The notes beneath the pieces are model-generated. The model did not search any database. It worked only from the letters and a program-made list of their open reading frames with translations, and had not been told where the DNA came from. Made by a program: the position numbers and the translations under genes. From positions 124,001-188,000 of the forward strand of contig NZ_BMFY01000002.1 of assembly GCF_014639315.1 (NCBI RefSeq): a stretch of 64,000 nt of DNA, read 5' to 3'. The DNA comes from Sediminivirga luteola (GTDB lineage Bacteria > Actinomycetota > Actinomycetes > Actinomycetales > Brevibacteriaceae). Below, one piece after another: positions 1 to 64,000 of the stretch (the stretch's first letter is position 1; every line of letters begins with the position of its first letter).

Positions 1-113
1 CCCTGCGAGTGGAGCGTCGAGTGGAACTCCGAGGAATCCGAGCCCTCAGCGGTGCGGACGAAGTAGGCGTCGGGGACGGGCTCGCCGTCCAGTCCGAGGT
101 GCGTGGATCCCAT
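1..113 (-). CDS. N-terminal fragment of a protein cut by the left edge
   Basis: A minus-strand frame opens with ATG at 113 and stays open for 37 codons to the window edge, almost all with G or C in the third position, so it reads like real coding sequence. The protein begins MGSTHLGLDGEPV, followed by a DAYFVRT stretch and an FHSTLHSQG stretch. This faintly recalls the start of TesB-like thioesterase-superfamily proteins, but that is a guess from 37 residues. There is no good Shine-Dalgarno; a TATAGC box lies 12 nt before the ATG, so a very short leader is possible. It is divergent from the MOSC gene. Confidence 0.45.
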   Translation of the reverse strand, partial: MGSTHLGLDGEPVPDAYFVRTAEGSDSSEFHSTLHSQ

Positions 114-168
114 GCCGGAATGCTATACGAACGTCCGCCAACCCGCGGTGCCAGCGCCCCCGACCCTC

Positions 169-291
169 GGCGCGTTCCGCTCCCCTGGGACACCGCGTGC
201 CGGCGCGTTCCCGGTCCCCTTGGGAAACCGCGGGCGGCCGCGTCCCCCTGGCAAGCCGGTGCGGGCGCGTACCCCTGACAAGCCGGGTGCG
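169..291. repeat. Degenerate ~30-bp tandem repeat in the intergenic region
   Basis: Four imperfect units start at about 169, 202, 236 and 264. Each begins with a GGCGCGT/GGCCGCGT core, continues with a CCCCTGG or CCCCTGA core and ends with a GCCGGTGCG or CCGCGGGC-like tail. They lie between the divergent left-edge gene and the MOSC gene, in non-coding DNA (114-371). No promoter was recognised inside the repeat. Confidence 0.55.
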
Positions 292-371
292 GGCGCGGCG
301 ACACGCAGCCCGCCGGTCGGGTGGCGCACGTAGGCTGAGAGGAAGGAACCGGGACTTCGCGAGGAGGCAGC

Positions 372-1130
372 ATGGTGGCGGCGCTCGATGTCGTGGCGGC
401 CGGGCTCTCACCCATGAAGGGCACCCGGCATCTGTCCCGGCCTCAGGTGATCCTGGATCAGGGCGGACCGGCGGGAGACCGGGAGTTCTGCCTGGTCGAC
501 GCCGAAGCCGGAACCGTCCTGCGCACGGTGCAGCACCCAGCGCTCCTGGCCGTGGTGGTGCGGTGGTCGGGCGGGCAGCTGGAGGCGACGGTCCCGGGTC
601 AACCGCCGATCTCCGCTTCCCCGGAGCCGGCCGGCGGGCAGATCGAAGCAGAGTACTGGGGACGCACCCTCACCCTGGAACTGGTCGGCGGCCCGTTCGC
701 CGCCGCGTTCTCCCGGTATCTGAACCGTCCCGTGCAGCTGGCCCGCGCACTCCGGGGCGGGGTCGTCTACGGGGATCAGGTGACGCTCGTAGGGACGGCT
801 TCCCTGCATGCGGTGGTGGCCGCGTCCGGGCGTAGTGAGGCGGGCGACTGGCGCCGGTACCGACCCACGCTCGTCGTGAGGACCGAGGAACCGTTCGAAG
901 AGGAGTGCTGGGCAGGCCGCGATCTGAAGCTCGGCAACGCGGTGGTGCATGTGGGAGAACCCGTGCCGCGGTGCGCCGTGATCGACATCGATCCGGAGAC
1001 CGGCGGGCGAGGCCGGAGCCTGCTCGGCACACTGTCCGCCAGACCGGGGCGGCGGGAGCCGGTGTTCGGCGTGTACGCATCCGTGCGTGTTCCCGGCACG
1101 GTGCGCGCCGCGCCCGGTGCGCACCCGTGA
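372..1130 (+). CDS. MOSC domain-containing protein
   Basis: A 252-residue protein with an N-terminal MOSC_N-like beta-barrel region (about 1-115) and a C-terminal MOSC domain (about 120-235). The motifs RYRPTLVV, EEECWAGRDLKLG and PVPRCAVIDIDPETG match the mARC/YcbX-type MOSC pattern. The Cys in PRCAV sits where the family places its molybdenum-coordinating cysteine. Members bind molybdenum cofactor and often reduce N-hydroxylated compounds. No ferredoxin domain follows the MOSC domain, so an outside electron donor would be needed. The start is set by GAGGAGG just before ATG. The substrate is unknown. Confidence 0.85.
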   Translation: MVAALDVVAAGLSPMKGTRHLSRPQVILDQGGPAGDREFCLVDAEAGTVLRTVQHPALLAVVVRWSGGQLEATVPGQPPISASPEPAGGQIEAEYWGRTLTLELVGGPFAAAFSRYLNRPVQLARALRGGVVYGDQVTLVGTASLHAVVAASGRSEAGDWRRYRPTLVVRTEEPFEEECWAGRDLKLGNAVVHVGEPVPRCAVIDIDPETGGRGRSLLGTLSARPGRREPVFGVYASVRVPGTVRAAPGAHP

Positions 1131-1242
1131 GGTGGCGTGGCCCGCCGCCTCGGGGAGGGAAACGGCCGGTGACCCGGTGAGACGCCTCGCCCCGCCGCGC
1201 ATCGCAGTGCGCTCGCCTCTGCGCGTCACCCCGGCAACCCCT

Positions 1243-1248
1243 TAGGAT
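1243..1248 (+). promoter_or_regulatory. -10 box (TAGGAT) for leaderless xthA
   Basis: TAGGAT lies 7 nt upstream of the GTG start of xthA, and no Shine-Dalgarno fits in between. That spacing would place transcription initiation on the start codon itself, giving a leaderless mRNA, which is common in actinobacteria. No strong -35 hexamer was found. Confidence 0.45.
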
Positions 1249-1255
1249 TAATCGC

Positions 1256-2047
1256 GTGCGCATCGCTACCTGGAACGTGAACTCCATCCGTGCCCGCGCT
1301 GAGCGCGTCGGGGGCTTCCTGGACCGCTCGGACGTGGATGTCCTGGCCATCCAGGAACTCAAGTGCAAGGACGAGCAGTTCCCCCGGGAGGTCTTCGAGT
1401 CCCGCGGGTACGAGGTCGCCTTCCACGGCCTGAACCAGTGGAACGGCGTGGCCATTGCGTCTCGGGTGGGGCTTGAGGACGTTCAGCTCGGTTTCGAGAA
1501 CGTCCCGGGCTTCGGCGATGAGCCTGCGGTGGAAGCGCGTGCCATCTCCGCGCTCACCGGCGGCGTGAAGGTCTACTCGCTCTATGTGCCCAACGGACGC
1601 GAACTCAATCACCCGCATTACACGTACAAGCTCGAATGGCTGGAGAACCTCAGGCTGGATGCGCGGCAGCAGCTCGACGCAGAACCGGAAGCCCCGATCG
1701 CCCTGTGCGGTGACTTCAACATCGCCCCCGAGGACGAGGACGTCTGGGACATGGCCGAGTTCGAAGGCGCCACGCATGTCTCGGCTGCGGAGCGCGAAGC
1801 GTTCGCGCGCCTCGAAGAGGCCGGATTCCGGGACGTGACGCGCCAGTTCACCCCTGGCCCCGGTGTCTACACGTTCTGGGACTACCAGAACCTGAGCTTC
1901 CCCAAGAAGAAAGGCATGCGCATCGACTTCGTCCTGGGCAGTCCCGCGCTCCAGCGCGCCGTCAGCGGCGCACGCATCGACCGCGAGGAACGCAAGGGCA
2001 AGGGCGCATCGGATCACGCGCCGGTGATCGCCGACTTCGATCTCTGA
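1256..2047 (+). CDS. xthA: Exodeoxyribonuclease III
   Basis: A 263-residue endonuclease/exonuclease/phosphatase-fold protein of the usual ExoIII length. Visible family motifs are the TWNVNSIRAR start, the metal-binding Glu in LAIQELKC, CGDFNIAPED and the C-terminal GASDHAPV. The enzyme cleaves at abasic sites and trims 3' ends in base excision repair. Translation begins at GTG with MRIATWNVNS. The gene is monocistronic and converges on the amidase operon, with a hairpin between them. Confidence 0.95.
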   Translation: MRIATWNVNSIRARAERVGGFLDRSDVDVLAIQELKCKDEQFPREVFESRGYEVAFHGLNQWNGVAIASRVGLEDVQLGFENVPGFGDEPAVEARAISALTGGVKVYSLYVPNGRELNHPHYTYKLEWLENLRLDARQQLDAEPEAPIALCGDFNIAPEDEDVWDMAEFEGATHVSAAEREAFARLEEAGFRDVTRQFTPGPGVYTFWDYQNLSFPKKKGMRIDFVLGSPALQRAVSGARIDREERKGKGASDHAPVIADFDL

Positions 2048-2190
2048 GGGTTCACGCTCTGAGCTAAAGCCCCTCCCGCCGGGCTCAGCGGATGGTACGG
2101 CTGCACGCAACGATCCGTAACGCCGTAACGGACGTTCTGCGCCCGCTCTACAGAGCTGGCCCTGCCGCGGCACGGACAACGGCCGGTGCA

Positions 2191-2231
2191 CCAGGCCAGG
2201 ACGATCCGGGTCCTCGATCATCCTGGCCTGG
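2191..2231 (-). terminator. Long hairpin between convergent xthA and amidase operon
   Basis: The arms at 2191-2205 and 2217-2231 form a 15-bp stem with an 11-nt loop. One pair is C-A on the plus strand but G-U on the minus strand, so the structure fits the minus-strand amidase transcript slightly better. There is no clear U-tract. It lies 58 nt beyond the amidase stop codon and about 140 nt beyond the xthA stop, in a 241-bp non-coding gap. Confidence 0.6.
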
Positions 2232-2288
2232 CGCTGGCAGATGCGGCGCCGGGGGCGGTATGGATACTGACGGTCTTGTGCCGACAGA

Positions 2289-3707
2289 TCAGGACACGCT
2301 GGAGACACGCATCGACATCGGCGCCACCCTCCCGACGTGATCCGTGGCGGCCTCATAGGCGGCTGCGATCCGGATGACGTCGCCCTCGCAGAAGGGTTTG
2401 CCGATGACCTGAGCCCCCAGCGGCAGTCCTCCTTCCGCGGTGAAAGCGACTGGGACGGAGATCGCCGGCAATCCGGTCAGATTCGCCGGCGCGCAGACCC
2501 GGCTGTAAGCACTCGTCGCCGCCTCGACATCATCGGCCGCCCACGCGAAGACCGGATTCTCAGCATCGACGCCCGGGCCGGGAACCGTTGGGGCAAGAAG
2601 CACGTCGATGTCCCGGAACATGTCCTTCCACCCGGCCTGCATCAACGTCCGGCTGCGTAGCGCGTTGATGTAGCTGGTCGCCAGCACTGCCTCGCCTGCT
2701 TCGAGGAGCACTCGGACCTCGTCAGTGAACAGCTCCGGCGTGTCCCGCAGGGCTTCCTGATGGTAGGAGCTGGCTTCGGCAAGCATGATCGTCCATTCCG
2801 CGGCCATGATCGTCTCCGCCATGGGGATCTCCACCTTCACCAGCTCCGCGCCCAAGCTGGCAACGACATCGGCCGCGGACATCGCCGCCGACCATGCTTC
2901 CGGTTGGACCCGCTCGTTATAGAAATTGACGGGGATCCCAATCCGGACACCGGCGACTGAGCCGTCCAGGTCCGCGCTCCAATCGGGCGCCGGAAGGTCG
3001 ACGCTCGCTGGATCACGGCGGTCGTACCCGGACATCGCTGCCATGACCAGTGCCGCTTCGCGGACATTCCGGGTCAGCGGGCCCACATGGTCCAGGGACC
3101 ATGACAATGACGCGACCCCGCATCGGGGCGCACGGCCGTAAGTGGGTTTCAAGCCGACGGTTCCACAGACCGAGGCGGGAATCCGGATAGAGCCACCGGT
3201 ATCACTGCCGAGGGCGACCGTCACCGACCCTGACGCCACCGCGGCACCGGAACCGCCGCTAGAGCCGCCGGGAACCTTCGAGGTATCCCATGGATTGCGT
3301 GTCGTCGGCGTGGTGGCGCCGAAAGCGAACTCATGGGTGTGCGTTTTGCCCACCACGATCATCCCGGCGGCAGTGAGCTTGGCGACGGCGACGCTGTCGG
3401 CATCCGGGACGTAGTCGGCGCGGACCCGGGAACTGGAGGTGGTGAGTACTCCGGCCGTATCGTAAAGATCCTTGACACCGAGCGGGATGCCGTGGAGGGG
3501 TCCTCGATAATGCCCGTTCGCGATCTCCTGCGCAGCAGCGGCAGCCTGACGCAGCGCGCTCTCTTCGGTGACGGTGGCAAAGGCATTGATCGCCGGTTCA
3601 GTCTCTTTGATGCGGCCCAGAGACGATTCGACCAGTTCCACCGGTGACAACTCACGGGTGCGGATCTTCTCGGCGGCCTCGGAGAAACTCAGTTCGTACG
3701 GTTCCAT
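2289..3707 (-). CDS. Amidase-signature family hydrolase (first paralogue)
   Basis: A 472-residue amidase-signature enzyme, likely soluble. The Lys/cis-Ser/Ser triad is visible as K79 (PLGVKD), S150 (GGSSGGS) and S173 (DTGGSIR), followed by GTVGLKPTYGR. The family hydrolyses C-N amide bonds; this sequence alone does not give the substrate. The ATG at 3707 is chosen because the protein then begins MEPYELSF and GGAG lies about 10 nt upstream. A longer frame to 3758 would overlap the preceding small gene. That gene, AtzG-like, ends 7 nt upstream, suggesting that the two products work together. It is the last gene of the transporter-amidase cluster. Confidence 0.9.
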   Translation of the reverse strand: MEPYELSFSEAAEKIRTRELSPVELVESSLGRIKETEPAINAFATVTEESALRQAAAAAQEIANGHYRGPLHGIPLGVKDLYDTAGVLTTSSSRVRADYVPDADSVAVAKLTAAGMIVVGKTHTHEFAFGATTPTTRNPWDTSKVPGGSSGGSGAAVASGSVTVALGSDTGGSIRIPASVCGTVGLKPTYGRAPRCGVASLSWSLDHVGPLTRNVREAALVMAAMSGYDRRDPASVDLPAPDWSADLDGSVAGVRIGIPVNFYNERVQPEAWSAAMSAADVVASLGAELVKVEIPMAETIMAAEWTIMLAEASSYHQEALRDTPELFTDEVRVLLEAGEAVLATSYINALRSRTLMQAGWKDMFRDIDVLLAPTVPGPGVDAENPVFAWAADDVEAATSAYSRVCAPANLTGLPAISVPVAFTAEGGLPLGAQVIGKPFCEGDVIRIAAAYEAATDHVGRVAPMSMRVSSVS

Positions 3708-3714
3708 GGTCGTT

Positions 3715-3912
3715 TCACTCCCATCGTGCGTTGAAAGCGGTGGCGGGCGGGATCTCACCCAGGGGCCTGAACACGTCGCTCCGGCTCATCTCAAGCAACG
3801 GCCGGTACTGATCGATCTTGTCTGCGATGCGTTCCGGGTCCACATTGCTGCGGGCGAAGCCGAGCACTGTGGCGACGATGTCCTCGGTGAGGGCCGGCGC
3901 GGGATCGGGCAT
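3715..3912 (-). CDS. AtzG-like (DUF4089-type) small amidase partner subunit
   Basis: A 65-residue protein with a helical, GatC-like layout: an N-terminal helix (TEDIVATVLGFARS), an IADKIDQYRPLLE helix and a C-terminal FRPLGEIPPATAFNARW segment. That tail is the pattern of AtzG-like proteins, which bind amidase-signature enzymes such as AtzE much as GatC binds GatA. The start is supported by GAGGAGG upstream of ATG. It lies 7 nt before an amidase gene, as expected for an obligate partner. The assignment rests on size, tail motif and position; it is too short to be certain. Confidence 0.65.
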   Translation of the reverse strand: MPDPAPALTEDIVATVLGFARSNVDPERIADKIDQYRPLLEMSRSDVFRPLGEIPPATAFNARWE

Positions 3913-3921
3913 GGTTTCCTC

Positions 3922-3959
3922 CTCGTGGTGCGGGTCAGGGTCTCGTGGTGCGGGTCAGA
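3922..3959. repeat. 20-bp-period tandem duplication upstream of the AtzG-like gene
   Basis: CTCGTGGTGCGGGTCAG occurs at 3922 and again at 3942, almost exactly in tandem. It lies in the 143-bp gap between the second amidase and the AtzG-like gene, immediately upstream of that gene's Shine-Dalgarno. Confidence 0.6.
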
Positions 3960-4024
3960 GCCAGATATGCGTCCGAGATCGCCGTGAGATCGGAACGCTG
4001 GACGGCATCGCCATGCCGCCCGGA

Positions 4025-4049
4025 CACCGGCAGGGCCTCCCTGCCGGTG
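4025..4049 (-). terminator. Hairpin after the second amidase gene
   Basis: A perfect 11-bp stem (arms CACCGGCAGGG and CCCTGCCGGTG) has a 3-nt loop and starts 6 nt after the amidase stop on the minus strand. No U-tract follows. It may terminate or attenuate transcription between the transporter-amidase genes and the AtzG-amidase pair, or stabilise the upstream transcript. Confidence 0.55.
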
Positions 4050-4055
4050 AATGTC

Positions 4056-5447
4056 CTAGGCGGTGGATAAGGCGTGCACCGGTGGTGTGGCGGTATGCCA
4101 TTCAGTCAGCGATTCGTAGGCATGCCCGATCGCCAAAGCCAAGGCGTCTTGACCGGGTGCGGCGATGATCTGCGCGCTGATCGGTAGCCGGCGGGTGCTG
4201 AACCCGGCCGGAACCGCCAGCGCCGGCGCACCCAACAGATTGGCGTGAACGGTCATAGCGTTCATACCTGTCAGGGTCGGCACGCGTTGACCGGCGAGCA
4301 CCATGGACTCGGCGCCCAGCTCGGGAGGAGCAGTTCCCATCGTCGGAGTCAGCACCGCATCGACCTGCTCGAAGAGCCCGGCTGCCTCGCTCAGCAACGC
4401 CTCCTGGAACCGGTAGGCATCAACAAGGTCCATCGCACTCAAGCTGGCGCCCATGCGCAATGCCTCCGCGACGTCCTCGCCATAGTCACCGGGCCGCGCG
4501 GCGAAACGTTCCCGATGAACGTGCGCTGCCTCAGCGGCGGCAATGGCCAGTACCGCGTCCCCGCAATTCCGGGCGCCGGGAAACGTGACCGGAACCAGCT
4601 GCGCACCGGCGGCTTCCAGGGTAACCGCCGCGGCCATCACCGCATCGGCGACATCAGCATCGGCGTTCTCGAAAAAGAACGGTTCCGGGATCCCCAGCCG
4701 GATCCCCTTGACGCCCCGGTCCAGTCCTTCTGTCGCACCAGGAGCCGGGGAACTTTTGCTGCCAGGATCCGCTGGATCCGCGCCTGCCAGGGCGTCGACG
4801 ACGGCCGCGGCCAGCGCCACCGTGGCGGTGATCGGCCCGGCATGGTCCAGGGTGCTGCTGAGCGGGAAAATCCCCGTCCGGCCGATCAAGCCGAAGGTTG
4901 GTTTGAATCCGACCACGCCACATGCCGCGGCGGGCATCCGGATGGAACCTCCAGTGTCCGTCCCCAGCGCCACGGGCACGACTCCGGCGGCGACCGCTGC
5001 AGCGGACCCGCCACTGGAACCGGATGGCACGCGGCTCAGGTCCCAGGGGTTTCGCGCGGGCGGCGACATGGCGCCGAAAGCATACTCATGGGTGACCGTC
5101 TTACCGATCAGGATGGCACCTGCGGCACGCAACGCGGCAACAGCCGTGGCGTCCGCCGCGACCGGCTCTGGGTCCGAAGCGGCGGAGCCGCTGCGGGTCG
5201 CGCGGCCAGCGACATCGTAAAGATCCTTCACCGCGAACGGCACCCCGCACAGGGGCCCGGAACCGGCGGATGCCTGCCGCGGCCGATGCCGTTGCGCCTG
5301 CGCCTGCAACACTTCGCCTGGGAAGACGTCTACGAAGGCTCGGATGCGGGTCTCCACCTCGGCAAGCCGCTTCAGTGCCGCGGCCACCTGAGAGGTACCG
5401 CCGGGGGATGCAGGAGAACTCACCGCCTGCTGGACGTTCCAGGTCAT
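4056..5447 (-). CDS. Amidase-signature family hydrolase (second paralogue)
   Basis: A 463-residue amidase paralogous to the one at 2289-3707. The triad is at about K74 (PFAVKD), S145 (SGSSGGS) and S168 (DTGGSIR), followed by GVVGFKPTFGL. The ATG at 5447 overlaps the stop of the upstream ATPase gene as ATGA, so translation is probably coupled. A longer in-frame extension to 5579 is rejected because it lies wholly inside that ATPase. Two amidases in one transport operon suggest that an imported amide, peptide or ureide is cleaved in two steps or has alternative forms. Confidence 0.9.
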   Translation of the reverse strand: MTWNVQQAVSSPASPGGTSQVAAALKRLAEVETRIRAFVDVFPGEVLQAQAQRHRPRQASAGSGPLCGVPFAVKDLYDVAGRATRSGSAASDPEPVAADATAVAALRAAGAILIGKTVTHEYAFGAMSPPARNPWDLSRVPSGSSGGSAAAVAAGVVPVALGTDTGGSIRMPAAACGVVGFKPTFGLIGRTGIFPLSSTLDHAGPITATVALAAAVVDALAGADPADPGSKSSPAPGATEGLDRGVKGIRLGIPEPFFFENADADVADAVMAAAVTLEAAGAQLVPVTFPGARNCGDAVLAIAAAEAAHVHRERFAARPGDYGEDVAEALRMGASLSAMDLVDAYRFQEALLSEAAGLFEQVDAVLTPTMGTAPPELGAESMVLAGQRVPTLTGMNAMTVHANLLGAPALAVPAGFSTRRLPISAQIIAAPGQDALALAIGHAYESLTEWHTATPPVHALSTA

Positions 5448-6247
5448 GACGCCGCCTGGGGTTCGAGCACTGCTTCGAGCAGCGCGCTGGTGATTGCGGA
5501 TTCGGGAGTGCGCAGCAGGACGTCCACCGGGCCCTGCTCGGCGAAGCTGCCATGATGGAGCACCCCGGCGCTGTCGCACATGTGCTCGACCAGCGCGAGA
5601 TGGTGCGTGATGAGCAGCATGGTCAAGCCGCGTTCGTCCTGGAGATCCTTGAGCAGATTCAGCACCTGCGCCTGAACCGAGACGTCCAGCGCGGCTGTAG
5701 GCTCATCCAGGACGAGGAACTCCGGATCGGTAGTCAGCGCCCGGGCAATTCCGAGCCGTTGCCGTTGCCCACCAGAGAACTCGTGGATGTACCGGTCGTA
5801 ATGACTGGACTCCAGCCCCACCTTCTCCATCAAATCCACGGCTTTGTCCTTCGCCTCGGCGCCGGTGCACAGACCGAACCTGCGCAATGGCGCACCGACC
5901 TGTGCCCCGACCGGCAGACGGGGGTTGAACGCGGAACCGGAGTCCTGGAACACCACCTGGATCTTCTGACGCAGCTGACGTAGTCGTTCCCGGCTCACGC
6001 CGGTGAGTTCCTCACCGTTAAAGCGGATACTTCCCGAGGTCGGCGTCTCCAAGCCGAGGATCATCCGCCCGGTAGTGGTCTTCCCCGATCCTGACTCTCC
6101 GATCAGCCCCCAAGTCTCCCCCCGCCGGACCCGGAACGAGATCCCGTCCACAGCGGTCACCTCGCGGTTCCTCTTCCCCCACCCGGACGGGACGGAGAAG
6201 ACTTTCCGCAGATCGGTGACCTCCAGCAACACGTCATCACGGTTCAC
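5444..6247 (-). CDS. Oligopeptide-type ABC transporter ATP-binding protein (OppF/DppF-like)
   Basis: A 267-residue nucleotide-binding subunit with Walker A GESGSGKTT, signature EFSGGQRQRLGIARAL, Walker B FLVLDEPTAALD and a switch His in LLITHH. It pairs with the ATPase at 6244-7095 to energise the permeases encoded upstream. It starts with GTG, overlapping the preceding stop (GTGA). It is shorter than many OppF proteins, which carry a longer C-terminal region. The transporter class moves peptides, nickel chelates or other amide-like solutes; the amidases in the operon favour an amide. Confidence 0.9.
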   Translation of the reverse strand: MNRDDVLLEVTDLRKVFSVPSGWGKRNREVTAVDGISFRVRRGETWGLIGESGSGKTTTGRMILGLETPTSGSIRFNGEELTGVSRERLRQLRQKIQVVFQDSGSAFNPRLPVGAQVGAPLRRFGLCTGAEAKDKAVDLMEKVGLESSHYDRYIHEFSGGQRQRLGIARALTTDPEFLVLDEPTAALDVSVQAQVLNLLKDLQDERGLTMLLITHHLALVEHMCDSAGVLHHGSFAEQGPVDVLLRTPESAITSALLEAVLEPQAAS

Positions 6248-7095
6248 AGCGCAGCCTCCTGGAATACATGCAACCGACGCTCGGCACGCGGGACGGCTGC
6301 AGCCTGGTCATGCGCATGGAGCCGCGGGACCGCCGCGATCAGCGCTTGCGTGTACGGATGCGTGGGGGATTCTAGGACATGCTTCGCCGTGCCCTCTTCG
6401 AGCACCTCGCCCCGGCGCATCACCGTCACCGTGTGGCACATATGCGCGACCACGCCGAAGTCGTGCGTCACCATGAGAATGGCCGTGCCGAACTCCTGGT
6501 TGATCTGCAACAACAGGTCTAAGATCTGCTTCTGCACGGTCGCGTCCAGTGCCGTGGTGGGTTCATCGGCCAGCAGGATCTGCGGACGCGCAGCCAATGC
6601 CATCGCGATCACCACACGCTGCCGCTGCCCACCGGAAAGCTGGTGCTGATAGGCACGCAGCTTGTGTTCCGGGTCCGGCATGGAAACCGTTCTCAGCGCC
6701 TCCAGTGCTTCTTTCCTGGCCTCGGACCGAGAGAGCTTCCGGTGCCACATGATCACTTCCATCAGTTGTGAGCCGATGGTGAAGGAGGGATCCAGCGCAC
6801 TCAGCGCGTTCTGGGAGACCAGCCCGAGCTGGCGGCCTCGGACCTTTGCCAGTTCCGCCGGTGAGAGTTCCAGGAGGTTGCGGCCGTTCACGAGGATCTG
6901 CCCGGAGGAGATCCGGGCACGGCGGGTTCCGAGCAAGCCCAAGATGGTCATCGCGGTGACGGATTTCCCGGAGCCGGATTCGCCGACAAGACCTCGGATC
7001 TCTCCTTCACCCATCGTCAGATCGACGTGCCGGACGGCATGAACGACGCCCCCGTCGGTGTGAAACTCGACACTCAGGTTCTTGATCTCAAGCAT
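6244..7095 (-). CDS. Oligopeptide-type ABC transporter ATP-binding protein (OppD/DppD-like)
   Basis: A 283-residue ATPase subunit. Motifs are Walker A GESGSGKSVT, Q-loop SQNALSALDPSFTIG, signature QLSGGQRQRVVIAMAL, Walker B ILLADEPTTALD and MVTHDFGVVAHMC. The usual HPYTQAL motif occurs near the C-terminus, but the protein ends soon afterwards and lacks the cysteine-rich tail of longer OppD proteins. An 85-bp gap separates it from the permease upstream; its stop overlaps the start of the second ATPase. Confidence 0.9.
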   Translation of the reverse strand: MLEIKNLSVEFHTDGGVVHAVRHVDLTMGEGEIRGLVGESGSGKSVTAMTILGLLGTRRARISSGQILVNGRNLLELSPAELAKVRGRQLGLVSQNALSALDPSFTIGSQLMEVIMWHRKLSRSEARKEALEALRTVSMPDPEHKLRAYQHQLSGGQRQRVVIAMALAARPQILLADEPTTALDATVQKQILDLLLQINQEFGTAILMVTHDFGVVAHMCHTVTVMRRGEVLEEGTAKHVLESPTHPYTQALIAAVPRLHAHDQAAAVPRAERRLHVFQEAAL

Positions 7096-7180
7096 GGCGT
7101 TCCTCTTTCATCACCATTCGTGTGGATTCCGCGGGTTCAGCGGCCTGCATGACAGCGGCGACCGAGCCAGTCAGGGCCCT

Positions 7181-8125
7181 TCATGTGGTCTGCTTGCGCG
7201 GGTCAAGGGCGTCGCGCAGGCCATCTCCGAGCAGATTGAACGCCAGCGCCACCACGAGGATGGCCAGGCCGGGGATCGTCGCCACATGGGCACGTCCCTC
7301 CAGCAGCACGCTGGAGCCATCCGCGGTCATGATCCCCCAGTCCGGGGTGGGCGGAACGATGCCCACACCCAGGAAGCTCAGGCCTGCGGCGAGAACGACC
7401 ATCAGCCCGCACAGGGTGGTGGCGTACACCAGCAGCGGGGAGACCACATTGGGCAGAAGCTCTTTCAGGAGAATCTCGCCGGTGCGGGCACCACCGGCGC
7501 GCGCGGCCTCCACATACTCGCGCGAGGACTCCTGCACCGTGGAGGTGTACGCAACGCGCGCCATATAAGGGACCAGGCTGATGCCGATCGCGAGCATCAC
7601 GTTCCCTAGACCGGCCCCCAGGACGGCAGCCAGCGCGATTGCCAGTAGCACCAGCGGAAAGGCGAACAACACGTCCAGCACGCGCATTAAGACTCCGCCG
7701 ACACGGCCCTGCACATAGCCGGCGAAGAGCCCGATCAGCAGCGCGATCGGAAGCACCGCCAGCACCGGCACGATGGCGACCGTCAGGGAATAGCGCGCCC
7801 CCCAGATCAGCCGGGAGAGGATGTCGCGGCCCTGACCGTCGAGCCCCAGCGGGTGACCTTCGCTGCCGATGCCTTCCAGCCGCCGGGCGGAATCTCCGAC
7901 GACTGGATCGTACGGGCTCAGGACGGGGGCCAGCGCCGCCGCGGCGACCACGATGATCAGAACCGCTGCAGCGGCCACAGCCATCTTGTCCCGGCCGAAC
8001 GCCCGCAAGCCCAGGATCAGACGCGATGGGCGTCTACCGGCCTTCGCTTTTCTGGACGACGCCCCGAAACGCGGGTCGACGGAGACCTGACCGGGGGTCG
8101 AGGAGACCTCCACTACCGTGTTCAT
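7181..8125 (-). CDS. Oligopeptide-type ABC transporter permease (OppC/DppC-like)
   Basis: A 314-residue inner-membrane permease. It has an N-terminal cytoplasmic segment of about 50 residues, the first membrane helix at about 51-75 and a BPD_transp_1 domain from about 115 to 305. The coupling motif region EYVEAARAGGARTGEILLKELLPN matches the EAA loop of the family (given here as its key residues E-A-A-G). Its ATG overlaps the stop of the other permease gene (ATGA), so the two are probably translated together. Confidence 0.9.
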   Translation of the reverse strand: MNTVVEVSSTPGQVSVDPRFGASSRKAKAGRRPSRLILGLRAFGRDKMAVAAAAVLIIVVAAAALAPVLSPYDPVVGDSARRLEGIGSEGHPLGLDGQGRDILSRLIWGARYSLTVAIVPVLAVLPIALLIGLFAGYVQGRVGGVLMRVLDVLFAFPLVLLAIALAAVLGAGLGNVMLAIGISLVPYMARVAYTSTVQESSREYVEAARAGGARTGEILLKELLPNVVSPLLVYATTLCGLMVVLAAGLSFLGVGIVPPTPDWGIMTADGSSVLLEGRAHVATIPGLAILVVALAFNLLGDGLRDALDPRKQTT

Positions 8126-9084
8126 GCTGTCACCTTCCTTCGGGTACGCGGGTCCAGAAGCCCCACCGTGGTGTCCGCCAGCAGGTTCACCAACACGAAG
8201 ACCAGGGCGATGAACAGCACACCGGCTTGCACCAGCGGCATGTCGTTCTGGGTGATAGCGGTGTAGAGCTGATATCCCAGGCCTGGCCAGGAGAAGACGA
8301 CCTCGACGAAGATGACTCCGCCGAGCAGGTACCCGATCTGAAGCCCGACAACCGTGACGATCGGGGGCATCGCATTGCGCAGGCAGTGCTTCCAGATGAT
8401 GGAACGCTCGGGAACCCCCGCGGCACGGAGCGTGCGTATGTAGTCCTGCTCCATGGTGTCGACCATGACCGATCGGGTCATCCGGGCAATCACCGCCAGG
8501 GGCACCAACGCAGCAGCGAAGGCCGGCAAGACCAGATGGCTGAGCAGATCGCCAAAGCCGCCCTCTGGGTTGCGTGGATTGGACATCCCGGAGGTGGGGA
8601 ACCAGCCAAGATTCAGCGCGAACACGCCGATCAGCATCAGCCCCAGCCAGTACACCGGAACGCTGGCCCCGGCGAGGGAGGTGAACATCGCGATCCGATC
8701 GAAGATCCCATACTGCCGGCGTGCGGCGAGGATCCCTAGCGGGATGCCGACCACGACGCAGATCACCAGCGCTGCAGCGGAGAGCACCATAGTGTTCTGG
8801 AAGCGCGGGATAATAATCTCAGTGACCGGCTGGTTGATCGTCAACGAGCGTCCTAGATCCCCGGTAATCAGTCCCTGAAGGTATCCGAGGAACTGAACCG
8901 GGAGCGGCTGATCCAGGCCAAGTTCGGCTCGGACCGCCGCGACCGCGTCCTCTGTTGCTCCAGCGCCCAGGATCGTACGAGCAGGATCTCCCGGGACGAG
9001 CTGGAGCAGGAGGAAGATGACCAGGCTCACCCCGAAGAGAACCATCAGCGTCGACATCACGCGACGCCCTATCATCGCGATCAT
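8122..9084 (-). CDS. Oligopeptide-type ABC transporter permease (OppB/DppB-like)
   Basis: A 320-residue inner-membrane permease of standard DppB length. It starts with the characteristic N-terminal helix followed by FLLLQLVPGDPAR and continues with LGLDQPLPVQFLGYL. The EAA-type loop includes DYIRTLRAAGVPE. It forms the membrane channel with the OppC-like subunit. It starts 6 nt after the binding-protein stop codon and ends overlapping the next permease gene, so it sits firmly inside the operon. Confidence 0.92.
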   Translation of the reverse strand: MIAMIGRRVMSTLMVLFGVSLVIFLLLQLVPGDPARTILGAGATEDAVAAVRAELGLDQPLPVQFLGYLQGLITGDLGRSLTINQPVTEIIIPRFQNTMVLSAAALVICVVVGIPLGILAARRQYGIFDRIAMFTSLAGASVPVYWLGLMLIGVFALNLGWFPTSGMSNPRNPEGGFGDLLSHLVLPAFAAALVPLAVIARMTRSVMVDTMEQDYIRTLRAAGVPERSIIWKHCLRNAMPPIVTVVGLQIGYLLGGVIFVEVVFSWPGLGYQLYTAITQNDMPLVQAGVLFIALVFVLVNLLADTTVGLLDPRTRRKVTA

Positions 9085-9090
9085 GTGTGC

Positions 9091-10719
9091 TCATCCCTCC
9101 GGGTTCACGGTGACGCCGGTCAGGTCGTACCATTCCTGGCTCGCCGAGACCCAGCCCTCCACCCCCGGAGCGAGGATGTAGGGGGCCCGGTCATTGACGA
9201 TGGGAGCCAGCGCGGCATCGTCGGTGGCAATCTCGTTGGCCCGCTGCCAGTACTCTGTCGCTTCGTCCTCCGTGGCCGCGGTGATCGCTTTGTCCATCAC
9301 TTCGTCCAGCTCAGGATTGCTGTAGTAGCCAACGTTGGGGCCGGATGGGGCGATCATGTCGCTGGAGGTCACGATGTACAGCCAGTAGGGCGTATCCATG
9401 CCCCACGACATCTGCATCATTCCCACGTCGCCGGCGCCTTCCGCCCAGCGACCCAGGTACGAGATCCATTCCATCGTCTCGATCTCGACCGTAATCCCGA
9501 TCTCAGCGAGATTCTGCTGGATGAACTCCGCCATGGGAGCCGGAACGATCTGACCGGACCCGTCTACGGACGTCATCAGCGAGGTCGTGAAGCCATCTTC
9601 GAAGCCGGCTTCGGCAAGTAACTCACGAGCCCTGTCCAGGTCCCGGCCATAGGCGTCGGCCCTTTCGACATAGGCGTCGTTCGCCGGCGCTTGGATGTCG
9701 TAGGCCGGCTCAGTCGTGCCCTGGAGGAGATTGTCGGATATGCCTTCACGGTCGATGGCAAGGTTGATTGCCTGCCGCACCTCGGGAATGCTCATGTACT
9801 CGTCACGCATGTTGAAGGACAGGTACCACACGTGCGGCGGCTGCCCGTCGGAAAGCTGGTAGCCCTCGTCCACGAGCGCCTGAACACTGTCCGGCGAGGG
9901 CACCGCGATCACATCGACTTCCCCGTTACGCAGGGCTGAGGTCCGTCCCGCCGGGTCTGGAATGGGCCGGAAGATCACCCCGTCCAGCGCCGGGGCCTCA
10001 CCCCAGTAATCGTTGTTGCGGACCAAGCTGATCCGCTCCCCGCGCACCCGATCATCGAACCTGAACGGACCGGTTCCGGCCGGGTGCTCGGCAATGTCTT
10101 CGCCGTGTTCTTCCAGCGCCGCCGGACTGATGATTCCGGTCGATCCGTTGCCTCCTTGGGCCAGCATGCGCAGGAAGGGCGAGAAGGGCTGGCTCATGCG
10201 TACGACCACGGTGTACTCGTCAGTGGCGGTGACGTCCTCAACGAACTGCCACACGAAGTTCGTCTGGCCTGCCGCGGCGGCGCTGTACTGAGGTGAGTCC
10301 TCGTCCCACATCCTTCTGATGTTGTATTCCACGGCTTCGGCGTTAAGGTCCGTTCCATCGTGGAATGTCACGCCCTGACGGATGTTGAAGGTGTATTCCT
10401 TTCCGTCCTCGGACACCTCCCACGATTCCGCGAGTCCGGGCTTCAGTTCCGGCACAGGCGCTTCTTCCGACGGCGTGCGCAGATCGTGGGTCACCAGCGG
10501 CTCGTACATCTGTGAATTGATCCGCCAGGTCACCCACCCACCGGCAACCTGCGGGTCGAGCACGTCCGCCTCGGATTCGATCCCGATGATGAGCACCTCA
10601 TCCGCGTCGCCCTGGGCGCTGTTCGCTCCGCAGGCACTCAGCGCGAACACTGCGGTGAGCACCCCGGCCAGCGCACTGAGCGTTGCCCTCCGGCCAGTGA
10701 CGTTCAATCCTGGCGCCAT
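9091..10719 (-). CDS. Peptide/amide ABC transporter substrate-binding lipoprotein (family 5)
   Basis: A 542-residue family-5 solute-binding protein. The N-terminus is a lipoprotein signal with lipobox LSAC (Cys about residue 30), so it should be anchored on the outer face of the membrane. The body shows SBP_bac_5 features: LDPQVAGGW near the start, YTFNIRQGVTFHDGTDL and a PAGTGPFRF region. It is the first gene of the operon and is preceded by a candidate promoter overlapping a 34-bp palindrome. The ligand is not readable, but co-transcribed amidases suggest an amide-containing compound. Confidence 0.92.
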   Translation of the reverse strand: MAPGLNVTGRRATLSALAGVLTAVFALSACGANSAQGDADEVLIIGIESEADVLDPQVAGGWVTWRINSQMYEPLVTHDLRTPSEEAPVPELKPGLAESWEVSEDGKEYTFNIRQGVTFHDGTDLNAEAVEYNIRRMWDEDSPQYSAAAAGQTNFVWQFVEDVTATDEYTVVVRMSQPFSPFLRMLAQGGNGSTGIISPAALEEHGEDIAEHPAGTGPFRFDDRVRGERISLVRNNDYWGEAPALDGVIFRPIPDPAGRTSALRNGEVDVIAVPSPDSVQALVDEGYQLSDGQPPHVWYLSFNMRDEYMSIPEVRQAINLAIDREGISDNLLQGTTEPAYDIQAPANDAYVERADAYGRDLDRARELLAEAGFEDGFTTSLMTSVDGSGQIVPAPMAEFIQQNLAEIGITVEIETMEWISYLGRWAEGAGDVGMMQMSWGMDTPYWLYIVTSSDMIAPSGPNVGYYSNPELDEVMDKAITAATEDEATEYWQRANEIATDDAALAPIVNDRAPYILAPGVEGWVSASQEWYDLTGVTVNPEG

Positions 10720-10836
10720 GAGTTCGCCGTCCTCTCCTGTGTCCGATGGCGATTGCCAATACGTCGAGCGCGAGGCCTGGACACCGGGAGGTCACCGGCT
10801 CAGCACCGCGCCAATCGTGCGCTCTGGTGATTGACG

Positions 10837-10842
10837 AGCCTA
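10837..10842 (-). promoter_or_regulatory. Candidate -10 box for the transporter-amidase operon
   Basis: On the minus strand TAGGCT lies about 118 nt upstream of the binding-protein start. No good -35 hexamer exists 17 nt further upstream; that position (about 10860-10865) falls inside the large palindrome. This is consistent with activator-dependent transcription. Confidence 0.35.
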
Positions 10843-10856
10843 GGAAGCGGGTGACG

Positions 10857-10890
10857 AGCGGGGAATACGTCAAGTGACGTATTCCCCGCT
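10857..10890. promoter_or_regulatory. 34-bp palindrome, probable operator between LuxR gene and transporter operon
   Basis: The arms AGCGGGGAATACGTCA (10857-10872) and TGACGTATTCCCCGCT (10875-10890) are perfect 16-bp reverse complements separated by two bases. The element lies between divergently transcribed genes and covers the expected -35 position of the minus-strand operon. It is a strong candidate binding site for the adjacent LuxR-type regulator. A terminator is less likely because no gene ends here. Confidence 0.65.
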
Positions 10891-11148
10891 TTTCCAAGGT
10901 CTGACGGCGATTTTTTACCTGCGCGAAATATGGCTGGCCGGCACCCGTTTACACACCGCACATTGCGGTTTTACCCCCACGCAACACTGCAGGCGACACA
11001 CTGGAAGGGACGGCTGGCCGTCAGCCTGCCAGGAACACGCTGGCAAGAATCCCTCAGGCGTCCGTCTGGAAAAGGAGCAGAGTACTCACGCCTTCCCCAG
11101 AACCGGTGCAACTCGTCCCGAACCTCACGACCCAACGGTGATGCGGCC

Positions 11149-12165
11149 ATGAAAACCAAGACGATCTTCGACGCCACGGTGAAAACCGTCAGCGTCCTTC
11201 AGGGCGACTCGCTGCCCACGAGCTACGCGGCGCGCGCCGCGCTAACCGAGCTCAATCGTTTCGTCTCCTACCCGTCATTGGAGATCGCCGAGTGGGATCC
11301 TGAAAAGGGGCGGCACGAGCCGCTGCACGCGGAGAGTTTCCCGCCCCGGCTGCTGGAGGCTCTCAATGGGGAGGTGTTCCTTGAGGACCTGTGCTGGCCC
11401 GTTCTCCACCAGGACAAACGGCCGAAAGGCTGGGCGGACACCGACCACGCGGTGGACCGACGCGATTCCAGCCTCTATCAGCAGTTCATCGTGCCGCTGG
11501 GATACCGGGAGGGAATCTATCTTCCGCTGTTCCACCACGATCGGTATGTGGGCATGGTCACCGGGAACACTGATGCACCGCGCCCGCCGGGTGGCGAGGA
11601 GAAGGAGGCGCTCTCTGCGCTCGCCCCCGTCCTCGGGGAGTTCCTCTACCGGACGCGGGCTCGCCGTACCACGGGTGACGCCGACGGCGGGATCCTGCTC
11701 GACACCCGGCTGGAGATACTCAGCTTCGAGCCAGAAAAGTCCCGTCCAATTACGGAAGCGATCTGCGCGGTGATACGGCAGACCTGGCCTGCTCGTGGCC
11801 CTGTGAACCGGTTTGCTCTGTGGCCTGAGGACGCACGCCTGCCGTTGCGCGTGCGCGTCGACCGTGCCCGACACACCGACGGAGGTTTCTACGTGTCCTG
11901 GCGTCAGACGCCGCTGCCCTCAGGCCTGTCCCGGCGCCAGGCCGAGGTGGTGACCGGGATCGTCGAAGGGCTGAACAACAATGACATCGGTGCGCGCCTG
12001 TTCACTAGCCCCCGCACCGTCTCCAAGCACATCGAGCACATCCTGCTCAAGCTCGGCGTTGCCAACCGCAGCGCCATCACCCGCCAGGCGATGATCGAGG
12101 GCATCTATCTGCTGGATCACCGACTACTAGGCCGCGACGACATAGCCGCCGCGCTCCATTCGTGA
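11149..12165 (+). CDS. LuxR-family transcriptional regulator with N-terminal GAF-like sensor
   Basis: A 338-residue protein. A GAF-like sensory region occupies about 10-170 (LEIAEWDPE, FIVPLGYREGIYLPLFHHDRYVG as key fold segments), followed by a linker and a C-terminal LuxR helix-turn-helix at about 265-330 (LSRRQAEVVTGIVEGL, then SPRTVSKHIEHIL). It diverges from the transporter-amidase operon and is likely its regulator. The ATG at 11149 has a weak ribosome site. A better AAAGGAG at 11071 is not followed by a usable start. Upstream frame extension to 10930 would run through the intergenic region and is not supported. Confidence 0.8.
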   Translation: MKTKTIFDATVKTVSVLQGDSLPTSYAARAALTELNRFVSYPSLEIAEWDPEKGRHEPLHAESFPPRLLEALNGEVFLEDLCWPVLHQDKRPKGWADTDHAVDRRDSSLYQQFIVPLGYREGIYLPLFHHDRYVGMVTGNTDAPRPPGGEEKEALSALAPVLGEFLYRTRARRTTGDADGGILLDTRLEILSFEPEKSRPITEAICAVIRQTWPARGPVNRFALWPEDARLPLRVRVDRARHTDGGFYVSWRQTPLPSGLSRRQAEVVTGIVEGLNNNDIGARLFTSPRTVSKHIEHILLKLGVANRSAITRQAMIEGIYLLDHRLLGRDDIAAALHS

Positions 12166-12255
12166 GGCCCCCTAAGCCTAACGGGCCGCCCTGCACCACC
12201 AGAGCACGACTGAGATTGGCACAGGGCCGCGACCACTGTCCTGAGCCTCGTGCCT

Positions 12256-13320
12256 TCAGGAACGCTGCATCAGATCGCCCTGGAACAGGGAACCGCCCTC
12301 GGCGATGACCATGCAATGGATCGTGCGGTCGTCCTGCAGGTCCCAGGACAGCTGGGTGGGGCCGAAGAAGTACAGCTGAAGGGACTCCGGGTCGACGCTC
12401 GCCCGGCTGCCGTCAACTGCGCTCGTGCGGCTGTTGCACTCGGTCTCGGCCACGCTCGTGACGCCGTCCTCGCCCGGGTAGCTGTTCTCGCCCATCTCGT
12501 GCTGGTAGAAGACCTGACCCCAGTGCGGGGCATCGCATTCGACGACCTCCACCGAGGAGTCGACGCCCGGGCGGGGCTCCATGATGCAGTCGCCCACGTT
12601 CACATGGGCGAAGCCATCGGTATCGCGCCGGGATTCCTCGGTCTCCGCGGGGGAGGGACTCGGCGGTGCCGTGCCCTCCGTGGCCTCGGTCTCCTGGTTC
12701 TGCTGTTCCTGCTGTTCCGTGGCGGTCGCGGTGCTCTCGGCCACGGGCTCCGGATCGGAAGGACGCAGGGCGAAGAACAGCACCAGGCCGATGATCACCA
12801 GCACGGCGACGCCGCCGATGATCGACCCGGCGATGATGCCGGTTTTGCTTTTCCGGGGTTCCTGGCCGCCCGGGTAACCGGGGCCGCCCGGGTAACCCGG
12901 ACCACCCGGATAACCCGGGCCGCCCGGGTAACCGGGCCCGCCGGCCTGGCCCGGGTATCCCTGCCCGCCAGGCTGTCCCGGGGCGCTCTGGGAGTATCCG
13001 GGCTGCGCCGGGTAGGCGCGGGTGGGAGCCGCGCCATAGGGATCGGCCCCCTGCGGGGGATACCCGGCGCCCGGCGGGGCCTGGCCGGGCTGCTGGGGAT
13101 GGGGGTAGGGGGAGTTCTGGCCGTACGGAGCGTTGCTCGGGCCACTGGGACCGTAGGGACCGGGCTGGCCGTGGGGAGGCTGCTGCCCTCCGGCCGGCCC
13201 ATGTGAGGAGGCGGATGTCCCACCGGGGTTCCCGTGCTGCTGCCCGCCGTACGGCTGGCCGGCACCGCCTTCGACACGAGGCGGTTGAGGGCGGCCGTAG
13301 GGGTCGTGTGGATACGACAT
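12256..13320 (-). CDS. Septum-formation domain membrane protein with Gly/Pro/Gln-rich N-terminus
   Basis: A 354-residue protein in three parts: a low-complexity Pro/Gly/Gln/Tyr-rich region (1-155) containing collagen-like GYPGGP repeats, one membrane helix (about 160-185), and an extracytoplasmic Septum_form-type domain (about 245-345) with conserved cysteines (VGDCIM, VVECDAPH, ETECNSR, IHCMVI). It should sit in the plasma membrane with the Cys-rich domain outside. The family is linked to actinobacterial cell division but has no known enzymatic role. It converges with the LuxR gene; I see no clear terminator in the 90-bp gap. Confidence 0.75.
   Translation of the reverse strand: MSYPHDPYGRPQPPRVEGGAGQPYGGQQHGNPGGTSASSHGPAGGQQPPHGQPGPYGPSGPSNAPYGQNSPYPHPQQPGQAPPGAGYPPQGADPYGAAPTRAYPAQPGYSQSAPGQPGGQGYPGQAGGPGYPGGPGYPGGPGYPGGPGYPGGQEPRKSKTGIIAGSIIGGVAVLVIIGLVLFFALRPSDPEPVAESTATATEQQEQQNQETEATEGTAPPSPSPAETEESRRDTDGFAHVNVGDCIMEPRPGVDSSVEVVECDAPHWGQVFYQHEMGENSYPGEDGVTSVAETECNSRTSAVDGSRASVDPESLQLYFFGPTQLSWDLQDDRTIHCMVIAEGGSLFQGDLMQRS
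12866..12937. repeat. 18-bp coding tandem repeat (GYPGGP)
   Basis: Four 18-bp units (12866, 12884, 12902, 12920) differ at only a few bases and encode the six-residue GYPGGP motif in the septum-formation protein. Copy number could change by slippage without breaking the frame. Confidence 0.8.
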
Positions 13321-13556
13321 GCCCTCAGCCTACGGCACGGCCGCGCGGCGCCGGCGGTGACCAGCGGGGGTATGTCCAAGCTGTCACATCACCGGCCGCA
13401 GCTGCGCTGGAACAGGCTGCTCCCGCCGGGTGCGCCGGCACCGGACCTCGCCGGGACGAGGCCGGGACGGCACCGCCGGGCCGACGTGACGCCGGGCCGC
13501 CCGCCGTGCTGGCGGACGGCCCGGCGATCGGACGTTCGCGCCTCAGGCACCGATGA

Positions 13557-13596
13557 CCGTCATCAGGCGCGGGTGGCCGTCATCAGGCGCGGGTGA
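13557..13596. repeat. 20-bp tandem duplication of the 3' end of clpB
   Basis: Two 20-bp copies of CCGTCATCAGGCGCGGGTGG (last base A in the second) abut each other. The second copy contains the last codons and stop of clpB on the minus strand; the first lies just beyond the stop. It is within the 262-bp non-coding gap 13321-13582, in which I recognise no gene. Confidence 0.7.
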
Positions 13597-16186
13597 CCGT
13601 CAATCCCTCCTGGGAGAGATCCTCTCCGCGGTCAACCCGGACGGTGTCACCATCGGCGATCTCACCCGAGAGCAGCTTCTTCGCCAGCTGGTCGCCGATG
13701 TTCCGCTGCACCAGCCGGCGCAGCGGACGGGCACCGTAGGCGGGGTCGTACCCCTCCAGCGCCAGCCACTCCGCGGCGGCGGGCGTGACCTCCAGGCTGA
13801 GCCGCCGGGCACGCAGCCGTTCCGCCAGCCCGTCGATCTGCAGCTTCACGATGCGGCTGAGCTCGTCCATGCTCAGCGCGTCGAAGACGACGATGTCATC
13901 CAGCCGGTTGAGGAACTCCGGCTTGAAGGTCGCGTTGACCACCTTCATGACGGCTTCGCGCTGCTCCGCCTCCGGGAGGCTCTGATCCACCAGGAACTGC
14001 GATCCCAGGTTCGAGGTGAGGATCAGGATGGTGTTCCGGAAGTCCACCGTGCGGCCCTGGCCGTCGGTGAGCCGGCCGTCATCGAGCACCTGCAGCAGAA
14101 TGTCGAAGACATCGGCGTGAGCCTTCTCCACCTCGTCCAGCAGGACCACCGAATAGGGCCTGCGGCGCACCGCCTCGGTCAGCTGGCCGCCCTCCTCGTA
14201 GCCGACGTACCCCGGAGGGGCGCCCACCAGGCGGGCCACCGAGTGCTTCTCCCCGTATTCGCTCATATCGATCCGCACCAGGGCACGTTCGTCGTCGAAG
14301 AGGAAGTCCGCCAGCGACTTCGCCAGCTCCGTCTTACCCACGCCGGTGGGACCCAGGAACAGGAACGAGCCGGTGGGCCGGTCCGGATCGGCGATGCCGG
14401 CACGCGAGCGCCGGATCGCATCGGCGACGGCGGCCACCGCCCGGTGCTGACCGATCAGCCGGCGGCCCAGCACCTCCTCCGCGTGCAGCAGCTTCTCCAT
14501 CTCTCCCTGCAGCAGCCGGCCGGCGGGGATGCCGGTCCAGGACGAGACGACCTCGGCAATGTCGTCGGGACCGACCTGGTCGGCCACCATGGCCCGCGAC
14601 TCCCCGCTGCCGGCGTCGGTGTTCTCGGCGGCCTCGGCCTCGGCGATCTCCTTCTCGATCGCGGGGATCTCGCCGTAGAGCAAGCGCGAGGCGGTCTCCA
14701 GGTCCGTCTCGCGCCGGGCGATCTCAGCCTGGTTGCGCAGGTCGTCGAGCTTCTGCTTCAGCTCACCGAGCCGGTTCAGCCCGGCGCGCTCACGCTCCCA
14801 GCGGGCGGTCAGGGCGGAGAGCTCCTCCTGCCGGTCGGCCAGATCCTTGCGCAGCGCGGCCAGGCGCTCCTGAGAGGCCGGGTCGGACTCCTTGGACAGC
14901 GCCAGCTCCTCCATCTTCAGCCGGTCCACGGCACGGCGGAGCTCGTCGATCTCCACCGGCGCGGAGTCGATCTCCATCCGCAGCCGGGAGGCCGACTCGT
15001 CGACCAGGTCGATCGCCTTGTCCGGCAACTGCCGCCCGGAGATGTACCGGTCGGACAGAGACGCGGCCGCCACCAGCGCGGCGTCGGAGATGGTCACCTT
15101 GTGGTGGGCCTCGTAGCGTTCCTTCAAGCCGCGCAGGATCGCGATGGTGTCCTCCACGCTGGGCTCGCCCACGAACACCTGCTGGAAGCGCCGCTCCAGG
15201 GCGGGGTCCTTCTCGATGTGCTCGCGGTACTCGTCCAGAGTCGTGGCGCCGACCATGCGAAGCTCGCCGCGGGCCAGCATGGGCTTGAGCATGTTCCCGG
15301 CGTCCATGGCGCCCTCGCCGCCGGCACCGGCGCCGACGACGGTGTGCAGCTCGTCGATGAAGGTGATCACCTGGCCGTCGGAGGCCTTGATCTCCTCCAG
15401 CACCGCTTTGAGCCGCTCCTCGAACTCGCCGCGGTATTTCGCGCCGGCGACCATCGCGGCCAGGTCCAGGCTGATGAGCGTCTTCTGCCGCAGTGACTCC
15501 GGCACGTCGCCGGCCACGATCCGCTGGGCCAGGCCCTCCACGACGGCGGTCTTGCCGACGCCGGGCTCGCCAATCAGCACCGGGTTGTTCTTGGTGCGGC
15601 GGGAGAGCACCTGCACCACCCGCCGGATCTCGGAGTCGCGTCCGATGACCGGGTCGAGCTTGCCCTCCCGCGCGGCAGCGGTGAGGTCCTGGCCGTACTT
15701 CTCCAACGCGTTGTAGCTGCCTTCCGGATCCGGGCTGGTGACCTTCGCCTGGCCCCGGACGGCGGGCAGCGCCTCTTCGAGGACTTTACGGGTGGCTCCG
15801 CGGCGCTGCAGCAGCCGGCCCAGGGCGTCATCGGCGCCGGCGGCGGCCAGCAGCAGATGCTCAGCGGAGATGTACTGATCGCCGAGTGCGCTCATCTCCT
15901 CGTTGGCGGAGTTGATCAGTTGCAGCGCGTTCCGGGACAGGCTCGGCTGCGCGACCGTCTGGCCCGACACGCTGGGCAGCGCGGCGAGCTGGCCGTCGAT
16001 GTCCTTCCTCAGCGCGGCGACGTCCGTCCCGGTCTGCTCCAGGAGGGCGGGGCCGATGCCGTCCGGCTGCGCGAGCAGACCGGCGACGATGTGTCCCGGC
16101 TCGACCTGGCTGTTCCCGCGCGTGGTGGCGTCCTGGATGGCGGAGGCGAGCGCCTCCTGGGATTTGGTGGTGAACTGCGGTGCCAT
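13583..16186 (-). CDS. clpB: ATP-dependent chaperone ClpB
   Basis: An 867-residue Hsp100 disaggregase. It has an N-terminal Clp_N double repeat (about 1-145), a first AAA+ module with Walker A GEPGVGKT (about 206-213), a coiled-coil middle domain (about 405-525), a second AAA+ module with Walker A GPTGVGKT (about 612-619) and a C-terminal domain. It works with DnaK to resolubilise aggregates in the cytoplasm. The ATG at 16186 is preferred: [13 protein letters not shown] is the normal start and GAGGAG precedes it. An HspR-type HAIR element lies about 70 bp upstream. Confidence 0.97.
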
Positions 16187-16257
16187 ATGCGACTCCTCGT
16201 ACTCGATATGCCTGATGACATGCCTCGACGTCTCTGATCGTGCCAACAGCATTTAAG

Positions 16258-16276
16258 TTGAGTCTATTCCGCTCAA
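16258..16276. promoter_or_regulatory. HAIR element (HspR operator) upstream of clpB
   Basis: TTGAG (16258-16262), nine bases, then CTCAA (16272-16276). This matches the core spacing of the HAIR consensus, TTGAG-N9-CTCAA, bound by the heat-shock repressor HspR in actinobacteria. It lies 72 bp upstream of the clpB start, the expected place for repression of clpB. hspR itself is not in the window. Confidence 0.75.
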
Positions 16277-16403
16277 TTCAGATCCGCAGTCCGCATAGGC
16301 GAGTGCCGGCGGACGGCGGGGAGCCCGTCGCCGTGGTACGGGAGCCGGGCACCGAAGCATCGAAGCGGTAGGGCAATGGGAAGCGGAAACCGCAGGGACG
16401 ACA

Positions 16404-16442
16404 AAGGCCGGGTGCGAACCCCTCAGGGTCGCACCCGGCCTT
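16404..16442 (-). terminator. Strong hairpin terminator after dps
   Basis: A perfect 14-bp stem (AAGGCCGGGTGCGA / TCGCACCCGGCCTT) has an 11-nt loop and is followed on the minus strand by a short T-rich stretch. It starts 68 nt after the dps stop codon and upstream of the clpB promoter, so it probably insulates clpB from dps transcription. Confidence 0.75.
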
Positions 16443-16509
16443 GCCTGTGAGCGGGCGGCGCTTCAGTTCACGGCCGACGCGAGCACCGCTCAGGCGGGAT
16501 CGGTCCAGC

Positions 16510-16956
16510 TCAGACGGCTTCCATCGAGAGCATCCACCGCTGCTTCTCCAGGTCGAGGATGATGGCGTGCAGAAGATCGGTGGTCGCGGGGTCTTCCTCG
16601 TCCACCTGATCACGGATGGAGCGGACGGAACCGGCCGCGGCGTCGAGAGCTTCGACGACCAGTGCCACCGTCTTGCCAACGTCCACCAGGCCGTCCGGGT
16701 AGTCGGGCAGATCGGAGTCACGGGAAACAGTCGCGGCGCGGCCGTCTGGCTCGGCCTCCAGGGCACGCAGACGCTCGGCGATCAGGTCGCCGTGGCTGCG
16801 CGCCAGCTCGATGATCTCGTCCAGCTGCAGGTGGATGTCGCGGAAGTTCTTCCCGGTGATGTTCCAGTGCGCCTGCTTGCCCAGGAGCTGCAGGTCGACG
16901 AGGTTCACCAGGACACGTTGCAGATTCGCCGAAAGGGTCTCACTGGCTGCGGGCAT
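16510..16956 (-). CDS. dps: Dps-family DNA-binding ferritin
   Basis: A 148-residue four-helix protein of normal Dps length. Ferroxidase-site ligands are visible in KQAHWNITG (H30) and FRDIHLQLDE (H42, D46). Dps dodecamers oxidise ferrous iron with peroxide, store it and coat DNA under starvation or oxidative stress. An AAGGAGG site precedes the ATG. The small acidic gene at 17011-17301 ends 54 bp upstream on the same strand and may be co-transcribed. Confidence 0.93.
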   Translation of the reverse strand: MPAASETLSANLQRVLVNLVDLQLLGKQAHWNITGKNFRDIHLQLDEIIELARSHGDLIAERLRALEAEPDGRAATVSRDSDLPDYPDGLVDVGKTVALVVEALDAAAGSVRSIRDQVDEEDPATTDLLHAIILDLEKQRWMLSMEAV

Positions 16957-17010
16957 TTCGCATTCCTCCTTGAGTGATGGGCGAACGGTTCATGGGAAAG
17001 GAAGCGCGAG

Positions 17011-17301
17011 TCAGTCCGCGACGTCCTCATCGCTCTCGTCCCTGCCGTCGGCGTCCTTTCCCTCCCGCGGGACGGCATAGGTCTGGCCGCCCTCGCGACG
17101 GACCTCCACGCCGTGCGCCTCCGAGAACTCCTCCTCGGAGCGGGAATCGGGGTGCGGGCCCTTGCCCGCGGATTCGATGTCCGCCGGGCCGAGCACTTTG
17201 GACACCTTGTCGTTGAGGGCGTCGAGCTTCGAACGCGGCTCGCGGCTCTCCCCGCTGTTCTGATCCATCGGCTGCTCGGTCTGCTCGGGCTTGTCAGGCA
17301 T
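17011..17301 (-). CDS. Small acidic hypothetical protein
   Basis: A 96-residue, highly charged, low-hydrophobicity protein starting MPDKPEQTEQP and ending in an acidic DESDEDVAD tail. No membrane segment or known domain was recognised, and it may be disordered. GAGGAG sits five bases before the ATG at 17301; a GTG six bases earlier is less well placed. It lies upstream of dps on the same strand. Function unknown. Confidence 0.6.
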   Translation of the reverse strand: MPDKPEQTEQPMDQNSGESREPRSKLDALNDKVSKVLGPADIESAGKGPHPDSRSEEEFSEAHGVEVRREGGQTYAVPREGKDADGRDESDEDVAD

Positions 17302-17691
17302 GCTCACTCCTCAATGTCAGTGGCACTGTACTGCCACACTATCGCGGCGGGTATCCACCGCACAGAGCGGCCCCGGCCCGCCGGCACGGTGAGAACCGGT
17401 GAGAACCGGTGAGCGGGAACGCGCATGCCGGAGGATGGGCGCCGGCACCGCAGACATGGACGTCTGGCGGGCACACACCACTGCGGTTCCGGAATCCCAC
17501 CCCTTATGAGCAGCGGGAATCCATGGGCAGGGGATCTTGGAACCGCGACGGGATTCCTGCGCGGCAGTCACCCCAGACACGCGCCGTGGATGTTCCCGTG
17601 GCCGGACCGCCGCGGCCGGCAGAGCCACCGCGGCGTCGCTGCGTTCACCGTGGCGGGCGGAACCGTCGCAGCGGCAGCGATGCGCTCCCGT

Positions 17692-17770
17692 CCCGCACCC
17701 GCGCGCGACAGCCAGGGCCTGATCCCCGCTCACCCACAAGCTCACCACATGCCCGCACCCGCGCGCGACA
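17692..17770. repeat. Two 19-bp direct repeats exactly 60 bp apart
   Basis: CCCGCACCCGCGCGCGACA occurs at 17692-17710 and at 17752-17770. Both copies are followed by a near-identical GCCAGGGC. They lie in the non-coding gap downstream of aceA. Confidence 0.6.
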
Positions 17771-17820
17771 GGCCAGGGCACGCCGGCGCCGGCCGGCTTC
17801 GGGTCCTTCGGGCACGCGGA

Positions 17821-17854
17821 GCGGCCGGCCCGTGCTGGGATACGGGCCGGCCGC
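17821..17854 (-). terminator. GC-rich hairpin downstream of aceA
   Basis: The perfect 13-bp stem GCGGCCGGCCCGT / ACGGGCCGGCCGC has an 8-nt loop. It lies about 210 nt past the aceA stop codon and has no U-tract, so it is a possible but distant terminator. Confidence 0.4.
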
Positions 17855-18065
17855 GTATGCGCCCCCTCGCCACGAGGGAGTCTTCCGTCAGCGATGCCGC
17901 AGCGGGAGGAGAGAAGTACCCGCGGCAGGACCAGCCGACGGAATCACCTGATCGGATGCGAGCCCCGGGACCGGCGCCAGACCCGCCCGCCCGCGCCGCA
18001 CAGCGTCCGGCGGCCGGCGCGGGAGGACGGGCCGTGCCGCGTGCGGCTCCGGCGTCCTCACCCGA

Positions 18066-19355
18066 TCAGTGGAACTGGGCGGTCTCGGTAGACTCCGACA
18101 TCGCCAAAGTGGAGGCGTCCGGGTTGACCGCGGTGGAGATCAGGTCGAAGTACCCGGTGCCGACCTCCCGCTGATGGCGCGTAGCGGTGTAGCCGCGCTC
18201 CTCGGCGGCGAACTCGCGCTCCTGCAGGTCCACGTAGGCGGACATCTGGTTCCGCGCGTAGCCGTGCGCCAGGTCGAACATGGAGTAGTTCAGGGCGTGG
18301 AAGCCCGCCAGCGTGATGAACTGGAACCTGTACCCCATGGCCGACAGCTCGCGCTGGAACTTCGCGATGGTCGCGTCGTCCAGGTGCTTCTTCCAGTTGA
18401 ACGACGGCGAGCAGTTGTAGGCCAGCAGCTGTCCCGGATGCTCCTTGTGGATGCCCTCGGCGAAGGCACGCGCCAGCTCCAGATCCGGTGTGCCGGTCTC
18501 CATCCAGAGCAGATCCGCGTAGGGGGCGTAGGCGTTGCCGCGCGCGATGCACGCCTCAAGGCCGTTGCGCACCTTGTAGTAGCCCTCCGCCGTGCGCTCG
18601 CCGGTGATGAACTGCCGGTCCCGCTCGTCCACATCGGCGGTGATCAGCGTGGCCGCCTCGGCGTCGGTGCGGGCGATGATGACGCTGGGTACACCGGCGA
18701 CGTCGGCGGCCAGCCGCGCGGCGTTGAGGGTGCGGATGTGCTGGGCAGTCGGCACCAGGACCTTCCCGCCCAGGTGACCGCACTTCTTCTCGCTGGCCAG
18801 CTGGTCCTCCCAGTGCACGCCGGCGGCGCCTGCGGCGATCATCGCCTTCATGAGCTCGTAGGCGTTGAGCGGGCCGCCGAAGCCGGCCTCGGCATCGGCG
18901 ACGATGGGGACCAGCCAGTCCTCCACCGTGCGGATGCCCTCGGCGTGCTCGATCTGGTCCGCCCGCAGCAGCGCGTTGTTGATCCGGCGCACGACCTGCG
19001 GCACCGAGTTCGCCGGGTAGATGGACTGGTCGGGATAGGTATGACCGGCCAGGTTCGCATCGGCGGCGACCTGCCAGCCGGAGAGGTAGATGGCCTGCAG
19101 GCCGGCCTTCACCTGCTGTACCGCCTGGTTGCCGGTGAGCGCCCCGAGGGCGTTGATGAACTCCTCGTCGTGCAGCTTCTGCCACAGCCGCTCGGCTCCG
19201 CGCCGGGCGAGAGTGTGCTCTTCCTGCACCGCCCCCCGCAGCCGGACCACGTCGTCGGCGGAGTAGTCGCGCGTGACGCCCTGCCAGCGAGGGCTGGTCG
19301 CCCAGTCGCCGCGGATCTCATTGGTGGCGTCGGTCGTTCCGGTCGTCTCGCTCAT
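18066..19355 (-). CDS. aceA: Isocitrate lyase
   Basis: A 429-residue isocitrate lyase of the usual bacterial length. The catalytic motif KKCGH is at about 190-194, and family blocks include [24 protein letters not shown] and [12 protein letters not shown]. It cleaves isocitrate to glyoxylate and succinate in the glyoxylate shunt, needed for growth on acetate or fatty acids. The ATG at 19355 is chosen for its GAGGAG site; an in-frame extension to 19487 runs into the divergent regulator's leader. The divergent ramB-type gene argues for acetate-responsive control. Malate synthase is not nearby. Confidence 0.96.
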
Positions 19356-19396
19356 CGCTGTCTCCTCTTCATCGGTTCGATCGCTCGATGTGCTTA

Positions 19397-19492
19397 CCAG
19401 CATGGTTCGCACGCAAGGGCCTGGGGAGAGGGAATCCGGGTGAAGAATCGAGAAAATTCTCTTGAGGTGAATACTCCCCCTTGCCATGCTGG
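19397..19492. promoter_or_regulatory. Divergent aceA-ramB regulatory region with a wide inverted repeat
   Basis: CCAGCATGG (19397-19405) and CCATGCTGG (19484-19492) are perfect inverted copies placed symmetrically in the 175-bp intergenic region. A GAGAAAATTCTC near-palindrome lies at their centre. They may be regulator sites acting on both genes. I did not find the published C. glutamicum RamB motif as such. Confidence 0.35.
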
Positions 19493-19530
19493 AGGGACTA
19501 CATCACCCCGATAGGGAGGGAGACCCGCCG

Positions 19531-21084
19531 ATGGCTGTCGATGAGACCCTCGCACCCGACTCTGACCAGCGAATCCATTGGCCGGAACTCGCGCCGGACG
19601 AAGCCGGATCGCATATGAACAGCGCCCTGCTCAGCACCGGGCCAGTCCAGCCGGCACAGGAGCCGCAGACCGATGCGCTCAGCATCGGCCGAAAGATCCG
19701 TCATTTTCGTCAGCAGCGTGAGATGACCCTCACTCAGCTGGGTGGCCGCGTGGACGCCGCCCCCTCCCAGCTGTCCACCATCGAGAACGGACGCCGCGAA
19801 CCGAGCCTGCCCCTGCTGCGCAGGATCGCCGAAGCGCTGGGGACCGAGATCGGCGAACTGCTCGACCCCTCCCCCGTGGACGAGCGGCAGGCGCTCGAAC
19901 TGGAGCTTGAGCGCACGCAGACCGGTAGCCTCTATTCCTCCCTGGGCCTTCCCACCGTGCGCAGCAAGGCACTCTCGCATGAGGCGCTGGCCGCGATCGT
20001 CGCCCTGCAGCGCCAGCTGCGCAGCGCCCTGGAGCGCCGCGCGGCGACCCCGGAAGAGGCCCGTCGGGCGAACCGGGAGCTACGCGATCAGATGAGCCGC
20101 GATCACAACTACTCCGCGGATCTGGAGGCGCAGGCGGAGGAGCTGCTGGGCCGCATCGGGTACGCCGACGGGCCACTCTCACAGCTGCAGACGGCGGAGA
20201 TCGCCAGGAGCCTGGGCTTCAGCCTGCATTATGTGCCGGATCTGCCCAAGACCACCCGCTCGGTGACCGATCAGCGCAACGGCAGGATCTACCTGGGCAA
20301 TGAATCCGCGCCGGGTTCCGACCCCCGGGCCGTGGTGCTCAAGGCCCTCGCCTCGCATGTCCTGGGGCATGCGACGCCGCAGGACTACCGCGAGTTCCTG
20401 GCCCAGCGGGTGGAGGCGAACTATCTGGCCGCCGCCATGCTGCTGCCGCAGGCCGCGGCGGTCCACCTGCTCAGCAGCGCCAAGGCCGAGCGCGCGCTGT
20501 CGATCGAGCAGCTGCGGGACCGGTTCGCCGTCTCCTATGAGACCGCCGCGCACCGTTTCACGAATCTGGCCACCGAGCACCTGGGCATTCCGGTGCACTT
20601 CATGAAGGTGCACTCCTCCGGCACCATCCACAAGGTCTACTCGAACGACGGCCTGCCCTTCCCCACCGATCCGCTTGGCTCGGTGGAGGGCCAGTACGCC
20701 TGCAAGCGGTTCACCTCGCGGACGGTGTTCGGGGTCAGCGACCGGTTCAGCCCGTACTACCAGTACACCGACACCCCCGGCGGGACGTTCTGGTGCACCG
20801 CGCGCGTCCTGCCCGGCAGCGGCGACTTCTCCGTGAGCATGGGAGTGCCGTTCGGCTACGTGAAGTGGTTCATGGGCCGGGAGACCCCGCACCGGTCCAC
20901 TTCCCGGTGCCCGGAGCGCACCTGCTGTCGAGCCGCTCCGGCCGAGCTGGCCGGGCGCTGGGCCCAGGCGTCCTGGCCGGCGGCCAAGACCCACGCCTCG
21001 CTCCTGGCCGCCGTGCCGCCGGGCGCCTTCCCCGGCGTGGACACGACCGAGGTGTACGAGTTCCTGGAACGCCACTCGGCCTGA
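19531..21084 (+). CDS. ramB: RamB-type transcriptional regulator (XRE HTH plus ImmA/IrrE-like domain)
   Basis: A 517-residue regulator. An XRE helix-turn-helix lies at about 52-112 (IGRKIRHFRQQREMTLTQLGG, key residues TLTQLGG and STIENGRREP), then an ImmA/IrrE-like region at about 190-300 with a degenerate metal site (LASHVLGH), then a C-terminal ScfR/DUF2083-type domain with several cysteines. RamB represses or adjusts acetate genes, including isocitrate lyase, in C. glutamicum; the divergent aceA here fits. Start ATG at 19531 follows GGGAGGGAG. Confidence 0.85.
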   Translation: MAVDETLAPDSDQRIHWPELAPDEAGSHMNSALLSTGPVQPAQEPQTDALSIGRKIRHFRQQREMTLTQLGGRVDAAPSQLSTIENGRREPSLPLLRRIAEALGTEIGELLDPSPVDERQALELELERTQTGSLYSSLGLPTVRSKALSHEALAAIVALQRQLRSALERRAATPEEARRANRELRDQMSRDHNYSADLEAQAEELLGRIGYADGPLSQLQTAEIARSLGFSLHYVPDLPKTTRSVTDQRNGRIYLGNESAPGSDPRAVVLKALASHVLGHATPQDYREFLAQRVEANYLAAAMLLPQAAAVHLLSSAKAERALSIEQLRDRFAVSYETAAHRFTNLATEHLGIPVHFMKVHSSGTIHKVYSNDGLPFPTDPLGSVEGQYACKRFTSRTVFGVSDRFSPYYQYTDTPGGTFWCTARVLPGSGDFSVSMGVPFGYVKWFMGRETPHRSTSRCPERTCCRAAPAELAGRWAQASWPAAKTHASLLAAVPPGAFPGVDTTEVYEFLERHSA

Positions 21085-21147
21085 GCGGCGGTCGGCCCAG
21101 CCCGCGAAACAAGACAGTCCGCGAAACGCTGCGCTGCCGTTGTGCCC

Positions 21148-21231
21148 GGGGTGCTGTTCTGTCACAAGGGTCATGCTGCCGCCGGTGCGTGGGGTGTCGT
21201 TCTGTCATTGGGCGTGCTGCCGCCGGTCTCT
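21148..21231. repeat. Imperfect 43/41-bp tandem duplication
   Basis: Units at 21148-21190 and 21191-21231 share GGGGTG, TTCTGTCA and TGCTGCCGCCGGT blocks. They lie in the 236-bp non-coding stretch between ramB and the small membrane protein gene. Confidence 0.6.
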
Positions 21232-21320
21232 GTGTCGCAGAACGCGCCGATGAACATCGCTGAACCCTTATCAGCCGAGGTGGGGCGGGTCTACAATGAC
21301 CGCACTGGAGGTGATCGACG

Positions 21321-21560
21321 ATGATCCAACGCAGCATGATCGTCATCCCGGACACCACGCCGAGCGTCCGTGTGGTCGCCGTCGGCGCGATCCTCGCCGT
21401 CCTGGGCGTGGTCGCGACCGTGGTCGGGAATGACACTCCGCTTCACGCCCTGGCCGAGCCCGGCGTCTTCGCCACCATCGCCGGCCTGTGTGTGATCGTC
21501 GGCGGCAGTTCCTGGGCCGCCCTGGCATGGCTCCGCGCACAGGAGGCCGACGATGAGTGA
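21321..21560 (+). CDS. Small two-helix membrane protein
   Basis: A 79-residue protein with two hydrophobic segments (about 17-36 and 48-69) and an acidic end (EADDE). GGAGGTGAT precedes the ATG, and a TACAAT -10-like box lies about 24 bp upstream of it. It ends 27 bp before the alcohol dehydrogenase gene, so the two may share a transcript. No family recognised. Confidence 0.65.
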   Translation: MIQRSMIVIPDTTPSVRVVAVGAILAVLGVVATVVGNDTPLHALAEPGVFATIAGLCVIVGGSSWAALAWLRAQEADDE

Positions 21561-21587
21561 CCCCCGCACCGCCGGCCAGGTGGCACC

Positions 21588-22697
21588 ATGCTGATCCGCG
21601 GCGCAGTCCTGGACGAGCGGGGCGCCGAAGCGCCCTACGCCGAATCGAGACCGCTGCGGATCACCGAGCTTCAGCTCGACGATCCCGGCCCGGACGAGGT
21701 GCTGGTGCGCATCACCGCCGCCGGCGTATGCCATTCCGATCTGTCCGTCATCGACGGCAACCGGCCCCGGCCTACGCCCATGCTGCTCGGCCACGAGGCA
21801 GCCGGCGTCGTCGAGGCCACCGGCGGGAACGTGACGGACCTGGAGCCGGGCGAGCAAGTGGTCGCCGTGTTCCTGCCGCGCTGCGGTGAATGCGCCCACT
21901 GCCGCACCGACGGCAAGCTTCCGTGCATTCCCGGCACCGAGAGCAACAACGCCGGCTACCTCCTCGGCGCGGGGACCACCACCCGCATCCACGAGGGCGA
22001 CCGCCCCGTCTACCACCACATCGGCGTGTCCTGCTTTGCGACGCATGCCGTGATGCACCGCAAATCCCTCGTCCCGGTGAGCGCCGATGTCCCCGCCGCC
22101 TCCGCGGCCGTGCTCGGCTGCGCCGTGCTGACCGGCGGCGGCGCGGTGATCAACGCCGCCCAGCCCGGTCCCGGAGAGGACATCATGATCGTCGGCCTCG
22201 GCGGGGTCGGCATGGCAGCGCTGCTGGTAGCCCTGAGCGAGGGCAGCGGCAGCGTCATCGGCGTGGACGCCAACCCGGAGAAGCTCCAGCGGGCACGCGA
22301 ACTCGGAGCGCATCAGACGTACACGCCGCAGGAACTGGCCGAGCAGGGCGTCCGCGCACCTGTCGTGATCGAGTGCGCCGGCCACCCGAAGGCCTTCGAG
22401 ACCGCGTTCGAGGCCACCGCCGTCGGTGGAAGGACCGTGACCATCGGCCTGCCGCATCCCGATGCCCGCTCCGCGATCAGCCCGACGACGATCACCGGCG
22501 AGGCACGCACGATCATCGGCTGCTACCTGGGCTCCAGCGTGCCGGAGCGGGACATCCCGCGCTATGCGCAGGCCTGGCGCGAAGGCCGGCTGCCAGTGGA
22601 GAAGCTCATCACCGCGGAGATGCCCCTAGAAGAGATCAACGAGGCGATGGACACCCTCGCCCGGGGCGAGGCGGTGCGGCAGATCATCCGGCCGTAG
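21588..22697 (+). CDS. Zinc-dependent alcohol dehydrogenase
   Basis: A 369-residue medium-chain dehydrogenase. The catalytic zinc ligands appear in GVCHSD and GHEAAG. The four structural-zinc cysteines are intact in the CGECAHC...C lobe at about 99-113. The Rossmann motif GLGGVGMAALL at about 204 is followed by an acidic residue (GVDANPEK), favouring NAD. It oxidises or reduces alcohols/aldehydes, but the specificity is not predictable. A hairpin follows, separating it from the convergent nitroreductase gene. Confidence 0.9.
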   Translation: MLIRGAVLDERGAEAPYAESRPLRITELQLDDPGPDEVLVRITAAGVCHSDLSVIDGNRPRPTPMLLGHEAAGVVEATGGNVTDLEPGEQVVAVFLPRCGECAHCRTDGKLPCIPGTESNNAGYLLGAGTTTRIHEGDRPVYHHIGVSCFATHAVMHRKSLVPVSADVPAASAAVLGCAVLTGGGAVINAAQPGPGEDIMIVGLGGVGMAALLVALSEGSGSVIGVDANPEKLQRARELGAHQTYTPQELAEQGVRAPVVIECAGHPKAFETAFEATAVGGRTVTIGLPHPDARSAISPTTITGEARTIIGCYLGSSVPERDIPRYAQAWREGRLPVEKLITAEMPLEEINEAMDTLARGEAVRQIIRP

Positions 22698-22728
22698 CAT
22701 TTCCGTAGCCTTTCCGCCCGCAACCGGT

Positions 22729-22771
22729 CGCCGGAGCCCAGTGCTCTCCTCGGGAGCCCCGGGCTCCGGCG
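22729..22771. terminator. Hairpin between convergent alcohol dehydrogenase and nitroreductase genes
   Basis: Arms CGCCGGAGCCC (22729-22739) and GGGCTCCGGCG (22761-22771) pair perfectly over 11 bp, with a 21-nt loop that can itself fold (CTC/GAG). There is no U-tract. Its position fits a bidirectional terminator. Confidence 0.55.
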
Positions 22772-22839
22772 CCGATCACACCCTCAGGCGCGCCTGCGGC
22801 CCGTCCGTGTCCGTGGCGCGGTACCGGCCGTCGCAGCCT

Positions 22840-23430
22840 TCACTCCCGGCGCAGGACTATCTCGCTCTGCGGCTTGCGCTCGCGCGGGGCGCTCTCACGC
22901 TCGCGCAGGGCGCCGTCCAGCACCTCGGGGCTGCCAGCCTCACCGAGAGCAACCACCGACACCGGCACGAAGCCAGCGGGGAGTTCGAAGGCCTCGGAAG
23001 CGGCATTCGCGTCGAATCCGGTCATCTGGTGCACGTAGAGGCCGTCGGCGTGGGCCTGGACGCTCAGATGGGCGACAGACTGCCCGAGGTCGTAGTAGGC
23101 GATGAGGTTCGGGGTCCGGGGGTCGTCGCCGACTTCCGCCGCCGTGAGGATGAGCGCGCCGACCCGCTTGGCCCAGTCCTGGTTGAACTGGACGAGCGTG
23201 CCGAAGATCTTCTCGAAGGTCTCCGTCCCGCGCTGCCCGACGATGAAACGCCACGGCTGCGCGTTGAACGCGCTCGGGCTCCAGCGCGCGGCTTCCAGCG
23301 CCGCATCGAGCTTGGCGGGATCCACCGGCGCGGTCTCGTCGAAGGCGCGCGGGCTCCAGCGTCCGGCAAGGACGTCGAGGATCGGGTGGTCCGCAGGTGC
23401 GGTGCGTGAGGTCACGGCGGCTTCTGTCAC
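22840..23430 (-). CDS. Nitroreductase family protein
   Basis: A 196-residue FMN-dependent nitroreductase-fold protein. Motifs include RWSPRAFDE near the N-terminus (FMN phosphate contact), ARWSPSAFNAQPWRF, and YYDLGQSVAHLSVQAHADGL. Such proteins use NAD(P)H to reduce nitro groups, quinones or flavins. The GTG at 23430 is chosen because AAGGG lies nine bases upstream and the protein begins near the conserved region. The longer frame to 23547 has no support. It is a single gene. Confidence 0.85.
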   Translation of the reverse strand: MTEAAVTSRTAPADHPILDVLAGRWSPRAFDETAPVDPAKLDAALEAARWSPSAFNAQPWRFIVGQRGTETFEKIFGTLVQFNQDWAKRVGALILTAAEVGDDPRTPNLIAYYDLGQSVAHLSVQAHADGLYVHQMTGFDANAASEAFELPAGFVPVSVVALGEAGSPEVLDGALRERESAPRERKPQSEIVLRRE

Positions 23431-23697
23431 TGGTGTGTCCCTTCGTCTCTCGGCTCGGCTGAACTGCCTACGAGGCCGGGTCGAGCCTGCACCCCCGGCA
23501 CGAAAAGGCACAACCTCCGCGTCACACGGTTTCATCCCCCGCGTCACGGTCCGTCACGGACATCACACCGGCACTACCACCGGGTGATGTCTGAGAGAAC
23601 TTCTTATGAACGCCTTATCACGGCTGGGTATCGTTCCGGGAGGATCAGCGCATGCAAGGCCCTGCACACCCGCAGGGAGACGAGGAAGGCCCCGGAT

Positions 23698-24540
23698 ATG
23701 GAACACGACGGCGCGACAGCGCACGGCAGACTGCACCGGACCACGCACACCGGTCAGCACGCCTCCGCCACGGACCGCGCCGGTACCGATGCGCTCACCG
23801 GCGCCGGAACAGACGCGGACCCCGGCGTGCCGGCTCGGCTGCGGGACCTGCCCGGCTGGCTGTTCCGGGGCCAGCGAGCCGTCATCCTCCTGCTCCTGAT
23901 GACTCTCACCGCGGATGTCGCTTTCATGGGGCTGCACGTGTGGGCGCATTACAACGACGACAACCACATGTATCTGGTGCACACGGACCGAGGGCACGCC
24001 GAGTTCTTCCAGTACATCAAGTTCCTCTTCCTGTTCGTCCTCACCGCGTACTACGCCGTGGAGCAACGGTGCTGGCAGGTCGCCATGTGGCTGTTCCTCT
24101 TCGTGTTCTTCCTGGTCACCGACATGCTCCGCTGGCACGAGATGCAGGGCGGCCGGATCGCCGATGCGCTCGGCCTGGAGTCGGCCTTCGGCCTGCGCGG
24201 ACAGGACTTCGGCGAACTGGTCTACCTGGCGGTCGCGGGACTGGTACTGGGAGTGCCACTCGTGGCGGGCTTCTTCTGGGGCACCCGGCGCACCAAGTGG
24301 ATCTACTGGGCGTTCCTGGTCCCCACCGCGCTGCTGTTCTTCGCCGGCGTCGTGCTCGATCAGCTGCACATGATGGCGATCACCTACGTGCCGCGGATCC
24401 GGAACTACATGGCGATCGCCGAGGATGGCGGGGAGATGCTCGCCACCAGCCTGCTCATCGCCGTGGCCCTGCGGCTGACGGTGAGCGGCGGAGCACCAGG
24501 GCTGCCGCTGCGCCGGCCCGATGGTTCCCGGGCGCCCTGA
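23698..24540 (+). CDS. Conserved-looking multi-pass membrane protein of unknown function
   Basis: A 280-residue protein with a polar N-terminus of about 60 residues and roughly six hydrophobic segments between 65 and 265. A long loop holds HYNDDNHMYLVHTDRGHAE, rich in His and Asp, and WHEMQGG occurs later. No family recognised. The ATG at 23698 has GAGGAAGG eight bases upstream; earlier ATGs lack a site. It is followed 68 bp later by the MFS gene. Confidence 0.65.
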   Translation: MEHDGATAHGRLHRTTHTGQHASATDRAGTDALTGAGTDADPGVPARLRDLPGWLFRGQRAVILLLLMTLTADVAFMGLHVWAHYNDDNHMYLVHTDRGHAEFFQYIKFLFLFVLTAYYAVEQRCWQVAMWLFLFVFFLVTDMLRWHEMQGGRIADALGLESAFGLRGQDFGELVYLAVAGLVLGVPLVAGFFWGTRRTKWIYWAFLVPTALLFFAGVVLDQLHMMAITYVPRIRNYMAIAEDGGEMLATSLLIAVALRLTVSGGAPGLPLRRPDGSRAP

Positions 24541-24608
24541 GCACGATTCTCTGAGCAGCACGGCGCTCTGAGCGCGGCGTCCCCGGAGAGCGGACATAGA
24601 GTGGGTCC

Positions 24609-25946
24609 ATGCCCGAACCTGCCCCCGAGCGGCGCTCGCGGCTGGTCGATCTCTCACCGCTGAGGGAGAGCCCCGCCTTCGCCCGGTTGTGGATCGGCAA
24701 CTCCATCGCGGCCATCGGTGGCCAGATGACGATCGTTGCCGTGTCCCTGCACATCTATCAGCTGACCGGATCCACGTTCGCCGTCTCCCTCGTGGCGGCG
24801 TTCGCCCTGATCCCGACCGTCGTGGCCGGGCTGTGGGGCGGGATGCTCGCCGACGCCTTCGACCGCCGCGCCATCCTGCTCATCTTCGCTGTGCTGTCCT
24901 GGCTGTCCACCGCGGGGATCGCGCTGGTGGCGTGGCTGGCGGCGGAGGACACCGCCGCGATCACCTGGCTGTACGGCCTGACCGTCCTGAACGCCGTGGG
25001 CACCACCATCGTCGGGACCACGCGCACCTCCGCGTACCCCCGGCTGCTCTCGGCCCCGCGGATCCCCGCGGCGGCAGCCCTGAACGGACTGGCGATGGGC
25101 CTGGCGATCACGGTTGGGCCCGCCCTGGCCGGCGTGCTGGTGGCCGGCATCGGCCTGGCCTGGACCTACACCGTCGACGTGCTGCTCTACAGCGCCGCGT
25201 TCATCGGGATCCTCTCACTGCCCAAGCTGCCGCCCCAGGGCGAGGTCATGCGCCCCGGCCTGGCCTCCCTGATCGACGGGGCACGGTTCCTGCGGCGCGC
25301 CCCGAACGTACGGGCGTCGTTCGTGATCGACATCATCGCCATGACCTTCGGCCAGCCGCGTGTCGTCTTCCCCGCCGCCGGCGCGCTGGCGTTCGGCGGC
25401 GGCGCCGTGACGGTGGGCGCGCTCACGGCGGCGTTCGCCGTCGGCACGGTCCTCAGCAGCCTGTTCTCCGGCCGGGTCACCGGCGTCCGGCTGCAGGGAC
25501 GGGCGACCGCGCGCGCCGTGCATGCCTATGGCGCCTTCATCGGCGTGTTCGGGATCGCGCTGCTGGCGGCCTGGTGGCTGCGCGAATCCGAGGTGCTGCC
25601 GGCGGCGGGCGAACGGATCGACCTTGCCGGGCTGCTGCTCCTGGGAGCCGGCCTGCTCGCCCTGGCCGGAGCCGGAGCCGCGGACAACATCTCGGCGATC
25701 TTCCGGCAGTCCATCCTGCAGACGGCCGCGCCGGACAATATGCGCGGCCGTCTGCAGGGGGTGTTCATCGTGGTGGTCACCGGCGGGCCCCGGGTGGGCG
25801 ATCTCTACGCGGGCGTACTGGCCACGGTGCTGGCCATCTGGGCGCCTCCGCTGCTGGGCGCGCTCGTGATTACGGCGCTGGTGATCGTGCTCATGCGCAC
25901 CCAGCGGTCCTTCGCCGCTTACGACGCCCGCGATCCCCAGCCCTGA
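24609..25946 (+). CDS. Major facilitator superfamily transporter (EntS-like)
   Basis: A 445-residue membrane protein of the MFS_3/EntS type, with about 12 hydrophobic segments. The family pattern is seen in the FARLWIGNSIAAIGGQM start, the loop GMLADAFDRR between helices 2 and 3, and the PDNMRGRLQG motif in the second half. It is probably a proton-driven exporter of a siderophore or drug, but no biosynthesis genes adjoin it. It converges with the DUF4097-like gene, with only 35 bp between stops. Confidence 0.85.
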   Translation: MPEPAPERRSRLVDLSPLRESPAFARLWIGNSIAAIGGQMTIVAVSLHIYQLTGSTFAVSLVAAFALIPTVVAGLWGGMLADAFDRRAILLIFAVLSWLSTAGIALVAWLAAEDTAAITWLYGLTVLNAVGTTIVGTTRTSAYPRLLSAPRIPAAAALNGLAMGLAITVGPALAGVLVAGIGLAWTYTVDVLLYSAAFIGILSLPKLPPQGEVMRPGLASLIDGARFLRRAPNVRASFVIDIIAMTFGQPRVVFPAAGALAFGGGAVTVGALTAAFAVGTVLSSLFSGRVTGVRLQGRATARAVHAYGAFIGVFGIALLAAWWLRESEVLPAAGERIDLAGLLLLGAGLLALAGAGAADNISAIFRQSILQTAAPDNMRGRLQGVFIVVVTGGPRVGDLYAGVLATVLAIWAPPLLGALVITALVIVLMRTQRSFAAYDARDPQP

Positions 25947-25981
25947 ACCGGTACGGTGCCGGGGACCGCGGGCAGGGGCGC

Positions 25982-27565
25982 TCAGCCCCAGCGGGCCGAG
26001 CCCTGCTCGTCCCAGGACTCGTCGTCCTCCCAGGCGCCGTCCCAGTAGTCATCGGCCCAGGGATCCTCGTCGCCGGTGTAGCTGACGATCGCGTTGTAGG
26101 CGTCGATGACGATCCGGACGGGTTCCGCGCCTTCGGGCGGCTCGGCTCCGCCGCCGCCACGCTCGCTCAGCCGGTTGCGCAACTCCCCGGAGGCGACCTC
26201 GGCGTCGATGCGGTAGAGCGCCGGATCGCCGAAGTCGGGCACCAGCAGGGTCACGTCCCCGTCGGCCGTCAGCTCGATCGGTCCGGTCGGCAGGATGGTC
26301 GGATCGAGCTCGACGTCGATGTCGCGGCCGGCGGAGACCGTGAGCGAGCCGGTGAGCTCGAAGCGGTTCACCGTGACCGGCCCGGTCTCGTTGCTGAGCT
26401 CGACGTTCGCGGCGCTGCCCTCGTGCAGGCCGATATGCGCACCGCTGCCCTCCACCCGGACATCGCCGAAGCCGGTTCCGGCGATGCCGATGGCGCCGCG
26501 CTCACCGGTGATGTCCAGATCCAGGCCGTTGCGGAAGTCCTCCGGCAGGCGCAGCCACAGGATGCGCTCCGAGTGCCGCCCGGCGGGGTCGCTGACGTCC
26601 GGGCCGTCGATGACGACCCGGGTGACCGGTCCGTCCGCCTGGACGGCCATGGTCGCCGTGGAGCGCGCGAACCCGACCGAACGCAGTTCCGCCACCGGCT
26701 GGGAGCCCTGGCCCTGCGTCACGATGACCTGCGCGGTGCCGGCGTCGACGCTCAGGCTCTCGGTCCCCGTCGGGAGCACCTCACGGGCCGTGTCCGCGCG
26801 GATCATCAGCGCGATGGTCGTGGCGACCGCCGTGACGGCCAGGATGATGAGCACCGTCAGCACGGAGATAGTCGCCACCAGGGCACGCATACCGGCGCGA
26901 CCCCCGGAGCTCTGCTCCAGCACGGTGGGACGGCCCTGCGTGTAGGGCGGCTCCCGGTCGCCGGGCGGTGGTCCTGCCGCGGGTCCCTGCGGGCCGCCTG
27001 GACCGCCTGGACCGCCGGGGTGCTGCGGGCCGCCGGGTCCGCCGAAGCCGCCGGTGCCACCGGGCACGCCGGATCCGCCCGAGCCGCCAGGCGCACCGGG
27101 GAGCTGACCGGCGATGGGGTTGGCCGGGGTGTGGCCGAGCGGCGCCTGGCCGGGTGTGCCCGGACCGTGCGGCCCGGGCGCGCCGGCGAGAGCCGGTCCG
27201 GAGGCGCCCGGGTGGCCGGTTCCAGGGGCCGGGGTGCCCGGGCCTTCTTCAGCGGCGGCCGCCCGCATCGGCGCGCCGGGGGCGGCGGCCGGTGCGAGGA
27301 CCGGATCGGGCAGGCCTGCATCGGCGTCCAGCACCTGGGTCTGACCGGTGAGCTCCTGCGTCTGGCCGGTGAGCGCCTGGGTCGGGGTCGTGGCGAGACC
27401 GGAATGCGGCACGCCGGCGGGATCCAGCACTCGCGTGGCTCCCGTCCCGGCGGGCTCCGGCGCATAGCGGGGCGGAGCAGGCAGCGCCGCAGGACCGGCA
27501 GGGCGGTGCTGCGGCGTGGTCTGGGCCGTCTCGTTCTCGTTCATGGCAGGGGCCTCTCGCGTCAT
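25982..27565 (-). CDS. Membrane-anchored DUF4097-like protein with Pro/Gly-rich N-terminus
   Basis: A 527-residue protein: a long cytoplasmic Pro/Gly/Ala-rich region (1-220, with GGPGGP runs), one membrane helix (about 228-256), then an extracytoplasmic beta-rich domain (about 268-470) resembling the DUF4097/LiaG-type beta-helix, then an acidic Trp/Asp-rich tail. The ATG overlaps the stop of the response regulator (ATGA), so it is the third gene of the two-component operon. By analogy with lia-type operons it may be a cell-envelope stress output or modulator. The domain call is based on repetitive short beta motifs, not on a search. Confidence 0.65.
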   Translation of the reverse strand: MTREAPAMNENETAQTTPQHRPAGPAALPAPPRYAPEPAGTGATRVLDPAGVPHSGLATTPTQALTGQTQELTGQTQVLDADAGLPDPVLAPAAAPGAPMRAAAAEEGPGTPAPGTGHPGASGPALAGAPGPHGPGTPGQAPLGHTPANPIAGQLPGAPGGSGGSGVPGGTGGFGGPGGPQHPGGPGGPGGPQGPAAGPPPGDREPPYTQGRPTVLEQSSGGRAGMRALVATISVLTVLIILAVTAVATTIALMIRADTAREVLPTGTESLSVDAGTAQVIVTQGQGSQPVAELRSVGFARSTATMAVQADGPVTRVVIDGPDVSDPAGRHSERILWLRLPEDFRNGLDLDITGERGAIGIAGTGFGDVRVEGSGAHIGLHEGSAANVELSNETGPVTVNRFELTGSLTVSAGRDIDVELDPTILPTGPIELTADGDVTLLVPDFGDPALYRIDAEVASGELRNRLSERGGGGAEPPEGAEPVRIVIDAYNAIVSYTGDEDPWADDYWDGAWEDDESWDEQGSARWG

Positions 27566-28206
27566 GCCTCGAGGAACTTCAGCACGGCGAGCACGCGCCG
27601 GTTGCTGGAGTCCTCGGGCGAAAGATCGAACTTGGTGAAAATCGAGCTGATGTGCTTCTCCACGGAGCCGGGGCTGATGAACAGCGCCTCGGAGATGGCG
27701 TGGTTGGAGCGGCCCTCCGCCATCAGCTGCAGCACCTCGCGCTCCCGGCCGCTGAGCGCGCTCAGGTCCCGCTGCTGGCGCGAGCGCACCAGGATCTGGG
27801 TGACGACCTCCGGGTCCAGGACGGTGCCGGCGTTCCCGACGGAGTCGACGGCCTTGAGGAACTCCTCGACATCGGCGACGCGGTCCTTGAGCAGGTACCC
27901 GAAGCCGCCGGTGTTCTCCGAGATCAGCTCCGCGGCGTAACGCTCCTCCACGTACTGGGAGAACACCAGCACGCCGACCTCCGGGTTCTGCTTGCGGATC
28001 AGGACCGCCGCGCGGATGCCCTCGTCGGTGTAGGTCGGCGGCATCCGGACGTCGATGATGGCCAGGTCCGGCTGGTGTTCGTTCACCTTGTCCAGCAGGC
28101 CGGTGGCGTCGGAGACCGCCTCCACCACCTCGTGGCCGGCGTCGACGAGCAGGCGTTCCAGGCCGGCGCGGAGCACGGCGGCGTCTTCGGCAATCAGGAT
28201 TCGCAT
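27562..28206 (-). CDS. NarL/LuxR-family response regulator
   Basis: A 214-residue regulator. The receiver domain (about 1-120) has the acidic pocket (AEDAA), phospho-acceptor D52 (IIDVRMPP) and the switch Lys in LLKDRV. The LuxR helix-turn-helix at about 148-205 starts LSGREREVLQLMAEG. It overlaps the histidine kinase gene by 13 bp and the DUF4097-like gene by 4 bp. It probably activates its own operon; no binding site was identified. Confidence 0.93.
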   Translation of the reverse strand: MRILIAEDAAVLRAGLERLLVDAGHEVVEAVSDATGLLDKVNEHQPDLAIIDVRMPPTYTDEGIRAAVLIRKQNPEVGVLVFSQYVEERYAAELISENTGGFGYLLKDRVADVEEFLKAVDSVGNAGTVLDPEVVTQILVRSRQQRDLSALSGREREVLQLMAEGRSNHAISEALFISPGSVEKHISSIFTKFDLSPEDSSNRRVLAVLKFLEA

Positions 28207-29498
28207 GGGATTTCCACCACCAGTGTCGTCGGGCCGCCCGCAGGCGAGGTCAGGGTGAACGTGCCGCGGGCGGCGAGCGCGCGGGCTTGCAGTCCGGCCA
28301 GGCCGGTGCTGGCGCCGTCCCGGACGATCCGCGCACCGCCGATGCCATCATCGCTCACGCTGACGACCAGCCGGCGTCCGGTCACAGAGCCTCCGGCGTC
28401 GTCGGGGTCGCCCGGGTCACCGGCGGCGTGGATGCGCACCCGTGCCGTGCTGGCACCGGCATGCTTGTTGATGTTCGTCAGCGCCTCCGAGACGACGAAG
28501 TAGGCGATGGACTCCGCTTCCCGGCCGGGACGTTCGCTGAGGTTCACCTGGAGGTCGACCGGCACCCGGGAGTGGGCGGCCACGGCGGACAGCGCCGCGT
28601 CCAGGCCCAGGTCGGTCAGTACGGCCGGGTGGATTCCACGGGCCAGGCGGCGCAGCTCGGAGACGACCGCCTTGGATTCGGAGTGCGCCTCCTCGATCAG
28701 TTCGCGAGCGCGCTCCGGTTCCGTGTCCAGCTTGGTCTTGGCCAGGCCCAGGGTCATGCTGAGCGCGACCAGGCGCGGCTGTGCCCCGTCGTGCAGATCG
28801 CGTTCGATCCGTTTGCGCTCGGCGGCGGCGGCGTCGACGGCGCCGACCCGCGCCTGGTCCAGGCTGGTGACCTCCTTGGCCAGTTCCTCGGCCTTGGTGG
28901 TGCCCAGCATTGAGAGCGCCATCCAGCGGTCCAGGTAGGCGGAGAACCACAGCAGGACCAGCGCCACGGGGAGCAGGATCACGCCAAGCCCGAGGAGGGC
29001 CCAGCCGAGCGCGGCAGTGCCGATGTCGAAGCCGAACTGGGTGACGAGGTCGAAGGAGGGGTTGAGGAAGACCACGATGCAGGCGGCGCCGACCGCCACG
29101 CCGCAGATCAGCAGGGCGAGCATGAGCAGGCCCAGGAGCTGCGTGAGGTGGTGGTAGGCGACGCCGCGCCAGAAGTCCCCGCTGGAGACCGTCAGCCAGA
29201 GCTCGTGCAGCCAGGCGACGAATCCTTCGCGGCGGCTGCGGCGGGGAGCCGGCACGCGCAGTTCGCCGCCGTAGACGGCCTGGGCGCGGTGGCGTTCGAA
29301 CCAGATGGCACCCCGCATCACGTAGACCCAGGCGACCAGCAGCAGCACGCCGAGGCCGAAGAAGAGGCTGGAGAACCCGCCGGTGAGCAGACCCACCGGC
29401 AGCCACAGCCAGACGACCGCCAGCACACCGCTGGTGATCACATTGAACACGCCCATGAACCCGGGTCGTGAGGGCCTTGTCGTCATCATGCCTCTCAC
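28194..29498 (-). CDS. Sensor histidine kinase (HisKA_3 type)
   Basis: A 434-residue membrane kinase. Hydrophobic segments lie at about 17-62 and 112-188; a HisKA_3 dimerisation domain carries the phospho-acceptor H236 in ERDLHDGAQ, and the HATPase region (about 335-430) has the N-box EALTNINKHA and a DDGIGG motif. It lacks a large extracellular sensor, like the intramembrane-sensing LiaS type. The start is uncertain: GTG at 29498, ATG at 29489 or ATG at 29486. A TAGGCG box six bases before the GTG would allow a leaderless mRNA. Confidence 0.9.
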   Translation of the reverse strand: MRGMMTTRPSRPGFMGVFNVITSGVLAVVWLWLPVGLLTGGFSSLFFGLGVLLLVAWVYVMRGAIWFERHRAQAVYGGELRVPAPRRSRREGFVAWLHELWLTVSSGDFWRGVAYHHLTQLLGLLMLALLICGVAVGAACIVVFLNPSFDLVTQFGFDIGTAALGWALLGLGVILLPVALVLLWFSAYLDRWMALSMLGTTKAEELAKEVTSLDQARVGAVDAAAAERKRIERDLHDGAQPRLVALSMTLGLAKTKLDTEPERARELIEEAHSESKAVVSELRRLARGIHPAVLTDLGLDAALSAVAAHSRVPVDLQVNLSERPGREAESIAYFVVSEALTNINKHAGASTARVRIHAAGDPGDPDDAGGSVTGRRLVVSVSDDGIGGARIVRDGASTGLAGLQARALAARGTFTLTSPAGGPTTLVVEIPCES

Positions 29499-29632
29499 GC
29501 TATTCGCCTACGGCCGCCGGCAACGAGACTGCTGACCGTAGAGTTGAGGTGGGGTAATCCCCCGCCCGGCTGCGGGGGTCGCACGTACCGGGCGCGCATC
29601 GGGCCCCGAGACGATCTGTGCCAGGAGGAGCG

Positions 29633-30718
29633 ATGCCGGAGACCACTGCACCGTCCCCCGCGGGGTTCCCAGCGGAAGCCGCGCTGGACGCCGCCATGCG
29701 CGCCGCCCTCGCGGCGGCCGGGCTCGGCCCGCGTGGTGCCAACCCGCTGGTGGGCGCGGCTCTTCTGACCGCCGATGGCGCCCTCCTGGGCACGGACCAC
29801 CACCGGGGGGCGGGAACCGCCCACGCCGAGGCGGCGCTTCTGGCGCGGCTGCCGGAGCTCGCCGGAGCAGCCGAGATCGCCTCGCTCACCCTGGTGGTGA
29901 CCCTGGAACCCTGCGATCACACCGGCAGGCGGGGACCGTGCACGCAGGCGATCATCGACGCCGGCATCCGCCGGGTGGTGTACGCCGCCGATGACCCCCA
30001 TGCCGTCGCTGCCGGTGGTGCGCGCACGCTGCGGGACGCCGGGGTGCAGGTCCGCAGCGGAGTGCTGACCGAGGAGTCTCGCGCGCTCAACCGGAGGTGG
30101 CAGGCGGCGGTGCGTGAGCCCCGGCCGTTCGTGACCCTGAAACTGGCCCAGTCGGCCGATGGCTGCATCGCCGCCGCCGACGGCACGAGCCAGTGGATCA
30201 CCGGGCCGGAGGCACGCAGGCACGCCCACGAGCTGCGGGCCCGGGCCGATGCGGTGCTGGTCGGCACCGGCACCGTCCTGGCCGACGATCCGAGCCTGAC
30301 CGCACGGGACCCGGCCGGGACGCTGCTGCCCGGGCAGCCGCTGCGCGCCGTGATGGGGCTGCGGCCGGTGCCTGCCGGGGCGGCCGTGCTGCGCGGCGCT
30401 GGCCAGGAGGCTCCGGCGGCGGTGCTGCTGCGCACCCGTGACCCCCGGGAGGCGCTCGACGTGCTCTACTCCCGTGGCGTCAGGCACGTGATGGTCGAAG
30501 GCGGCGCCCAGGTAGCGGCGGCGTTCCTGCGGGAGGACCTCGTCGACGAGTTCTCCCTGCACCAGGCGCCGCTGCTACTGGGCCGGGGTCTGCCGGCACT
30601 GGCGGACCTCGGCATCGGCACCCTCGCAGACGGGCTGCGGTTCTCCCCGGATCCCGCCGGCGGTGGACCGGTCCGTCAGCTCGGTGACGATCTGTGGTGG
30701 CATCTGCAGCCAGGGTGA
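29633..30718 (+). CDS. ribD: Bifunctional riboflavin biosynthesis protein RibD
   Basis: A 361-residue protein with an N-terminal deaminase domain (HAEAAL and the zinc motif EPCDHTGRRGPC at about 90-102) and a C-terminal RibD reductase domain (FVTLKLAQSADG, GTGTVLADDPSLT, VMVEGG). It performs the second and third steps of riboflavin synthesis from GTP. AGGAGGAG precedes the ATG at 29633. It stands alone: no ribE, ribA or ribH follows, and no FMN riboswitch is visible upstream. The 134-bp region shared with the divergent kinase holds a 7-bp-stem hairpin at 29559-29578. Confidence 0.93.
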   Translation: MPETTAPSPAGFPAEAALDAAMRAALAAAGLGPRGANPLVGAALLTADGALLGTDHHRGAGTAHAEAALLARLPELAGAAEIASLTLVVTLEPCDHTGRRGPCTQAIIDAGIRRVVYAADDPHAVAAGGARTLRDAGVQVRSGVLTEESRALNRRWQAAVREPRPFVTLKLAQSADGCIAAADGTSQWITGPEARRHAHELRARADAVLVGTGTVLADDPSLTARDPAGTLLPGQPLRAVMGLRPVPAGAAVLRGAGQEAPAAVLLRTRDPREALDVLYSRGVRHVMVEGGAQVAAAFLREDLVDEFSLHQAPLLLGRGLPALADLGIGTLADGLRFSPDPAGGGPVRQLGDDLWWHLQPG

Positions 30719-30922
30719 GGACATCAGCACCTCACGGCCCGGAGCCTCACTCAAGCGCCGCACGTGCCGGCGGTCCTCGTGCGCATCGGCAAGCCTGGTG
30801 CCGCTCGTCATCGACGATTCCGGCACCGCCCCAGCACTCCGCCGCGTATCCCTGAAGAGCGCAGACGGGGGTGGGCACACCGGCCGGCGCAGCCGCCGGA
30901 TGGCTGCGCATCTCGTGGTTGC

Positions 30923-30928
30923 TAGGAT
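30923..30928 (+). promoter_or_regulatory. -10 box for the TPP-riboswitch operon
   Basis: TAGGAT lies about 12 bp before the riboswitch core, the correct place for a transcript that begins just ahead of the aptamer. No clear -35 hexamer is present. Confidence 0.45.
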
Positions 30929-30939
30929 GGCTCGCAGTG

Positions 30940-31024
30940 CACGGGAGCCCGGTTACGGCCGGGCTGAGAGGGAGAATTCCGACCGTCGAACCTGATCTGG
31001 GTCATGCCAGCGCAGGAAGTCACC
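30940..31024 (+). ncRNA. TPP (thi-box) riboswitch
   Basis: The plus strand carries the diagnostic thi-box pieces in order: GGGAGCCCGG, GGGCTGAGAGGGAGA, then GAACCTGATCTGG, and GTCATGCCAGCGCAGGAAG. These are the two halves of the pyrimidine- and pyrophosphate-sensing helices that bind thiamine pyrophosphate. It lies 69 nt before the ABC permease gene, so that operon should be repressed when TPP is plentiful. A 6-bp hairpin (31064-31081) directly precedes the Shine-Dalgarno and may be part of the expression platform. Confidence 0.95.
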
Positions 31025-31092
31025 GGACCGCGTCGTCGCAGGCGCGGCATGGGGCGTTCGCCGTGCACCCGTACAGGTGCAGGGAGGAGCGC

Positions 31093-31905
31093 ATGTCACA
31101 GGCGACGCCGTCACGTCGTTCGGTGCCGGGGCACACCGGCATCGGGCCTGGTCTGTTCCTGCTGTTGTCCTGGACCGTCATCGCGACGGTCTTTGCCGCA
31201 TGGACGGCCGTCACGGCGCTGGGCCTAGCTCCGGCAGCGCTGCCCTCCCCCACCGCGGTCTGGGCTCGCGGCGAGGCGCTGTTCCGTTCCGGCGCACTGG
31301 GTGCCGCTCTCCTGGCGAGTCTCGGCCGGGTCGCCGCGGGCGTGGCGCTGGGCACCTTCACCGGTCTGCTGCTCGGCGTCGGCGCGGGGCTGTCCCGTTA
31401 CGGCGAGGCCCTCGTCGACCGGCCGATGCAAATGCTGCGGGTCGTGCCGTTCACCGCGCTGACGCCGCTCTTCGTCCTGGCCCTGGGTGTGGGCGAGCCG
31501 ATGAAGATCATCGTCATCGCCTACGCCGTGGCCATCCCGCTGTACATCAACACATTCGCCGGCATCCGCGATGTCGACCGGAATCTGGTCGATGTAGCGC
31601 GGGTGTACCGGCTCTCGCGCGCCCGGATCGCCGGGCAGGTGCTGCTGCTGGGCGCGCTGCCCCAGGTGCTCACCGGCCTCAGGTTCTCCCTCGGTATCGC
31701 CTGGGTGGCGCTCGTGACGGTGGAGGTGATCGGCACCCGGACGGGCCTGGGCTTCCTGCTGGAACAGGGGCAGCAGTACGCGCGGCCGGAGACGGTACTG
31801 CTGGTCATCGTCGTCTACGGCGTGCTGGGCGCGCTCACGGATTCGCTCGTGAAACTGCTCGAACGGCGGCTGCTGCGCTGGCGCAACGCGTATTCCGGCG
31901 GTTGA
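31093..31905 (+). CDS. Thiamine-precursor ABC transporter permease (ThiX-like)
   Basis: A 270-residue integral membrane permease of the SsuC/NMT1-associated class. It has a first helix at about 20-45 and a BPD_transp_1 domain from about 70 to 260; the EAA-like loop is in NLVDVARVYRLSR. AGGGAGGAG precedes the ATG at 31093. Its position behind a TPP riboswitch, followed by an NMT1-type binding protein and an ATPase, indicates uptake of hydroxymethylpyrimidine, a formyl-aminopyrimidine or another thiamine precursor. The exact ligand is inferred. Confidence 0.88.
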   Translation: MSQATPSRRSVPGHTGIGPGLFLLLSWTVIATVFAAWTAVTALGLAPAALPSPTAVWARGEALFRSGALGAALLASLGRVAAGVALGTFTGLLLGVGAGLSRYGEALVDRPMQMLRVVPFTALTPLFVLALGVGEPMKIIVIAYAVAIPLYINTFAGIRDVDRNLVDVARVYRLSRARIAGQVLLLGALPQVLTGLRFSLGIAWVALVTVEVIGTRTGLGFLLEQGQQYARPETVLLVIVVYGVLGALTDSLVKLLERRLLRWRNAYSGG

Positions 31906-31948
31906 TCCCGCTCAACGTCCCGCCGATCCTCGCGCCTCATGCGACTCC

Positions 31949-32000
31949 CGCATCTCATCCGATTCCCGCATCTCATCCGATTCCCGCATCTCATCCGGAA
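31949..32000. repeat. 18-bp tandem repeat upstream of the thiamine-precursor binding protein
   Basis: CGCATCTCATCCGATTCC is repeated at 31949, 31967 and 31985 (the third copy diverges at its last bases into the GGAAGG ribosome site). It occupies the gap between the permease and binding-protein genes. Confidence 0.8.
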
Positions 32001-32010
32001 GGACCCTCAC

Positions 32011-33147
32011 ATGGGCACCGCAGATCCTCTCCGCCGTGGCCACCGCATCTGCATCCCGCCAAAGGCCACGGCCCCTGGCGCGGATCCCGTCGACGCTCGT
32101 CGCCGCCGCGCGGGTGAAGCTCCTCGCCGTGCAGATGGCGGCAGATTCGAGTCACACCGGACGCCCCGGGTTCGGATACGCCGGGTCCGTGCGCTCGCAG
32201 TGGTCGCTGCGCTCAGCCTCGCGCTGGCCGCGTGCCAGGCAAGCAGCACGAACGCAGAGGCACCAACCCTGCGAGTGGCTGAGCTGTCCACCGCGAATTA
32301 CCTCACCATCGCCGCCGACGACGACCGGCTCGGCGCCGCTCTTGACGAAGCGTCCGGCGGAGAGGCGGGAGCGGAGTACCTCGGGCCCTTCGTCCCGGCC
32401 GACGCCTACGCCGCGGTGCAGGCCGGCCGGGCCGATGCCAGCTCCACCGGCACCGCGCACTTCGTCACGATGGTGGCATCCGGCAGCGATTTCACCGCCT
32501 TCGCGCTGGAGCGTTACTCCGGGGACAGCCAGGGAATCGTCGCCGCTCCCGGCAGCGGCATCGAGTCCCTGGCCGATCTGCGCGGCCGGACGGTGAACGT
32601 CGGCTCAGCCGGCGGTACGGGCGACTACCTGCTGCATCGCGCCTTCGAGGACGCCGGCCTGGACATCGACGAGGTGGAGATCGTGCATATCGCAGCGGGG
32701 GAGTCGGCGGCAGCGTTCAGCAGCGGCCGGGTGGACGCCTGGGCCACCTACGACCAGTATTTCGCGGCGGCTCAGGCCTCCCCCGGGTCGACGGTGCTGG
32801 CGGCCGGGGACGAGATCGGCTCGCTCAACTGGTCCATCCATTTCGCCTCCACCGGTTTCGCCAGGCAGCACCCCGAGATCGTCGGTGAGGCCTACCGGGC
32901 TCTAGCGACGGAGTCGGAGCGGGCGCAAGCCGATCCATCGGTCATCACCTCGGCCTATGAGCAGCTGGGCGCCGCGCCCGAGCAGATCGAGATCATCGGC
33001 GGGTACTCCGTGCCGCGGATCGAGCCGCTGAACCCCGCCAATGCCGCCGAGCTGGAGGAGCTCGCCGAGCAGCTCGTGCGGTACGGCTTCATCGAGTCGG
33101 TACCGGATCTGAGCGAGCACCTGTTCGATGCGGGCGCGGAGTCATGA
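32011..33147 (+). CDS. NMT1/THI5-like substrate-binding lipoprotein
   Basis: A 378-residue solute-binding protein of the NMT1/SsuA fold (VQAGRADASSTGTAHFV, LADLRGRTVNVGSAGGTG as partial landmarks, VDAWATYDQYF). The lipobox is LALAAC. From the ATG at 32011, which has GGAAGG seven bases upstream, the cysteine is at about residue 76, so the signal peptide has an unusually long Arg-rich preceding segment. No better ATG or GTG lies closer. Its stop overlaps the ATPase start (ATGA). It delivers a thiamine precursor to the ThiX-like permease. Confidence 0.87.
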   Translation: MGTADPLRRGHRICIPPKATAPGADPVDARRRRAGEAPRRADGGRFESHRTPRVRIRRVRALAVVAALSLALAACQASSTNAEAPTLRVAELSTANYLTIAADDDRLGAALDEASGGEAGAEYLGPFVPADAYAAVQAGRADASSTGTAHFVTMVASGSDFTAFALERYSGDSQGIVAAPGSGIESLADLRGRTVNVGSAGGTGDYLLHRAFEDAGLDIDEVEIVHIAAGESAAAFSSGRVDAWATYDQYFAAAQASPGSTVLAAGDEIGSLNWSIHFASTGFARQHPEIVGEAYRALATESERAQADPSVITSAYEQLGAAPEQIEIIGGYSVPRIEPLNPANAAELEELAEQLVRYGFIESVPDLSEHLFDAGAES

Positions 33148-33848
33148 GCCCGGCACGAATCGTCGTGCGCGGTGCGCATCGAGCGTTCGGTGGGCGGCAG
33201 GTGCTGCGCGGGCTGGACCTGGACATCGACGCCGGGGAGTTCCTGGCGGTCATCGGCCGGTCCGGGACGGGTAAGTCGACGCTGCTCCGGCTGCTGGCTC
33301 AGCTGGACCGCCCCGATGCCGGGCGGATCGAGGCCGGCGGCCGATGTGCCATGGCGTTCCAGGCACCCCACTTGCTTCCGTGGGTCACGGTGGAGCAGAA
33401 CGTCGGGCTCGGTCTGCCGAAGAAGGGCCGTGCCCAGGCTGTGGCCGGGGCGCTGGCCGATGTGGATCTGGCGGGGTGGGCGAAGGCCTGGCCGCTCACG
33501 CTGTCCGGCGGTCAAGCGCAGCGAGCATCGCTGGCGCGGGCGCTGGTCCGCCGGCCCGAACTCGTGCTCCTGGACGAACCGTTCGGAGCGCTCGATGCGC
33601 TGACCCGCCTGGAGATGCAGTCGCTGGTGGCGCGGCTGGCCGCGGAGTCCGGCTGGACGGTGGTGATGGTGACCCACGACGTCGGCGAGGCGCTGCGACT
33701 GGCAGACCGCGTCGTCGTGCTGGATGAGGGACGGGTCGCGATGCAGGTCCCGGTTCCGGGAAGGCGTCCGCGGCCGATCGGTTTCCCCGGCGAGGCCGAG
33801 CTGAGCCGCATCCTGCTGGAGCGGCTGGGAGTGCCCGCCGGCCCGTAG
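33144..33848 (+). CDS. Thiamine-precursor ABC transporter ATP-binding protein
   Basis: A 234-residue ATPase of the SsuB/ThiZ type. Walker A is GRSGTGKSTLL; the Q-loop region is AFQAPHLLPWVTV; the signature TLSGGQAQRASLARALVRRP and Walker B LVLLDEPFGALD are complete. The last gene of the TPP-regulated operon, translationally coupled to the binding protein. No clear intrinsic terminator follows on the plus strand before the tRNA gene. Confidence 0.9.
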   Translation: MSPARIVVRGAHRAFGGRQVLRGLDLDIDAGEFLAVIGRSGTGKSTLLRLLAQLDRPDAGRIEAGGRCAMAFQAPHLLPWVTVEQNVGLGLPKKGRAQAVAGALADVDLAGWAKAWPLTLSGGQAQRASLARALVRRPELVLLDEPFGALDALTRLEMQSLVARLAAESGWTVVMVTHDVGEALRLADRVVVLDEGRVAMQVPVPGRRPRPIGFPGEAELSRILLERLGVPAGP

Positions 33849-34005
33849 CGCGGCGGACACAGGCCCGTGCCGCAATACCGGCGCACCCTGCCAAGCAAAA
33901 CCCAGGACTGTTTCGAAAACCCCCTGGAGATCCGCGGTGGGAAAGTGGAACAGCCGTGAGTTTTCGGGATCTTCAGGGGCTCAGCACCCCCGTGACCGGA
34001 GATGC

Positions 34006-34047
34006 GAAAGTCCCAGGACATCGATCACACGACGTCCCGGGACTTTC
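34006..34047 (-). terminator. Terminator hairpin for tRNA-Ser
   Basis: Arms at 34006-34019 and 34034-34047 form a 14-bp stem with a 14-nt loop. The one imperfect pair is a G-U wobble on the minus strand, the strand of the tRNA. It begins 7 nt after the tRNA 3' end. Confidence 0.7.
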
Positions 34048-34053
34048 ACAACG

Positions 34054-34141
34054 CGGTGGCGGTGGGATTTGAACCCACGGTACGGGGTTACCGTACACAA
34101 CATTTCGAGTGTTGCACCTTCGGCCGCTCGGACACGCCACC
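34054..34141 (-). tRNA. tRNA-Ser (anticodon CGA)
   Basis: An 88-nt class II tRNA on the minus strand. The acceptor arms GGTGGCG and CGCCACC pair fully, the discriminator is G (normal for serine), the anticodon stem CAACA/TGTTG encloses the loop CTCGAAA with anticodon CGA, a long variable arm (GTACGG/CCGTAC) is present, and the T-arm is GTGGG-TTCAAAT-CCCAC. It reads UCG codons. CCA is not encoded. Confidence 0.97.
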
Positions 34142-34397
34142 GCCGGTAATCCTACCGCGCATCCCGCGACATTTCGAACCAGAGCACCGCCCCTTCCGGA
34201 GCGGCGTCCGATCCCGAATCGAGCATGTCGCGCTCCTGGCGCATCTGAATGCCCGTAGCTGCTCCCACGACCGTGGCACGTCCGCCGGTCCATGTGAGGC
34301 ACCGGCCATGAGCTCGCCAACCACGGACCGGACGGCAACGCGTCTTGCTCCGATCTCCTGACCGGCGGAATGTCTAGTCAGTCCCTCTCGCCCTCCG

Positions 34398-35144
34398 TCA
34401 CCCGGCGAGAACCCGATACGCCTCGTCGATGGCATGCTCGGGCACGACGAGATCGGCCGTGCCTGCCGTGGCGTCGATCTCCCGGGCGTTGGCCTCGTCC
34501 ACCTCGCGCACCCAGGCGCGCGCCTGGGCCGGGGACTTGCCGAACCGTTCGTGCCGCTCGACCAGCCGGGCCCGGCGCGCCTGCTGGTCGACGGAGCAGA
34601 ACCACGTCTCGTCCAGCTGCGTGCGCACAGCGCGCCACGGCCCTTCATCCCGCAGCAGGTAGTTCCCCTCGGTGAGGATCAGCCTGGCAGACGGGAGCAC
34701 CGGGATCGCGCCGGCCAGCGGCTGCTCCAGGTCCCGCTCGAACGCCGGGGCATAAACGATCCCGTCCTCGCCGCCGCGCAGCCTCCGCAGCAGAGCGGCG
34801 TAACCGGCGGGGTCGAAGGTGGCCGCGGCGCCTTTGCGTTCCAGCAGACCCAGCCGCCGCAGCTCCGCATCGGCCAGGTGAAAACCGTCCATCGGCACAT
34901 GCGCCACCGCCTCGGCGCCGAGCCGCCCATCGGCGGACAGTGCCGCCGCGAGCGCCAGGACCAGCGTGGTCTTACCGGAGCCGGGCGGACCGCAGATTCC
35001 CAGGACTACCCTGCTGTGGCCCGCGTCGGCGATCAGAGCAGCCGCCCGGGCGACGAGTGCGTCAAACCCAGCAGCGCGTCCGGGCAGCTCTTCGCCTCCA
35101 GACTCACCGCCTCCTGCGACGGAGCCCGGATACTGCATCGTCAC
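34398..35144 (-). CDS. FrcK-like sugar kinase (PRK/uridine kinase fold)
   Basis: A 248-residue P-loop kinase: Walker A GPPGSGKTT at about 51-59, PMDGFHLADAEL with the likely catalytic Asp, and a lid-like HERFGKSP segment. It resembles the kinase found beside frcBCA fructose transport genes in rhizobia and is annotated elsewhere as a nucleoside/nucleotide kinase family protein. It is the last gene of the sugar operon; its GTG overlaps the epimerase stop (GTGA), with an ATG six bases further in. It probably phosphorylates the ketose produced by the epimerase, but pantothenate- or uridine-like substrates are not excluded. Confidence 0.75.
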   Translation of the reverse strand: MTMQYPGSVAGGGESGGEELPGRAAGFDALVARAAALIADAGHSRVVLGICGPPGSGKTTLVLALAAALSADGRLGAEAVAHVPMDGFHLADAELRRLGLLERKGAAATFDPAGYAALLRRLRGGEDGIVYAPAFERDLEQPLAGAIPVLPSARLILTEGNYLLRDEGPWRAVRTQLDETWFCSVDQQARRARLVERHERFGKSPAQARAWVREVDEANAREIDATAGTADLVVPEHAIDEAYRVLAG

Positions 35145-36031
35145 CGGCCGGCCGCCTGCAAGCCCGCCCGCATGAACCCCTGAGCGTGACGGGCCAGGTC
35201 CATGCCGTCGTCCCAGAGGTCGCGCCAGACGGCCAGATCATTGGACAGCCCCTCGGCCACGACGGCGGAGGAGAACGACTCGAAGGTGATCGGCCCGGTG
35301 TAGCCGATGTCCGCGAGCGCATGGAAGAACGCGGTGAAGTCCAGCGATCCCGAGCCCAGGTAGCCGCGATGGTTCTCTCCGATGTGCACGTATCCCAGCC
35401 GGTCGCCGACCTCGTGGACGGGCCGCACCAGATCGTCCTCCTCGATGTTCATGTGGTACGTGTCGAGGTGGATCACGACGTTCGGGGCGCCGATGTCGTC
35501 GGCCAGGGCGAGTGCCTGGCGGGCGGTGTTCACCACGTTCGTCTCATACCGGTTGCAGATCTCCAGTCCCAGGGCGATGCCCTCTCCGCCGTGCCGGCCA
35601 GCGGCCTCCGCAGCGAGCTCGCGCAGGACGCCGACGGCGTTGGCCCGGCCGCGCGCACTCAGCGGCGTGGGGTACTTGCCCAGCGCGGAGTAGAGCGCGC
35701 CCGTGAGATACCGTCCGCCGAGCGCCTCCACGATGTCCAGCGACTGACGCAGCAGGGCTGCCCCGCGCTCCACGACGGCGGGATCCTCGCTGGAGACATC
35801 GGCGTCGAATGCCAGACCCCGCGAGCAGGCCACCTGCAGGCCGGCCTCGTCCAGCGCGGCCCGGGCATCGGCGGCGTCCAGCGAGACGGCATCGTGCAGG
35901 GAGAGCTCCAGCAGGTCGTAGCCGGCGTCGCGCGTGGCGGTCACGGCGCGGCGGACTTCCTCCGGGCTGGTACCGCCCTCCCAGACGAGCGCGTGAATGC
36001 CGAGGGGATTGCGCATGGGGATGGACGTCAT
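35141..36031 (-). CDS. Ketose 3-epimerase (D-tagatose/D-allulose 3-epimerase family)
   Basis: A 296-residue TIM-barrel enzyme of the usual DTE/DPE length. The four metal ligands and catalytic residues align by position: E157 (GLEICNRYE), D190 (HLDTYHMNIEE), H216 (VHIGENHRG) and E251 (TFESFSS), the pattern of D-tagatose and D-allulose 3-epimerases. It inverts C3 of a free ketohexose, for example D-allulose to D-fructose. It lies 55 bp after the ATPase gene and overlaps the kinase gene, which places it in the pathway fed by the ABC transporter. The true sugar is unknown. Confidence 0.85.
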   Translation of the reverse strand: MTSIPMRNPLGIHALVWEGGTSPEEVRRAVTATRDAGYDLLELSLHDAVSLDAADARAALDEAGLQVACSRGLAFDADVSSEDPAVVERGAALLRQSLDIVEALGGRYLTGALYSALGKYPTPLSARGRANAVGVLRELAAEAAGRHGGEGIALGLEICNRYETNVVNTARQALALADDIGAPNVVIHLDTYHMNIEEDDLVRPVHEVGDRLGYVHIGENHRGYLGSGSLDFTAFFHALADIGYTGPITFESFSSAVVAEGLSNDLAVWRDLWDDGMDLARHAQGFMRAGLQAAGR

Positions 36032-36086
36032 CGCGTGGTGCTCCTAGTCGTTCGTGGTTCACAGAATGTCACAGCAATCGAGCCCT

Positions 36087-36833
36087 TCAGGCGGCCAGAG
36101 CCCCGGTGATGAGGCTGACGATCTCCGCGGCGCTGGTCTCCGCAGTGCGGCGGCCGGCCACGCAGCGGCCCGAGCGCATCACCCAGACCTGATCGGCCAG
36201 GCGCATCACCTGATCGAAGTTGTGGCTGATGAGCAGGACGGCGTGGCCGTCCTCGCGCAGGGAACGGATCAGCGTCTCCACCCGCTCGGTCTCCTGAACG
36301 CCGAGCGCGGCGGTGGGCTCGTCCATGATCACCAGGCGCGAGCTGAAACCCGCGGCACGGCAGATCGCAACCGCCTGCCGCTGCCCGCCGGAAAGCCGGC
36401 GTACCCTGGCCCCGACGGCGGGCACGTTCACCGCGAGCGCGGAGACCATCTCCTCCGCCTGACGACGCATGCCCTTGCGGTCCAGAACCTGCAACGGGCC
36501 GAACCCCTTGGTCAGCTCGCGGTTGAGGAAGAGGTTCTGCCAGACGGTGAGATCCTCCACCAGAGCGAGGTTCTGGTGGACGGTCTCGATGCCGGCGTGG
36601 CGGGCCTCTTCCGGGGAGGAGAAGGACACGGTCCGGCCATCGAAGACGATCTCGCCGGAGTCGGCTCGGTGCACGCCGCACAGGCACCGCACCAGCGTGG
36701 ACTTGCCTGCGCCGTTGTCCCCGACGATGGCGGTGATCTCGCCCTCCGCCAGGCTCATGTCCACATCGCGCAGGGCACGGACATTGCCGAAAGACAGGTT
36801 CAGACCGCGTACGGTCACCAGTTCACTGGTCAT
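36087..36833 (-). CDS. Sugar ABC transporter ATP-binding protein, single-domain (FrcA-like)
   Basis: A 248-residue ATPase with one nucleotide-binding domain: Walker A GDNGAGKSTL, signature RLSGGQRQAVAICRA, Walker B RLVIMDEPTAALG. Most carbohydrate-type-2 (RbsA) ATPases have two fused domains; the single-domain form is typical of FrcA, which strengthens the link to ketose uptake. The ATG overlaps the permease stop (ATGA). A longer frame to 37727 is a frame artefact lying inside the permease gene. Confidence 0.9.
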   Translation of the reverse strand: MTSELVTVRGLNLSFGNVRALRDVDMSLAEGEITAIVGDNGAGKSTLVRCLCGVHRADSGEIVFDGRTVSFSSPEEARHAGIETVHQNLALVEDLTVWQNLFLNRELTKGFGPLQVLDRKGMRRQAEEMVSALAVNVPAVGARVRRLSGGQRQAVAICRAAGFSSRLVIMDEPTAALGVQETERVETLIRSLREDGHAVLLISHNFDQVMRLADQVWVMRSGRCVAGRRTAETSAAEIVSLITGALAA

Positions 36834-37828
36834 TTCTGATACCTCGAGACGAAGGCGGCGAGGACGACGACGGCGCCCACCGCGACGGGCTGGTAGTACT
36901 GCGAGACGCCCAGCGAGGTGAGGCCGTTGGTCAGGGCGGTCAGCAGCAGCGCGCCGAACACCGGGCCGGCGATGGTGGCGCGTCCACCCGCGAGCGCCAC
37001 CCCGCCGAGCACCACTGCAGCGACCGCGTTGAGCAGGAACTGCGTATTGGCGGCGGGTTCGGCCGCGCCGATGCGTGCCACCAGCAGGATCGCCGCCATG
37101 CCCGCGAGGGTGCCGCTGAGGGTGTACACCGCGAGTTTGATCCGGCGGACGTCGATGCCGGTGGCGGTGGCGGCCTCCGCCGATCCCCCGGCCGCGAGGA
37201 CGTGGGTGCCGAACCTGGTGTGGAAGAGCAGCACATGGGCGAGGACGGCGATCACCAGGGCCGCGAGCACCATGTACCCGACCGGCCCGATGCTGCCGGT
37301 GGAGAGCCGGAGCATGAAGCGGTCCACGACCGTCTGCGGCTGACCGTCGGACACCACGAGCGCCAGACCGGAGGCCATCGACAGGCCGCCGAGGGTGACG
37401 ATGAAGTCGGTGATCCGCCCGTAGCCGATGATGGCTCCCTGCAGGGCGCCGAAGGCCAGACCGGAGGCCACCGCCAGCAGGCAGCACAGCGCGATGTGCC
37501 AGCCCGCCCCGAAACCGACGCCGAACATGATGGCGCTGAAGGTCATGGTGGAGGCCACCGAGAGATCGATGCCTCCGGTGGCGACCGTGAAGGTCTGTCC
37601 CACCGAGAGGATGATCAGGATGGCCGAGGCCGCGAGCATCGCCTGGACGTTGCCGTAGCCCAGGAACCCGGGGTTCAGGGCGGTGAAGACGATCACGAGG
37701 GCCACCAGGCCCGTCGGCGCCGCCCACTCGGCCCAGCGGCCGGACTCCGGCAGGAAGCGCTTCCAGCCGGGGGATGCGGGGGTGTCGGGGGCCTGGTTGG
37801 CGGTGGCCTGCCGCGTCGCTGCGGTCAT
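36830..37828 (-). CDS. Sugar ABC transporter permease (RbsC/FrcC family)
   Basis: A 332-residue membrane protein of the BPD_transp_2 family with about 9-10 hydrophobic segments. Family landmarks are LSVGQTFTVATGGIDLSV, ITDFIVTLGGLS and NAVAAVVLGGVALAGG near the C-terminus. It forms the sugar channel for the ketose-type cluster. It is 37 bp downstream of the binding-protein gene and coupled to the ATPase gene. Confidence 0.92.
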   Translation of the reverse strand: MTAATRQATANQAPDTPASPGWKRFLPESGRWAEWAAPTGLVALVIVFTALNPGFLGYGNVQAMLAASAILIILSVGQTFTVATGGIDLSVASTMTFSAIMFGVGFGAGWHIALCCLLAVASGLAFGALQGAIIGYGRITDFIVTLGGLSMASGLALVVSDGQPQTVVDRFMLRLSTGSIGPVGYMVLAALVIAVLAHVLLFHTRFGTHVLAAGGSAEAATATGIDVRRIKLAVYTLSGTLAGMAAILLVARIGAAEPAANTQFLLNAVAAVVLGGVALAGGRATIAGPVFGALLLTALTNGLTSLGVSQYYQPVAVGAVVVLAAFVSRYQK

Positions 37829-37865
37829 GGGTGCCGTTTTCGCTCCTTACGATCCGGGCAGGCTG

Positions 37866-38933
37866 TCACGAGCCGAACGGGTTGTCGAAGTCCTCGAACG
37901 GCGCCGGGAACGCCTCCTTGGCTTCGCCTGCGACGTCCGCGGAGACGACCGCCACGGGTGAGACGACCGTCTCGGGCACGTCCTCGCCGTTCATGAGCGC
38001 CTCGCACGCCTGGACGCCGAGCTGGCCGACGGTGTAGGGGTACTGGGCGACGGTGGCCTCCAGATCGCCGGCCTCCACAGCGTCCAGCGCCTCCGGGTTG
38101 CCGTCAACGCTGATGACCTTCACCTCACCGGTCTTGCCGGCATTGGCGACGGCGCGGGCGATCCCGAGGCCCATATCGTCGTTCGCGGCGAAGAAGCCGG
38201 CCAGATCGGGGTTGGCGTTGAGGAGGTCGGTGGCGCGGGTGAGTGCTTCCTGCCGGTCCCAGTCGGCGGCGACGACGGGCAGGAGGTCGAGATCGCCCTC
38301 GGCGGCTTCGGTGAAGCCCGCGATGCGGTCGTTGCTGGTCTGGTCGCCTGCGATGCCGCCGATGATGGCCACCGTGCCTTCACCGTCGAGGACGTCGACC
38401 ATGTGCTCGCCGCCGAGTCGGCCGGCGTCGACGTTGTCGGTGCCGACATAGGTGGCGATGTCCACCTCGGCCGCCGCGGCGGCATCGGCGTCCACCGGCT
38501 GGTCGATGTTGACCACCGGGATGTCCTGCGCGGAGACGGGCGCCAGGCCCTGCACCAGGTTGTTCCCGGAGATCGGGTTGACGATGAAGCAGCCGAAGTC
38601 CTGCTGCGAGAGGGCGCTCAGGCGCTCGGCCTGACCCGTGGTGTCGGTGATGTCCTGCGCCGCCTGGATCTCCGCGGTGAGGCCATCGGCTTCGGCCTGT
38701 TCCTGGATGCCGTCGCGCATGGTCTGGAAGAACGGGTTGTCCAGGCCCTTGATGACGGCGGCCACCTGGTCGCTGCCCTGACCGTCGCCCGGATCACCGT
38801 CTTGCCCTCCGCCGCCGCAGGCCTGGACCAGGGCGAGGGGTGAGAGTGCCAGGACCGCGACCGCGGTGCGTGCGGCGGTCCGTGCGGTCCTACGAGTACC
38901 GGCAGCCTGGATGCTGCGAACTGAACGCTTCAT
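37866..38933 (-). CDS. Sugar ABC transporter substrate-binding lipoprotein (RbsB/FrcB-like)
   Basis: A 355-residue periplasmic-binding-protein-type-1 sugar binder. The signal peptide has a twin-Arg-containing n-region and ends at a VQAC lipobox (Cys about residue 39). The fold is shown by IKGLDNPFFQTM, PISGNNLVQGL, AIIGGIAGDQTSNDR and FAANDDMGLGIARA. It is the first gene of the operon, with GGGAGG upstream of ATG and a near-consensus promoter. It probably binds a ketohexose. Confidence 0.92.
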   Translation of the reverse strand: MKRSVRSIQAAGTRRTARTAARTAVAVLALSPLALVQACGGGGQDGDPGDGQGSDQVAAVIKGLDNPFFQTMRDGIQEQAEADGLTAEIQAAQDITDTTGQAERLSALSQQDFGCFIVNPISGNNLVQGLAPVSAQDIPVVNIDQPVDADAAAAAEVDIATYVGTDNVDAGRLGGEHMVDVLDGEGTVAIIGGIAGDQTSNDRIAGFTEAAEGDLDLLPVVAADWDRQEALTRATDLLNANPDLAGFFAANDDMGLGIARAVANAGKTGEVKVISVDGNPEALDAVEAGDLEATVAQYPYTVGQLGVQACEALMNGEDVPETVVSPVAVVSADVAGEAKEAFPAPFEDFDNPFGS

Positions 38934-38960
38934 TGCGCCTCCCTTTTTGACTTCAGCTAG

Positions 38961-38989
38961 ACATTAATCTTCCGATCTTGTCTCGTCAA
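38961..38989 (-). promoter_or_regulatory. Near-consensus promoter with embedded inverted repeat for the ketose operon
   Basis: On the minus strand, TTGACG (38984-38989) and TAATGT (38961-38966) are separated by exactly 17 bp, giving a good -35/-10 pair. An inverted repeat AGACA (38959-38963) / TGTCT (38979-38983) spans the spacer and -10, a position where a repressor would block RNA polymerase. The divergent ROK regulator is the natural candidate. Confidence 0.7.
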
Positions 38990-39063
38990 TAGGCATAATG
39001 GGAGTTGTTTCTGATCAGGGCGGCCACTAGTCTCTAGCAAAAGCAGCGGAAGGAGAAGACGGC

Positions 39064-40230
39064 ATGCGGTTGAGTGACGGCGCTGCCGATCTTGTCCGAC
39101 TACTGCGTGCCGCCGGGCCCCTGACACGTGCGGAGATCGGTGTGCGGACCGGCTGGGCGCGGGCCACCGTCAACAGCCGGCTGGACGAGGTGCTCGAGCA
39201 CCGGCTGGTCGCGGAGGCCGGCAGTGAGAACGGAGCCCGCGGGCGGCCCGCCGCGCGGTTCGAGTTCCGGTCCGATGCGGGCACGCTGCTGATCGCCGAC
39301 GTCGGCGCTTCCGCCGCGCGCCTGGCCCAGTGCGATCTGGGCGGACGGATCCTGGCGCAGTCCCAGGTGCCCGTTGTCATCGGCGCCGGCCCCGAACCCG
39401 TGCTGGACGCCGTCACGGAGGCACTCGACACGCTCCCCAGCCGCGCAGCGGCGGCGCGCCCCTGGGCGGCGGCGATCAGCCTGCCCGGACCCGTCGAGCA
39501 GCCGAACGGGAGGATCGTCTCGCCGCCCATCATGACCGGCTGGGACGGCCTGGAAGTGCCCGCCGTCCTGGGTCCGCGCCTGGGCGTCCCGCTTCTGGTG
39601 GAGAACGACGCCAATGCGATGGCCTGGGGCGAGCACACCGTCAGTGGCTACGCCGACCTGGTCCTGGTGAAGGTGGGAACCGGCGTCGGCGCCGGCATCG
39701 TCGCCAACGGCTCGATCCTGCGCGGCGCACGCGGCGCCGCGGGGGACCTGGGGCACACCTACGCGCCGGCCGATGAGGCCGATGTCCCGCTGTGCCGCTG
39801 CGGGAAGGCCGGCTGCGTGGAGGCCTACGCCGGCGGCTGGGCGATCGCGCGGGACCTCACGGCCGAGGGCCTCGACGTGGAGTCCGTGGGCGACGTCACC
39901 GCCCTCCTGACCGCCGGCGAACCCCGCGCGATCGCCCGGGTGCGCGCTGCCGGGCGAGTGCTCGGGGCCAGCCTGGCGCAGACCGTGAGCCTGCTCAACC
40001 CCTCCGAGATCGTCGTGGCCGGGCAGCTCGCCGTCGCCGGCGAGCACCTGCTGTCCGGGATCCGCGAGCACGTCGCCGCCCGGTCCCTCCCGCTGGCGAC
40101 CAGATCCCTGTCCATCCGCACGAGCGAACGACCCAATGAGGTGGGCGTGACCGGGCTGGCCGATCAGGCGATCCGGTGGGCGCTGGAACCCGAACGTCTG
40201 GGCGAGGTGCTGGAACGGGCCGGCGGCTGA
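39064..40230 (+). CDS. ROK-family transcriptional regulator
   Basis: A 388-residue protein with an N-terminal winged helix (about 10-60: GPLTRAEIGVRTGWARATVNSR, key residues RAEIGVRTGWARATV) and a ROK sugar-kinase-like domain (about 75-380). The ROK zinc motif is intact as CRCGKAGCVEAY near 243-254, and a DVGASAAR phosphate-loop-like element is present. Such proteins repress sugar operons and release DNA on binding a sugar or sugar phosphate. It diverges from the ketose ABC operon and likely controls it. AAGGAGAAG precedes the ATG. Confidence 0.88.
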   Translation: MRLSDGAADLVRLLRAAGPLTRAEIGVRTGWARATVNSRLDEVLEHRLVAEAGSENGARGRPAARFEFRSDAGTLLIADVGASAARLAQCDLGGRILAQSQVPVVIGAGPEPVLDAVTEALDTLPSRAAAARPWAAAISLPGPVEQPNGRIVSPPIMTGWDGLEVPAVLGPRLGVPLLVENDANAMAWGEHTVSGYADLVLVKVGTGVGAGIVANGSILRGARGAAGDLGHTYAPADEADVPLCRCGKAGCVEAYAGGWAIARDLTAEGLDVESVGDVTALLTAGEPRAIARVRAAGRVLGASLAQTVSLLNPSEIVVAGQLAVAGEHLLSGIREHVAARSLPLATRSLSIRTSERPNEVGVTGLADQAIRWALEPERLGEVLERAGG

Positions 40231-40274
40231 GGCGGGGAGCCGGTGGGGGGGCGGTTGCAGGGGCCGGGGACGGA

Positions 40275-41756
40275 TCAGCTGAGGTTGGTGAACACCGAAG
40301 TGGTCTCCAGGAAGAGCTCCAGTCCTTCCGGCCCGAGTTCGCGGCCCCAACCAGACTCCTTGAACCCGCCGGTGGGCATCGTCACATCAGGGAGGCCATG
40401 AACGTTGATGCCGACCCGGCCCACGCGGAGCCGTGAGGCCACATGGTGCGCGGTCTTGACGTTCCGTGTCCACACCGAGGCAGCCAGTCCGTACGGGCTG
40501 TCGTTGGCCGCGTGAAGCACCTCGTCGAGGGTGGAGAACCGGAGCGCCGCGACCACCGGTCCGAAGATCTCCTCCCGCACCGCCTTCATCGACGGACGAC
40601 TGTCGGCCAGGACGGTCGGTTCGACGAAGAAGCCAGGCCCGCCCTGACGGCCGCCGGCCGCAATCGTGGCGCCTTCTGCCACCCCGGATTCGATGTACCC
40701 CATCACGGTGTCACGCTGAGACTGGGAAATGAGCGGCCCCATCTCGGACTCAGGATCGAAGGTGTAGCCGACCTTGAGTTCCTCCGCCCGGCGCGCGACT
40801 CCGGCGACGACTTCCTCATAGAGAGAGTCGTGCACGAAGAGCCGGGAACCGGCCGTGCACACCTGGCCGGCGTTGGAGAAGATGGCGGCGGAGGCACCGG
40901 CAACGGCCTCATCGACATCGGCATCGCCGAAGACCAGGACCGGCGATTTACCGCCAAGCTCCAGGGACACCTTCTTCAGATTTCCGGTAGCCGCGCGCAC
41001 AATGGCCCTACCCACGTCGGTGGAGCCGGTGAAGGCCACCTTGTCGACCTGGGGGTGTTCCGCCAGGCGGGCGCCGATGACCGCCCCATCCCCGGTGACG
41101 ACGTTCAGCACACCGTCGGGAAGTCCGGCTTCGCGGGCGAGTTCGGCGAGCATGATCGTCGTCAACGGAGTGAGTTCGGCGGGCTTGACGATGCAGCTGC
41201 ACCCCGCCGCGAGCGCCGGCGCGACCTTCCATGCCGCCATTCCCAAGGGCGAGTTCCATGGAGTGATCAGCGCGACCACCCCGACGGGCTTCTTGTGCGT
41301 GTAAGCGTGCAGGTCCAGTCCGCGTCGCTGCAGATCGAGTGAGCGTCCGCCGACCTTGTCCGCCCACCCCGCATAGTAGCGGAACACGCGTGCGGCTTCG
41401 GCGATGAAGCCACCGCGGACGACGCGGTGGGGAGCACCCTGGTTCATCGCTTCAACGAGGGCGAAATCGTCCGCCCGCTCTTCCAGTAGATCCGCGATCC
41501 GCCAGAGCACACGCCCGCGGACGTCAGCCGGCTGACGATGCCACGCTCCCTCGTCGAAGCTCCGCCTGGCCGCCTCGACGGCATGGTCAGCGTCTGTGGC
41601 ATTCCCTTCCGGCACTCTCGCGATCGGCCGTCCGGTACCGGGGTCGATGATGTCGCGACTGCCCTCCGCAGCCACGGGCTGGCCGTCGATAATCATGTGC
41701 CAGTCGCGAACAGGCGGCTCGGGCGCATGGAGGTGGGTGTCGGGAAGCAATGGCAT
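40275..41756 (-). CDS. NAD(P)-dependent aldehyde dehydrogenase
   Basis: A 493-residue aldehyde dehydrogenase. The proton-accepting Glu is in LELGGKSP, the catalytic Cys in GQVCTAGS, and the coenzyme motifs TPWNSPLGM and FTGSTDVG are present. It oxidises an aldehyde to a carboxylic acid. It lies 62 bp after the PotA-like ATPase gene and is the last gene of the long catabolic operon, so it probably acts on an aldehyde made by the monooxygenase/hydrolase steps. Confidence 0.93.
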   Translation of the reverse strand: MPLLPDTHLHAPEPPVRDWHMIIDGQPVAAEGSRDIIDPGTGRPIARVPEGNATDADHAVEAARRSFDEGAWHRQPADVRGRVLWRIADLLEERADDFALVEAMNQGAPHRVVRGGFIAEAARVFRYYAGWADKVGGRSLDLQRRGLDLHAYTHKKPVGVVALITPWNSPLGMAAWKVAPALAAGCSCIVKPAELTPLTTIMLAELAREAGLPDGVLNVVTGDGAVIGARLAEHPQVDKVAFTGSTDVGRAIVRAATGNLKKVSLELGGKSPVLVFGDADVDEAVAGASAAIFSNAGQVCTAGSRLFVHDSLYEEVVAGVARRAEELKVGYTFDPESEMGPLISQSQRDTVMGYIESGVAEGATIAAGGRQGGPGFFVEPTVLADSRPSMKAVREEIFGPVVAALRFSTLDEVLHAANDSPYGLAASVWTRNVKTAHHVASRLRVGRVGINVHGLPDVTMPTGGFKESGWGRELGPEGLELFLETTSVFTNLS

Positions 41757-41818
41757 GGTGCGCTCCTTCGGTTCGCGGCCGGCCGCTCAGAGGGACAGCC
41801 TGTGCACGATCAATGGGT

Positions 41819-42919
41819 TCAGGCCGGTGACTCGATCAGGACGGTGCGCCGATGCGGCCAGGACAGCACAAGCTGCCTCCCGATCGCCACCTGGCCGGCC
41901 TGGTGATGGGACACCCAGAAGCTCAACTCTTCCCCGCTCTCCAGCTTGCCGGTCGCCTTGATGCGTTCACCGAGATAGACCAGTTCGGTCAGCGTCACAC
42001 GGAATTCGTTCCAGTCCGGCGAAGGTGCGCCACCAAGCTGTCCGTCCTCCGGCCGCAGCACGATCCGTGCCGTGCATCCGGAGGGAACATCCACGGTGGC
42101 ACGGCCGCACACCCTCTGCCCGTTGCCCAGCCGGACTCCACCGACTGTCCCTGCGGCCACATGTTCGGGCGTGCCGCTGAGGAAGTTCGCTGCTCCCAGA
42201 AAACCGGACACGAACTCGTTCTGCGGGCTCTCGTACATCTCGGTCGGAGTACCGACCTGAGATATCCGGCCGTCACACATCACCACGATGCGATCGCTCA
42301 GACTCAGCGCCTCCTCCTGATCGTGCGTGACGAACAGCACGGTGGTGCCGAGTTCCCGGTGCAACCGGCGGATCTCGTCACGCATCTGCGTCCGTAATGC
42401 CTTGTCGAGTGCGCTGAGCGGCTCGTCCATCAGGAGGATCGGCGGACGGTGGACAAAAGCCCGCGCCAAAGCAACGCGCTGCTGCTGACCACCCGAGAGC
42501 TGACTGGGTTTGCGGTCGGCCAGATGTCCCAGCGAGACAGCTTCGAGCGCTTCACCTACTGCCGTGCGGGTCTGGTGTTTGGACGCCTTGCGCAGCTTCA
42601 TCGGGAAAGCGACATTCTCGAAGACCGTCATGTGGGGGAATAGCGCGTATCCCTGGAAGACCATGCCCAGATTGCGTTTGTGCGTGACCAGGCGCGTGAT
42701 GTCCCTTTCCCCGAGACGAATCGTGCCGGAGGTAGGCGTCTCGAATCCGGCCACCATGCCCAGGGTGGTGCTTTTGCCAGAGCCGCTTGGCCCTAGCAGG
42801 GTGACGAACTCGCCGGGTTCGACGGTCAAATCGATCTGTTCCACGGCCGCGATGTCGCCGTAGAGCTTCTTCAGATCGCTCAGCTCTAGACGAGCCGCGT
42901 GGGTGGCAGTCGCTGTCAT
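41819..42919 (-). CDS. PotA-like ABC transporter ATP-binding protein
   Basis: A 366-residue ATPase with Walker A GPSGSGKSTT, signature QLSGGQQQRVALARAF, Walker B ILLMDEPLSALD and a C-terminal TOBE_2 domain (about 275-360), the layout of the polyamine/iron/2-aminoethylphosphonate group. It energises the permeases encoded upstream. The substrate is unlikely to be simply putrescine, since catabolic enzymes for an unrelated compound share the operon. Confidence 0.92.
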   Translation of the reverse strand: MTATATHAARLELSDLKKLYGDIAAVEQIDLTVEPGEFVTLLGPSGSGKSTTLGMVAGFETPTSGTIRLGERDITRLVTHKRNLGMVFQGYALFPHMTVFENVAFPMKLRKASKHQTRTAVGEALEAVSLGHLADRKPSQLSGGQQQRVALARAFVHRPPILLMDEPLSALDKALRTQMRDEIRRLHRELGTTVLFVTHDQEEALSLSDRIVVMCDGRISQVGTPTEMYESPQNEFVSGFLGAANFLSGTPEHVAAGTVGGVRLGNGQRVCGRATVDVPSGCTARIVLRPEDGQLGGAPSPDWNEFRVTLTELVYLGERIKATGKLESGEELSFWVSHHQAGQVAIGRQLVLSWPHRRTVLIESPA

Positions 42920-42974
42920 GGCATTTTCCTCTCTGAGCAGGGGAACGCAAGCGGATGAAGTGGGTTGACCAACG

Positions 42975-43775
42975 TCATACCGCGGTTCTGCGACGCGTCA
43001 GCCGAGTCAACAGCAGAGATCCGACCAGCAGGGTCAGGGTGACCACTGTGAGTACGGAAGCTGCCACCGGTACGAGCGGGTTCAGTTCGTAGGTGATGCT
43101 GCCGAACATTCGCACCGGCAGCGTGGGAGCGGTGTCGCCGGCGATGAACATGGACACGACGGGCTCATCGAGGGACACCATGAGCGCCATGAGGGCGCCG
43201 GCCCCGACGCCTGGGCCGATCACGGGAAGGACGACCCGGAAGAAGGCACCGGCAGCGCTCGCCCCGTGGACGCGTGCGGCCCGAACCAGACGGAAATCGA
43301 AGGACCGCAACGAAGCCGTCACGGTGATGACGACGAATGGAATCGCCAGTCCCGCGTGCGCGAGCACCACCACCCCGAGATTGCCGGGGGTACGTAAGAG
43401 GAGCGTCACAAGATACAGCCCGAAACCGGAGATGACGACAGGCACCATCATCGGCATCATCAGGATCGGTTCGGCCAGCCGGTTAGCCCGGCGCGCCGCG
43501 GTCACAATTGCATAGGCGGCCAAGGTGCCCAACGGAGTCGCGATCGCGGCAGCACTGCCAGCCACGACCAAACTGCGCACGAGCGCATCAGTCCAGGAGC
43601 TGTCCTGAAAGAACCTGGTCAGCCATTCCGTGGAATAGCCAGGAGGCGGGAACTCGAGGAACCGGCTCGTGCTGAACGCCATCGGGATGACGGTCAGCGT
43701 AGGGACGATCAGGTAGGCGGCGACCAGCAATCCGAACACGATGCCGATCGCCATGGTCACTGGGCGTGGTTTCAT
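42975..43775 (-). CDS. PotC-like ABC transporter permease
   Basis: A 266-residue permease with six predicted membrane helices. The first is at about 9-30, and the family motif RAARVHGASAAGAFFRVVLP lies in the EAA loop at about 165-180 (key residues ARVHGAS and FFRVVLP). It pairs with the PotB-like permease, whose gene ends 10 bp upstream. Confidence 0.9.
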   Translation of the reverse strand: MKPRPVTMAIGIVFGLLVAAYLIVPTLTVIPMAFSTSRFLEFPPPGYSTEWLTRFFQDSSWTDALVRSLVVAGSAAAIATPLGTLAAYAIVTAARRANRLAEPILMMPMMVPVVISGFGLYLVTLLLRTPGNLGVVVLAHAGLAIPFVVITVTASLRSFDFRLVRAARVHGASAAGAFFRVVLPVIGPGVGAGALMALMVSLDEPVVSMFIAGDTAPTLPVRMFGSITYELNPLVPVAASVLTVVTLTLLVGSLLLTRLTRRRTAV

Positions 43776-43785
43776 CGGCGGCCTC

Positions 43786-44670
43786 TCACTTCCGACCCAA
43801 CAGGTTCAGCAGCCATAGCGCCAGTCCGGTGAGCACCAGCAGAATGCTGGCCAGGGCGGAACCGTATCCCCAGTTGAGCGTGGTACCGACCTGGGAGCCA
43901 ATCAGTTCACCGATCATCATTTCCCGCGGGGATCCGAGGATCGCCGGGATGATGTAGTAGCCCAGGGTCGTCACGAAGACGATGGTGACGCCGGCGACGA
44001 TGCCCGGTTTGAGCATCGGCAGTTTCACATGAATCCACCGATGGACAGGACCGGAGCCGAGCGTGGCAGCCGCTCGTTCGAGGTTGTCATCGGTGCGCCG
44101 CATGACGTCGGCGATTGCCAGCACCATGAACGGCACGCCGTACTGGACCATGCCGACCACCACGCCGAAGGGACTGTTCACCAGTCTCAAGCCGTCCGTG
44201 TCGATACCCAGCCACTGAAGCGCTAGTTGCACCGGCCCGCCGTGTCCCAGGATAGAGAGCCAGGCGTAGGCGCGGACGATGACGCTGAAGAACAGCGAAG
44301 CTGCGATGGCCCCGTAAAGGACGTTGGCGATCGGGCGAGGCGCCCGGCGCGCTATGGCAGCGTACGGCAGCCCGATCAGGAGTGAGATCGCCGTAACGGT
44401 GAACGCGATGGCGAAGCTCCTGATCAATACCGCACGCACCAGGTCGGACTGGAACGCCTGGACGTACCAGTGCAACCCACCCGGTTCACTCGTGAAGCTC
44501 AAGGAGAGCATCACCAGGGTGGGGATCACGAAGACCGGGACCATGAGCGCCAGCGCCGGGACGTACAGCAGGGCTGGCGACGCCCACCAGGCGCCCTGAC
44601 GGTGACGCCAGGGCACCCGGTGGTTCTCCTGCGAGGTCGTGGGCGGCGCGGGAGTCATCGTGGCAGTCAC
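43786..44670 (-). CDS. PotB-like ABC transporter permease
   Basis: A 294-residue permease with six helices and EAA-loop sequence LERAAATLGSGPVHRWIHVKLP (key residues RAAATLGS). I place the start at GTG 44670, which overlaps the stop of the binding-protein gene as GTGA; an ATG 12 bases further in is also possible. A longer frame to 44727 lies inside the binding-protein gene and is rejected. Confidence 0.88.
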   Translation of the reverse strand: MTATMTPAPPTTSQENHRVPWRHRQGAWWASPALLYVPALALMVPVFVIPTLVMLSLSFTSEPGGLHWYVQAFQSDLVRAVLIRSFAIAFTVTAISLLIGLPYAAIARRAPRPIANVLYGAIAASLFFSVIVRAYAWLSILGHGGPVQLALQWLGIDTDGLRLVNSPFGVVVGMVQYGVPFMVLAIADVMRRTDDNLERAAATLGSGPVHRWIHVKLPMLKPGIVAGVTIVFVTTLGYYIIPAILGSPREMMIGELIGSQVGTTLNWGYGSALASILLVLTGLALWLLNLLGRK

Positions 44671-45743
44671 TGCCCGGCCCACTCCTGCCAACGCTGGGTG
44701 ACCTCGTCGTAGTTCTCGCCCCACCATTCGTGGTCGATTGCGCCTACGGCCTGTTCGAGGTTCTCCGGATAGACGTTGTAATACGGCTTTTCCTCATCCG
44801 GTATGAGATCGAAAGCGCTCTGGAGGCCCGGACTGTATCCGGTGGTCTGTGCCATCTGGGCATTCGGTTCCGGTTCCATGTATACGCCCAGGAACTCCAT
44901 GCTCTCGTTCAGGTGCGGGGCGTTGTGGGGCACCACCCGGCCCCCCGCGTCCTGAAGGTTCTCGTTCCACTCATTGGTCACCGGAACCCCGTCCTTCTCC
45001 AGCACGGTGATCCGGTTGTTCCAGGCATAGGCGAAGGGTGCTTCGCCCGTCGTCATCATCTGTTGCAGTTCCGCGCCGGAGTTCCAGAAGACGAGATCGT
45101 CTCGCACGCTGTCGAGCTTCTCGAAGGCACGGTCCACATCGAGGGGGTAGAGCTCCTCGAAGGGCACCCCATCACCGAGGAGCGCGACTTCAAGCATGCC
45201 GTAGGGCCAGTTGTAGACCGCCCTGGCACCCGGGATCGCCTCCGTGTCGAAGAACTCCTCCCATGTGGTCGGGTGCGGACCGTCGTGATCGGTGCGGTAT
45301 GCGATGGTGAACGAATACGACGACGTCGGCACCCGGTACTCCAGGTTCCGGTCTTCAAGCTCCATCCCGGGGATCGGAATGACATCCGCATCGTCGTACT
45401 GCACGATGTCCCGGTCGATCGGTGCCCACCAGTCAGGGTTCTGCTCGTTGAACCAGCCCTCGGTGTCGACGATGTCCCAGGTGACCTGGTCCTGCTGTAT
45501 CTGGGCGGCGTACTGGCCGTAGTCGACCGGATTGACCAGCTGCACCGGTATGCCGGTGCGGTCGGTAAACGGCTCGGCGACGGACTGGGCGATGCCTTCC
45601 TCGGTTGTCCCGCCCCAGGTCACCACCGTCAGGCTCACATCCGAGTCCGTCCCGGCGGACCCGCCCGCGCAGCCGAAGAGCAACGTGCTGGCTGCAGCGG
45701 CCGCCAGCACGCTCATCGCTGTCCTCTGTGTGGTCTTTGGCAT
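44667..45743 (-). CDS. PotD-like ABC transporter substrate-binding lipoprotein
   Basis: A 358-residue extracellular binding protein of the spermidine/putrescine-type fold. Lipobox is LFGC (Cys about residue 25). Core motifs are VVTWGGTTEEGI, WDIVDTEGW and a C-terminal EWWGENYDEVTQRWQEW segment. The WGG start of the mature domain and the ABC class suggest a small organic cation or carboxylate. The first transporter gene, 51 bp after the decarboxylase-like gene. Confidence 0.88.
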   Translation of the reverse strand: MPKTTQRTAMSVLAAAAASTLLFGCAGGSAGTDSDVSLTVVTWGGTTEEGIAQSVAEPFTDRTGIPVQLVNPVDYGQYAAQIQQDQVTWDIVDTEGWFNEQNPDWWAPIDRDIVQYDDADVIPIPGMELEDRNLEYRVPTSSYSFTIAYRTDHDGPHPTTWEEFFDTEAIPGARAVYNWPYGMLEVALLGDGVPFEELYPLDVDRAFEKLDSVRDDLVFWNSGAELQQMMTTGEAPFAYAWNNRITVLEKDGVPVTNEWNENLQDAGGRVVPHNAPHLNESMEFLGVYMEPEPNAQMAQTTGYSPGLQSAFDLIPDEEKPYYNVYPENLEQAVGAIDHEWWGENYDEVTQRWQEWAGQ

Positions 45744-45794
45744 GTTCCTCTCCCAACTCCCCCCGGCAGTACCGAAATCTCCGGCCGGCCTTCG

Positions 45795-46208
45795 TTAGTT
45801 CGCGGCCTCCGTTTGGAACTCCGCGATGACCTCGCGCATGACTTTGAGCGCGCTGACTCCGGCGGGCACGCCGCCGTAAACCGTGAGCTGCTTCAGCACA
45901 GCCAGCAGCTCCTCGGGAGTGATACCGTTCCTGAGCGCACCGCGGGTATGGATCCGGAACTCCGCCATACGTCCCAGCGCACCCGTGACAGCGAGTACCA
46001 GCAGGCTCCGTTCGCGCAACGGGAGCGTCTGGTCCGTCCAGATCTCCCCCCAGCAGTAGTTCGTCATGAACGGCTGGAACGCTTCTGTCAGCGCGTCTGA
46101 AGAGGCCAATGCAGCGTCGACGTATTCGTCGCCGAGCACCTGCCGCCGCACTCTCATACCCGCTTCGACCAGCGGCCGTTCGACTGATCCCTCAGTTGAT
46201 GTGCTCAT
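45795..46208 (-). CDS. Carboxymuconolactone decarboxylase-like protein
   Basis: A 137-residue all-helical CMD-family protein similar in size to PcaC. It retains the PcaC-like blocks WGEIWTD and LPLRERSLLVLAVTGALG, and RIHTRGALRNGITPEELLAVLKQ (key residues R-H-G-A-G-T-E-E). It has no CxxC redox pair, so it is not an AhpD-type peroxidase. In the beta-ketoadipate pathway PcaC decarboxylates a lactone. The ATG at 46208 overlaps the hydrolase gene by 17 bp, the same order as in the fused PcaL protein. Confidence 0.85.
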   Translation of the reverse strand: MSTSTEGSVERPLVEAGMRVRRQVLGDEYVDAALASSDALTEAFQPFMTNYCWGEIWTDQTLPLRERSLLVLAVTGALGRMAEFRIHTRGALRNGITPEELLAVLKQLTVYGGVPAGVSALKVMREVIAEFQTEAAN

Positions 46209-46968
46209 AGATGACCTCGGCAATCCTCTCTGGTGCTTCCTGCAGCACGCTGTGTTTGGCTCCGTCGATGATCACGCTCCGGCCCTGCTGCACAGTGGCC
46301 GCGATGCGCTCGGACATATGCGGCGGCGACCCGACGTCTCCGCTCCCGGTGACCGCCAAGGTGGGCGCGGAGATCCGATGCAGCTCCGCAGCCAGATCAG
46401 TGGTGGCCAGAACCCTGTACGCCGCCGCGTAGCTGACCGGGTCGAGTTCCTTCATCCGGGACAGCACCTGGTCATGGACCCCTGGATGAGCGGCGACGTA
46501 TTCGGGTGTGAACCACCGTTCGACGCTCTCCTTGGCGACCTCGTACGGCCCCAGCCGTTCGATCCGGTCCAGCCGGGCGAGCACACGTTCCTTCTCCTCT
46601 TCGGTGCGCCCCGCAATCGAGCCGGCGACGACCAACCGGCGGACCCGCTCCGGGTGTTCAATGGCGATTGCCTGCGCGATCAGACCGCCCAGGGAGAACC
46701 CCACTGTGTCCGCAGCCTTGATCCCTAGCGCGTCCAGGATCGCGAGATGGTCGGCGACGAAGTCGTCGATGCTCCATGGCGGAGGCGGATGAGGTGATCG
46801 GCCGTGCCCGCGCAGGTCGTACGAGACGATGGGACGATCCGGAGGCAGCGCCGGGAGGACTCCGGCCCAGACATCCGCGCTCGAGCTCACCCCGTGAATG
46901 AGGACGATCGGCACGCCCTCCCCCAGCACCTGACGGACATGGACGTTGTGCCGTACTTCAGGCCGCAT
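46192..46968 (-). CDS. Alpha/beta hydrolase (enol-lactone hydrolase-like)
   Basis: A 258-residue alpha/beta hydrolase. The nucleophile is S92 in VGFSLGGL, the acid is in GSGDVGSP and the catalytic His in GAKHSVLQEAP. The oxyanion motif IHGVSSS and LRGHGRS resemble PcaD, RutD and related C-O/C-C hydrolases. Its start overlaps the monooxygenase gene by 11 bp, and its stop lies inside the next gene. It may open a lactone or ester produced by the luciferase-like monooxygenase. Confidence 0.9.
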   Translation of the reverse strand: MRPEVRHNVHVRQVLGEGVPIVLIHGVSSSADVWAGVLPALPPDRPIVSYDLRGHGRSPHPPPPWSIDDFVADHLAILDALGIKAADTVGFSLGGLIAQAIAIEHPERVRRLVVAGSIAGRTEEEKERVLARLDRIERLGPYEVAKESVERWFTPEYVAAHPGVHDQVLSRMKELDPVSYAAAYRVLATTDLAAELHRISAPTLAVTGSGDVGSPPHMSERIAATVQQGRSVIIDGAKHSVLQEAPERIAEVIYEHIN

Positions 46969-48016
46969 CGCTGTACTCGTTCCGGTACCGCGGGATCACG
47001 TCCTCGCCGAAGCGCCGCACCGACTCCAGGCTCGCCGCGTGTGGCAAACCGTCCATCACCTTGTACAGATAGACATCGGTGCCGGTCTCTTCGTATTCGC
47101 GCAGTCGCGGCAGAATCTCTTCAACTGTTCCGAACATCTGGTTCCGCTTGATCAGTTCGCGGTCGGATTTCTCCGGAGCACCGTGCACTCGGGGATCGCG
47201 GAAAGCGACCCAGCCGTTCTTGACTTCGCCGTCGGTGGCGAAGAGGTTGTCGAAGTAACCCGAATCGTGGATATACGCGTCGACCGCCACATCTACCGCT
47301 GCGGCGGAAGCCGCGGCGAACGTGCTGCGAAGCACCATCATCTGGGGTTCGAACGCGCTGTCCGACTCGCGGAGCGCCACCAGTCTGCGTTCCTGCAGAG
47401 AGCGCACCTCCTCGATCCCCTGACCGAGCGGATTCACCATGAGGTGCGCTCTGTTCTCCACAGCCATGCGGAATCCGTCGGGGTGCCGTGCGGCGATCCA
47501 CAGCGGGGGTCCCTCCGGCGTCCGCGGCCGCGGCGTCGATGTGGTCTCGGGGAACTTCCACATGGTCCCGTCATGGGCATAGTCTCCCCGCCAGAGACCG
47601 CGCAGGGCCGGAACGAGTTCCCCGAGCTGTTCGCGTGCGACTTCCGGGGGAATTCCGCCAGCCATGCGGCTGAACTCGTAGGGATATGCGCCGCGGCCCA
47701 GCCCGAGTTCAAGCCGGCCCCCGGAGATGAGGTCGAAGAGCGCTGCCTCTCCGGCGAGCCGGACCGGGTGCCAGTACGGCGCGCAGAGTACTGCGGTGCC
47801 CAGACGTACGTGCCGGGTGTGCTGGGACAGATAGGTCAGCAGGGTGAACGGCCCTGGCGCGATGGTCATCTCGTGCCCGTGATGTTCGCCGACGAAGATC
47901 ATCTCGAACCCGCAGTCCTCGGCAGTCTGCACGATTTCTAGGATCTGAGCGAGGTTCTCCTCCATCGAGAGCTCCGGTGTCGTCCTGCCGAGATCGACCA
48001 TGAGCGCAAATCTCAT
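46958..48016 (-). CDS. Luciferase-like flavin-dependent monooxygenase
   Basis: A 352-residue LLM-class TIM-barrel protein. Family marks are the ALMVDLGRTTPE start, the FVGEHHGHE loop, RHVRLGTAVL, LFDLISGGRLELGLGRGAY and GTVEEILPRLREYEETGTD (partial landmarks). These enzymes use reduced FMN from a separate reductase to insert or transfer oxygen. ATG at 48016 follows AAAGGAA; a longer frame upstream lacks support. A flavin reductase gene lies upstream in the same operon, forming a two-component monooxygenase. Confidence 0.9.
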   Translation of the reverse strand: MRFALMVDLGRTTPELSMEENLAQILEIVQTAEDCGFEMIFVGEHHGHEMTIAPGPFTLLTYLSQHTRHVRLGTAVLCAPYWHPVRLAGEAALFDLISGGRLELGLGRGAYPYEFSRMAGGIPPEVAREQLGELVPALRGLWRGDYAHDGTMWKFPETTSTPRPRTPEGPPLWIAARHPDGFRMAVENRAHLMVNPLGQGIEEVRSLQERRLVALRESDSAFEPQMMVLRSTFAAASAAAVDVAVDAYIHDSGYFDNLFATDGEVKNGWVAFRDPRVHGAPEKSDRELIKRNQMFGTVEEILPRLREYEETGTDVYLYKVMDGLPHAASLESVRRFGEDVIPRYRNEYSDAA

Positions 48017-48119
48017 CGCTTGGTTCCTTTCTTCGCGAGTCGCCTCGCCTCGTCTTCTCGCCCGCAAAGCGCGTACGAGCGGATCCGTGATTTTCTGCAG
48101 CTACGCTCGATGCAGCCTG

Positions 48120-49088
48120 CTATGCGTGGGCGCTGGGTTCACCCCGGTTGACTCCGCTGATCGTCGCCACTGCGCCATGGCGCTGCGTGCCGGCGTAGAT
48201 GCCGAAACGGGACTCGTTCCGCTCATCCAGGTAGCGCCGGACGACTGCTCGTTCTGGACGGCCGGCGACGGCGGAGACGTCGAACACAGCCGGGTCCACG
48301 GCCCGCACACGCGGGTCGCCAAGAACGGCATCCTCTGCCGTCCCGCGATAAATGAGGGAGAGTCGTCCGTCGGACGTCTCATAAAGGGAGTAAAGGAAGT
48401 CGATGCTGACCGGCACGCCGAGCGCTTCCTCGGCCGCTGCGCTCAGTCGGTCCTCCGAAAGGGCGCTGGAGTCCATCACGGTCGAGGGCAGACCGTAGAC
48501 GTCCGGCTGCTCTTCCCTCAGCAATAGTGCGCCAGCAGGTGTCTCCACGACCCAGCCCACTCGGACGCCGCTGGCGTCGTGGGCCAGGCCCCTGGCCAAT
48601 TCCTCTTCCGCGCGGAACGACTGGAACTGGCTCTGATAGAAGCCCAGCGGTCTCGCGTCCTGGACAGCGCAGTCGTACACCCTGCCGATGACCACCAGGT
48701 GGTCTCCGGCATCGACGATCTGGTGCGTCTCGCAGGCCAGCCAGGTGCCGACTTCGTCCAGCAGAGGAGCCCCGGTGCGGGTTTCGGTCACCGGCACGCC
48801 GGCGAACCTATCGACACCGCGAGTGGCGAATGCTTTGGCGAGCGCCTGGTTCTCTGAGCCAAGGATGTGAACGTTGTATCCCTCGGCGGCGGAGAACGCC
48901 TCGCAACTGGAGGAAGACTTCCCCACGCAAAACAACACAAGCGGCGGATCGAGGGATACCGAAGTGAAGGAGTTTGCCGTGATCCCCCGCAGCTCACCCG
49001 TCGCGTCTCTGGTGGTGATGATCGTGACCCCTGTGAGGAAGGAGCCGAGGACCCTTCTGAACGTAGCGCTGTCAATTTCTGTACTCAC
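48120..49088 (-). CDS. Flavin reductase with C-terminal Nudix-like domain
   Basis: A 322-residue fusion. The N-terminal part (about 1-155) is a RutF/HpaC-type flavin reductase (TFRRVLGSFLTGVTIITT, ITANSFTSVSLDPPLVLFCV, with DHLVVIGRV). The remainder (about 165-300) looks like a Nudix fold (VGWVVETPAGALLLREE, YGLPSTVM), but the Nudix box is degenerate: only AAAEEALGV remains, so hydrolysis is doubtful. It supplies reduced flavin to the monooxygenase. GTG at 49088 gives the normal MSTEID-like start; ATG at 49100 is the alternative. Confidence 0.82.
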   Translation of the reverse strand: MSTEIDSATFRRVLGSFLTGVTIITTRDATGELRGITANSFTSVSLDPPLVLFCVGKSSSSCEAFSAAEGYNVHILGSENQALAKAFATRGVDRFAGVPVTETRTGAPLLDEVGTWLACETHQIVDAGDHLVVIGRVYDCAVQDARPLGFYQSQFQSFRAEEELARGLAHDASGVRVGWVVETPAGALLLREEQPDVYGLPSTVMDSSALSEDRLSAAAEEALGVPVSIDFLYSLYETSDGRLSLIYRGTAEDAVLGDPRVRAVDPAVFDVSAVAGRPERAVVRRYLDERNESRFGIYAGTQRHGAVATISGVNRGEPSAHA

Positions 49089-49164
49089 GGGACGACGCAT
49101 CCTCTCTGCCGCATGCCAGTGACATGCTCCGTCAATGTGGCCTATGACACATTCCGCTGTCGGT

Positions 49165-49184
49165 TGTCAGACAGGCTACTGTCT
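49165..49184. promoter_or_regulatory. Candidate GntR/FCD operator
   Basis: In the divergent region two overlapping inverted repeats occur: TGTCAGACA (49165-49173), close to the TNGTNNNACNA pattern of FadR-type regulators, and AGACAG-GCTA-CTGTCT (49169-49184). A TAGGAT box at 49211-49216 lies six bases before the regulator's ATG. Confidence 0.45.
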
Positions 49185-49222
49185 ATTAGCAGTCAGCACA
49201 ATAGGTACGTTAGGATTCGACC

Positions 49223-49909
49223 ATGGCTTCTCTGCCCTCTCCTCTCCCGGAATCACCGATCCTGCGAGCACCGGCGCTCATCCGCGATCAGGTGGCGGAC
49301 TACCTGCGGGATACCATCACAAGCCTTCAGCTGCCGGCCGGCGCCCCTCTGGTAGAACGGGAGATCTGCGCGGTCACCACTGCGAGCCGGGCCACCGTTC
49401 GTGAGGCTCTACGGCAGCTGCAGAGCGAAGGGCTCGTCGAATCCGAGCCTGGTAGAGGGACATTCGTGAAGACCTTCACCCGCAAGGAGGTGGAGGACAT
49501 GTACGCGATCCGCGCGCAACTCGAAGGTCTTGCCTGCCGGCTCTTCGTCCGAAACAGGAGCACGGAACAACTTGAGGCTCTGCGGGAAGCCGTCGAAGCG
49601 ATGGCACACGCCGTCGACGATCCGACGCTGATGCTGAAGGAGAAGACCCGGTTCTACGCGGTGCTCTTCGCAGGAGCCGGCAACAGCGAGCTCACGCGTA
49701 TTCTTCAGGGACTCCGGCGGCGGATCACCCTCGTGCAGGCGAACTCTCTCGCGGTCCCCGGCCGCCCCGCGCAGTCCCTCGCGGAGATCCAAGGAATCGT
49801 CGCCGCAATCGAGGACGGCGATGGCCCTCGAGCCGAAAAACTGTGCGTCGAACACATCCAGGCAGCGGCCACCACGCTGCTGAGCTCACCGGAAGCACGC
49901 TTCCTCTAA
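49223..49909 (+). CDS. GntR-family transcriptional regulator with FCD domain
   Basis: A 228-residue regulator. The GntR winged helix (about 18-85) has LIRDQVADYLRDTI and TASRATVREALRQLQSEGLV (key residues RATVREAL). The C-terminal FCD helical bundle (about 92-215) includes MYAIRAQLEGLACRL and EHIQAA, a likely metal/ligand pocket. It diverges from the monooxygenase operon and probably represses it until a pathway intermediate binds. The ATG is 6 nt after TAGGAT, so the mRNA may be leaderless, though AGGA could serve as a ribosome site. Confidence 0.88.
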   Translation: MASLPSPLPESPILRAPALIRDQVADYLRDTITSLQLPAGAPLVEREICAVTTASRATVREALRQLQSEGLVESEPGRGTFVKTFTRKEVEDMYAIRAQLEGLACRLFVRNRSTEQLEALREAVEAMAHAVDDPTLMLKEKTRFYAVLFAGAGNSELTRILQGLRRRITLVQANSLAVPGRPAQSLAEIQGIVAAIEDGDGPRAEKLCVEHIQAAATTLLSSPEARFL

Positions 49910-50004
49910 CGCGAAATACAGAAGAGTGCCATGCCGACCGCGCCAGTCATCTCAGCGGCGTGGTGCTGCCGGTGGATGGCGGGTTCACCGCGTAGGGACG
50001 GGTC

Positions 50005-51429
50005 TCACGTCTGCCCGGCGGCTTCCGACTCGCTCCTCTCCGCGGCGAGCCGGGCGGCATCGCGCCGCTTCTCCACCCGACTCACCCACCAGGCGAACGC
50101 GAGCGCGAGCACGCCGAGCACCGCGATGGTCCAGCCGCCCAGCCCCGCCGCGCCGAAGAACAGACCGGTCAGCGGGTTGGCCCCGTCCACGAGCGAGGAG
50201 ATCTGGCTGGCGCCCTCCGGCAGTTCAAAGCCCGCGCCGGCGGCGATGGAGGTGAACTGCGCGGCGGTCGCGGTCGCGATGAACAGGCCCAGGCCGATGA
50301 CGATGGCGCCGCCGATCACCGAACGGACGATGTTGCCCCGGAAGATCGGCACCATGATCGCCACGATGAACGGGATGGTGGCGAGGTCCACCAGGGGGAG
50401 CACCGTATTGCCCATCGGCGCCAAGGCGATCGCCACGAGCACCGTCACGGGCACCAGCACCAGCGAGGTGGCCAGCACGGCGGGCTGTCCCACGGCAACG
50501 GCGGAATCCAGGCCGATGTAGAACTTGCGGCCGGGGAAGCGCTTCTTCACGAAGGCCTGGGCGGATTCCGAGATCGGGATCAGTCCCTCCATGAGCACCG
50601 AGACCATTCGCGGCAGCAGCAGCATCACGGCTGCCAGACTCACCGCGAGCGTGAGGATCGCGATGGAGTCCCCGCGCGGATCGTCGAAGCCGAATCCGAA
50701 GATCCCCAAGAGCAGCCCGAGCACGAACCCCAGGATGATTGCCTCGCCGAAGACGCCGAACCGCTTCTGAATCGCTGCGGGGTCGGCCTCCAGGCGGTTG
50801 AACCCCGGGATGCGGTCGAAGACCCAGTTCATCGGCGCGGCCAGCGCGATATAGGGCGCCGAGGTGCCGTGCGGGAAGGAGATCTCGGGGAAGCCGAAGT
50901 ACTTCTGCACCCAGGGTGCGGAGAGATCCGCGAGCGCGAGCACCACCACGATGTGAATCGCCGCGGCCGCCACGCCCAGCCAGAAGCTGTCGGTCACCGC
51001 GGCGACAAGCGCACCGACCAGTGCGAAGTGCCAGAAGTTCCACAGGTCGATGTTGAACGTGCGGGTCAGTCCGGTGGACAGCAGCACGATGTTGACCAGG
51101 AGGCCCAGCGGGATGATGACGGCGCCGATGGTGGAGCCGAAGGCGATTGCCGCAGATGACGGCCAGCCGACGTCGATGGTCCGCAGGTCCACACCGAGGT
51201 TCTGGACGATCCCCTCTGCGGCGGGACCGACCTGCTCGGCCATGAGCGTGATGATGAGGTTGATGCCGATGAAGCCGATGCCGATCAGCAGGCCGGCACG
51301 GATCGCCTGCGGGAGTCTCTGACCGAGGATGAGCCCGAAGACGGCGATGAGGAACGGAAGGGTGATCGCCGCGCCCAGATCGCTGAGGTAAGCGCTGACG
51401 GCGACCAGCACATCGGTGAAGACGTCCAT
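50005..51429 (-). CDS. PTS galactitol-type transporter subunit IIC
   Basis: A 474-residue multi-pass membrane protein of the galactitol EIIC (GatC) family with about 11-12 hydrophobic segments. Landmarks are FGLILGQRLPQAIRAGLLIGIGFIGINL (key residues GQRLPQAIRAG), VGWPSSAAIAFGS and NWVFDRIPGF. It transports a polyol or sugar while it is phosphorylated by IIB. The C-terminal tail is charged and cytoplasmic. It lies 51 bp after the IIB gene. The regulator and the phosphotransferase core genes are outside the window. Confidence 0.88.
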   Translation of the reverse strand: MDVFTDVLVAVSAYLSDLGAAITLPFLIAVFGLILGQRLPQAIRAGLLIGIGFIGINLIITLMAEQVGPAAEGIVQNLGVDLRTIDVGWPSSAAIAFGSTIGAVIIPLGLLVNIVLLSTGLTRTFNIDLWNFWHFALVGALVAAVTDSFWLGVAAAAIHIVVVLALADLSAPWVQKYFGFPEISFPHGTSAPYIALAAPMNWVFDRIPGFNRLEADPAAIQKRFGVFGEAIILGFVLGLLLGIFGFGFDDPRGDSIAILTLAVSLAAVMLLLPRMVSVLMEGLIPISESAQAFVKKRFPGRKFYIGLDSAVAVGQPAVLATSLVLVPVTVLVAIALAPMGNTVLPLVDLATIPFIVAIMVPIFRGNIVRSVIGGAIVIGLGLFIATATAAQFTSIAAGAGFELPEGASQISSLVDGANPLTGLFFGAAGLGGWTIAVLGVLALAFAWWVSRVEKRRDAARLAAERSESEAAGQT

Positions 51430-51480
51430 GGAGAGCTCCTTTGCCCGGGACGATGCGACCGAGACGCGGCCGCTAGAGCG

Positions 51481-51762
51481 TCAGTCGAACTGCGCCCTGA
51501 TCTGCTCGTAGACCCCGTCGACGCCCATGCCGGTCAGGAAGGGCATGCCCTGGATCACGGGAACGCCTACGGAGTCGGGAACGGTGGTGGTGCTGACGAC
51601 GAAATCTGCCGAGACGCCACCGCCCAGCAGATCCGCCACGGCCCCTTGCGAGATCGTCGCATCCAGGCCGTTCTCATCGAGGAAGGCGCGGATCTTCTGG
51701 CTGACGACGGTGGAGGTCGCCACACCGGTTCCGCAGATGACGAGGACATGCTTGCGAGCCAT
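51481..51762 (-). CDS. PTS galactitol/lactose-type subunit IIB
   Basis: A 93-residue cytoplasmic IIB protein. The phospho-cysteine is C10 in VLVICGTGVATST. It passes phosphate from IIA to the sugar bound at IIC. The ATG at 51762 follows AAGGGAG; the longer frame from 51810 lacks a site and does not resemble the family start. First gene of the minus-strand pair. Confidence 0.88.
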   Translation of the reverse strand: MARKHVLVICGTGVATSTVVSQKIRAFLDENGLDATISQGAVADLLGGGVSADFVVSTTTVPDSVGVPVIQGMPFLTGMGVDGVYEQIRAQFD

Positions 51763-51824
51763 CGATACTCCCTTGTATCGGACTGCAACGGTCTGACGTA
51801 GGCCGCGCATCAGTCGATGGCTGG

Positions 51825-51830
51825 ATTATA
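51825..51830 (-). promoter_or_regulatory. -10 box (TATAAT) for the IIB-IIC operon
   Basis: A perfect TATAAT on the minus strand lies about 63 bp upstream of the IIB start. The -35 region is poor (TGCACA at 17 bp). An imperfect inverted repeat TTCGCAC/GTGTGAA lies upstream at about 51859-51876 between the divergent genes and could be an operator. Confidence 0.45.
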
Positions 51831-51910
51831 CTCCGTTAAGTGACATGTGTGCACTACATTCGCACATTCGTGTGAACGTGGCCGCTATATGGCCAGGCAA
51901 GGAGTCTGCG

Positions 51911-52381
51911 ATGGAGCAGGAAATCGACGGCCCGGCCGTGCACCCACAGCTCGCACTGGCGCGGATGGAGGCACCCGATGCCGAATCAGCGCTGCGAGCG
52001 CTGGCGGGCCTGGCCCTGGAGGCAGGGTTCGTACGGCCGAGCTTCCCGGCGGCGCTGCTGGAGCGCGAACGGCACTACCCCACCGGACTGCCGACCGAGG
52101 TGCCGGTGGCGATCCCGCACGCCGACGCCGAACACGTCCTCCGGCCAGGTCTGGGGGTGGCGACCCTCGCCACTCCGGTGCGCTTCGGGCTCATGGGCAC
52201 CCCAGGCCAGAGCATCGACGCGCGGGTCATCGTCCTGCTCCTGGTTGACCGGCCGCACACGCAGGTCGCACTGCTGTCCCGGCTGGTCGAGGCGTTTCAG
52301 CGACCCGGCTGGGCAGATGGGCTGCTCCAGGCAGCCGATGCGGGAACGCTCGCCGCGGAGCTGGGCCGGGTGCTGGAATGA
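51911..52381 (+). CDS. PTS subunit IIA (fructose/galactitol type)
   Basis: A 156-residue PTS_EIIA type 2 domain. The phospho-histidine is H70 in VAIPHADAEHV. AAGGAG precedes the ATG at 51911; upstream extension to 51845 is rejected. It is divergent from IIB and IIC, an arrangement that would need coordinated control from the shared 148-bp intergenic region. Confidence 0.85.
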   Translation: MEQEIDGPAVHPQLALARMEAPDAESALRALAGLALEAGFVRPSFPAALLERERHYPTGLPTEVPVAIPHADAEHVLRPGLGVATLATPVRFGLMGTPGQSIDARVIVLLLVDRPHTQVALLSRLVEAFQRPGWADGLLQAADAGTLAAELGRVLE

Positions 52382-52391
52382 CGCCGGCCGC

Positions 52392-52411
52392 GCGCATCCA
52401 GATGAATGCGC
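52392..52411. terminator. Weak hairpin between convergent IIA and amidohydrolase genes
   Basis: A 6-bp stem GCGCAT/ATGCGC with an 8-nt loop lies in the 69-bp gap between two convergent stops. There is no U-tract, so this is a weak terminator candidate. Confidence 0.3.
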
Positions 52412-52450
52412 TGATTCCAGGCTGACGGCGCCCGCTCACGTTCGCCTCGC

Positions 52451-53569
52451 TCACCACGGCCTGGCCGCGAGCACGGCGGCAGCGGCATCCACAGCCTCGC
52501 GCTGCGCATCGGTCACCTCGTGCACCGGGTACGCCCCGTAGGCCCAGCCGAACGGGTCGGGTGTCAGCTCCTCTTTGCCCGCCAGGGTCTCCACCACCGC
52601 CAAACCGCAGAACGGCACGTACTCCGGCGAGTACCCGCCCTCGTGCGAGAACACCAGCTTGCCTCCGCTCGTCTCCTCGGCGAGGTCCACGAGCTGGCGC
52701 GTCATCCGCGCGTAGCCGCCGGCTGTGACGCACATACGCCCCAGCGGATCGGCCATGGAGGCATCGAAACCGCAGCTGACGATGACCACGTCCGGCTGGA
52801 ACGCGCGCACCGCGGGCACGGCGACCTCGGCGATCGCCAGCTCGTAGGCACCGTCGCCGGAACCGGCCGGGAGAGGCACATTCAGCGATGAATAGGGCGC
52901 GTTCTCGCCACCGGTCTCCTCCCGCATGCCGGAGTCGAGCGGGAACAGGCGGTCCTGGTGAAGGGAGACGGTGAGCACGTCCGGGTCGTCCCAGAAGATC
53001 CGCTGGGCTCCGTTGCCGTGGTGGACGTCGATGTCGACGATCGCCACTCGGGAGATCTTGCCCGCTGCCCGTGCCGCCTGGATCGCGATGCCCACGTTGG
53101 AGAACAGGCAGAAGCCCATCCCTGACTGCGGTTCGGCGTGGTGCCCGGGCGGGCGGACCAGGGCGTAGGCGTTCTGCACCTGACCGTCCAGGACCGCGTC
53201 GAGCGCGGCCAGCGTGCCGCCAGCGGCCATCCGGGCGATGTCGTAGGACCCCGGCCCGAAGGGCGAGGCACCGTCACCGGCATCGCCGCCGCGCTCGGCG
53301 CTCTCCCGTTTGATCCGGGCGACGTACTGCGCATCGTGCACGGCGGTGATCTGTTCCTCCGCGACCGGTTCGAACGGCAGCCTGGTCATCAGTTCCGAGG
53401 CGCCGCTGACCTCGATGAGGCCGGCCATTCGGGCCTTCGACTCGGTGCTCTCGTAGTGGTGATGGGGCTGGAGCAGGCCTCCAGCGGGGAGGAACCCCAC
53501 GTGCGTGGAGGTGTCGTGCCAGGCGAAGCGTTCGTGCCAGACGTATCCGGTCCGTGCGGGTCGTGTCAC
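52451..53569 (-). CDS. Histone deacetylase-like amidohydrolase (class II type)
   Basis: A 372-residue HDAC-superfamily protein. The active-site motifs are complete: the HH pair in RPPGHHAEP, zinc ligands Asp and His in DIDVHHGNG, the second Asp in CGFDAS, and HEGGYSPEY. Bacterial members deacetylate polyamines, acetoin-system proteins or other N-acetyl compounds. It is transcribed alone, converging on the PTS IIA gene; no acetyltransferase adjoins it. A PotABCD-type transporter 8 kb away is not clearly linked. The start is ATG at 53569. Confidence 0.88.
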   Translation of the reverse strand: MTRPARTGYVWHERFAWHDTSTHVGFLPAGGLLQPHHHYESTESKARMAGLIEVSGASELMTRLPFEPVAEEQITAVHDAQYVARIKRESAERGGDAGDGASPFGPGSYDIARMAAGGTLAALDAVLDGQVQNAYALVRPPGHHAEPQSGMGFCLFSNVGIAIQAARAAGKISRVAIVDIDVHHGNGAQRIFWDDPDVLTVSLHQDRLFPLDSGMREETGGENAPYSSLNVPLPAGSGDGAYELAIAEVAVPAVRAFQPDVVIVSCGFDASMADPLGRMCVTAGGYARMTRQLVDLAEETSGGKLVFSHEGGYSPEYVPFCGLAVVETLAGKEELTPDPFGWAYGAYPVHEVTDAQREAVDAAAAVLAARPW

Positions 53570-53752
53570 TTCTCTACTCTTCTCTTCCTCGTCGGCTTCC
53601 GGGACAGTCCGAGGCGGGCAGCCGCGTCGTCCTCGAAAACACTCAGCTGTGCGGTCAGGGTTCTTTCATCACCGGGGCAAGCCGGGCGGACAGGCATGAC
53701 ACGGCCGCGCCTTCGCATCGGCGCGCATCCGGCGGCATGCCGGCCCGCCCGA

Positions 53753-53790
53753 GCCGGAAGCGCTCCCGCCGCCCAGGCCGGAAGCGCTCC
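53753..53790. repeat. 14-bp direct repeat in the gap before the amidohydrolase gene
   Basis: GCCGGAAGCGCTCC occurs at 53753 and 53777 (24-bp period) in the 232-bp intergenic region 53570-53801, which holds no gene I can support. Confidence 0.5.
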
Positions 53791-53801
53791 GGCAGCCCCG
53801 C

Positions 53802-54845
53802 CTAAGAGGTTCCGGCGCGTTCTCGTTCCGCCGGTCCGGATCTGTTGTCGTCTTCGGCTTCCTCGGTAGCGTCCTTGCCGAGCTTGGCCCAGGAACTGCG
53901 GATGACCTTCTGGATCGAGCTGTCGAGCGCGACGGCGACGATCAGGGTGAGGCCGACCAGGATGGTCTGCAGGAACGGTGAGGCCTGCATGAACACCAGG
54001 CCGGCACGCAGGACGCGGAAGAACAGCAGGCCCGCGACAACCCCGCTGATCCGGCCGATCCCGCCCTGGAAGGCGACTCCGCCGAGCAGCACGACGGTGA
54101 GCGCTTCGAGTTCCAGGCCGGAGCCGATGTTCGGATTGGCCGACTGCACTTTGGCCGACAGCAGGAGCCCGGCCGCCGCCGCGAAGCCGCCGCTGGTCAC
54201 GAAGAGCAGGAACCGGGTGCCTTTGACGTTCACGCCCATCAGGCGCGCCGCCCGCTCATTGCCGCCGATCGCCTTGACGTTCTTGCCGAACTGGGTCCGG
54301 TTGAGCACGTACCAGCCGGCGGCGACCACGAGGATCAGCAGCACGATCTGGATCGGCACCGGCCCCACTTTGAGGGTGCCGATGGCCCGGAACGCCTCCG
54401 GCAGCTCGGCCCGCGGGATCGTCTTGCCGCCGGAGAGGAACAGGGCGAATCCGCCCCAGACGCTCAGGCCGCCGAGGGTGACGACGAAGGAGTTCAGGCC
54501 CAGGTAGGAGACCAGAAAGCCGTTCAGCGCCCCGGCCAGGGCGCCCAGCGCGATGCCGGCCAGGATGCCGGTCGTGGTCGATCCCGTGCCGCTCATGACC
54601 ATGCCGCCGGCGACGGCTGCTGCAGAGGCGACCGATCCCACCGACAGGTCGATCGTCCCCGACATGATCAGGAAGGCCAGGGGGATGGCGATCAGGCCCA
54701 GCTCGGCCGCCTGGAGGAGGATACTCTGCCCGTTGGCCAGGCTGAAGAAGTTGGGGCGCAGGACGGAGAAGACGGCGATCAGGGCGATCAGCGCCATGAA
54801 GATGCCGTTCCTGGCCAGGAAGATCTTGAGTCTCTCGGTGTTCAT
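53802..54845 (-). CDS. Sugar ABC transporter permease (RbsC-like)
   Basis: A 347-residue BPD_transp_2 permease with about 9-10 membrane segments; motifs LIMSGTIDLSVGS, LNSFVVTLGGLSVWGG, LTVVLLGGVAFQGG. The C-terminal 25 residues are charged. Start at ATG 54845 with only a weak AGAGAG ribosome site; a much longer frame (to 55346) is an artefact inside the ATPase gene. Third gene of the LacI-linked sugar operon, 83 bp after the ATPase gene. Confidence 0.9.
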   Translation of the reverse strand: MNTERLKIFLARNGIFMALIALIAVFSVLRPNFFSLANGQSILLQAAELGLIAIPLAFLIMSGTIDLSVGSVASAAAVAGGMVMSGTGSTTTGILAGIALGALAGALNGFLVSYLGLNSFVVTLGGLSVWGGFALFLSGGKTIPRAELPEAFRAIGTLKVGPVPIQIVLLILVVAAGWYVLNRTQFGKNVKAIGGNERAARLMGVNVKGTRFLLFVTSGGFAAAAGLLLSAKVQSANPNIGSGLELEALTVVLLGGVAFQGGIGRISGVVAGLLFFRVLRAGLVFMQASPFLQTILVGLTLIVAVALDSSIQKVIRSSWAKLGKDATEEAEDDNRSGPAERERAGTS

Positions 54846-54928
54846 CTGGCTTCTCTCTTCGGGGCGGGACGCATGTGCTCGGTGCTGGCACGCGCAGGCG
54901 GGCCGGCACCTGGCGGCGAGCCGGCGGG

Positions 54929-56410
54929 TCAGGCGGATTCGGGTACGGGTTCGGCGAGGGCCAGGAGCCCGGCCAGCAGGGCGGCGTTGAAGTCTCCCGC
55001 GCGGCCGACCTCGCGGATGCGCCCGCCGAGGAGGCAGTAGGCGCGATCGCACATGCTGGCGATCTCGTCCGATTCGCTGGAGACCACCAGCACGGTCGCG
55101 CCGTCCCTGGCCGCGGTGCGGGCCGCGTCGACGATGTCCAGCTTCGCGCCGACGTCGACGCCCTGGGTGGGCTGCGCCAGGACGAGGAGGCCCGGACGGG
55201 CGGGGTAGAGCCACCGCGCGAGCAGATGCTTCTGCCGGTTGCCGCCGGAGAACTGCGAGACCTCCGCGTCCCCGGCCGGCCCGCGGATGTCGAGGGCGCG
55301 CCTGGCCTTGCGATAGACCTCTGCGCCGGTCTGGTCCGATATCCACCAGCCGCGTCCGCCGGTGGCACCGAACCAGGGCAGCATGACGTTGTCCTTGGCG
55401 GTCTCCGAGGCGATCAGTCCTTCGGTGTCCCGGTCCGGCGGCACGTAGAACACACCCCGCTTGATGGCCTGGCGCGGGCTGGCCACCCGCACCCGGGTGC
55501 CGCGCAACTCGTACTCCGCGGCGCCGTCGACGCCCGCCAGGCTGGCCGCGAGCGCGAACTGCTCGCCGCCGGCCATCCCGAACAGGCCGACGACCTCGCC
55601 TTCACGGGCGGTGACGGGTCCGCCGGGCGTGTCGATCCGGAAGGCCTCTGCCCCGGGGACGGTCTCGATGAACTCGGCGTCACGCAACTCCGGCACGAGC
55701 GCCCGCGCGAGCCGGTCCGCAGTGAAACCGGCGGCCGCATCGTCCACGACGAGTTCACCGCCGCGCAACACGACGATCCTGGTGCAGACCTCCATGATGT
55801 CCGGCAGGCGGTGGGAGACGTACACGACAGCCACGCCGCGCTCGGCGAAGTTCCTGATGAGAGCGTGCAGGGCATCGGTCTCCGCTTTCCCCAACGCCGC
55901 CGTCGGCTCATCCAGCAGGAGCACCTTCATCTCCCCGGCGAGCATCCCGCGGGCCAGGTCGACCAGCTGCCGCTGCCCGAGCCCGAGGGCGTCGACGGGC
56001 ATATCGAGCGGGATGTCCGCGCCGACCGCTTCCAGCGCGGCTCTCGCCTTCTTCTTCCGGTCGGCGCCCGCGCCCGCGGGGCGGGCGAGGAACAGGTTGT
56101 CCAGCACCGTCAGGTTCTGCGCCAGCGCGGGCTCCTGATGGATGATCGTGATGCCCAGCTCGGCAGCCTGCCGTGGGCTGAGGTCACCGCCGACATTGAC
56201 CCCGTCGACCCGGAACGAGCCGCTGGTGGCCCCGATGACGCCGCTGGTCACGTTGAACAGCGTGCTCTTCCCGGCGCCGTTGTGCCCCAGCAGGCCGACG
56301 ATCTCGCCGGGCCGGACCGAGAAGCTGATCTCGGACAGGGCGCGGGTGGCGCCGAAGTCGACGGTGACGCTCTCGTACTCGAGCCTGGGCGGTTCCTGGG
56401 GCGGTGTCAT
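54929..56410 (-). CDS. Sugar ABC transporter ATP-binding protein, two-domain (RbsA-like)
   Basis: A 493-residue fused ATPase. The first domain is complete (Walker A GHNGAGKSTL, signature ALGLGQRQLVDLARG, Walker B VLLLDEPTAALG). The second has the usual degenerate Walker A (GLFGMAGGEQFAL) and signature QFSGGNRQKHLLARWL. This asymmetry is normal for ribose-type importers. It lies 26 bp after the binding-protein gene. Confidence 0.92.
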   Translation of the reverse strand: MTPPQEPPRLEYESVTVDFGATRALSEISFSVRPGEIVGLLGHNGAGKSTLFNVTSGVIGATSGSFRVDGVNVGGDLSPRQAAELGITIIHQEPALAQNLTVLDNLFLARPAGAGADRKKKARAALEAVGADIPLDMPVDALGLGQRQLVDLARGMLAGEMKVLLLDEPTAALGKAETDALHALIRNFAERGVAVVYVSHRLPDIMEVCTRIVVLRGGELVVDDAAAGFTADRLARALVPELRDAEFIETVPGAEAFRIDTPGGPVTAREGEVVGLFGMAGGEQFALAASLAGVDGAAEYELRGTRVRVASPRQAIKRGVFYVPPDRDTEGLIASETAKDNVMLPWFGATGGRGWWISDQTGAEVYRKARRALDIRGPAGDAEVSQFSGGNRQKHLLARWLYPARPGLLVLAQPTQGVDVGAKLDIVDAARTAARDGATVLVVSSESDEIASMCDRAYCLLGGRIREVGRAGDFNAALLAGLLALAEPVPESA

Positions 56411-56436
56411 CGGGTTCCTTCCGCTGCTGCCTGGGC

Positions 56437-57426
56437 CTACTGGTTCTCCAGCAGGAACGACTCGGCGTTCTCGCTGGTCACCTGGGTCTGCTCCAGGGTG
56501 ACGTCCTCCACCGGCTCGCCCTCGGCCGCGGCGACGAGCATCTCGGCATTGGCCTCGGCGATCTCCCGCGCAGGCGTGAGGAACAGCAGGCGCCAGAAGC
56601 TGTCCTCTTCGCCCACGACGGCGAGTTCGGCGTCGGTGCCGTCGATGTTGCCCAGCAGGATCGACTCGTCGGTCGGGGAGACGCCCGCGTCAGTCAGTGC
56701 CTGGTACGCGCCCAGGGCCGGGTCGTTCGCCACTGCCAGCCACACCTTGGTGTCCGGGAAGGCGTTGAGCTGGTTCTGCACGGCCGAGTAGCCGTCGTCG
56801 AGGTTGAGCACGGAGTGCTCGTTGATGTTCAGATCCAGATCGGCGGCGTCCAGCGCGGCGCGGATGCCCTCGCCGCGCAGACGACCCAGATCGGTGTCGG
56901 GGTAGCCCAGGAGCGCGACGTCGACCTCCTCATCGGGATAGGTCTCGGCGATCCACTCGGCGGCCTGCTCCCCGAGCACCTGGCCGTCGGCCAGATGGTC
57001 GAAGACGACGGCCGCCTCCACACCTTCCCACTCGCTGCCGTAGCCGAGCACCGGGATGCCCGCGCCGGCGGCCTGGCTGGTCACCGCGACCATCGCGTCG
57101 GACTGGACCGGGTAGCCCATGATGGCGCGCACATCGCCGCGGGCGATCCAGGATTCCCAGTTGGCGACCTGGGTCTGGGCGTTCCACTCGGGATTGTCGG
57201 TGATGAACTCGTAGCCGGCCGCCTGAACGGACTCCTCCATGAACGGGAGCATGTCGTTCCAGATCTGGATGTCCAGGCCGGCGAAGCTCATCGCGACCGC
57301 GCCCTTCTCTCCGCTCCCCTCCCCGCCTGTGCCGCCGTCGGCGCAGGCGGACAGGAGCAGCGCGGATGCTGCGGTGAGGGCGGCCCCGGCCAGGAGCCGG
57401 CCCGTGAATCTGCTGGTGCGTGCCAT
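56437..57426 (-). CDS. Sugar ABC transporter substrate-binding lipoprotein
   Basis: A 329-residue periplasmic-binding-protein-type-1 lipoprotein with lipobox LSAC (Cys about residue 28). Domain motifs include NPEWNAQTQVANWESWIARG (key residues Q-T-Q-V-W), GYPDTDLGRLRGEGI and AVANDPALGAYQAL. ATG at 57426 follows AAAGAGG; the frame extending to 57585 would run through the operator region. First gene of the operon; the ligand is an unknown sugar or polyol. Confidence 0.9.
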   Translation of the reverse strand: MARTSRFTGRLLAGAALTAASALLLSACADGGTGGEGSGEKGAVAMSFAGLDIQIWNDMLPFMEESVQAAGYEFITDNPEWNAQTQVANWESWIARGDVRAIMGYPVQSDAMVAVTSQAAGAGIPVLGYGSEWEGVEAAVVFDHLADGQVLGEQAAEWIAETYPDEEVDVALLGYPDTDLGRLRGEGIRAALDAADLDLNINEHSVLNLDDGYSAVQNQLNAFPDTKVWLAVANDPALGAYQALTDAGVSPTDESILLGNIDGTDAELAVVGEEDSFWRLLFLTPAREIAEANAEMLVAAAEGEPVEDVTLEQTQVTSENAESFLLENQ

Positions 57427-57510
57427 GGTGTCCTCTTTCGTCGTGGCCTCGGGGCGGCCCCCGGCGGGTTCCCTGCCGAAACCGGGCCGGTGGTACACCG
57501 ATCCGGAAGG

Positions 57511-57554
57511 CAGTGCCGTGAAGGTGCCGGAACGTTCCGGCAGTGTCGTGAAGT
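57511..57554. promoter_or_regulatory. 18-bp palindrome flanked by direct repeats (LacI operator candidate)
   Basis: TGCCGGAACGTTCCGGCA (57525-57542) is a perfect palindrome with a central CG, the usual shape of LacI-family operators. It is flanked by direct repeats CAGTGCCGTGAAGG (57511-57524) and CAGTGTCGTGAAGT (57541-57554; its first two bases are also the palindrome's last two). It lies 98 bp upstream of the binding-protein start, between it and the divergent LacI gene. A second 13-bp inverted repeat, TGCGGAATCCGCA, is at 57620-57632, nearer the LacI gene. Confidence 0.65.
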
Positions 57555-57693
57555 CCATCTTGGATGTGGCCGGCATCACCGTCAAGACCCTGAAGCCGAG
57601 TTTTTACACGCTGCTAACATGCGGAATCCGCAGCTCCACCCGATGTGACTTGCCGGTATCCGAGGCGCACGGCACGGTTGGTAGCCTGCCGGT

Positions 57694-58752
57694 ATGCCTT
57701 CCCCCCGCGTCACGCTCACCGATCTGGCCGCGCACGTCGGCCTCTCGGTCACCACCGTCTCCGATGCGCTGCACGACACCGGGCGCGTGGCGGAGTCCAC
57801 CCGGACGCGCGTCCGCCAGGCCGCCGCCGAACTCGGCTACATCCCCAACCGCGCCGCGCAGAACCTGCGCCACAGGCGCAGCACGACGGTCGGCTTGTTC
57901 GTGCCCCAGCGCGTCATCGGCATGGAGTTCTACCTCACCTTCGCGCTCGCCGCGGCCGATCACCTCGGCAGCAGCGGCTACGATCTGACGCTGCTCAGCA
58001 GCCAGCCCAGCACGGGTCGCCGCGACGACTGGCTCCAGCACGCCGGGGTCATCGTCATCGACGCCACACTGGAGGACACCCGTTTCGCGGACAATCTCAG
58101 TCAGCAGCCCCGCCTGGTCACCGCCGGCCGGATCGAGGGAGTGCCGGAATCGGCGCTGCTGGGGATCATCGAAGCCGACTACCGCGCTCTCATCCGGCAA
58201 GCACTGGACCAACTGCACGCGGACACTCCGGTGCGGCGGCCGGTCATGATCAGCTACGCCCCCGCCGATGCCTACTCCTGGTCCCGCCAGCTGATCGACG
58301 GGTACCGCGAGTGGTGTGAACGCCACGGCGTGCAGCCGCTCCTGCGCACCGTCGATCTGTCCTCGGAGCTCAAGGGCGTCGACGAGGCGGTCGAGCTGAT
58401 CCGCGCCCACGCCGATGCCGACCTGCTCATCTTCACCGGCACCGTGCTGGCGCTGACGGCGCGTTCACACCCCCGCTACGAGGGGCTCTTCCCCGCCGGG
58501 CCGCCACGCTCGGTGGTGCTGACCACCAATCCGATGGAGACCAGCCTCGTGGAGCACGATGCCGCCCTGCACACGCGGGCCAAGGAGTTCGCCGTCGCGA
58601 CCGCGGATCTTCTGCTGGAACAACTGGCACGGCTGGAGCGCGACGGCGAAACCGCCTTCACCCACCGGTGGTTCAACCCGCATCTGCACCTGGCCGGTGA
58701 GGTGCGGGAACTCGACTCGGCGACGGGACGGTTGCGCCGGCTCCGCGCCTGA
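57694..58752 (+). CDS. LacI-family transcriptional regulator
   Basis: A 352-residue regulator: LacI helix-turn-helix at about 6-60 (VTLTDLAAHVGLSVTTVSDAL, key residues DLAAHVGLSVTTVS, and hinge QNLRHRRSTTVG), then a sugar-binding domain to the C-terminus. The effector domain is somewhat unlike classical LacI after about residue 75. It diverges from the sugar ABC operon and should repress it through the palindrome(s) in the shared intergenic region. Confidence 0.9.
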   Translation: MPSPRVTLTDLAAHVGLSVTTVSDALHDTGRVAESTRTRVRQAAAELGYIPNRAAQNLRHRRSTTVGLFVPQRVIGMEFYLTFALAAADHLGSSGYDLTLLSSQPSTGRRDDWLQHAGVIVIDATLEDTRFADNLSQQPRLVTAGRIEGVPESALLGIIEADYRALIRQALDQLHADTPVRRPVMISYAPADAYSWSRQLIDGYREWCERHGVQPLLRTVDLSSELKGVDEAVELIRAHADADLLIFTGTVLALTARSHPRYEGLFPAGPPRSVVLTTNPMETSLVEHDAALHTRAKEFAVATADLLLEQLARLERDGETAFTHRWFNPHLHLAGEVRELDSATGRLRRLRA

Positions 58753-58837
58753 AGGTTCCCGCCGCGCGCCCCGGCCTCGGGCCTGTTCCCGCGCATGCCC
58801 CGCTGCCGGCCCCGGTCCCGCAGGACAACGAGCGGGC

Positions 58838-60088
58838 TCAGAACCTCGCCGGGTCGAACGGCCGCAGCGCGTCAGGCATAGCCCCTTCGCGCATGAACTC
58901 CGAGAGCGCTTCGGCCGAGGCGGGACCGAGCGTCACGCCGAGCATGCTGTGACCGCTCGTGACGAAGGCGTTGGACAGCCCGCCCAGGCGCCCGATGACC
59001 GGCAGCCCGTCCGGCGTCATCGGCCGCAGCCCGGCCGCCGGTGCCGGCGCCGTGGCAGGAGGCGTCCAGTCGCGAAAGTACCGGCCCGGCGCCCGCAGCA
59101 CCGCCTCGGAACGCACCGGGCTGAAGTTCTCGTCGAGGCCGCCGAACTCCATCGTCCCGGCCAGCCGCAGCCGCTCGCGGAACGGTGTCACGGCGACTTT
59201 GGCGTCCCCGAGGTAGGTCGCGCCGCGCAGCGGCAGCGGATCCGTCTGAAGCATGTAGCCCTTGCCCGGGCGGACCGGAAGGCGCACGCCGAACTCCCTG
59301 GCCAGCACGCCGGTGTGCGCGCCGGCCGCCAGGACCACCGTCTCCGCGCGCAGGCTCGTTCCGCCGGCGGCGCCGGTGGCGTCAGCGGTGTGGACGGCGG
59401 TCACCCGGTCGCCGCGGACATCGGCGCCGGTGACGCGGCAGCCGGTGAGCATCCGCACTCCGCGGGCGGCGACGGCGGAGCGCAGCGCCCGCATGAGCGC
59501 ACCCGGGTCCAGGTGCCGTTCGTGCGGGAAGTAGACGCCCCCGGCGACGGCATCGCTCAGCAGGGGCTCGTGCATCCGGACCTCGTCGCCGCGAAGCACG
59601 CGAGGTTCCAGGCCGGCGGCCTCGAAGACGTCCCGGTAGGCCAGCTGTTCTTCCAGATGCGCGGGATCGGTGAACGTCAGCAGCAGACCAGCGGCATGCA
59701 TCTCGAACTCCATGCCCTGCTTCCGGTACTCGTCGAACGCGGCCATGGAGGCACCCATGAGGCCGAGGTGCGCCTCCAGGCCCAGGCGCTGCGCGTGGGC
59801 GGTGCTGTGCCGCCACATGTGGAGCATGAACCGCAGGAACTCCGGCTCCACCGAGGGCCTGATGTAGAGCGGCCTGTCCGGACGCAGCATCCAGCCCAGA
59901 GCCTGCCGCACCGCACCGGGGCCGGGCACCGGCACGGACAGCGCCGGGACGATCCATCCGGCGTTCACCTCGCTCGCGCCACCGGGCGCATGCCGGGCAT
60001 CGACGACCGTCACCTCGCGGCCCTCGCGCGTCAGCCGTTCGGCGAGCATGAGGCCGATGAGGCCGCCGCCGACGATGACCGTGCTCAT
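58838..60088 (-). CDS. FAD-dependent D-amino-acid dehydrogenase/oxidase (DadA-like)
   Basis: A 416-residue FAD oxidoreductase of the DAO superfamily. The dinucleotide-binding motif VGGGLIGLMLAERL is at 5-18 with the acidic ADP-ribose contact in VVDARH. C-terminal RPMTPDGLPVIGRL and SGHSMLGVTLGPAS blocks match DadA. It oxidises the C-N bond of a D-amino acid or N-methyl amino acid. The in-frame ATG at 60088 is the third of three tandem ATGAGCACG copies. It follows the SDR gene and converges on the LacI gene. Confidence 0.9.
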   Translation of the reverse strand: MSTVIVGGGLIGLMLAERLTREGREVTVVDARHAPGGASEVNAGWIVPALSVPVPGPGAVRQALGWMLRPDRPLYIRPSVEPEFLRFMLHMWRHSTAHAQRLGLEAHLGLMGASMAAFDEYRKQGMEFEMHAAGLLLTFTDPAHLEEQLAYRDVFEAAGLEPRVLRGDEVRMHEPLLSDAVAGGVYFPHERHLDPGALMRALRSAVAARGVRMLTGCRVTGADVRGDRVTAVHTADATGAAGGTSLRAETVVLAAGAHTGVLAREFGVRLPVRPGKGYMLQTDPLPLRGATYLGDAKVAVTPFRERLRLAGTMEFGGLDENFSPVRSEAVLRAPGRYFRDWTPPATAPAPAAGLRPMTPDGLPVIGRLGGLSNAFVTSGHSMLGVTLGPASAEALSEFMREGAMPDALRPFDPARF

Positions 60089-60112
60089 TCCGTGCTCATT
60101 CCGTGCTCATTC
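60080..60112 (-). repeat. Triplicated 11-bp stop-start junction
   Basis: CGTGCTCATTC is repeated three times in tandem (60080, 60091, 60102); read on the minus strand this is GAATGAGCACG. Each copy holds ATGA. The first ATG overlaps the SDR stop; the first two open tiny frames (Met-Ser-Thr-Glu) whose TGA overlaps the next ATG; only the third, at 60088, is in frame with the DadA-like gene. Confidence 0.9.
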
Positions 60113-60700
60113 CACGGCGAAGATCTGGCCGGTCTCCACGCCCTCGACGGAACGGACATACGCTGCGCCGACCGCGTCGTCCCCGGCCGGGAGGAAACCG
60201 GGGAAGGCCTCGTGGTAGTGCGGCGAGTTCGCCAGCACGGTGGGGCTCACGGCATTGATGCGGATGCCCCGCGGCAGCTCCGTGGCCGCGGCGCGCACGA
60301 ACGACTCGACGGCGCCGTTGGCCAGGGCGGCGGCTGCGCCGGTGGCGATCTGCGCCCGGCCGATGATGCCGCTCGTCAGGGTGATGGATCCGTGATCGGC
60401 CAGCCGTGCCAGACCGCGCTGGACGACCTCGAGCTGGCCGAGGACCTTGCTGCCCAGCGCCGCCTCGTAGTCGGCGCGGCGCAGCTCGGCGAGCGGCTTG
60501 AACGGCACCGAGCCGGCAGCGACCACGAGCGCGTCGATCTGCCCGATGTCGTCAAGGGCGCGCTCAATGGTCCCCGGCTCACCCAGATCGACGGCTGGTT
60601 CGGTACTGCGGGAGAGCCCGATCACCTCATGTCTGCCGTTCAGTGCCGCCGCTGCCACTCGTCCGACGTTGCCGCCGGCACCCACGAGCACGATCCGCAT
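60107..60700 (-). CDS. Short SDR-fold protein lacking the catalytic Tyr/Lys
   Basis: A 197-residue Rossmann protein with an NAD(P) motif VGAGGNVGR at the N-terminus, NAG-like AAGSVPF and SGIIGRA in the serine position. Where SDR enzymes have YxxxK, this one reads GAAAALANGAVE, so both catalytic residues are absent. Similar short SDR homologues without the tyrosine are known, of undefined function. GAGGAGG precedes the ATG. It is translationally chained to the DadA-like gene. Confidence 0.8.
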   Translation of the reverse strand: MRIVLVGAGGNVGRVAAAALNGRHEVIGLSRSTEPAVDLGEPGTIERALDDIGQIDALVVAAGSVPFKPLAELRRADYEAALGSKVLGQLEVVQRGLARLADHGSITLTSGIIGRAQIATGAAAALANGAVESFVRAAATELPRGIRINAVSPTVLANSPHYHEAFPGFLPAGDDAVGAAYVRSVEGVETGQIFAVE

Positions 60701-60936
60701 CCTTGCCCTCCTCGATGACGTGCGCCCCGCGGGACCGGGGCAGCCTCGCCTCCCACGCTACCGCCGGATATGATGCGCGTCACAGGCGGGCCCAGTGATA
60801 TGCGGCCAGAGCGTCTTGCCCGCTCTCGGAGTCCGCTCTCGAACGTCCGACGGTGAGCGTCCACCGGCCCTGCCCCGGCTGGGCGGGCCCGGCAGTGAGG
60901 GGCCGACGGCGCGACGGGGCTCAGCCGGCCACGGGG

Positions 60937-61845
60937 TCAGCGCACCCGGCGGATCAGCTCCAGGAGCTCGGCGTGCAGCGGCTGCCGGGCGGCTACCACC
61001 TGTAAGGCCGCCGCAGGATCGGTGAGCAGCAGTTCCTCGCCGGTCCAGTCGGTGACGACGACGCCGGATTCCTGCGCGATCACCTGCGCGGCGGCGATGT
61101 CCCACGCCCGCAGGTTCAGCTCCGCGTAACCGTCGACGCGCCCGAGCGCCGTGTAGACGACGTCAAGGGAGGCCGCACCGATCCGGCGCAGGTCCCGGCC
61201 CCGTTCGTGGATCTGCTGACCGAGCGCGAACGCCGTGGGTGCCTGGGCCAGATCGTAGGGGAAGCCGGTGGCGATCAGTGCTTCGCTCAGCCCGTGTCCC
61301 CGGACCACGGGCCGCATCTGCTCCCGGCTCTCCTCGCTGCGGATCCACACCTGACCGGTTCCGGCGGTCGCCGTGTAGAGCCGCCCGGCGGTCACCTCGG
61401 CGACCACGCCCAGGACGGGCCGTCCGCCGGCGGACAGCGCGACGCAGACGGCGTAGGGCAGCCCGTAGACGAAGTTGGTGGTCCCGTCGATGGGATCAAC
61501 GATCCACGCCAGACCACCCGCCCCGGTCTGCCCGGCCGCCCCGGGAGCGGATTCCCCGGCTGGCGCGGGGACCACGGTGCCTGCCGATTCCTCGCCGATG
61601 AACGCCGCGGCCGGGAGCACGCGGCCCAGTTCCCGGCGCAGGATCTCCTCCACGGCGGTGTCGGCGTTCGTGACCAGATCAGAGGCCGAGCTCTTGGTGC
61701 TGATCACCGGGTCCTGCTGGATCTGCCGGGCGCGGTCGGCAGCGAGCAGCACGGCGTCTTCCACCGTCGGCACGAGGGCGTCGAGCTCTTCGCGGGACAA
61801 CGGGGCGTCTGCGGGCACAGGGGCGTCGGAGAAGGGCACGCTCAT
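60937..61845 (-). CDS. Inositol monophosphatase family protein
   Basis: A 302-residue Mg-dependent phosphatase-fold protein. Metal-binding motifs are complete: FIGEESAG, WIVDPIDGTTNFVYGLP and the C-terminal RAWDIAAAQVIAQESG. It dephosphorylates inositol-1-phosphate or another sugar/nucleotide phosphate. It starts 10 bp after the N-demethylase gene. A TAGGCT box exactly seven bases before the ATG overlaps that gene's stop codon, so an internal leaderless promoter is possible. A 236-bp gap without a gene (60701-60936) follows. Confidence 0.9.
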   Translation of the reverse strand: MSVPFSDAPVPADAPLSREELDALVPTVEDAVLLAADRARQIQQDPVISTKSSASDLVTNADTAVEEILRRELGRVLPAAAFIGEESAGTVVPAPAGESAPGAAGQTGAGGLAWIVDPIDGTTNFVYGLPYAVCVALSAGGRPVLGVVAEVTAGRLYTATAGTGQVWIRSEESREQMRPVVRGHGLSEALIATGFPYDLAQAPTAFALGQQIHERGRDLRRIGAASLDVVYTALGRVDGYAELNLRAWDIAAAQVIAQESGVVVTDWTGEELLLTDPAAALQVVAARQPLHAELLELIRRVR

Positions 61846-61855
61846 AGGCTCCAGC

Positions 61856-62866
61856 CTAGCGCCGGACCGTGTCCTCCCCGGCCAGCCACTGCACCAGACG
61901 GGGACGATAACGGGCCAACCCCTTGTAGTCCGCCATGTCCTGGGGCAGTTCGCTGAGCACCGCGTGCAGGCGCGCCCGCCACTGCGGGATCTGCGCCAGC
62001 CGCTCGAACGGTTCCAGGTAGGTGCGGATCAGGAACAGCACGGCGCCGGTGTGCGGCAGGGCGATCAGGTGCTGCACCTCGACGCGCAGATGCAGTCGCT
62101 GCGGCAGGCGCGGGTCCTCCAGGACCTCGGTGCGGCTGGAACCCCACTCCGGGTAGGTCTCCGTGGAGACGTCCAGCCGCCGGTCGACGGTCATGCTCCA
62201 GTTGGTGCGCCGGTAGGCCTCCCCCGGCTGCATCCGCATGAGGAAGTCGTGCGCCCGCGTGATGACCCGCTCCTCGTGCACGCGGGGCACGGGCCCGTGG
62301 ATCTCCAGGAAGCGCATGCCGACGTCGAAGGCCATCGACCAGTTCGAGGCGAAGGTGACAACGCCGCCATCCAGCCACAGCGCGCCCTCCCGCTTGTCCA
62401 GCAGGGCGATGTCCTCCTGGATCTGCCCGGCCAGGAACGTCAGCGGGCCGCCGGGCACCGAATCGTCGTCACCGATGACCCCGTCGACGCGGAGGTCCTG
62501 AAGCCGGTTCGACCAGGCGAAGCGCCTCCCCTCGCGGACCAGGCCCATCCGGTCCGGGTACTCCCGCGCCAGGCATTCGAGGCAGTACATCAGCGCGTCC
62601 CACGCCGCCGGTCCCATATGGGGTGCCAGGGCCATCCGCGAGGGGTCCCGCTGAAGGATGGCGGCCCGCTCGCGCAGCTCGCCGTCGTAGTGGCCGTCGA
62701 TGTCGATGATCCGCGTTCCCCAGCCGCCGGCGGCGGTGCGGACCGGCTTCCTGGCCGGCTCGACGTTCGTGGAGTACCGGTATGCGTCCTCGGTGAGGGG
62801 AAAGGGGAAGCGCTCCAGGCCCTCCGGCACGGGACGGGCGGCATCGGCGCCGGTCACGGCGGTCAT
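61856..62866 (-). CDS. Heme-dependent oxidative N-demethylase family protein (DUF3445)
   Basis: A 336-residue protein matching the HODM/DUF3445 family: FASNWSMAFDVGMRFLEIHGPVP, RTNWSMTVDRRLD and LHLRVEVQHLIALPHTGAVLF segments (given as landmarks). The family uses a PAS-like heme fold to demethylate dimethylamine-type amines. The ATG at 62866 overlaps the stop of the reductase gene (ATGA), so it is coupled to its likely electron donor. The longer frame up to 63418 is rejected because it lies in the reductase gene. The substrate is an N-methylated amine by inference. Confidence 0.87.
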   Translation of the reverse strand: MTAVTGADAARPVPEGLERFPFPLTEDAYRYSTNVEPARKPVRTAAGGWGTRIIDIDGHYDGELRERAAILQRDPSRMALAPHMGPAAWDALMYCLECLAREYPDRMGLVREGRRFAWSNRLQDLRVDGVIGDDDSVPGGPLTFLAGQIQEDIALLDKREGALWLDGGVVTFASNWSMAFDVGMRFLEIHGPVPRVHEERVITRAHDFLMRMQPGEAYRRTNWSMTVDRRLDVSTETYPEWGSSRTEVLEDPRLPQRLHLRVEVQHLIALPHTGAVLFLIRTYLEPFERLAQIPQWRARLHAVLSELPQDMADYKGLARYRPRLVQWLAGEDTVRR

Positions 62867-63825
62867 GGCCGCACCTCCAGTTCGCGGTCCAGGCTGCGGG
62901 AGACGCAGCTCATGATGAGCCGATTCTCCTCCTTCTCCGCTTCCGTGAGGTAGTGGTCGCGGTGCAGGGGACGTCCCGCGGTCACCGTCAGCGCGCATTG
63001 ACCACAGACACCCTGGCGGCACATGTTGGGCACAGCGCGCCCGGCGCTCTCCAGCGCTTCGAGGAGGGAGACCCCGGCCGGCACCGGGATGCGCGTGCCG
63101 TCCGGCAGCTTCACGCCGAACGGCTCGCCCGGGTCCAGCGATGCGGCGCCGAAGGACTCGGCGTGCAGGCGCCCCTCCGGCCAGCCGTGCTCCCTGGCCG
63201 CTCGCAGTACCGCTTCCATGAAGGGCTCCGGCCCGCAGGCGTAGAGGTGCGTCCCCAGCGGGCTGCCGGCCAGCCGGCCACGCAGGGCGCGGCCGAACGC
63301 CTCCCGCGAGGTGAGGCAGGCGACGGACAGCTGCGGCCCCGCCAGTTCGCGCAGCTCGGCGGCGTGGATACCCTCGCCCGGGCGATGGACGTAGAGCACA
63401 TCGGCGCTCGTTCCCCACTCGTGCGCCGCGCGGGCGTGGGAGAGGATCGGGGTGACCCCGATGCCGCCGGCCAGCAGCAGATGACGCCGCGCCTGGGCGA
63501 CCGGGGCGAACTGGCTGCGCGGCCGTGAGCTGCGCAGCACATCGCCGGGTCGCAGGCGGTGCATCGCCACGCTGCCACCGGCCCCGGCGGCGTCCAGCCG
63601 CACCGAGACGGCGTAGCGCTCGGGGTACAGGCCGGAGCCGGTGAGCGAATAGGCGTTGATCCCGTCTCCGCAGGCGACGGCGAGGTGGCTACCGGGCACA
63701 TAGGAGGGCAGCGGCCGCTCATCGGCGGCCCGCATCCGGAGGGAGACGAGGCGTTCCGAGTACCGGCACACCTCCGTCACCATGAGGTCCAGCCCGTCGC
63801 GCAGGGCCGGCGGCAGAGCTGTCAC
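62863..63825 (-). CDS. Phthalate-dioxygenase-reductase-type oxidoreductase with C-terminal [2Fe-2S] domain
   Basis: A 320-residue reductase with a flavin-binding barrel (about 10-105), an NAD domain (LLLAGGIGVTPIL, YACGPEPFM) and a plant-type ferredoxin at the C-terminus with cluster cysteines CRQGVCGQC and a fourth in IMSCVS. It passes electrons from NAD(P)H to the heme N-demethylase. It begins with GTG overlapping the stop of the gene upstream (GTGA), so at least three genes are chained here. Confidence 0.9.
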   Translation of the reverse strand: MTALPPALRDGLDLMVTEVCRYSERLVSLRMRAADERPLPSYVPGSHLAVACGDGINAYSLTGSGLYPERYAVSVRLDAAGAGGSVAMHRLRPGDVLRSSRPRSQFAPVAQARRHLLLAGGIGVTPILSHARAAHEWGTSADVLYVHRPGEGIHAAELRELAGPQLSVACLTSREAFGRALRGRLAGSPLGTHLYACGPEPFMEAVLRAAREHGWPEGRLHAESFGAASLDPGEPFGVKLPDGTRIPVPAGVSLLEALESAGRAVPNMCRQGVCGQCALTVTAGRPLHRDHYLTEAEKEENRLIMSCVSRSLDRELEVRP

Positions 63826-64000
63826 CGCGGCGTCCCAGGAGGACCGGCCGTGCCCGCCGGAGCATCGGCGGGCCCCGCGGCCACTGCGTGGCGGGGGCGA
63901 TTCTCGACAGCATCGGCGTCGCCTGCCGCACCGTCGCCCACCTCGGCATCGACCATATAACCGAGGTAGGCGGCGCGCTGCCGGGAGAAGTGGTAGTGGA
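63822..64000 (-). CDS. C-terminal fragment of a protein cut by the right edge
   Basis: The minus-strand frame is open from the edge to a TGA at 63824-63822, which overlaps the GTG of the reductase gene. About 58 codons are visible: HYHFSRQRAAYLGYMVD near the start, then a Pro/Ala/Gly-rich tail ending PPGTPR. Codon usage and the GTGA junction show it is real and belongs to the N-demethylase operon. I do not recognise the family from this tail. Confidence 0.6.
   Translation of the reverse strand, partial: HYHFSRQRAAYLGYMVDAEVGDGAAGDADAVENRPRHAVAAGPADAPAGTAGPPGTPR

Follow-up and report, generated by a model that had tools for sequence, protein, structure and literature searches.

The genes for a short-chain dehydrogenase (SDR) and a DadA-like FAD oxidoreductase of Sediminivirga luteola are joined by a perfect tandem array of an 11-bp unit that carries the stop-start motif ATGA, such that each of the three motifs closes one reading frame and opens the next (Table 1). 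We consider it rather likely that this array is a slippage-made expansion of ordinary translational coupling, and that it is probably translated as a relay. Its origin is probably ordinary (slippage), its outcome unusual, and arrays of this kind recur across the class; adaptive tuning through them is unproven.

Table 1. Features of the SDR-DadA-like junction (positions in the window)
Feature	Position	Strand	Details
Short-chain dehydrogenase (SDR), 197 aa, upstream gene	60107..60700	minus	NF005754/PRK07578 above cut-off; stop TGA1 60109-60107
DadA-like FAD oxidoreductase, 416 aa, downstream gene	58838..60088	minus	DAO, PF01266
Perfect 11-bp tandem array, unit GAATGAGCACG	60079..60113, 35 bp	minus	Period 11, 3.2 copies, 100% matches, TRF score 70
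Mini-frame 1, ATG AGC ACG GAA TGA (MSTE*)	60096..60110	minus	ATG1 (60110) in ATGA overlap with SDR stop
Mini-frame 2, ATG AGC ACG GAA TGA (MSTE*)	60085..60099	minus	ATG2 (60099) within ATGA closing mini-frame 1
Gap from SDR stop to DadA-like start, 18 nt	60089..60106	minus	SDR frame open past TGA1

The initial annotation had described a triplicated stop-start unit in which the SDR stop overlaps the first ATG, two Met-Ser-Thr-Glu frames each end in a TGA overlapping the next ATG, and the third ATG starts the DadA-like protein, and all of these elements are borne out. The window (the whole stretch of 64,000 nucleotides that was analysed) contains three head-to-tail occurrences of GAATGAGCACG on the minus strand (60080-60112), embedded in a run of perfect periodicity. 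The SDR gene ends on this strand with GCC GTG GAA TGA, and ATGA is present at the contact of its stop with ATG1, between the two mini-frames and at ATG3 (60088), the DadA-like start, which lies within the ATGA that closes mini-frame 2. Each mini-frame is 15 nt long and makes a -4 contact with the next start, and the SDR and oxidase genes themselves are 18 nt apart. As a tandem repeat, the array is not a product of chance; an assembly artefact is less likely as its source, given that 35 bp is presumably far below the usual read length. No RNA family, promoter or terminator was detected near the junction at the thresholds applied.

The SDR gene very probably does end at TGA1 and the DadA-like gene begin at ATG3, judging from the alignment of homologue stops and starts and from the fact that ATG3 is the sole start codon of the DadA-like frame downstream of the SDR stop. 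Alignments of SDR homologues extend to query residues 193-197, with the homologues stopping there or close behind, and in most of the oxidase homologues listed the start codon is aligned with ATG3, just ahead of the Rossmann motif. The top NCBIfam match of the DadA-like protein is the D-amino acid dehydrogenase model, below the cut-off. An SDR homologue is found near the oxidase gene, mostly in a non-adjacent position, in 19 of the 29 loci from the family (L003-L031, short flanks) and in 10 of the 36 loci of another oxidase homologue set; among the loci listed, Piscicoccus (L064) is the only relative in which the two genes abut, with a single GTGA overlap. Among the homologue loci listed, none besides that of S. 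luteola has the 11-bp repeat at the oxidase start. At the Piscicoccus locus, a proline racemase-like gene precedes the SDR gene and a dihydrodipicolinate synthase-like gene follows the oxidase gene; at another locus (L005), a GntR-like regulator is encoded between the SDR and DadA-like genes, and a dihydrodipicolinate synthase-like gene lies beside the latter (all names assigned by eye). These neighbours suggest a hydroxyproline-type catabolic cluster.

The consequences of duplicating a stop-start overlap were followed in a simulation in which blocks of 5-40 bp containing the overlap were duplicated at 22 other single-overlap junctions of the genome. Here, as in the chain counts and junction calls given below, genes were called with a home-made heuristic based on frame length and GC3, not with a gene finder. 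The downstream protein was unaltered in all 15,444 simulated duplications: when the whole ATGA is duplicated, the first TGA still ends the upstream frame and the last ATG still opens the downstream one. The fate of the first start depends on the block length. With blocks of 3n+2, it runs exactly into the next overlapping TGA and a relay results (4,841 of 4,884 cases); with 3n, it becomes an N-terminal extension (4,888 of 5,148), and with 3n+1, it reads into the second gene out of frame (5,223 of 5,412). The unit of 11 bp is of the 3n+2 type, so that a chain of mini-frames forms. Frame-based on/off switching by copy change was not found, the downstream frame being intact in every simulated duplication, and the same follows from the local sequence. 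The rule that duplication of an overlap is safe for the proteins, and that 3n+2 blocks yield a relay, predicts sites where length changes would accumulate harmlessly.

Some statements of the initial annotation have to be refined in the light of this rule. A unit length that is not a multiple of three, to which the preservation of the two genes had been attributed, is necessary but insufficient, the true condition being 3n+2. Slips had been thought to change which ATG follows the SDR stop; the overlap is always with ATG1, and a change in copy number lengthens or shortens the relay and moves the last ATG farther off or closer. The claim that slips never fuse the genes holds insofar as duplications leave both proteins intact, but with three copies ATG3 is in the SDR frame with TGA1 alone intervening (frame 0 reads FAVE*ARNEHGMSTV), and UGA readthrough at the SDR stop would then produce an SDR-oxidase fusion. 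That the array serves such readthrough is extremely unlikely: the arrangement is valid only at copy numbers 3n, no readthrough signal is known here, and no fused SDR-oxidase homologue was noticed among the homologue loci listed.

The frequency of comparable structures was estimated in 464 kb of the same genome (the window and 20 sampled stretches) and in 400 kb from two members of the family. Among the 387 genes called in the genome sample, 59 are linked by a stop-start overlap to a downstream called gene, 52 of these directly, six via one mini-frame and one, the SDR-DadA-like pair, via two. The family sample contains 33 direct junctions, five with one mini-frame and one with two, the last without a tandem repeat, and a looser frame criterion yields five three-start chains in the combined 864 kb, the SDR-DadA-like chain among them. 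Exact arrays with a period of at least 5 and some three copies or more number seven in the genome sample and eight in the family sample; the SDR-DadA-like array is the only one of the seven found among the stop-start chains into called genes. Thus, tandem arrays are commonplace and short relays do occur; what is odd is a relay built from a perfect tandem array, of which there is only one in the 464 kb and 400 kb sampled. When the two-unit 24-mer was searched with up to three mismatches, this locus was the only match in its own genome, and the 60 family genomes, with S. luteola as the sole representative of its genus, gave one three-mismatch match, in one other genome; the genome-wide search rules out that the two-unit stretch is a dispersed repeat unit.

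Several other arrays of the genome were noted along the way. A second ATGA array, also perfect and three-copy (G000:C7:192340-192365, L155), runs antisense to a frame of 557 aa whose GC3 is high, and marks no junction. Within the window, an 18-bp array at 31946-31997 has 2.9 exact copies (3.4 copies at 31936-31997 according to TRF) and lies on the plus strand, where it separates a frame resembling a transporter permease from the one that follows and is in frame with an N-terminal extension of the latter. A 10-bp array, CGGTGAGAAC, at 17387-17413 (2.7 copies, 100% match) is apparently intergenic, and its GTGA motifs are absent from the stop-start links into called genes.

We propose that the ancestral junction was an ordinary 4-nt ATGA overlap between the SDR gene and the DadA-like gene, which replication slippage, probably between GG dinucleotides 11 bp apart, would have duplicated twice. 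With a block that includes the complete ATGA and has a 3n+2 length, neither protein would have been damaged, and each extra copy would have added a 4-codon frame with its stop overlapping the following start. On completing the SDR, ribosomes would then probably reinitiate at ATG1, translate MSTE and proceed through ATG2 to ATG3, and the DadA-like output would stay coupled to that of the SDR. Since each relay step should cost something, the ratio of oxidase to SDR is most likely lower than with one overlap.

Published work on reinitiation bears on this scheme. No other spacing of co-directed prokaryotic genes is reported to be nearly as common as the 4-nt overlap, and in E. coli and Haloferax reporters reinitiation drops by roughly 40-80% when 13-14 nt separate the genes and is nearly abolished at ~20 nt (PMC10666635). 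The last 15 nt of the upstream gene suffice for reinitiation (PMC10666635), so that the 15-nt mini-frames could bridge the 18-nt gap. By analogy with these reporters, passage through the relay appears plausible, and direct passage over 18 nt is probably poor. The Shine-Dalgarno signals fit less well. Removal of this motif in E. coli cut reinitiation by 60-90% or fully in four of the five pairs described (PMC6728339). The pairing computed with the 16S tail is -1.5 kcal/mol at ATG1, -4.8 at ATG2 and -5.0 at ATG3, whereas 22 other overlap-linked starts have a median of -8.1. As 37% of random 17-mers match the pairing at ATG2, ATG2 and ATG3 are at chance level and ATG1 is below it. The weak pairing that ATG2 and ATG3 gain from the repeat is thus no ground for claiming that the repeat creates a Shine-Dalgarno sequence, and the motif that commonly, if not universally, precedes the downstream start of -4 pairs is not clearly present here. 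The reinitiation chain suggested in the initial annotation therefore draws support from the geometry, from the distance dependence (PMC10666635) and from the expansions and the conserved relay found elsewhere (see below), but is weakened by the poor Shine-Dalgarno pairing.

These same data bear on a neutral interpretation, to which we give somewhat less than an even chance: the expansion by slippage may be an unselected passenger, with post-termination ribosomes or new 30S subunits reaching ATG3 directly and the mini-frames hardly translated. The genome stretches sampled contain an exact array of some three copies or more every 66 kb or so, duplication of an overlap spares both proteins, relays with one non-repeated mini-frame exist at six of the 59 linked junctions, and among the best-scoring comparators most relatives of the expanded junctions have a single copy. 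Moreover, a gap of 15 nt proved no obstacle to one E. coli pair, and studies of long-range reinitiation are cited in the same source (PMC10666635). Nevertheless, the 18-nt gap falls within the range of poor direct reinitiation for most of the pairs described there (PMC10666635), and independent initiation would have no clear Shine-Dalgarno motif to draw on. Continuity of the relay may also matter at least at the DUF3046-MFS junction, where the relay is unbroken in four of four species despite divergent mini-frames.

Comparable arrays recur across the class. The pattern ATGA-N7-ATGA-N7-ATGA was found in 127 of the 394 class genomes and its reversed control in 34 (hand count), a ratio that is indicative only, as 39 of the 127 genomes belong to one genus with a single conserved site and the control differs in dinucleotides. 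At least 24 loci with perfect period-11 ATGA arrays are present among the matches listed (hand count, with the SDR-DadA-like locus included), and 22 others were fetched, the array of G281 contig 113, at a contig end, being left out. Eight of the 22 (L156, L160, L162, L164, L167, L168, L169 and L174) are located at junctions of two coding-like frames, as judged by frame length and GC3; at L156, L160 and L162, at least one further, non-identical link stands between the perfect array and the gene. Six of the eight have Pfam matches above the cut-off on both sides, namely AP-endonuclease-like/TetR, DUF3046/MFS, Rieske/VanA_C to FMO-like, LMW phosphatase/fructosamine kinase, sulfatase/sulfatase-modifying enzyme and HATPase/Roadblock; the upstream side of L168 has a YkuD match below the cut-off only, and that of L160 has no match. 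The remaining 14 arrays are antisense to long frames, intergenic or feed one frame only. L175, with two long frames, was rejected as a junction because it did not pass on GC3 and no Pfam family matched.

Across all ATGA sites, 2.8-3.1% qualify as junctions, and at an assumed share of 3.5% the enrichment to eight of 22 is significant (P = 5e-7). The expected share would be far higher if arrays were confined to non-coding sequence, and at an assumed share of 25%, with arrays tolerated only outside coding sequence, P is 0.16, so that the enrichment alone is no proof of selection. The period-8 pattern occurs in 56 of the 394 genomes; of 14 such arrays fetched, 12 are perfect, and none is at a junction by the strict criterion. 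The four imperfect period-11 arrays that were fetched, all copies of a conserved leader, are likewise away from junctions.

The contrast between perfect period-8 arrays, with their 3-codon frames (0 of 12 at junctions), and perfect period-11 arrays (8 of 22; Fisher P = 0.03) rests on small numbers, and would be expected if tiny frames were inhibitory minigenes that damp the DadA-like gene through peptidyl-tRNA drop-off or ribosome loss. Very short frames can indeed be toxic or regulatory, but the minigene under study in the same source raised downstream translation, and two-codon frames and UAA stops are cited as the more toxic, which would make 4-codon UGA frames mild (PMC8708949). We therefore view damping by such minigenes as unlikely.

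Orthologous junctions provide a view of how the arrays arise. Comparisons covered the best-scoring loci, 30 of the 116 matching genomes for LMW phosphatase-fructosamine kinase, 30 of 118 for HATPase-Roadblock and 15 of 15 for Rieske-FMO. The first junction has four starts in one species, and among its 29 congeners (best of 116), 22 have one start at -4, one has two starts, four start elsewhere and two are without a detectable partner. At the HATPase-Roadblock junction, there are three starts in one species, and its 29 congeners (best of 118) include 15 with one start and 14 that start elsewhere, although single-link calls below ~85% identity may reflect fortuitously open frames; 10 of the 11 nearest congeners (89-96% identity) among the best of 118 have one start. 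Rieske-FMO has three starts compared to one in the sole relative, out of 14, in which both genes were found. Because the comparators mostly have a plain single overlap, the arrays at these three junctions are lineage-specific expansions of an ordinary overlap. For sulfatase-FGE, the seven other loci offered no usable junction with both orthologues.

The DUF3046-MFS junction of genus g64 (L278, L279, L280 and L281) is organized differently, with unbroken relays in all four species, of four, three, two and two starts. The mini-frames are three of 4 codons, two of 4 codons, one of 10 codons and one of 10 codons, respectively; the two 10-codon relays are perhaps shared by descent, and the MFS frame of one is cut by the contig end. 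That continuity is kept while sequence and number change is the best hint of selection in the data set.

Given that the number of starts differs between orthologues (1, 2 and 4 at LMW phosphatase-fructosamine kinase among the best of 116, and 2, 2, 3 and 4 at DUF3046-MFS) and that a unit so short and free of mismatches may be unstable, slippage might act as a contingency switch that varies the relay steps and so tunes the enzyme ratio within a population, in line with the tuning by copy number suggested in the initial annotation. This is quite improbable in our estimate: the differences are between species and none is within one, three copies are short for a mutable array, and selection for switching would require a phenotype of which none is known. 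Variation or tuning of copy number at the SDR-DadA-like locus itself is not supported.

An expanded overlap that is probably translated as a relay has partial counterparts among known systems. Coupled pairs with a -4 nt ATGA or GTGA contact have the same 4-nt stop/start overlap, at which ribosomes are expected to arrive from the upstream gene (PMC6728339, PMC10666635, PMC12548453); here, three such overlaps follow one another in tandem, two 4-codon frames lie between the genes and there is no clear Shine-Dalgarno motif. The closest precedent, nearest in logic, is the mycobacterial MIRUs, in which a short frame is inserted at a start codon with -4 coupling (PMC12548453); the repeat frame has the same -4 coupling here. 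Between senX3 and regX3, two BCG strains carry the 77-bp MIRU repeat in two and three tandem copies, respectively (PMC9392950). MIRUs exceed the present unit in length, are found at numerous sites and are apparently mobile, whereas the unit described here is 11 bp long and seemingly made from the local junction; as the two-unit stretch is not dispersed either, identity with a MIRU was rejected. The mg2 minigene of axe-txe is likewise a tiny frame just upstream of a gene whose translation it changes, but it is a two-codon frame 15 nt from the gene rather than a set of tandem frames overlapping stop to start (PMC8708949). The TAACTGA direct repeats of Beggiatoaceae are short, tandem and near start codons, with a proposed translational role, but are a fixed heptamer at many genome sites and, in the available text, are not described as a stop-start relay (PMC4679880). 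Work on leaders and minigenes, as far as the accessible parts of the sources go, concerns single or few short frames and not tandem overlaps (PMC4833913, PMC8708949). Our literature searches, which do not prove absence from print, found no tandem stop-start arrays as such, and the literature surveyed contained no treatment of the mutability of 4-nt overlaps.

A broader proposal, speculative and rather unlikely to hold, is that stop-start arrays are a recurring actinobacterial route to evolving coupling strength, in which each 4-codon step would shift the product ratio. If so, operon stoichiometry could be tuned rapidly at the ATGA overlap, an inherent site of change at which slippage gives a 3n+2 relay and harms neither protein, and fixed relays, such as that of DUF3046-MFS and an infB-like leader of one large genus, would be selected outcomes. 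Orthologous junctions with one to four steps would offer a natural series for the survival of reinitiation per step, which bears on the open point between local and 70S-scanning models.

The leader array was observed in genus g58, with genomes of 5.8-11 Mb. At L177:1531-1573 and equivalent positions of L178, L179 and L180, a near-identical array, ATGAGCACTCG-ATGAG(C/T)ACGCG-ATGAGTACGCC, forms two MSTR* frames in relay that are followed by a third short frame ending in TAG. It lies ~40 nt ahead of a gene whose product begins with MAKVRVYELAKEFGV, a protein start that we take to be IF2-like; the match to the IF-2 model is weak and below the cut-off, the locus being cut, and the array is probably an infB leader. 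Placed in front of the gene for an initiation factor, such a relay could serve as a sensor of the capacity for initiation. There was no Rfam match for this leader, and an infB-leader relay was not found in the literature search, a result that leaves room for a published description. The motif is present in all 39 genomes of the genus that were searched (hand count), and among four aligned copies the 33-nt array varies at a single base, whereas the sequence more than ~35 nt upstream diverges.
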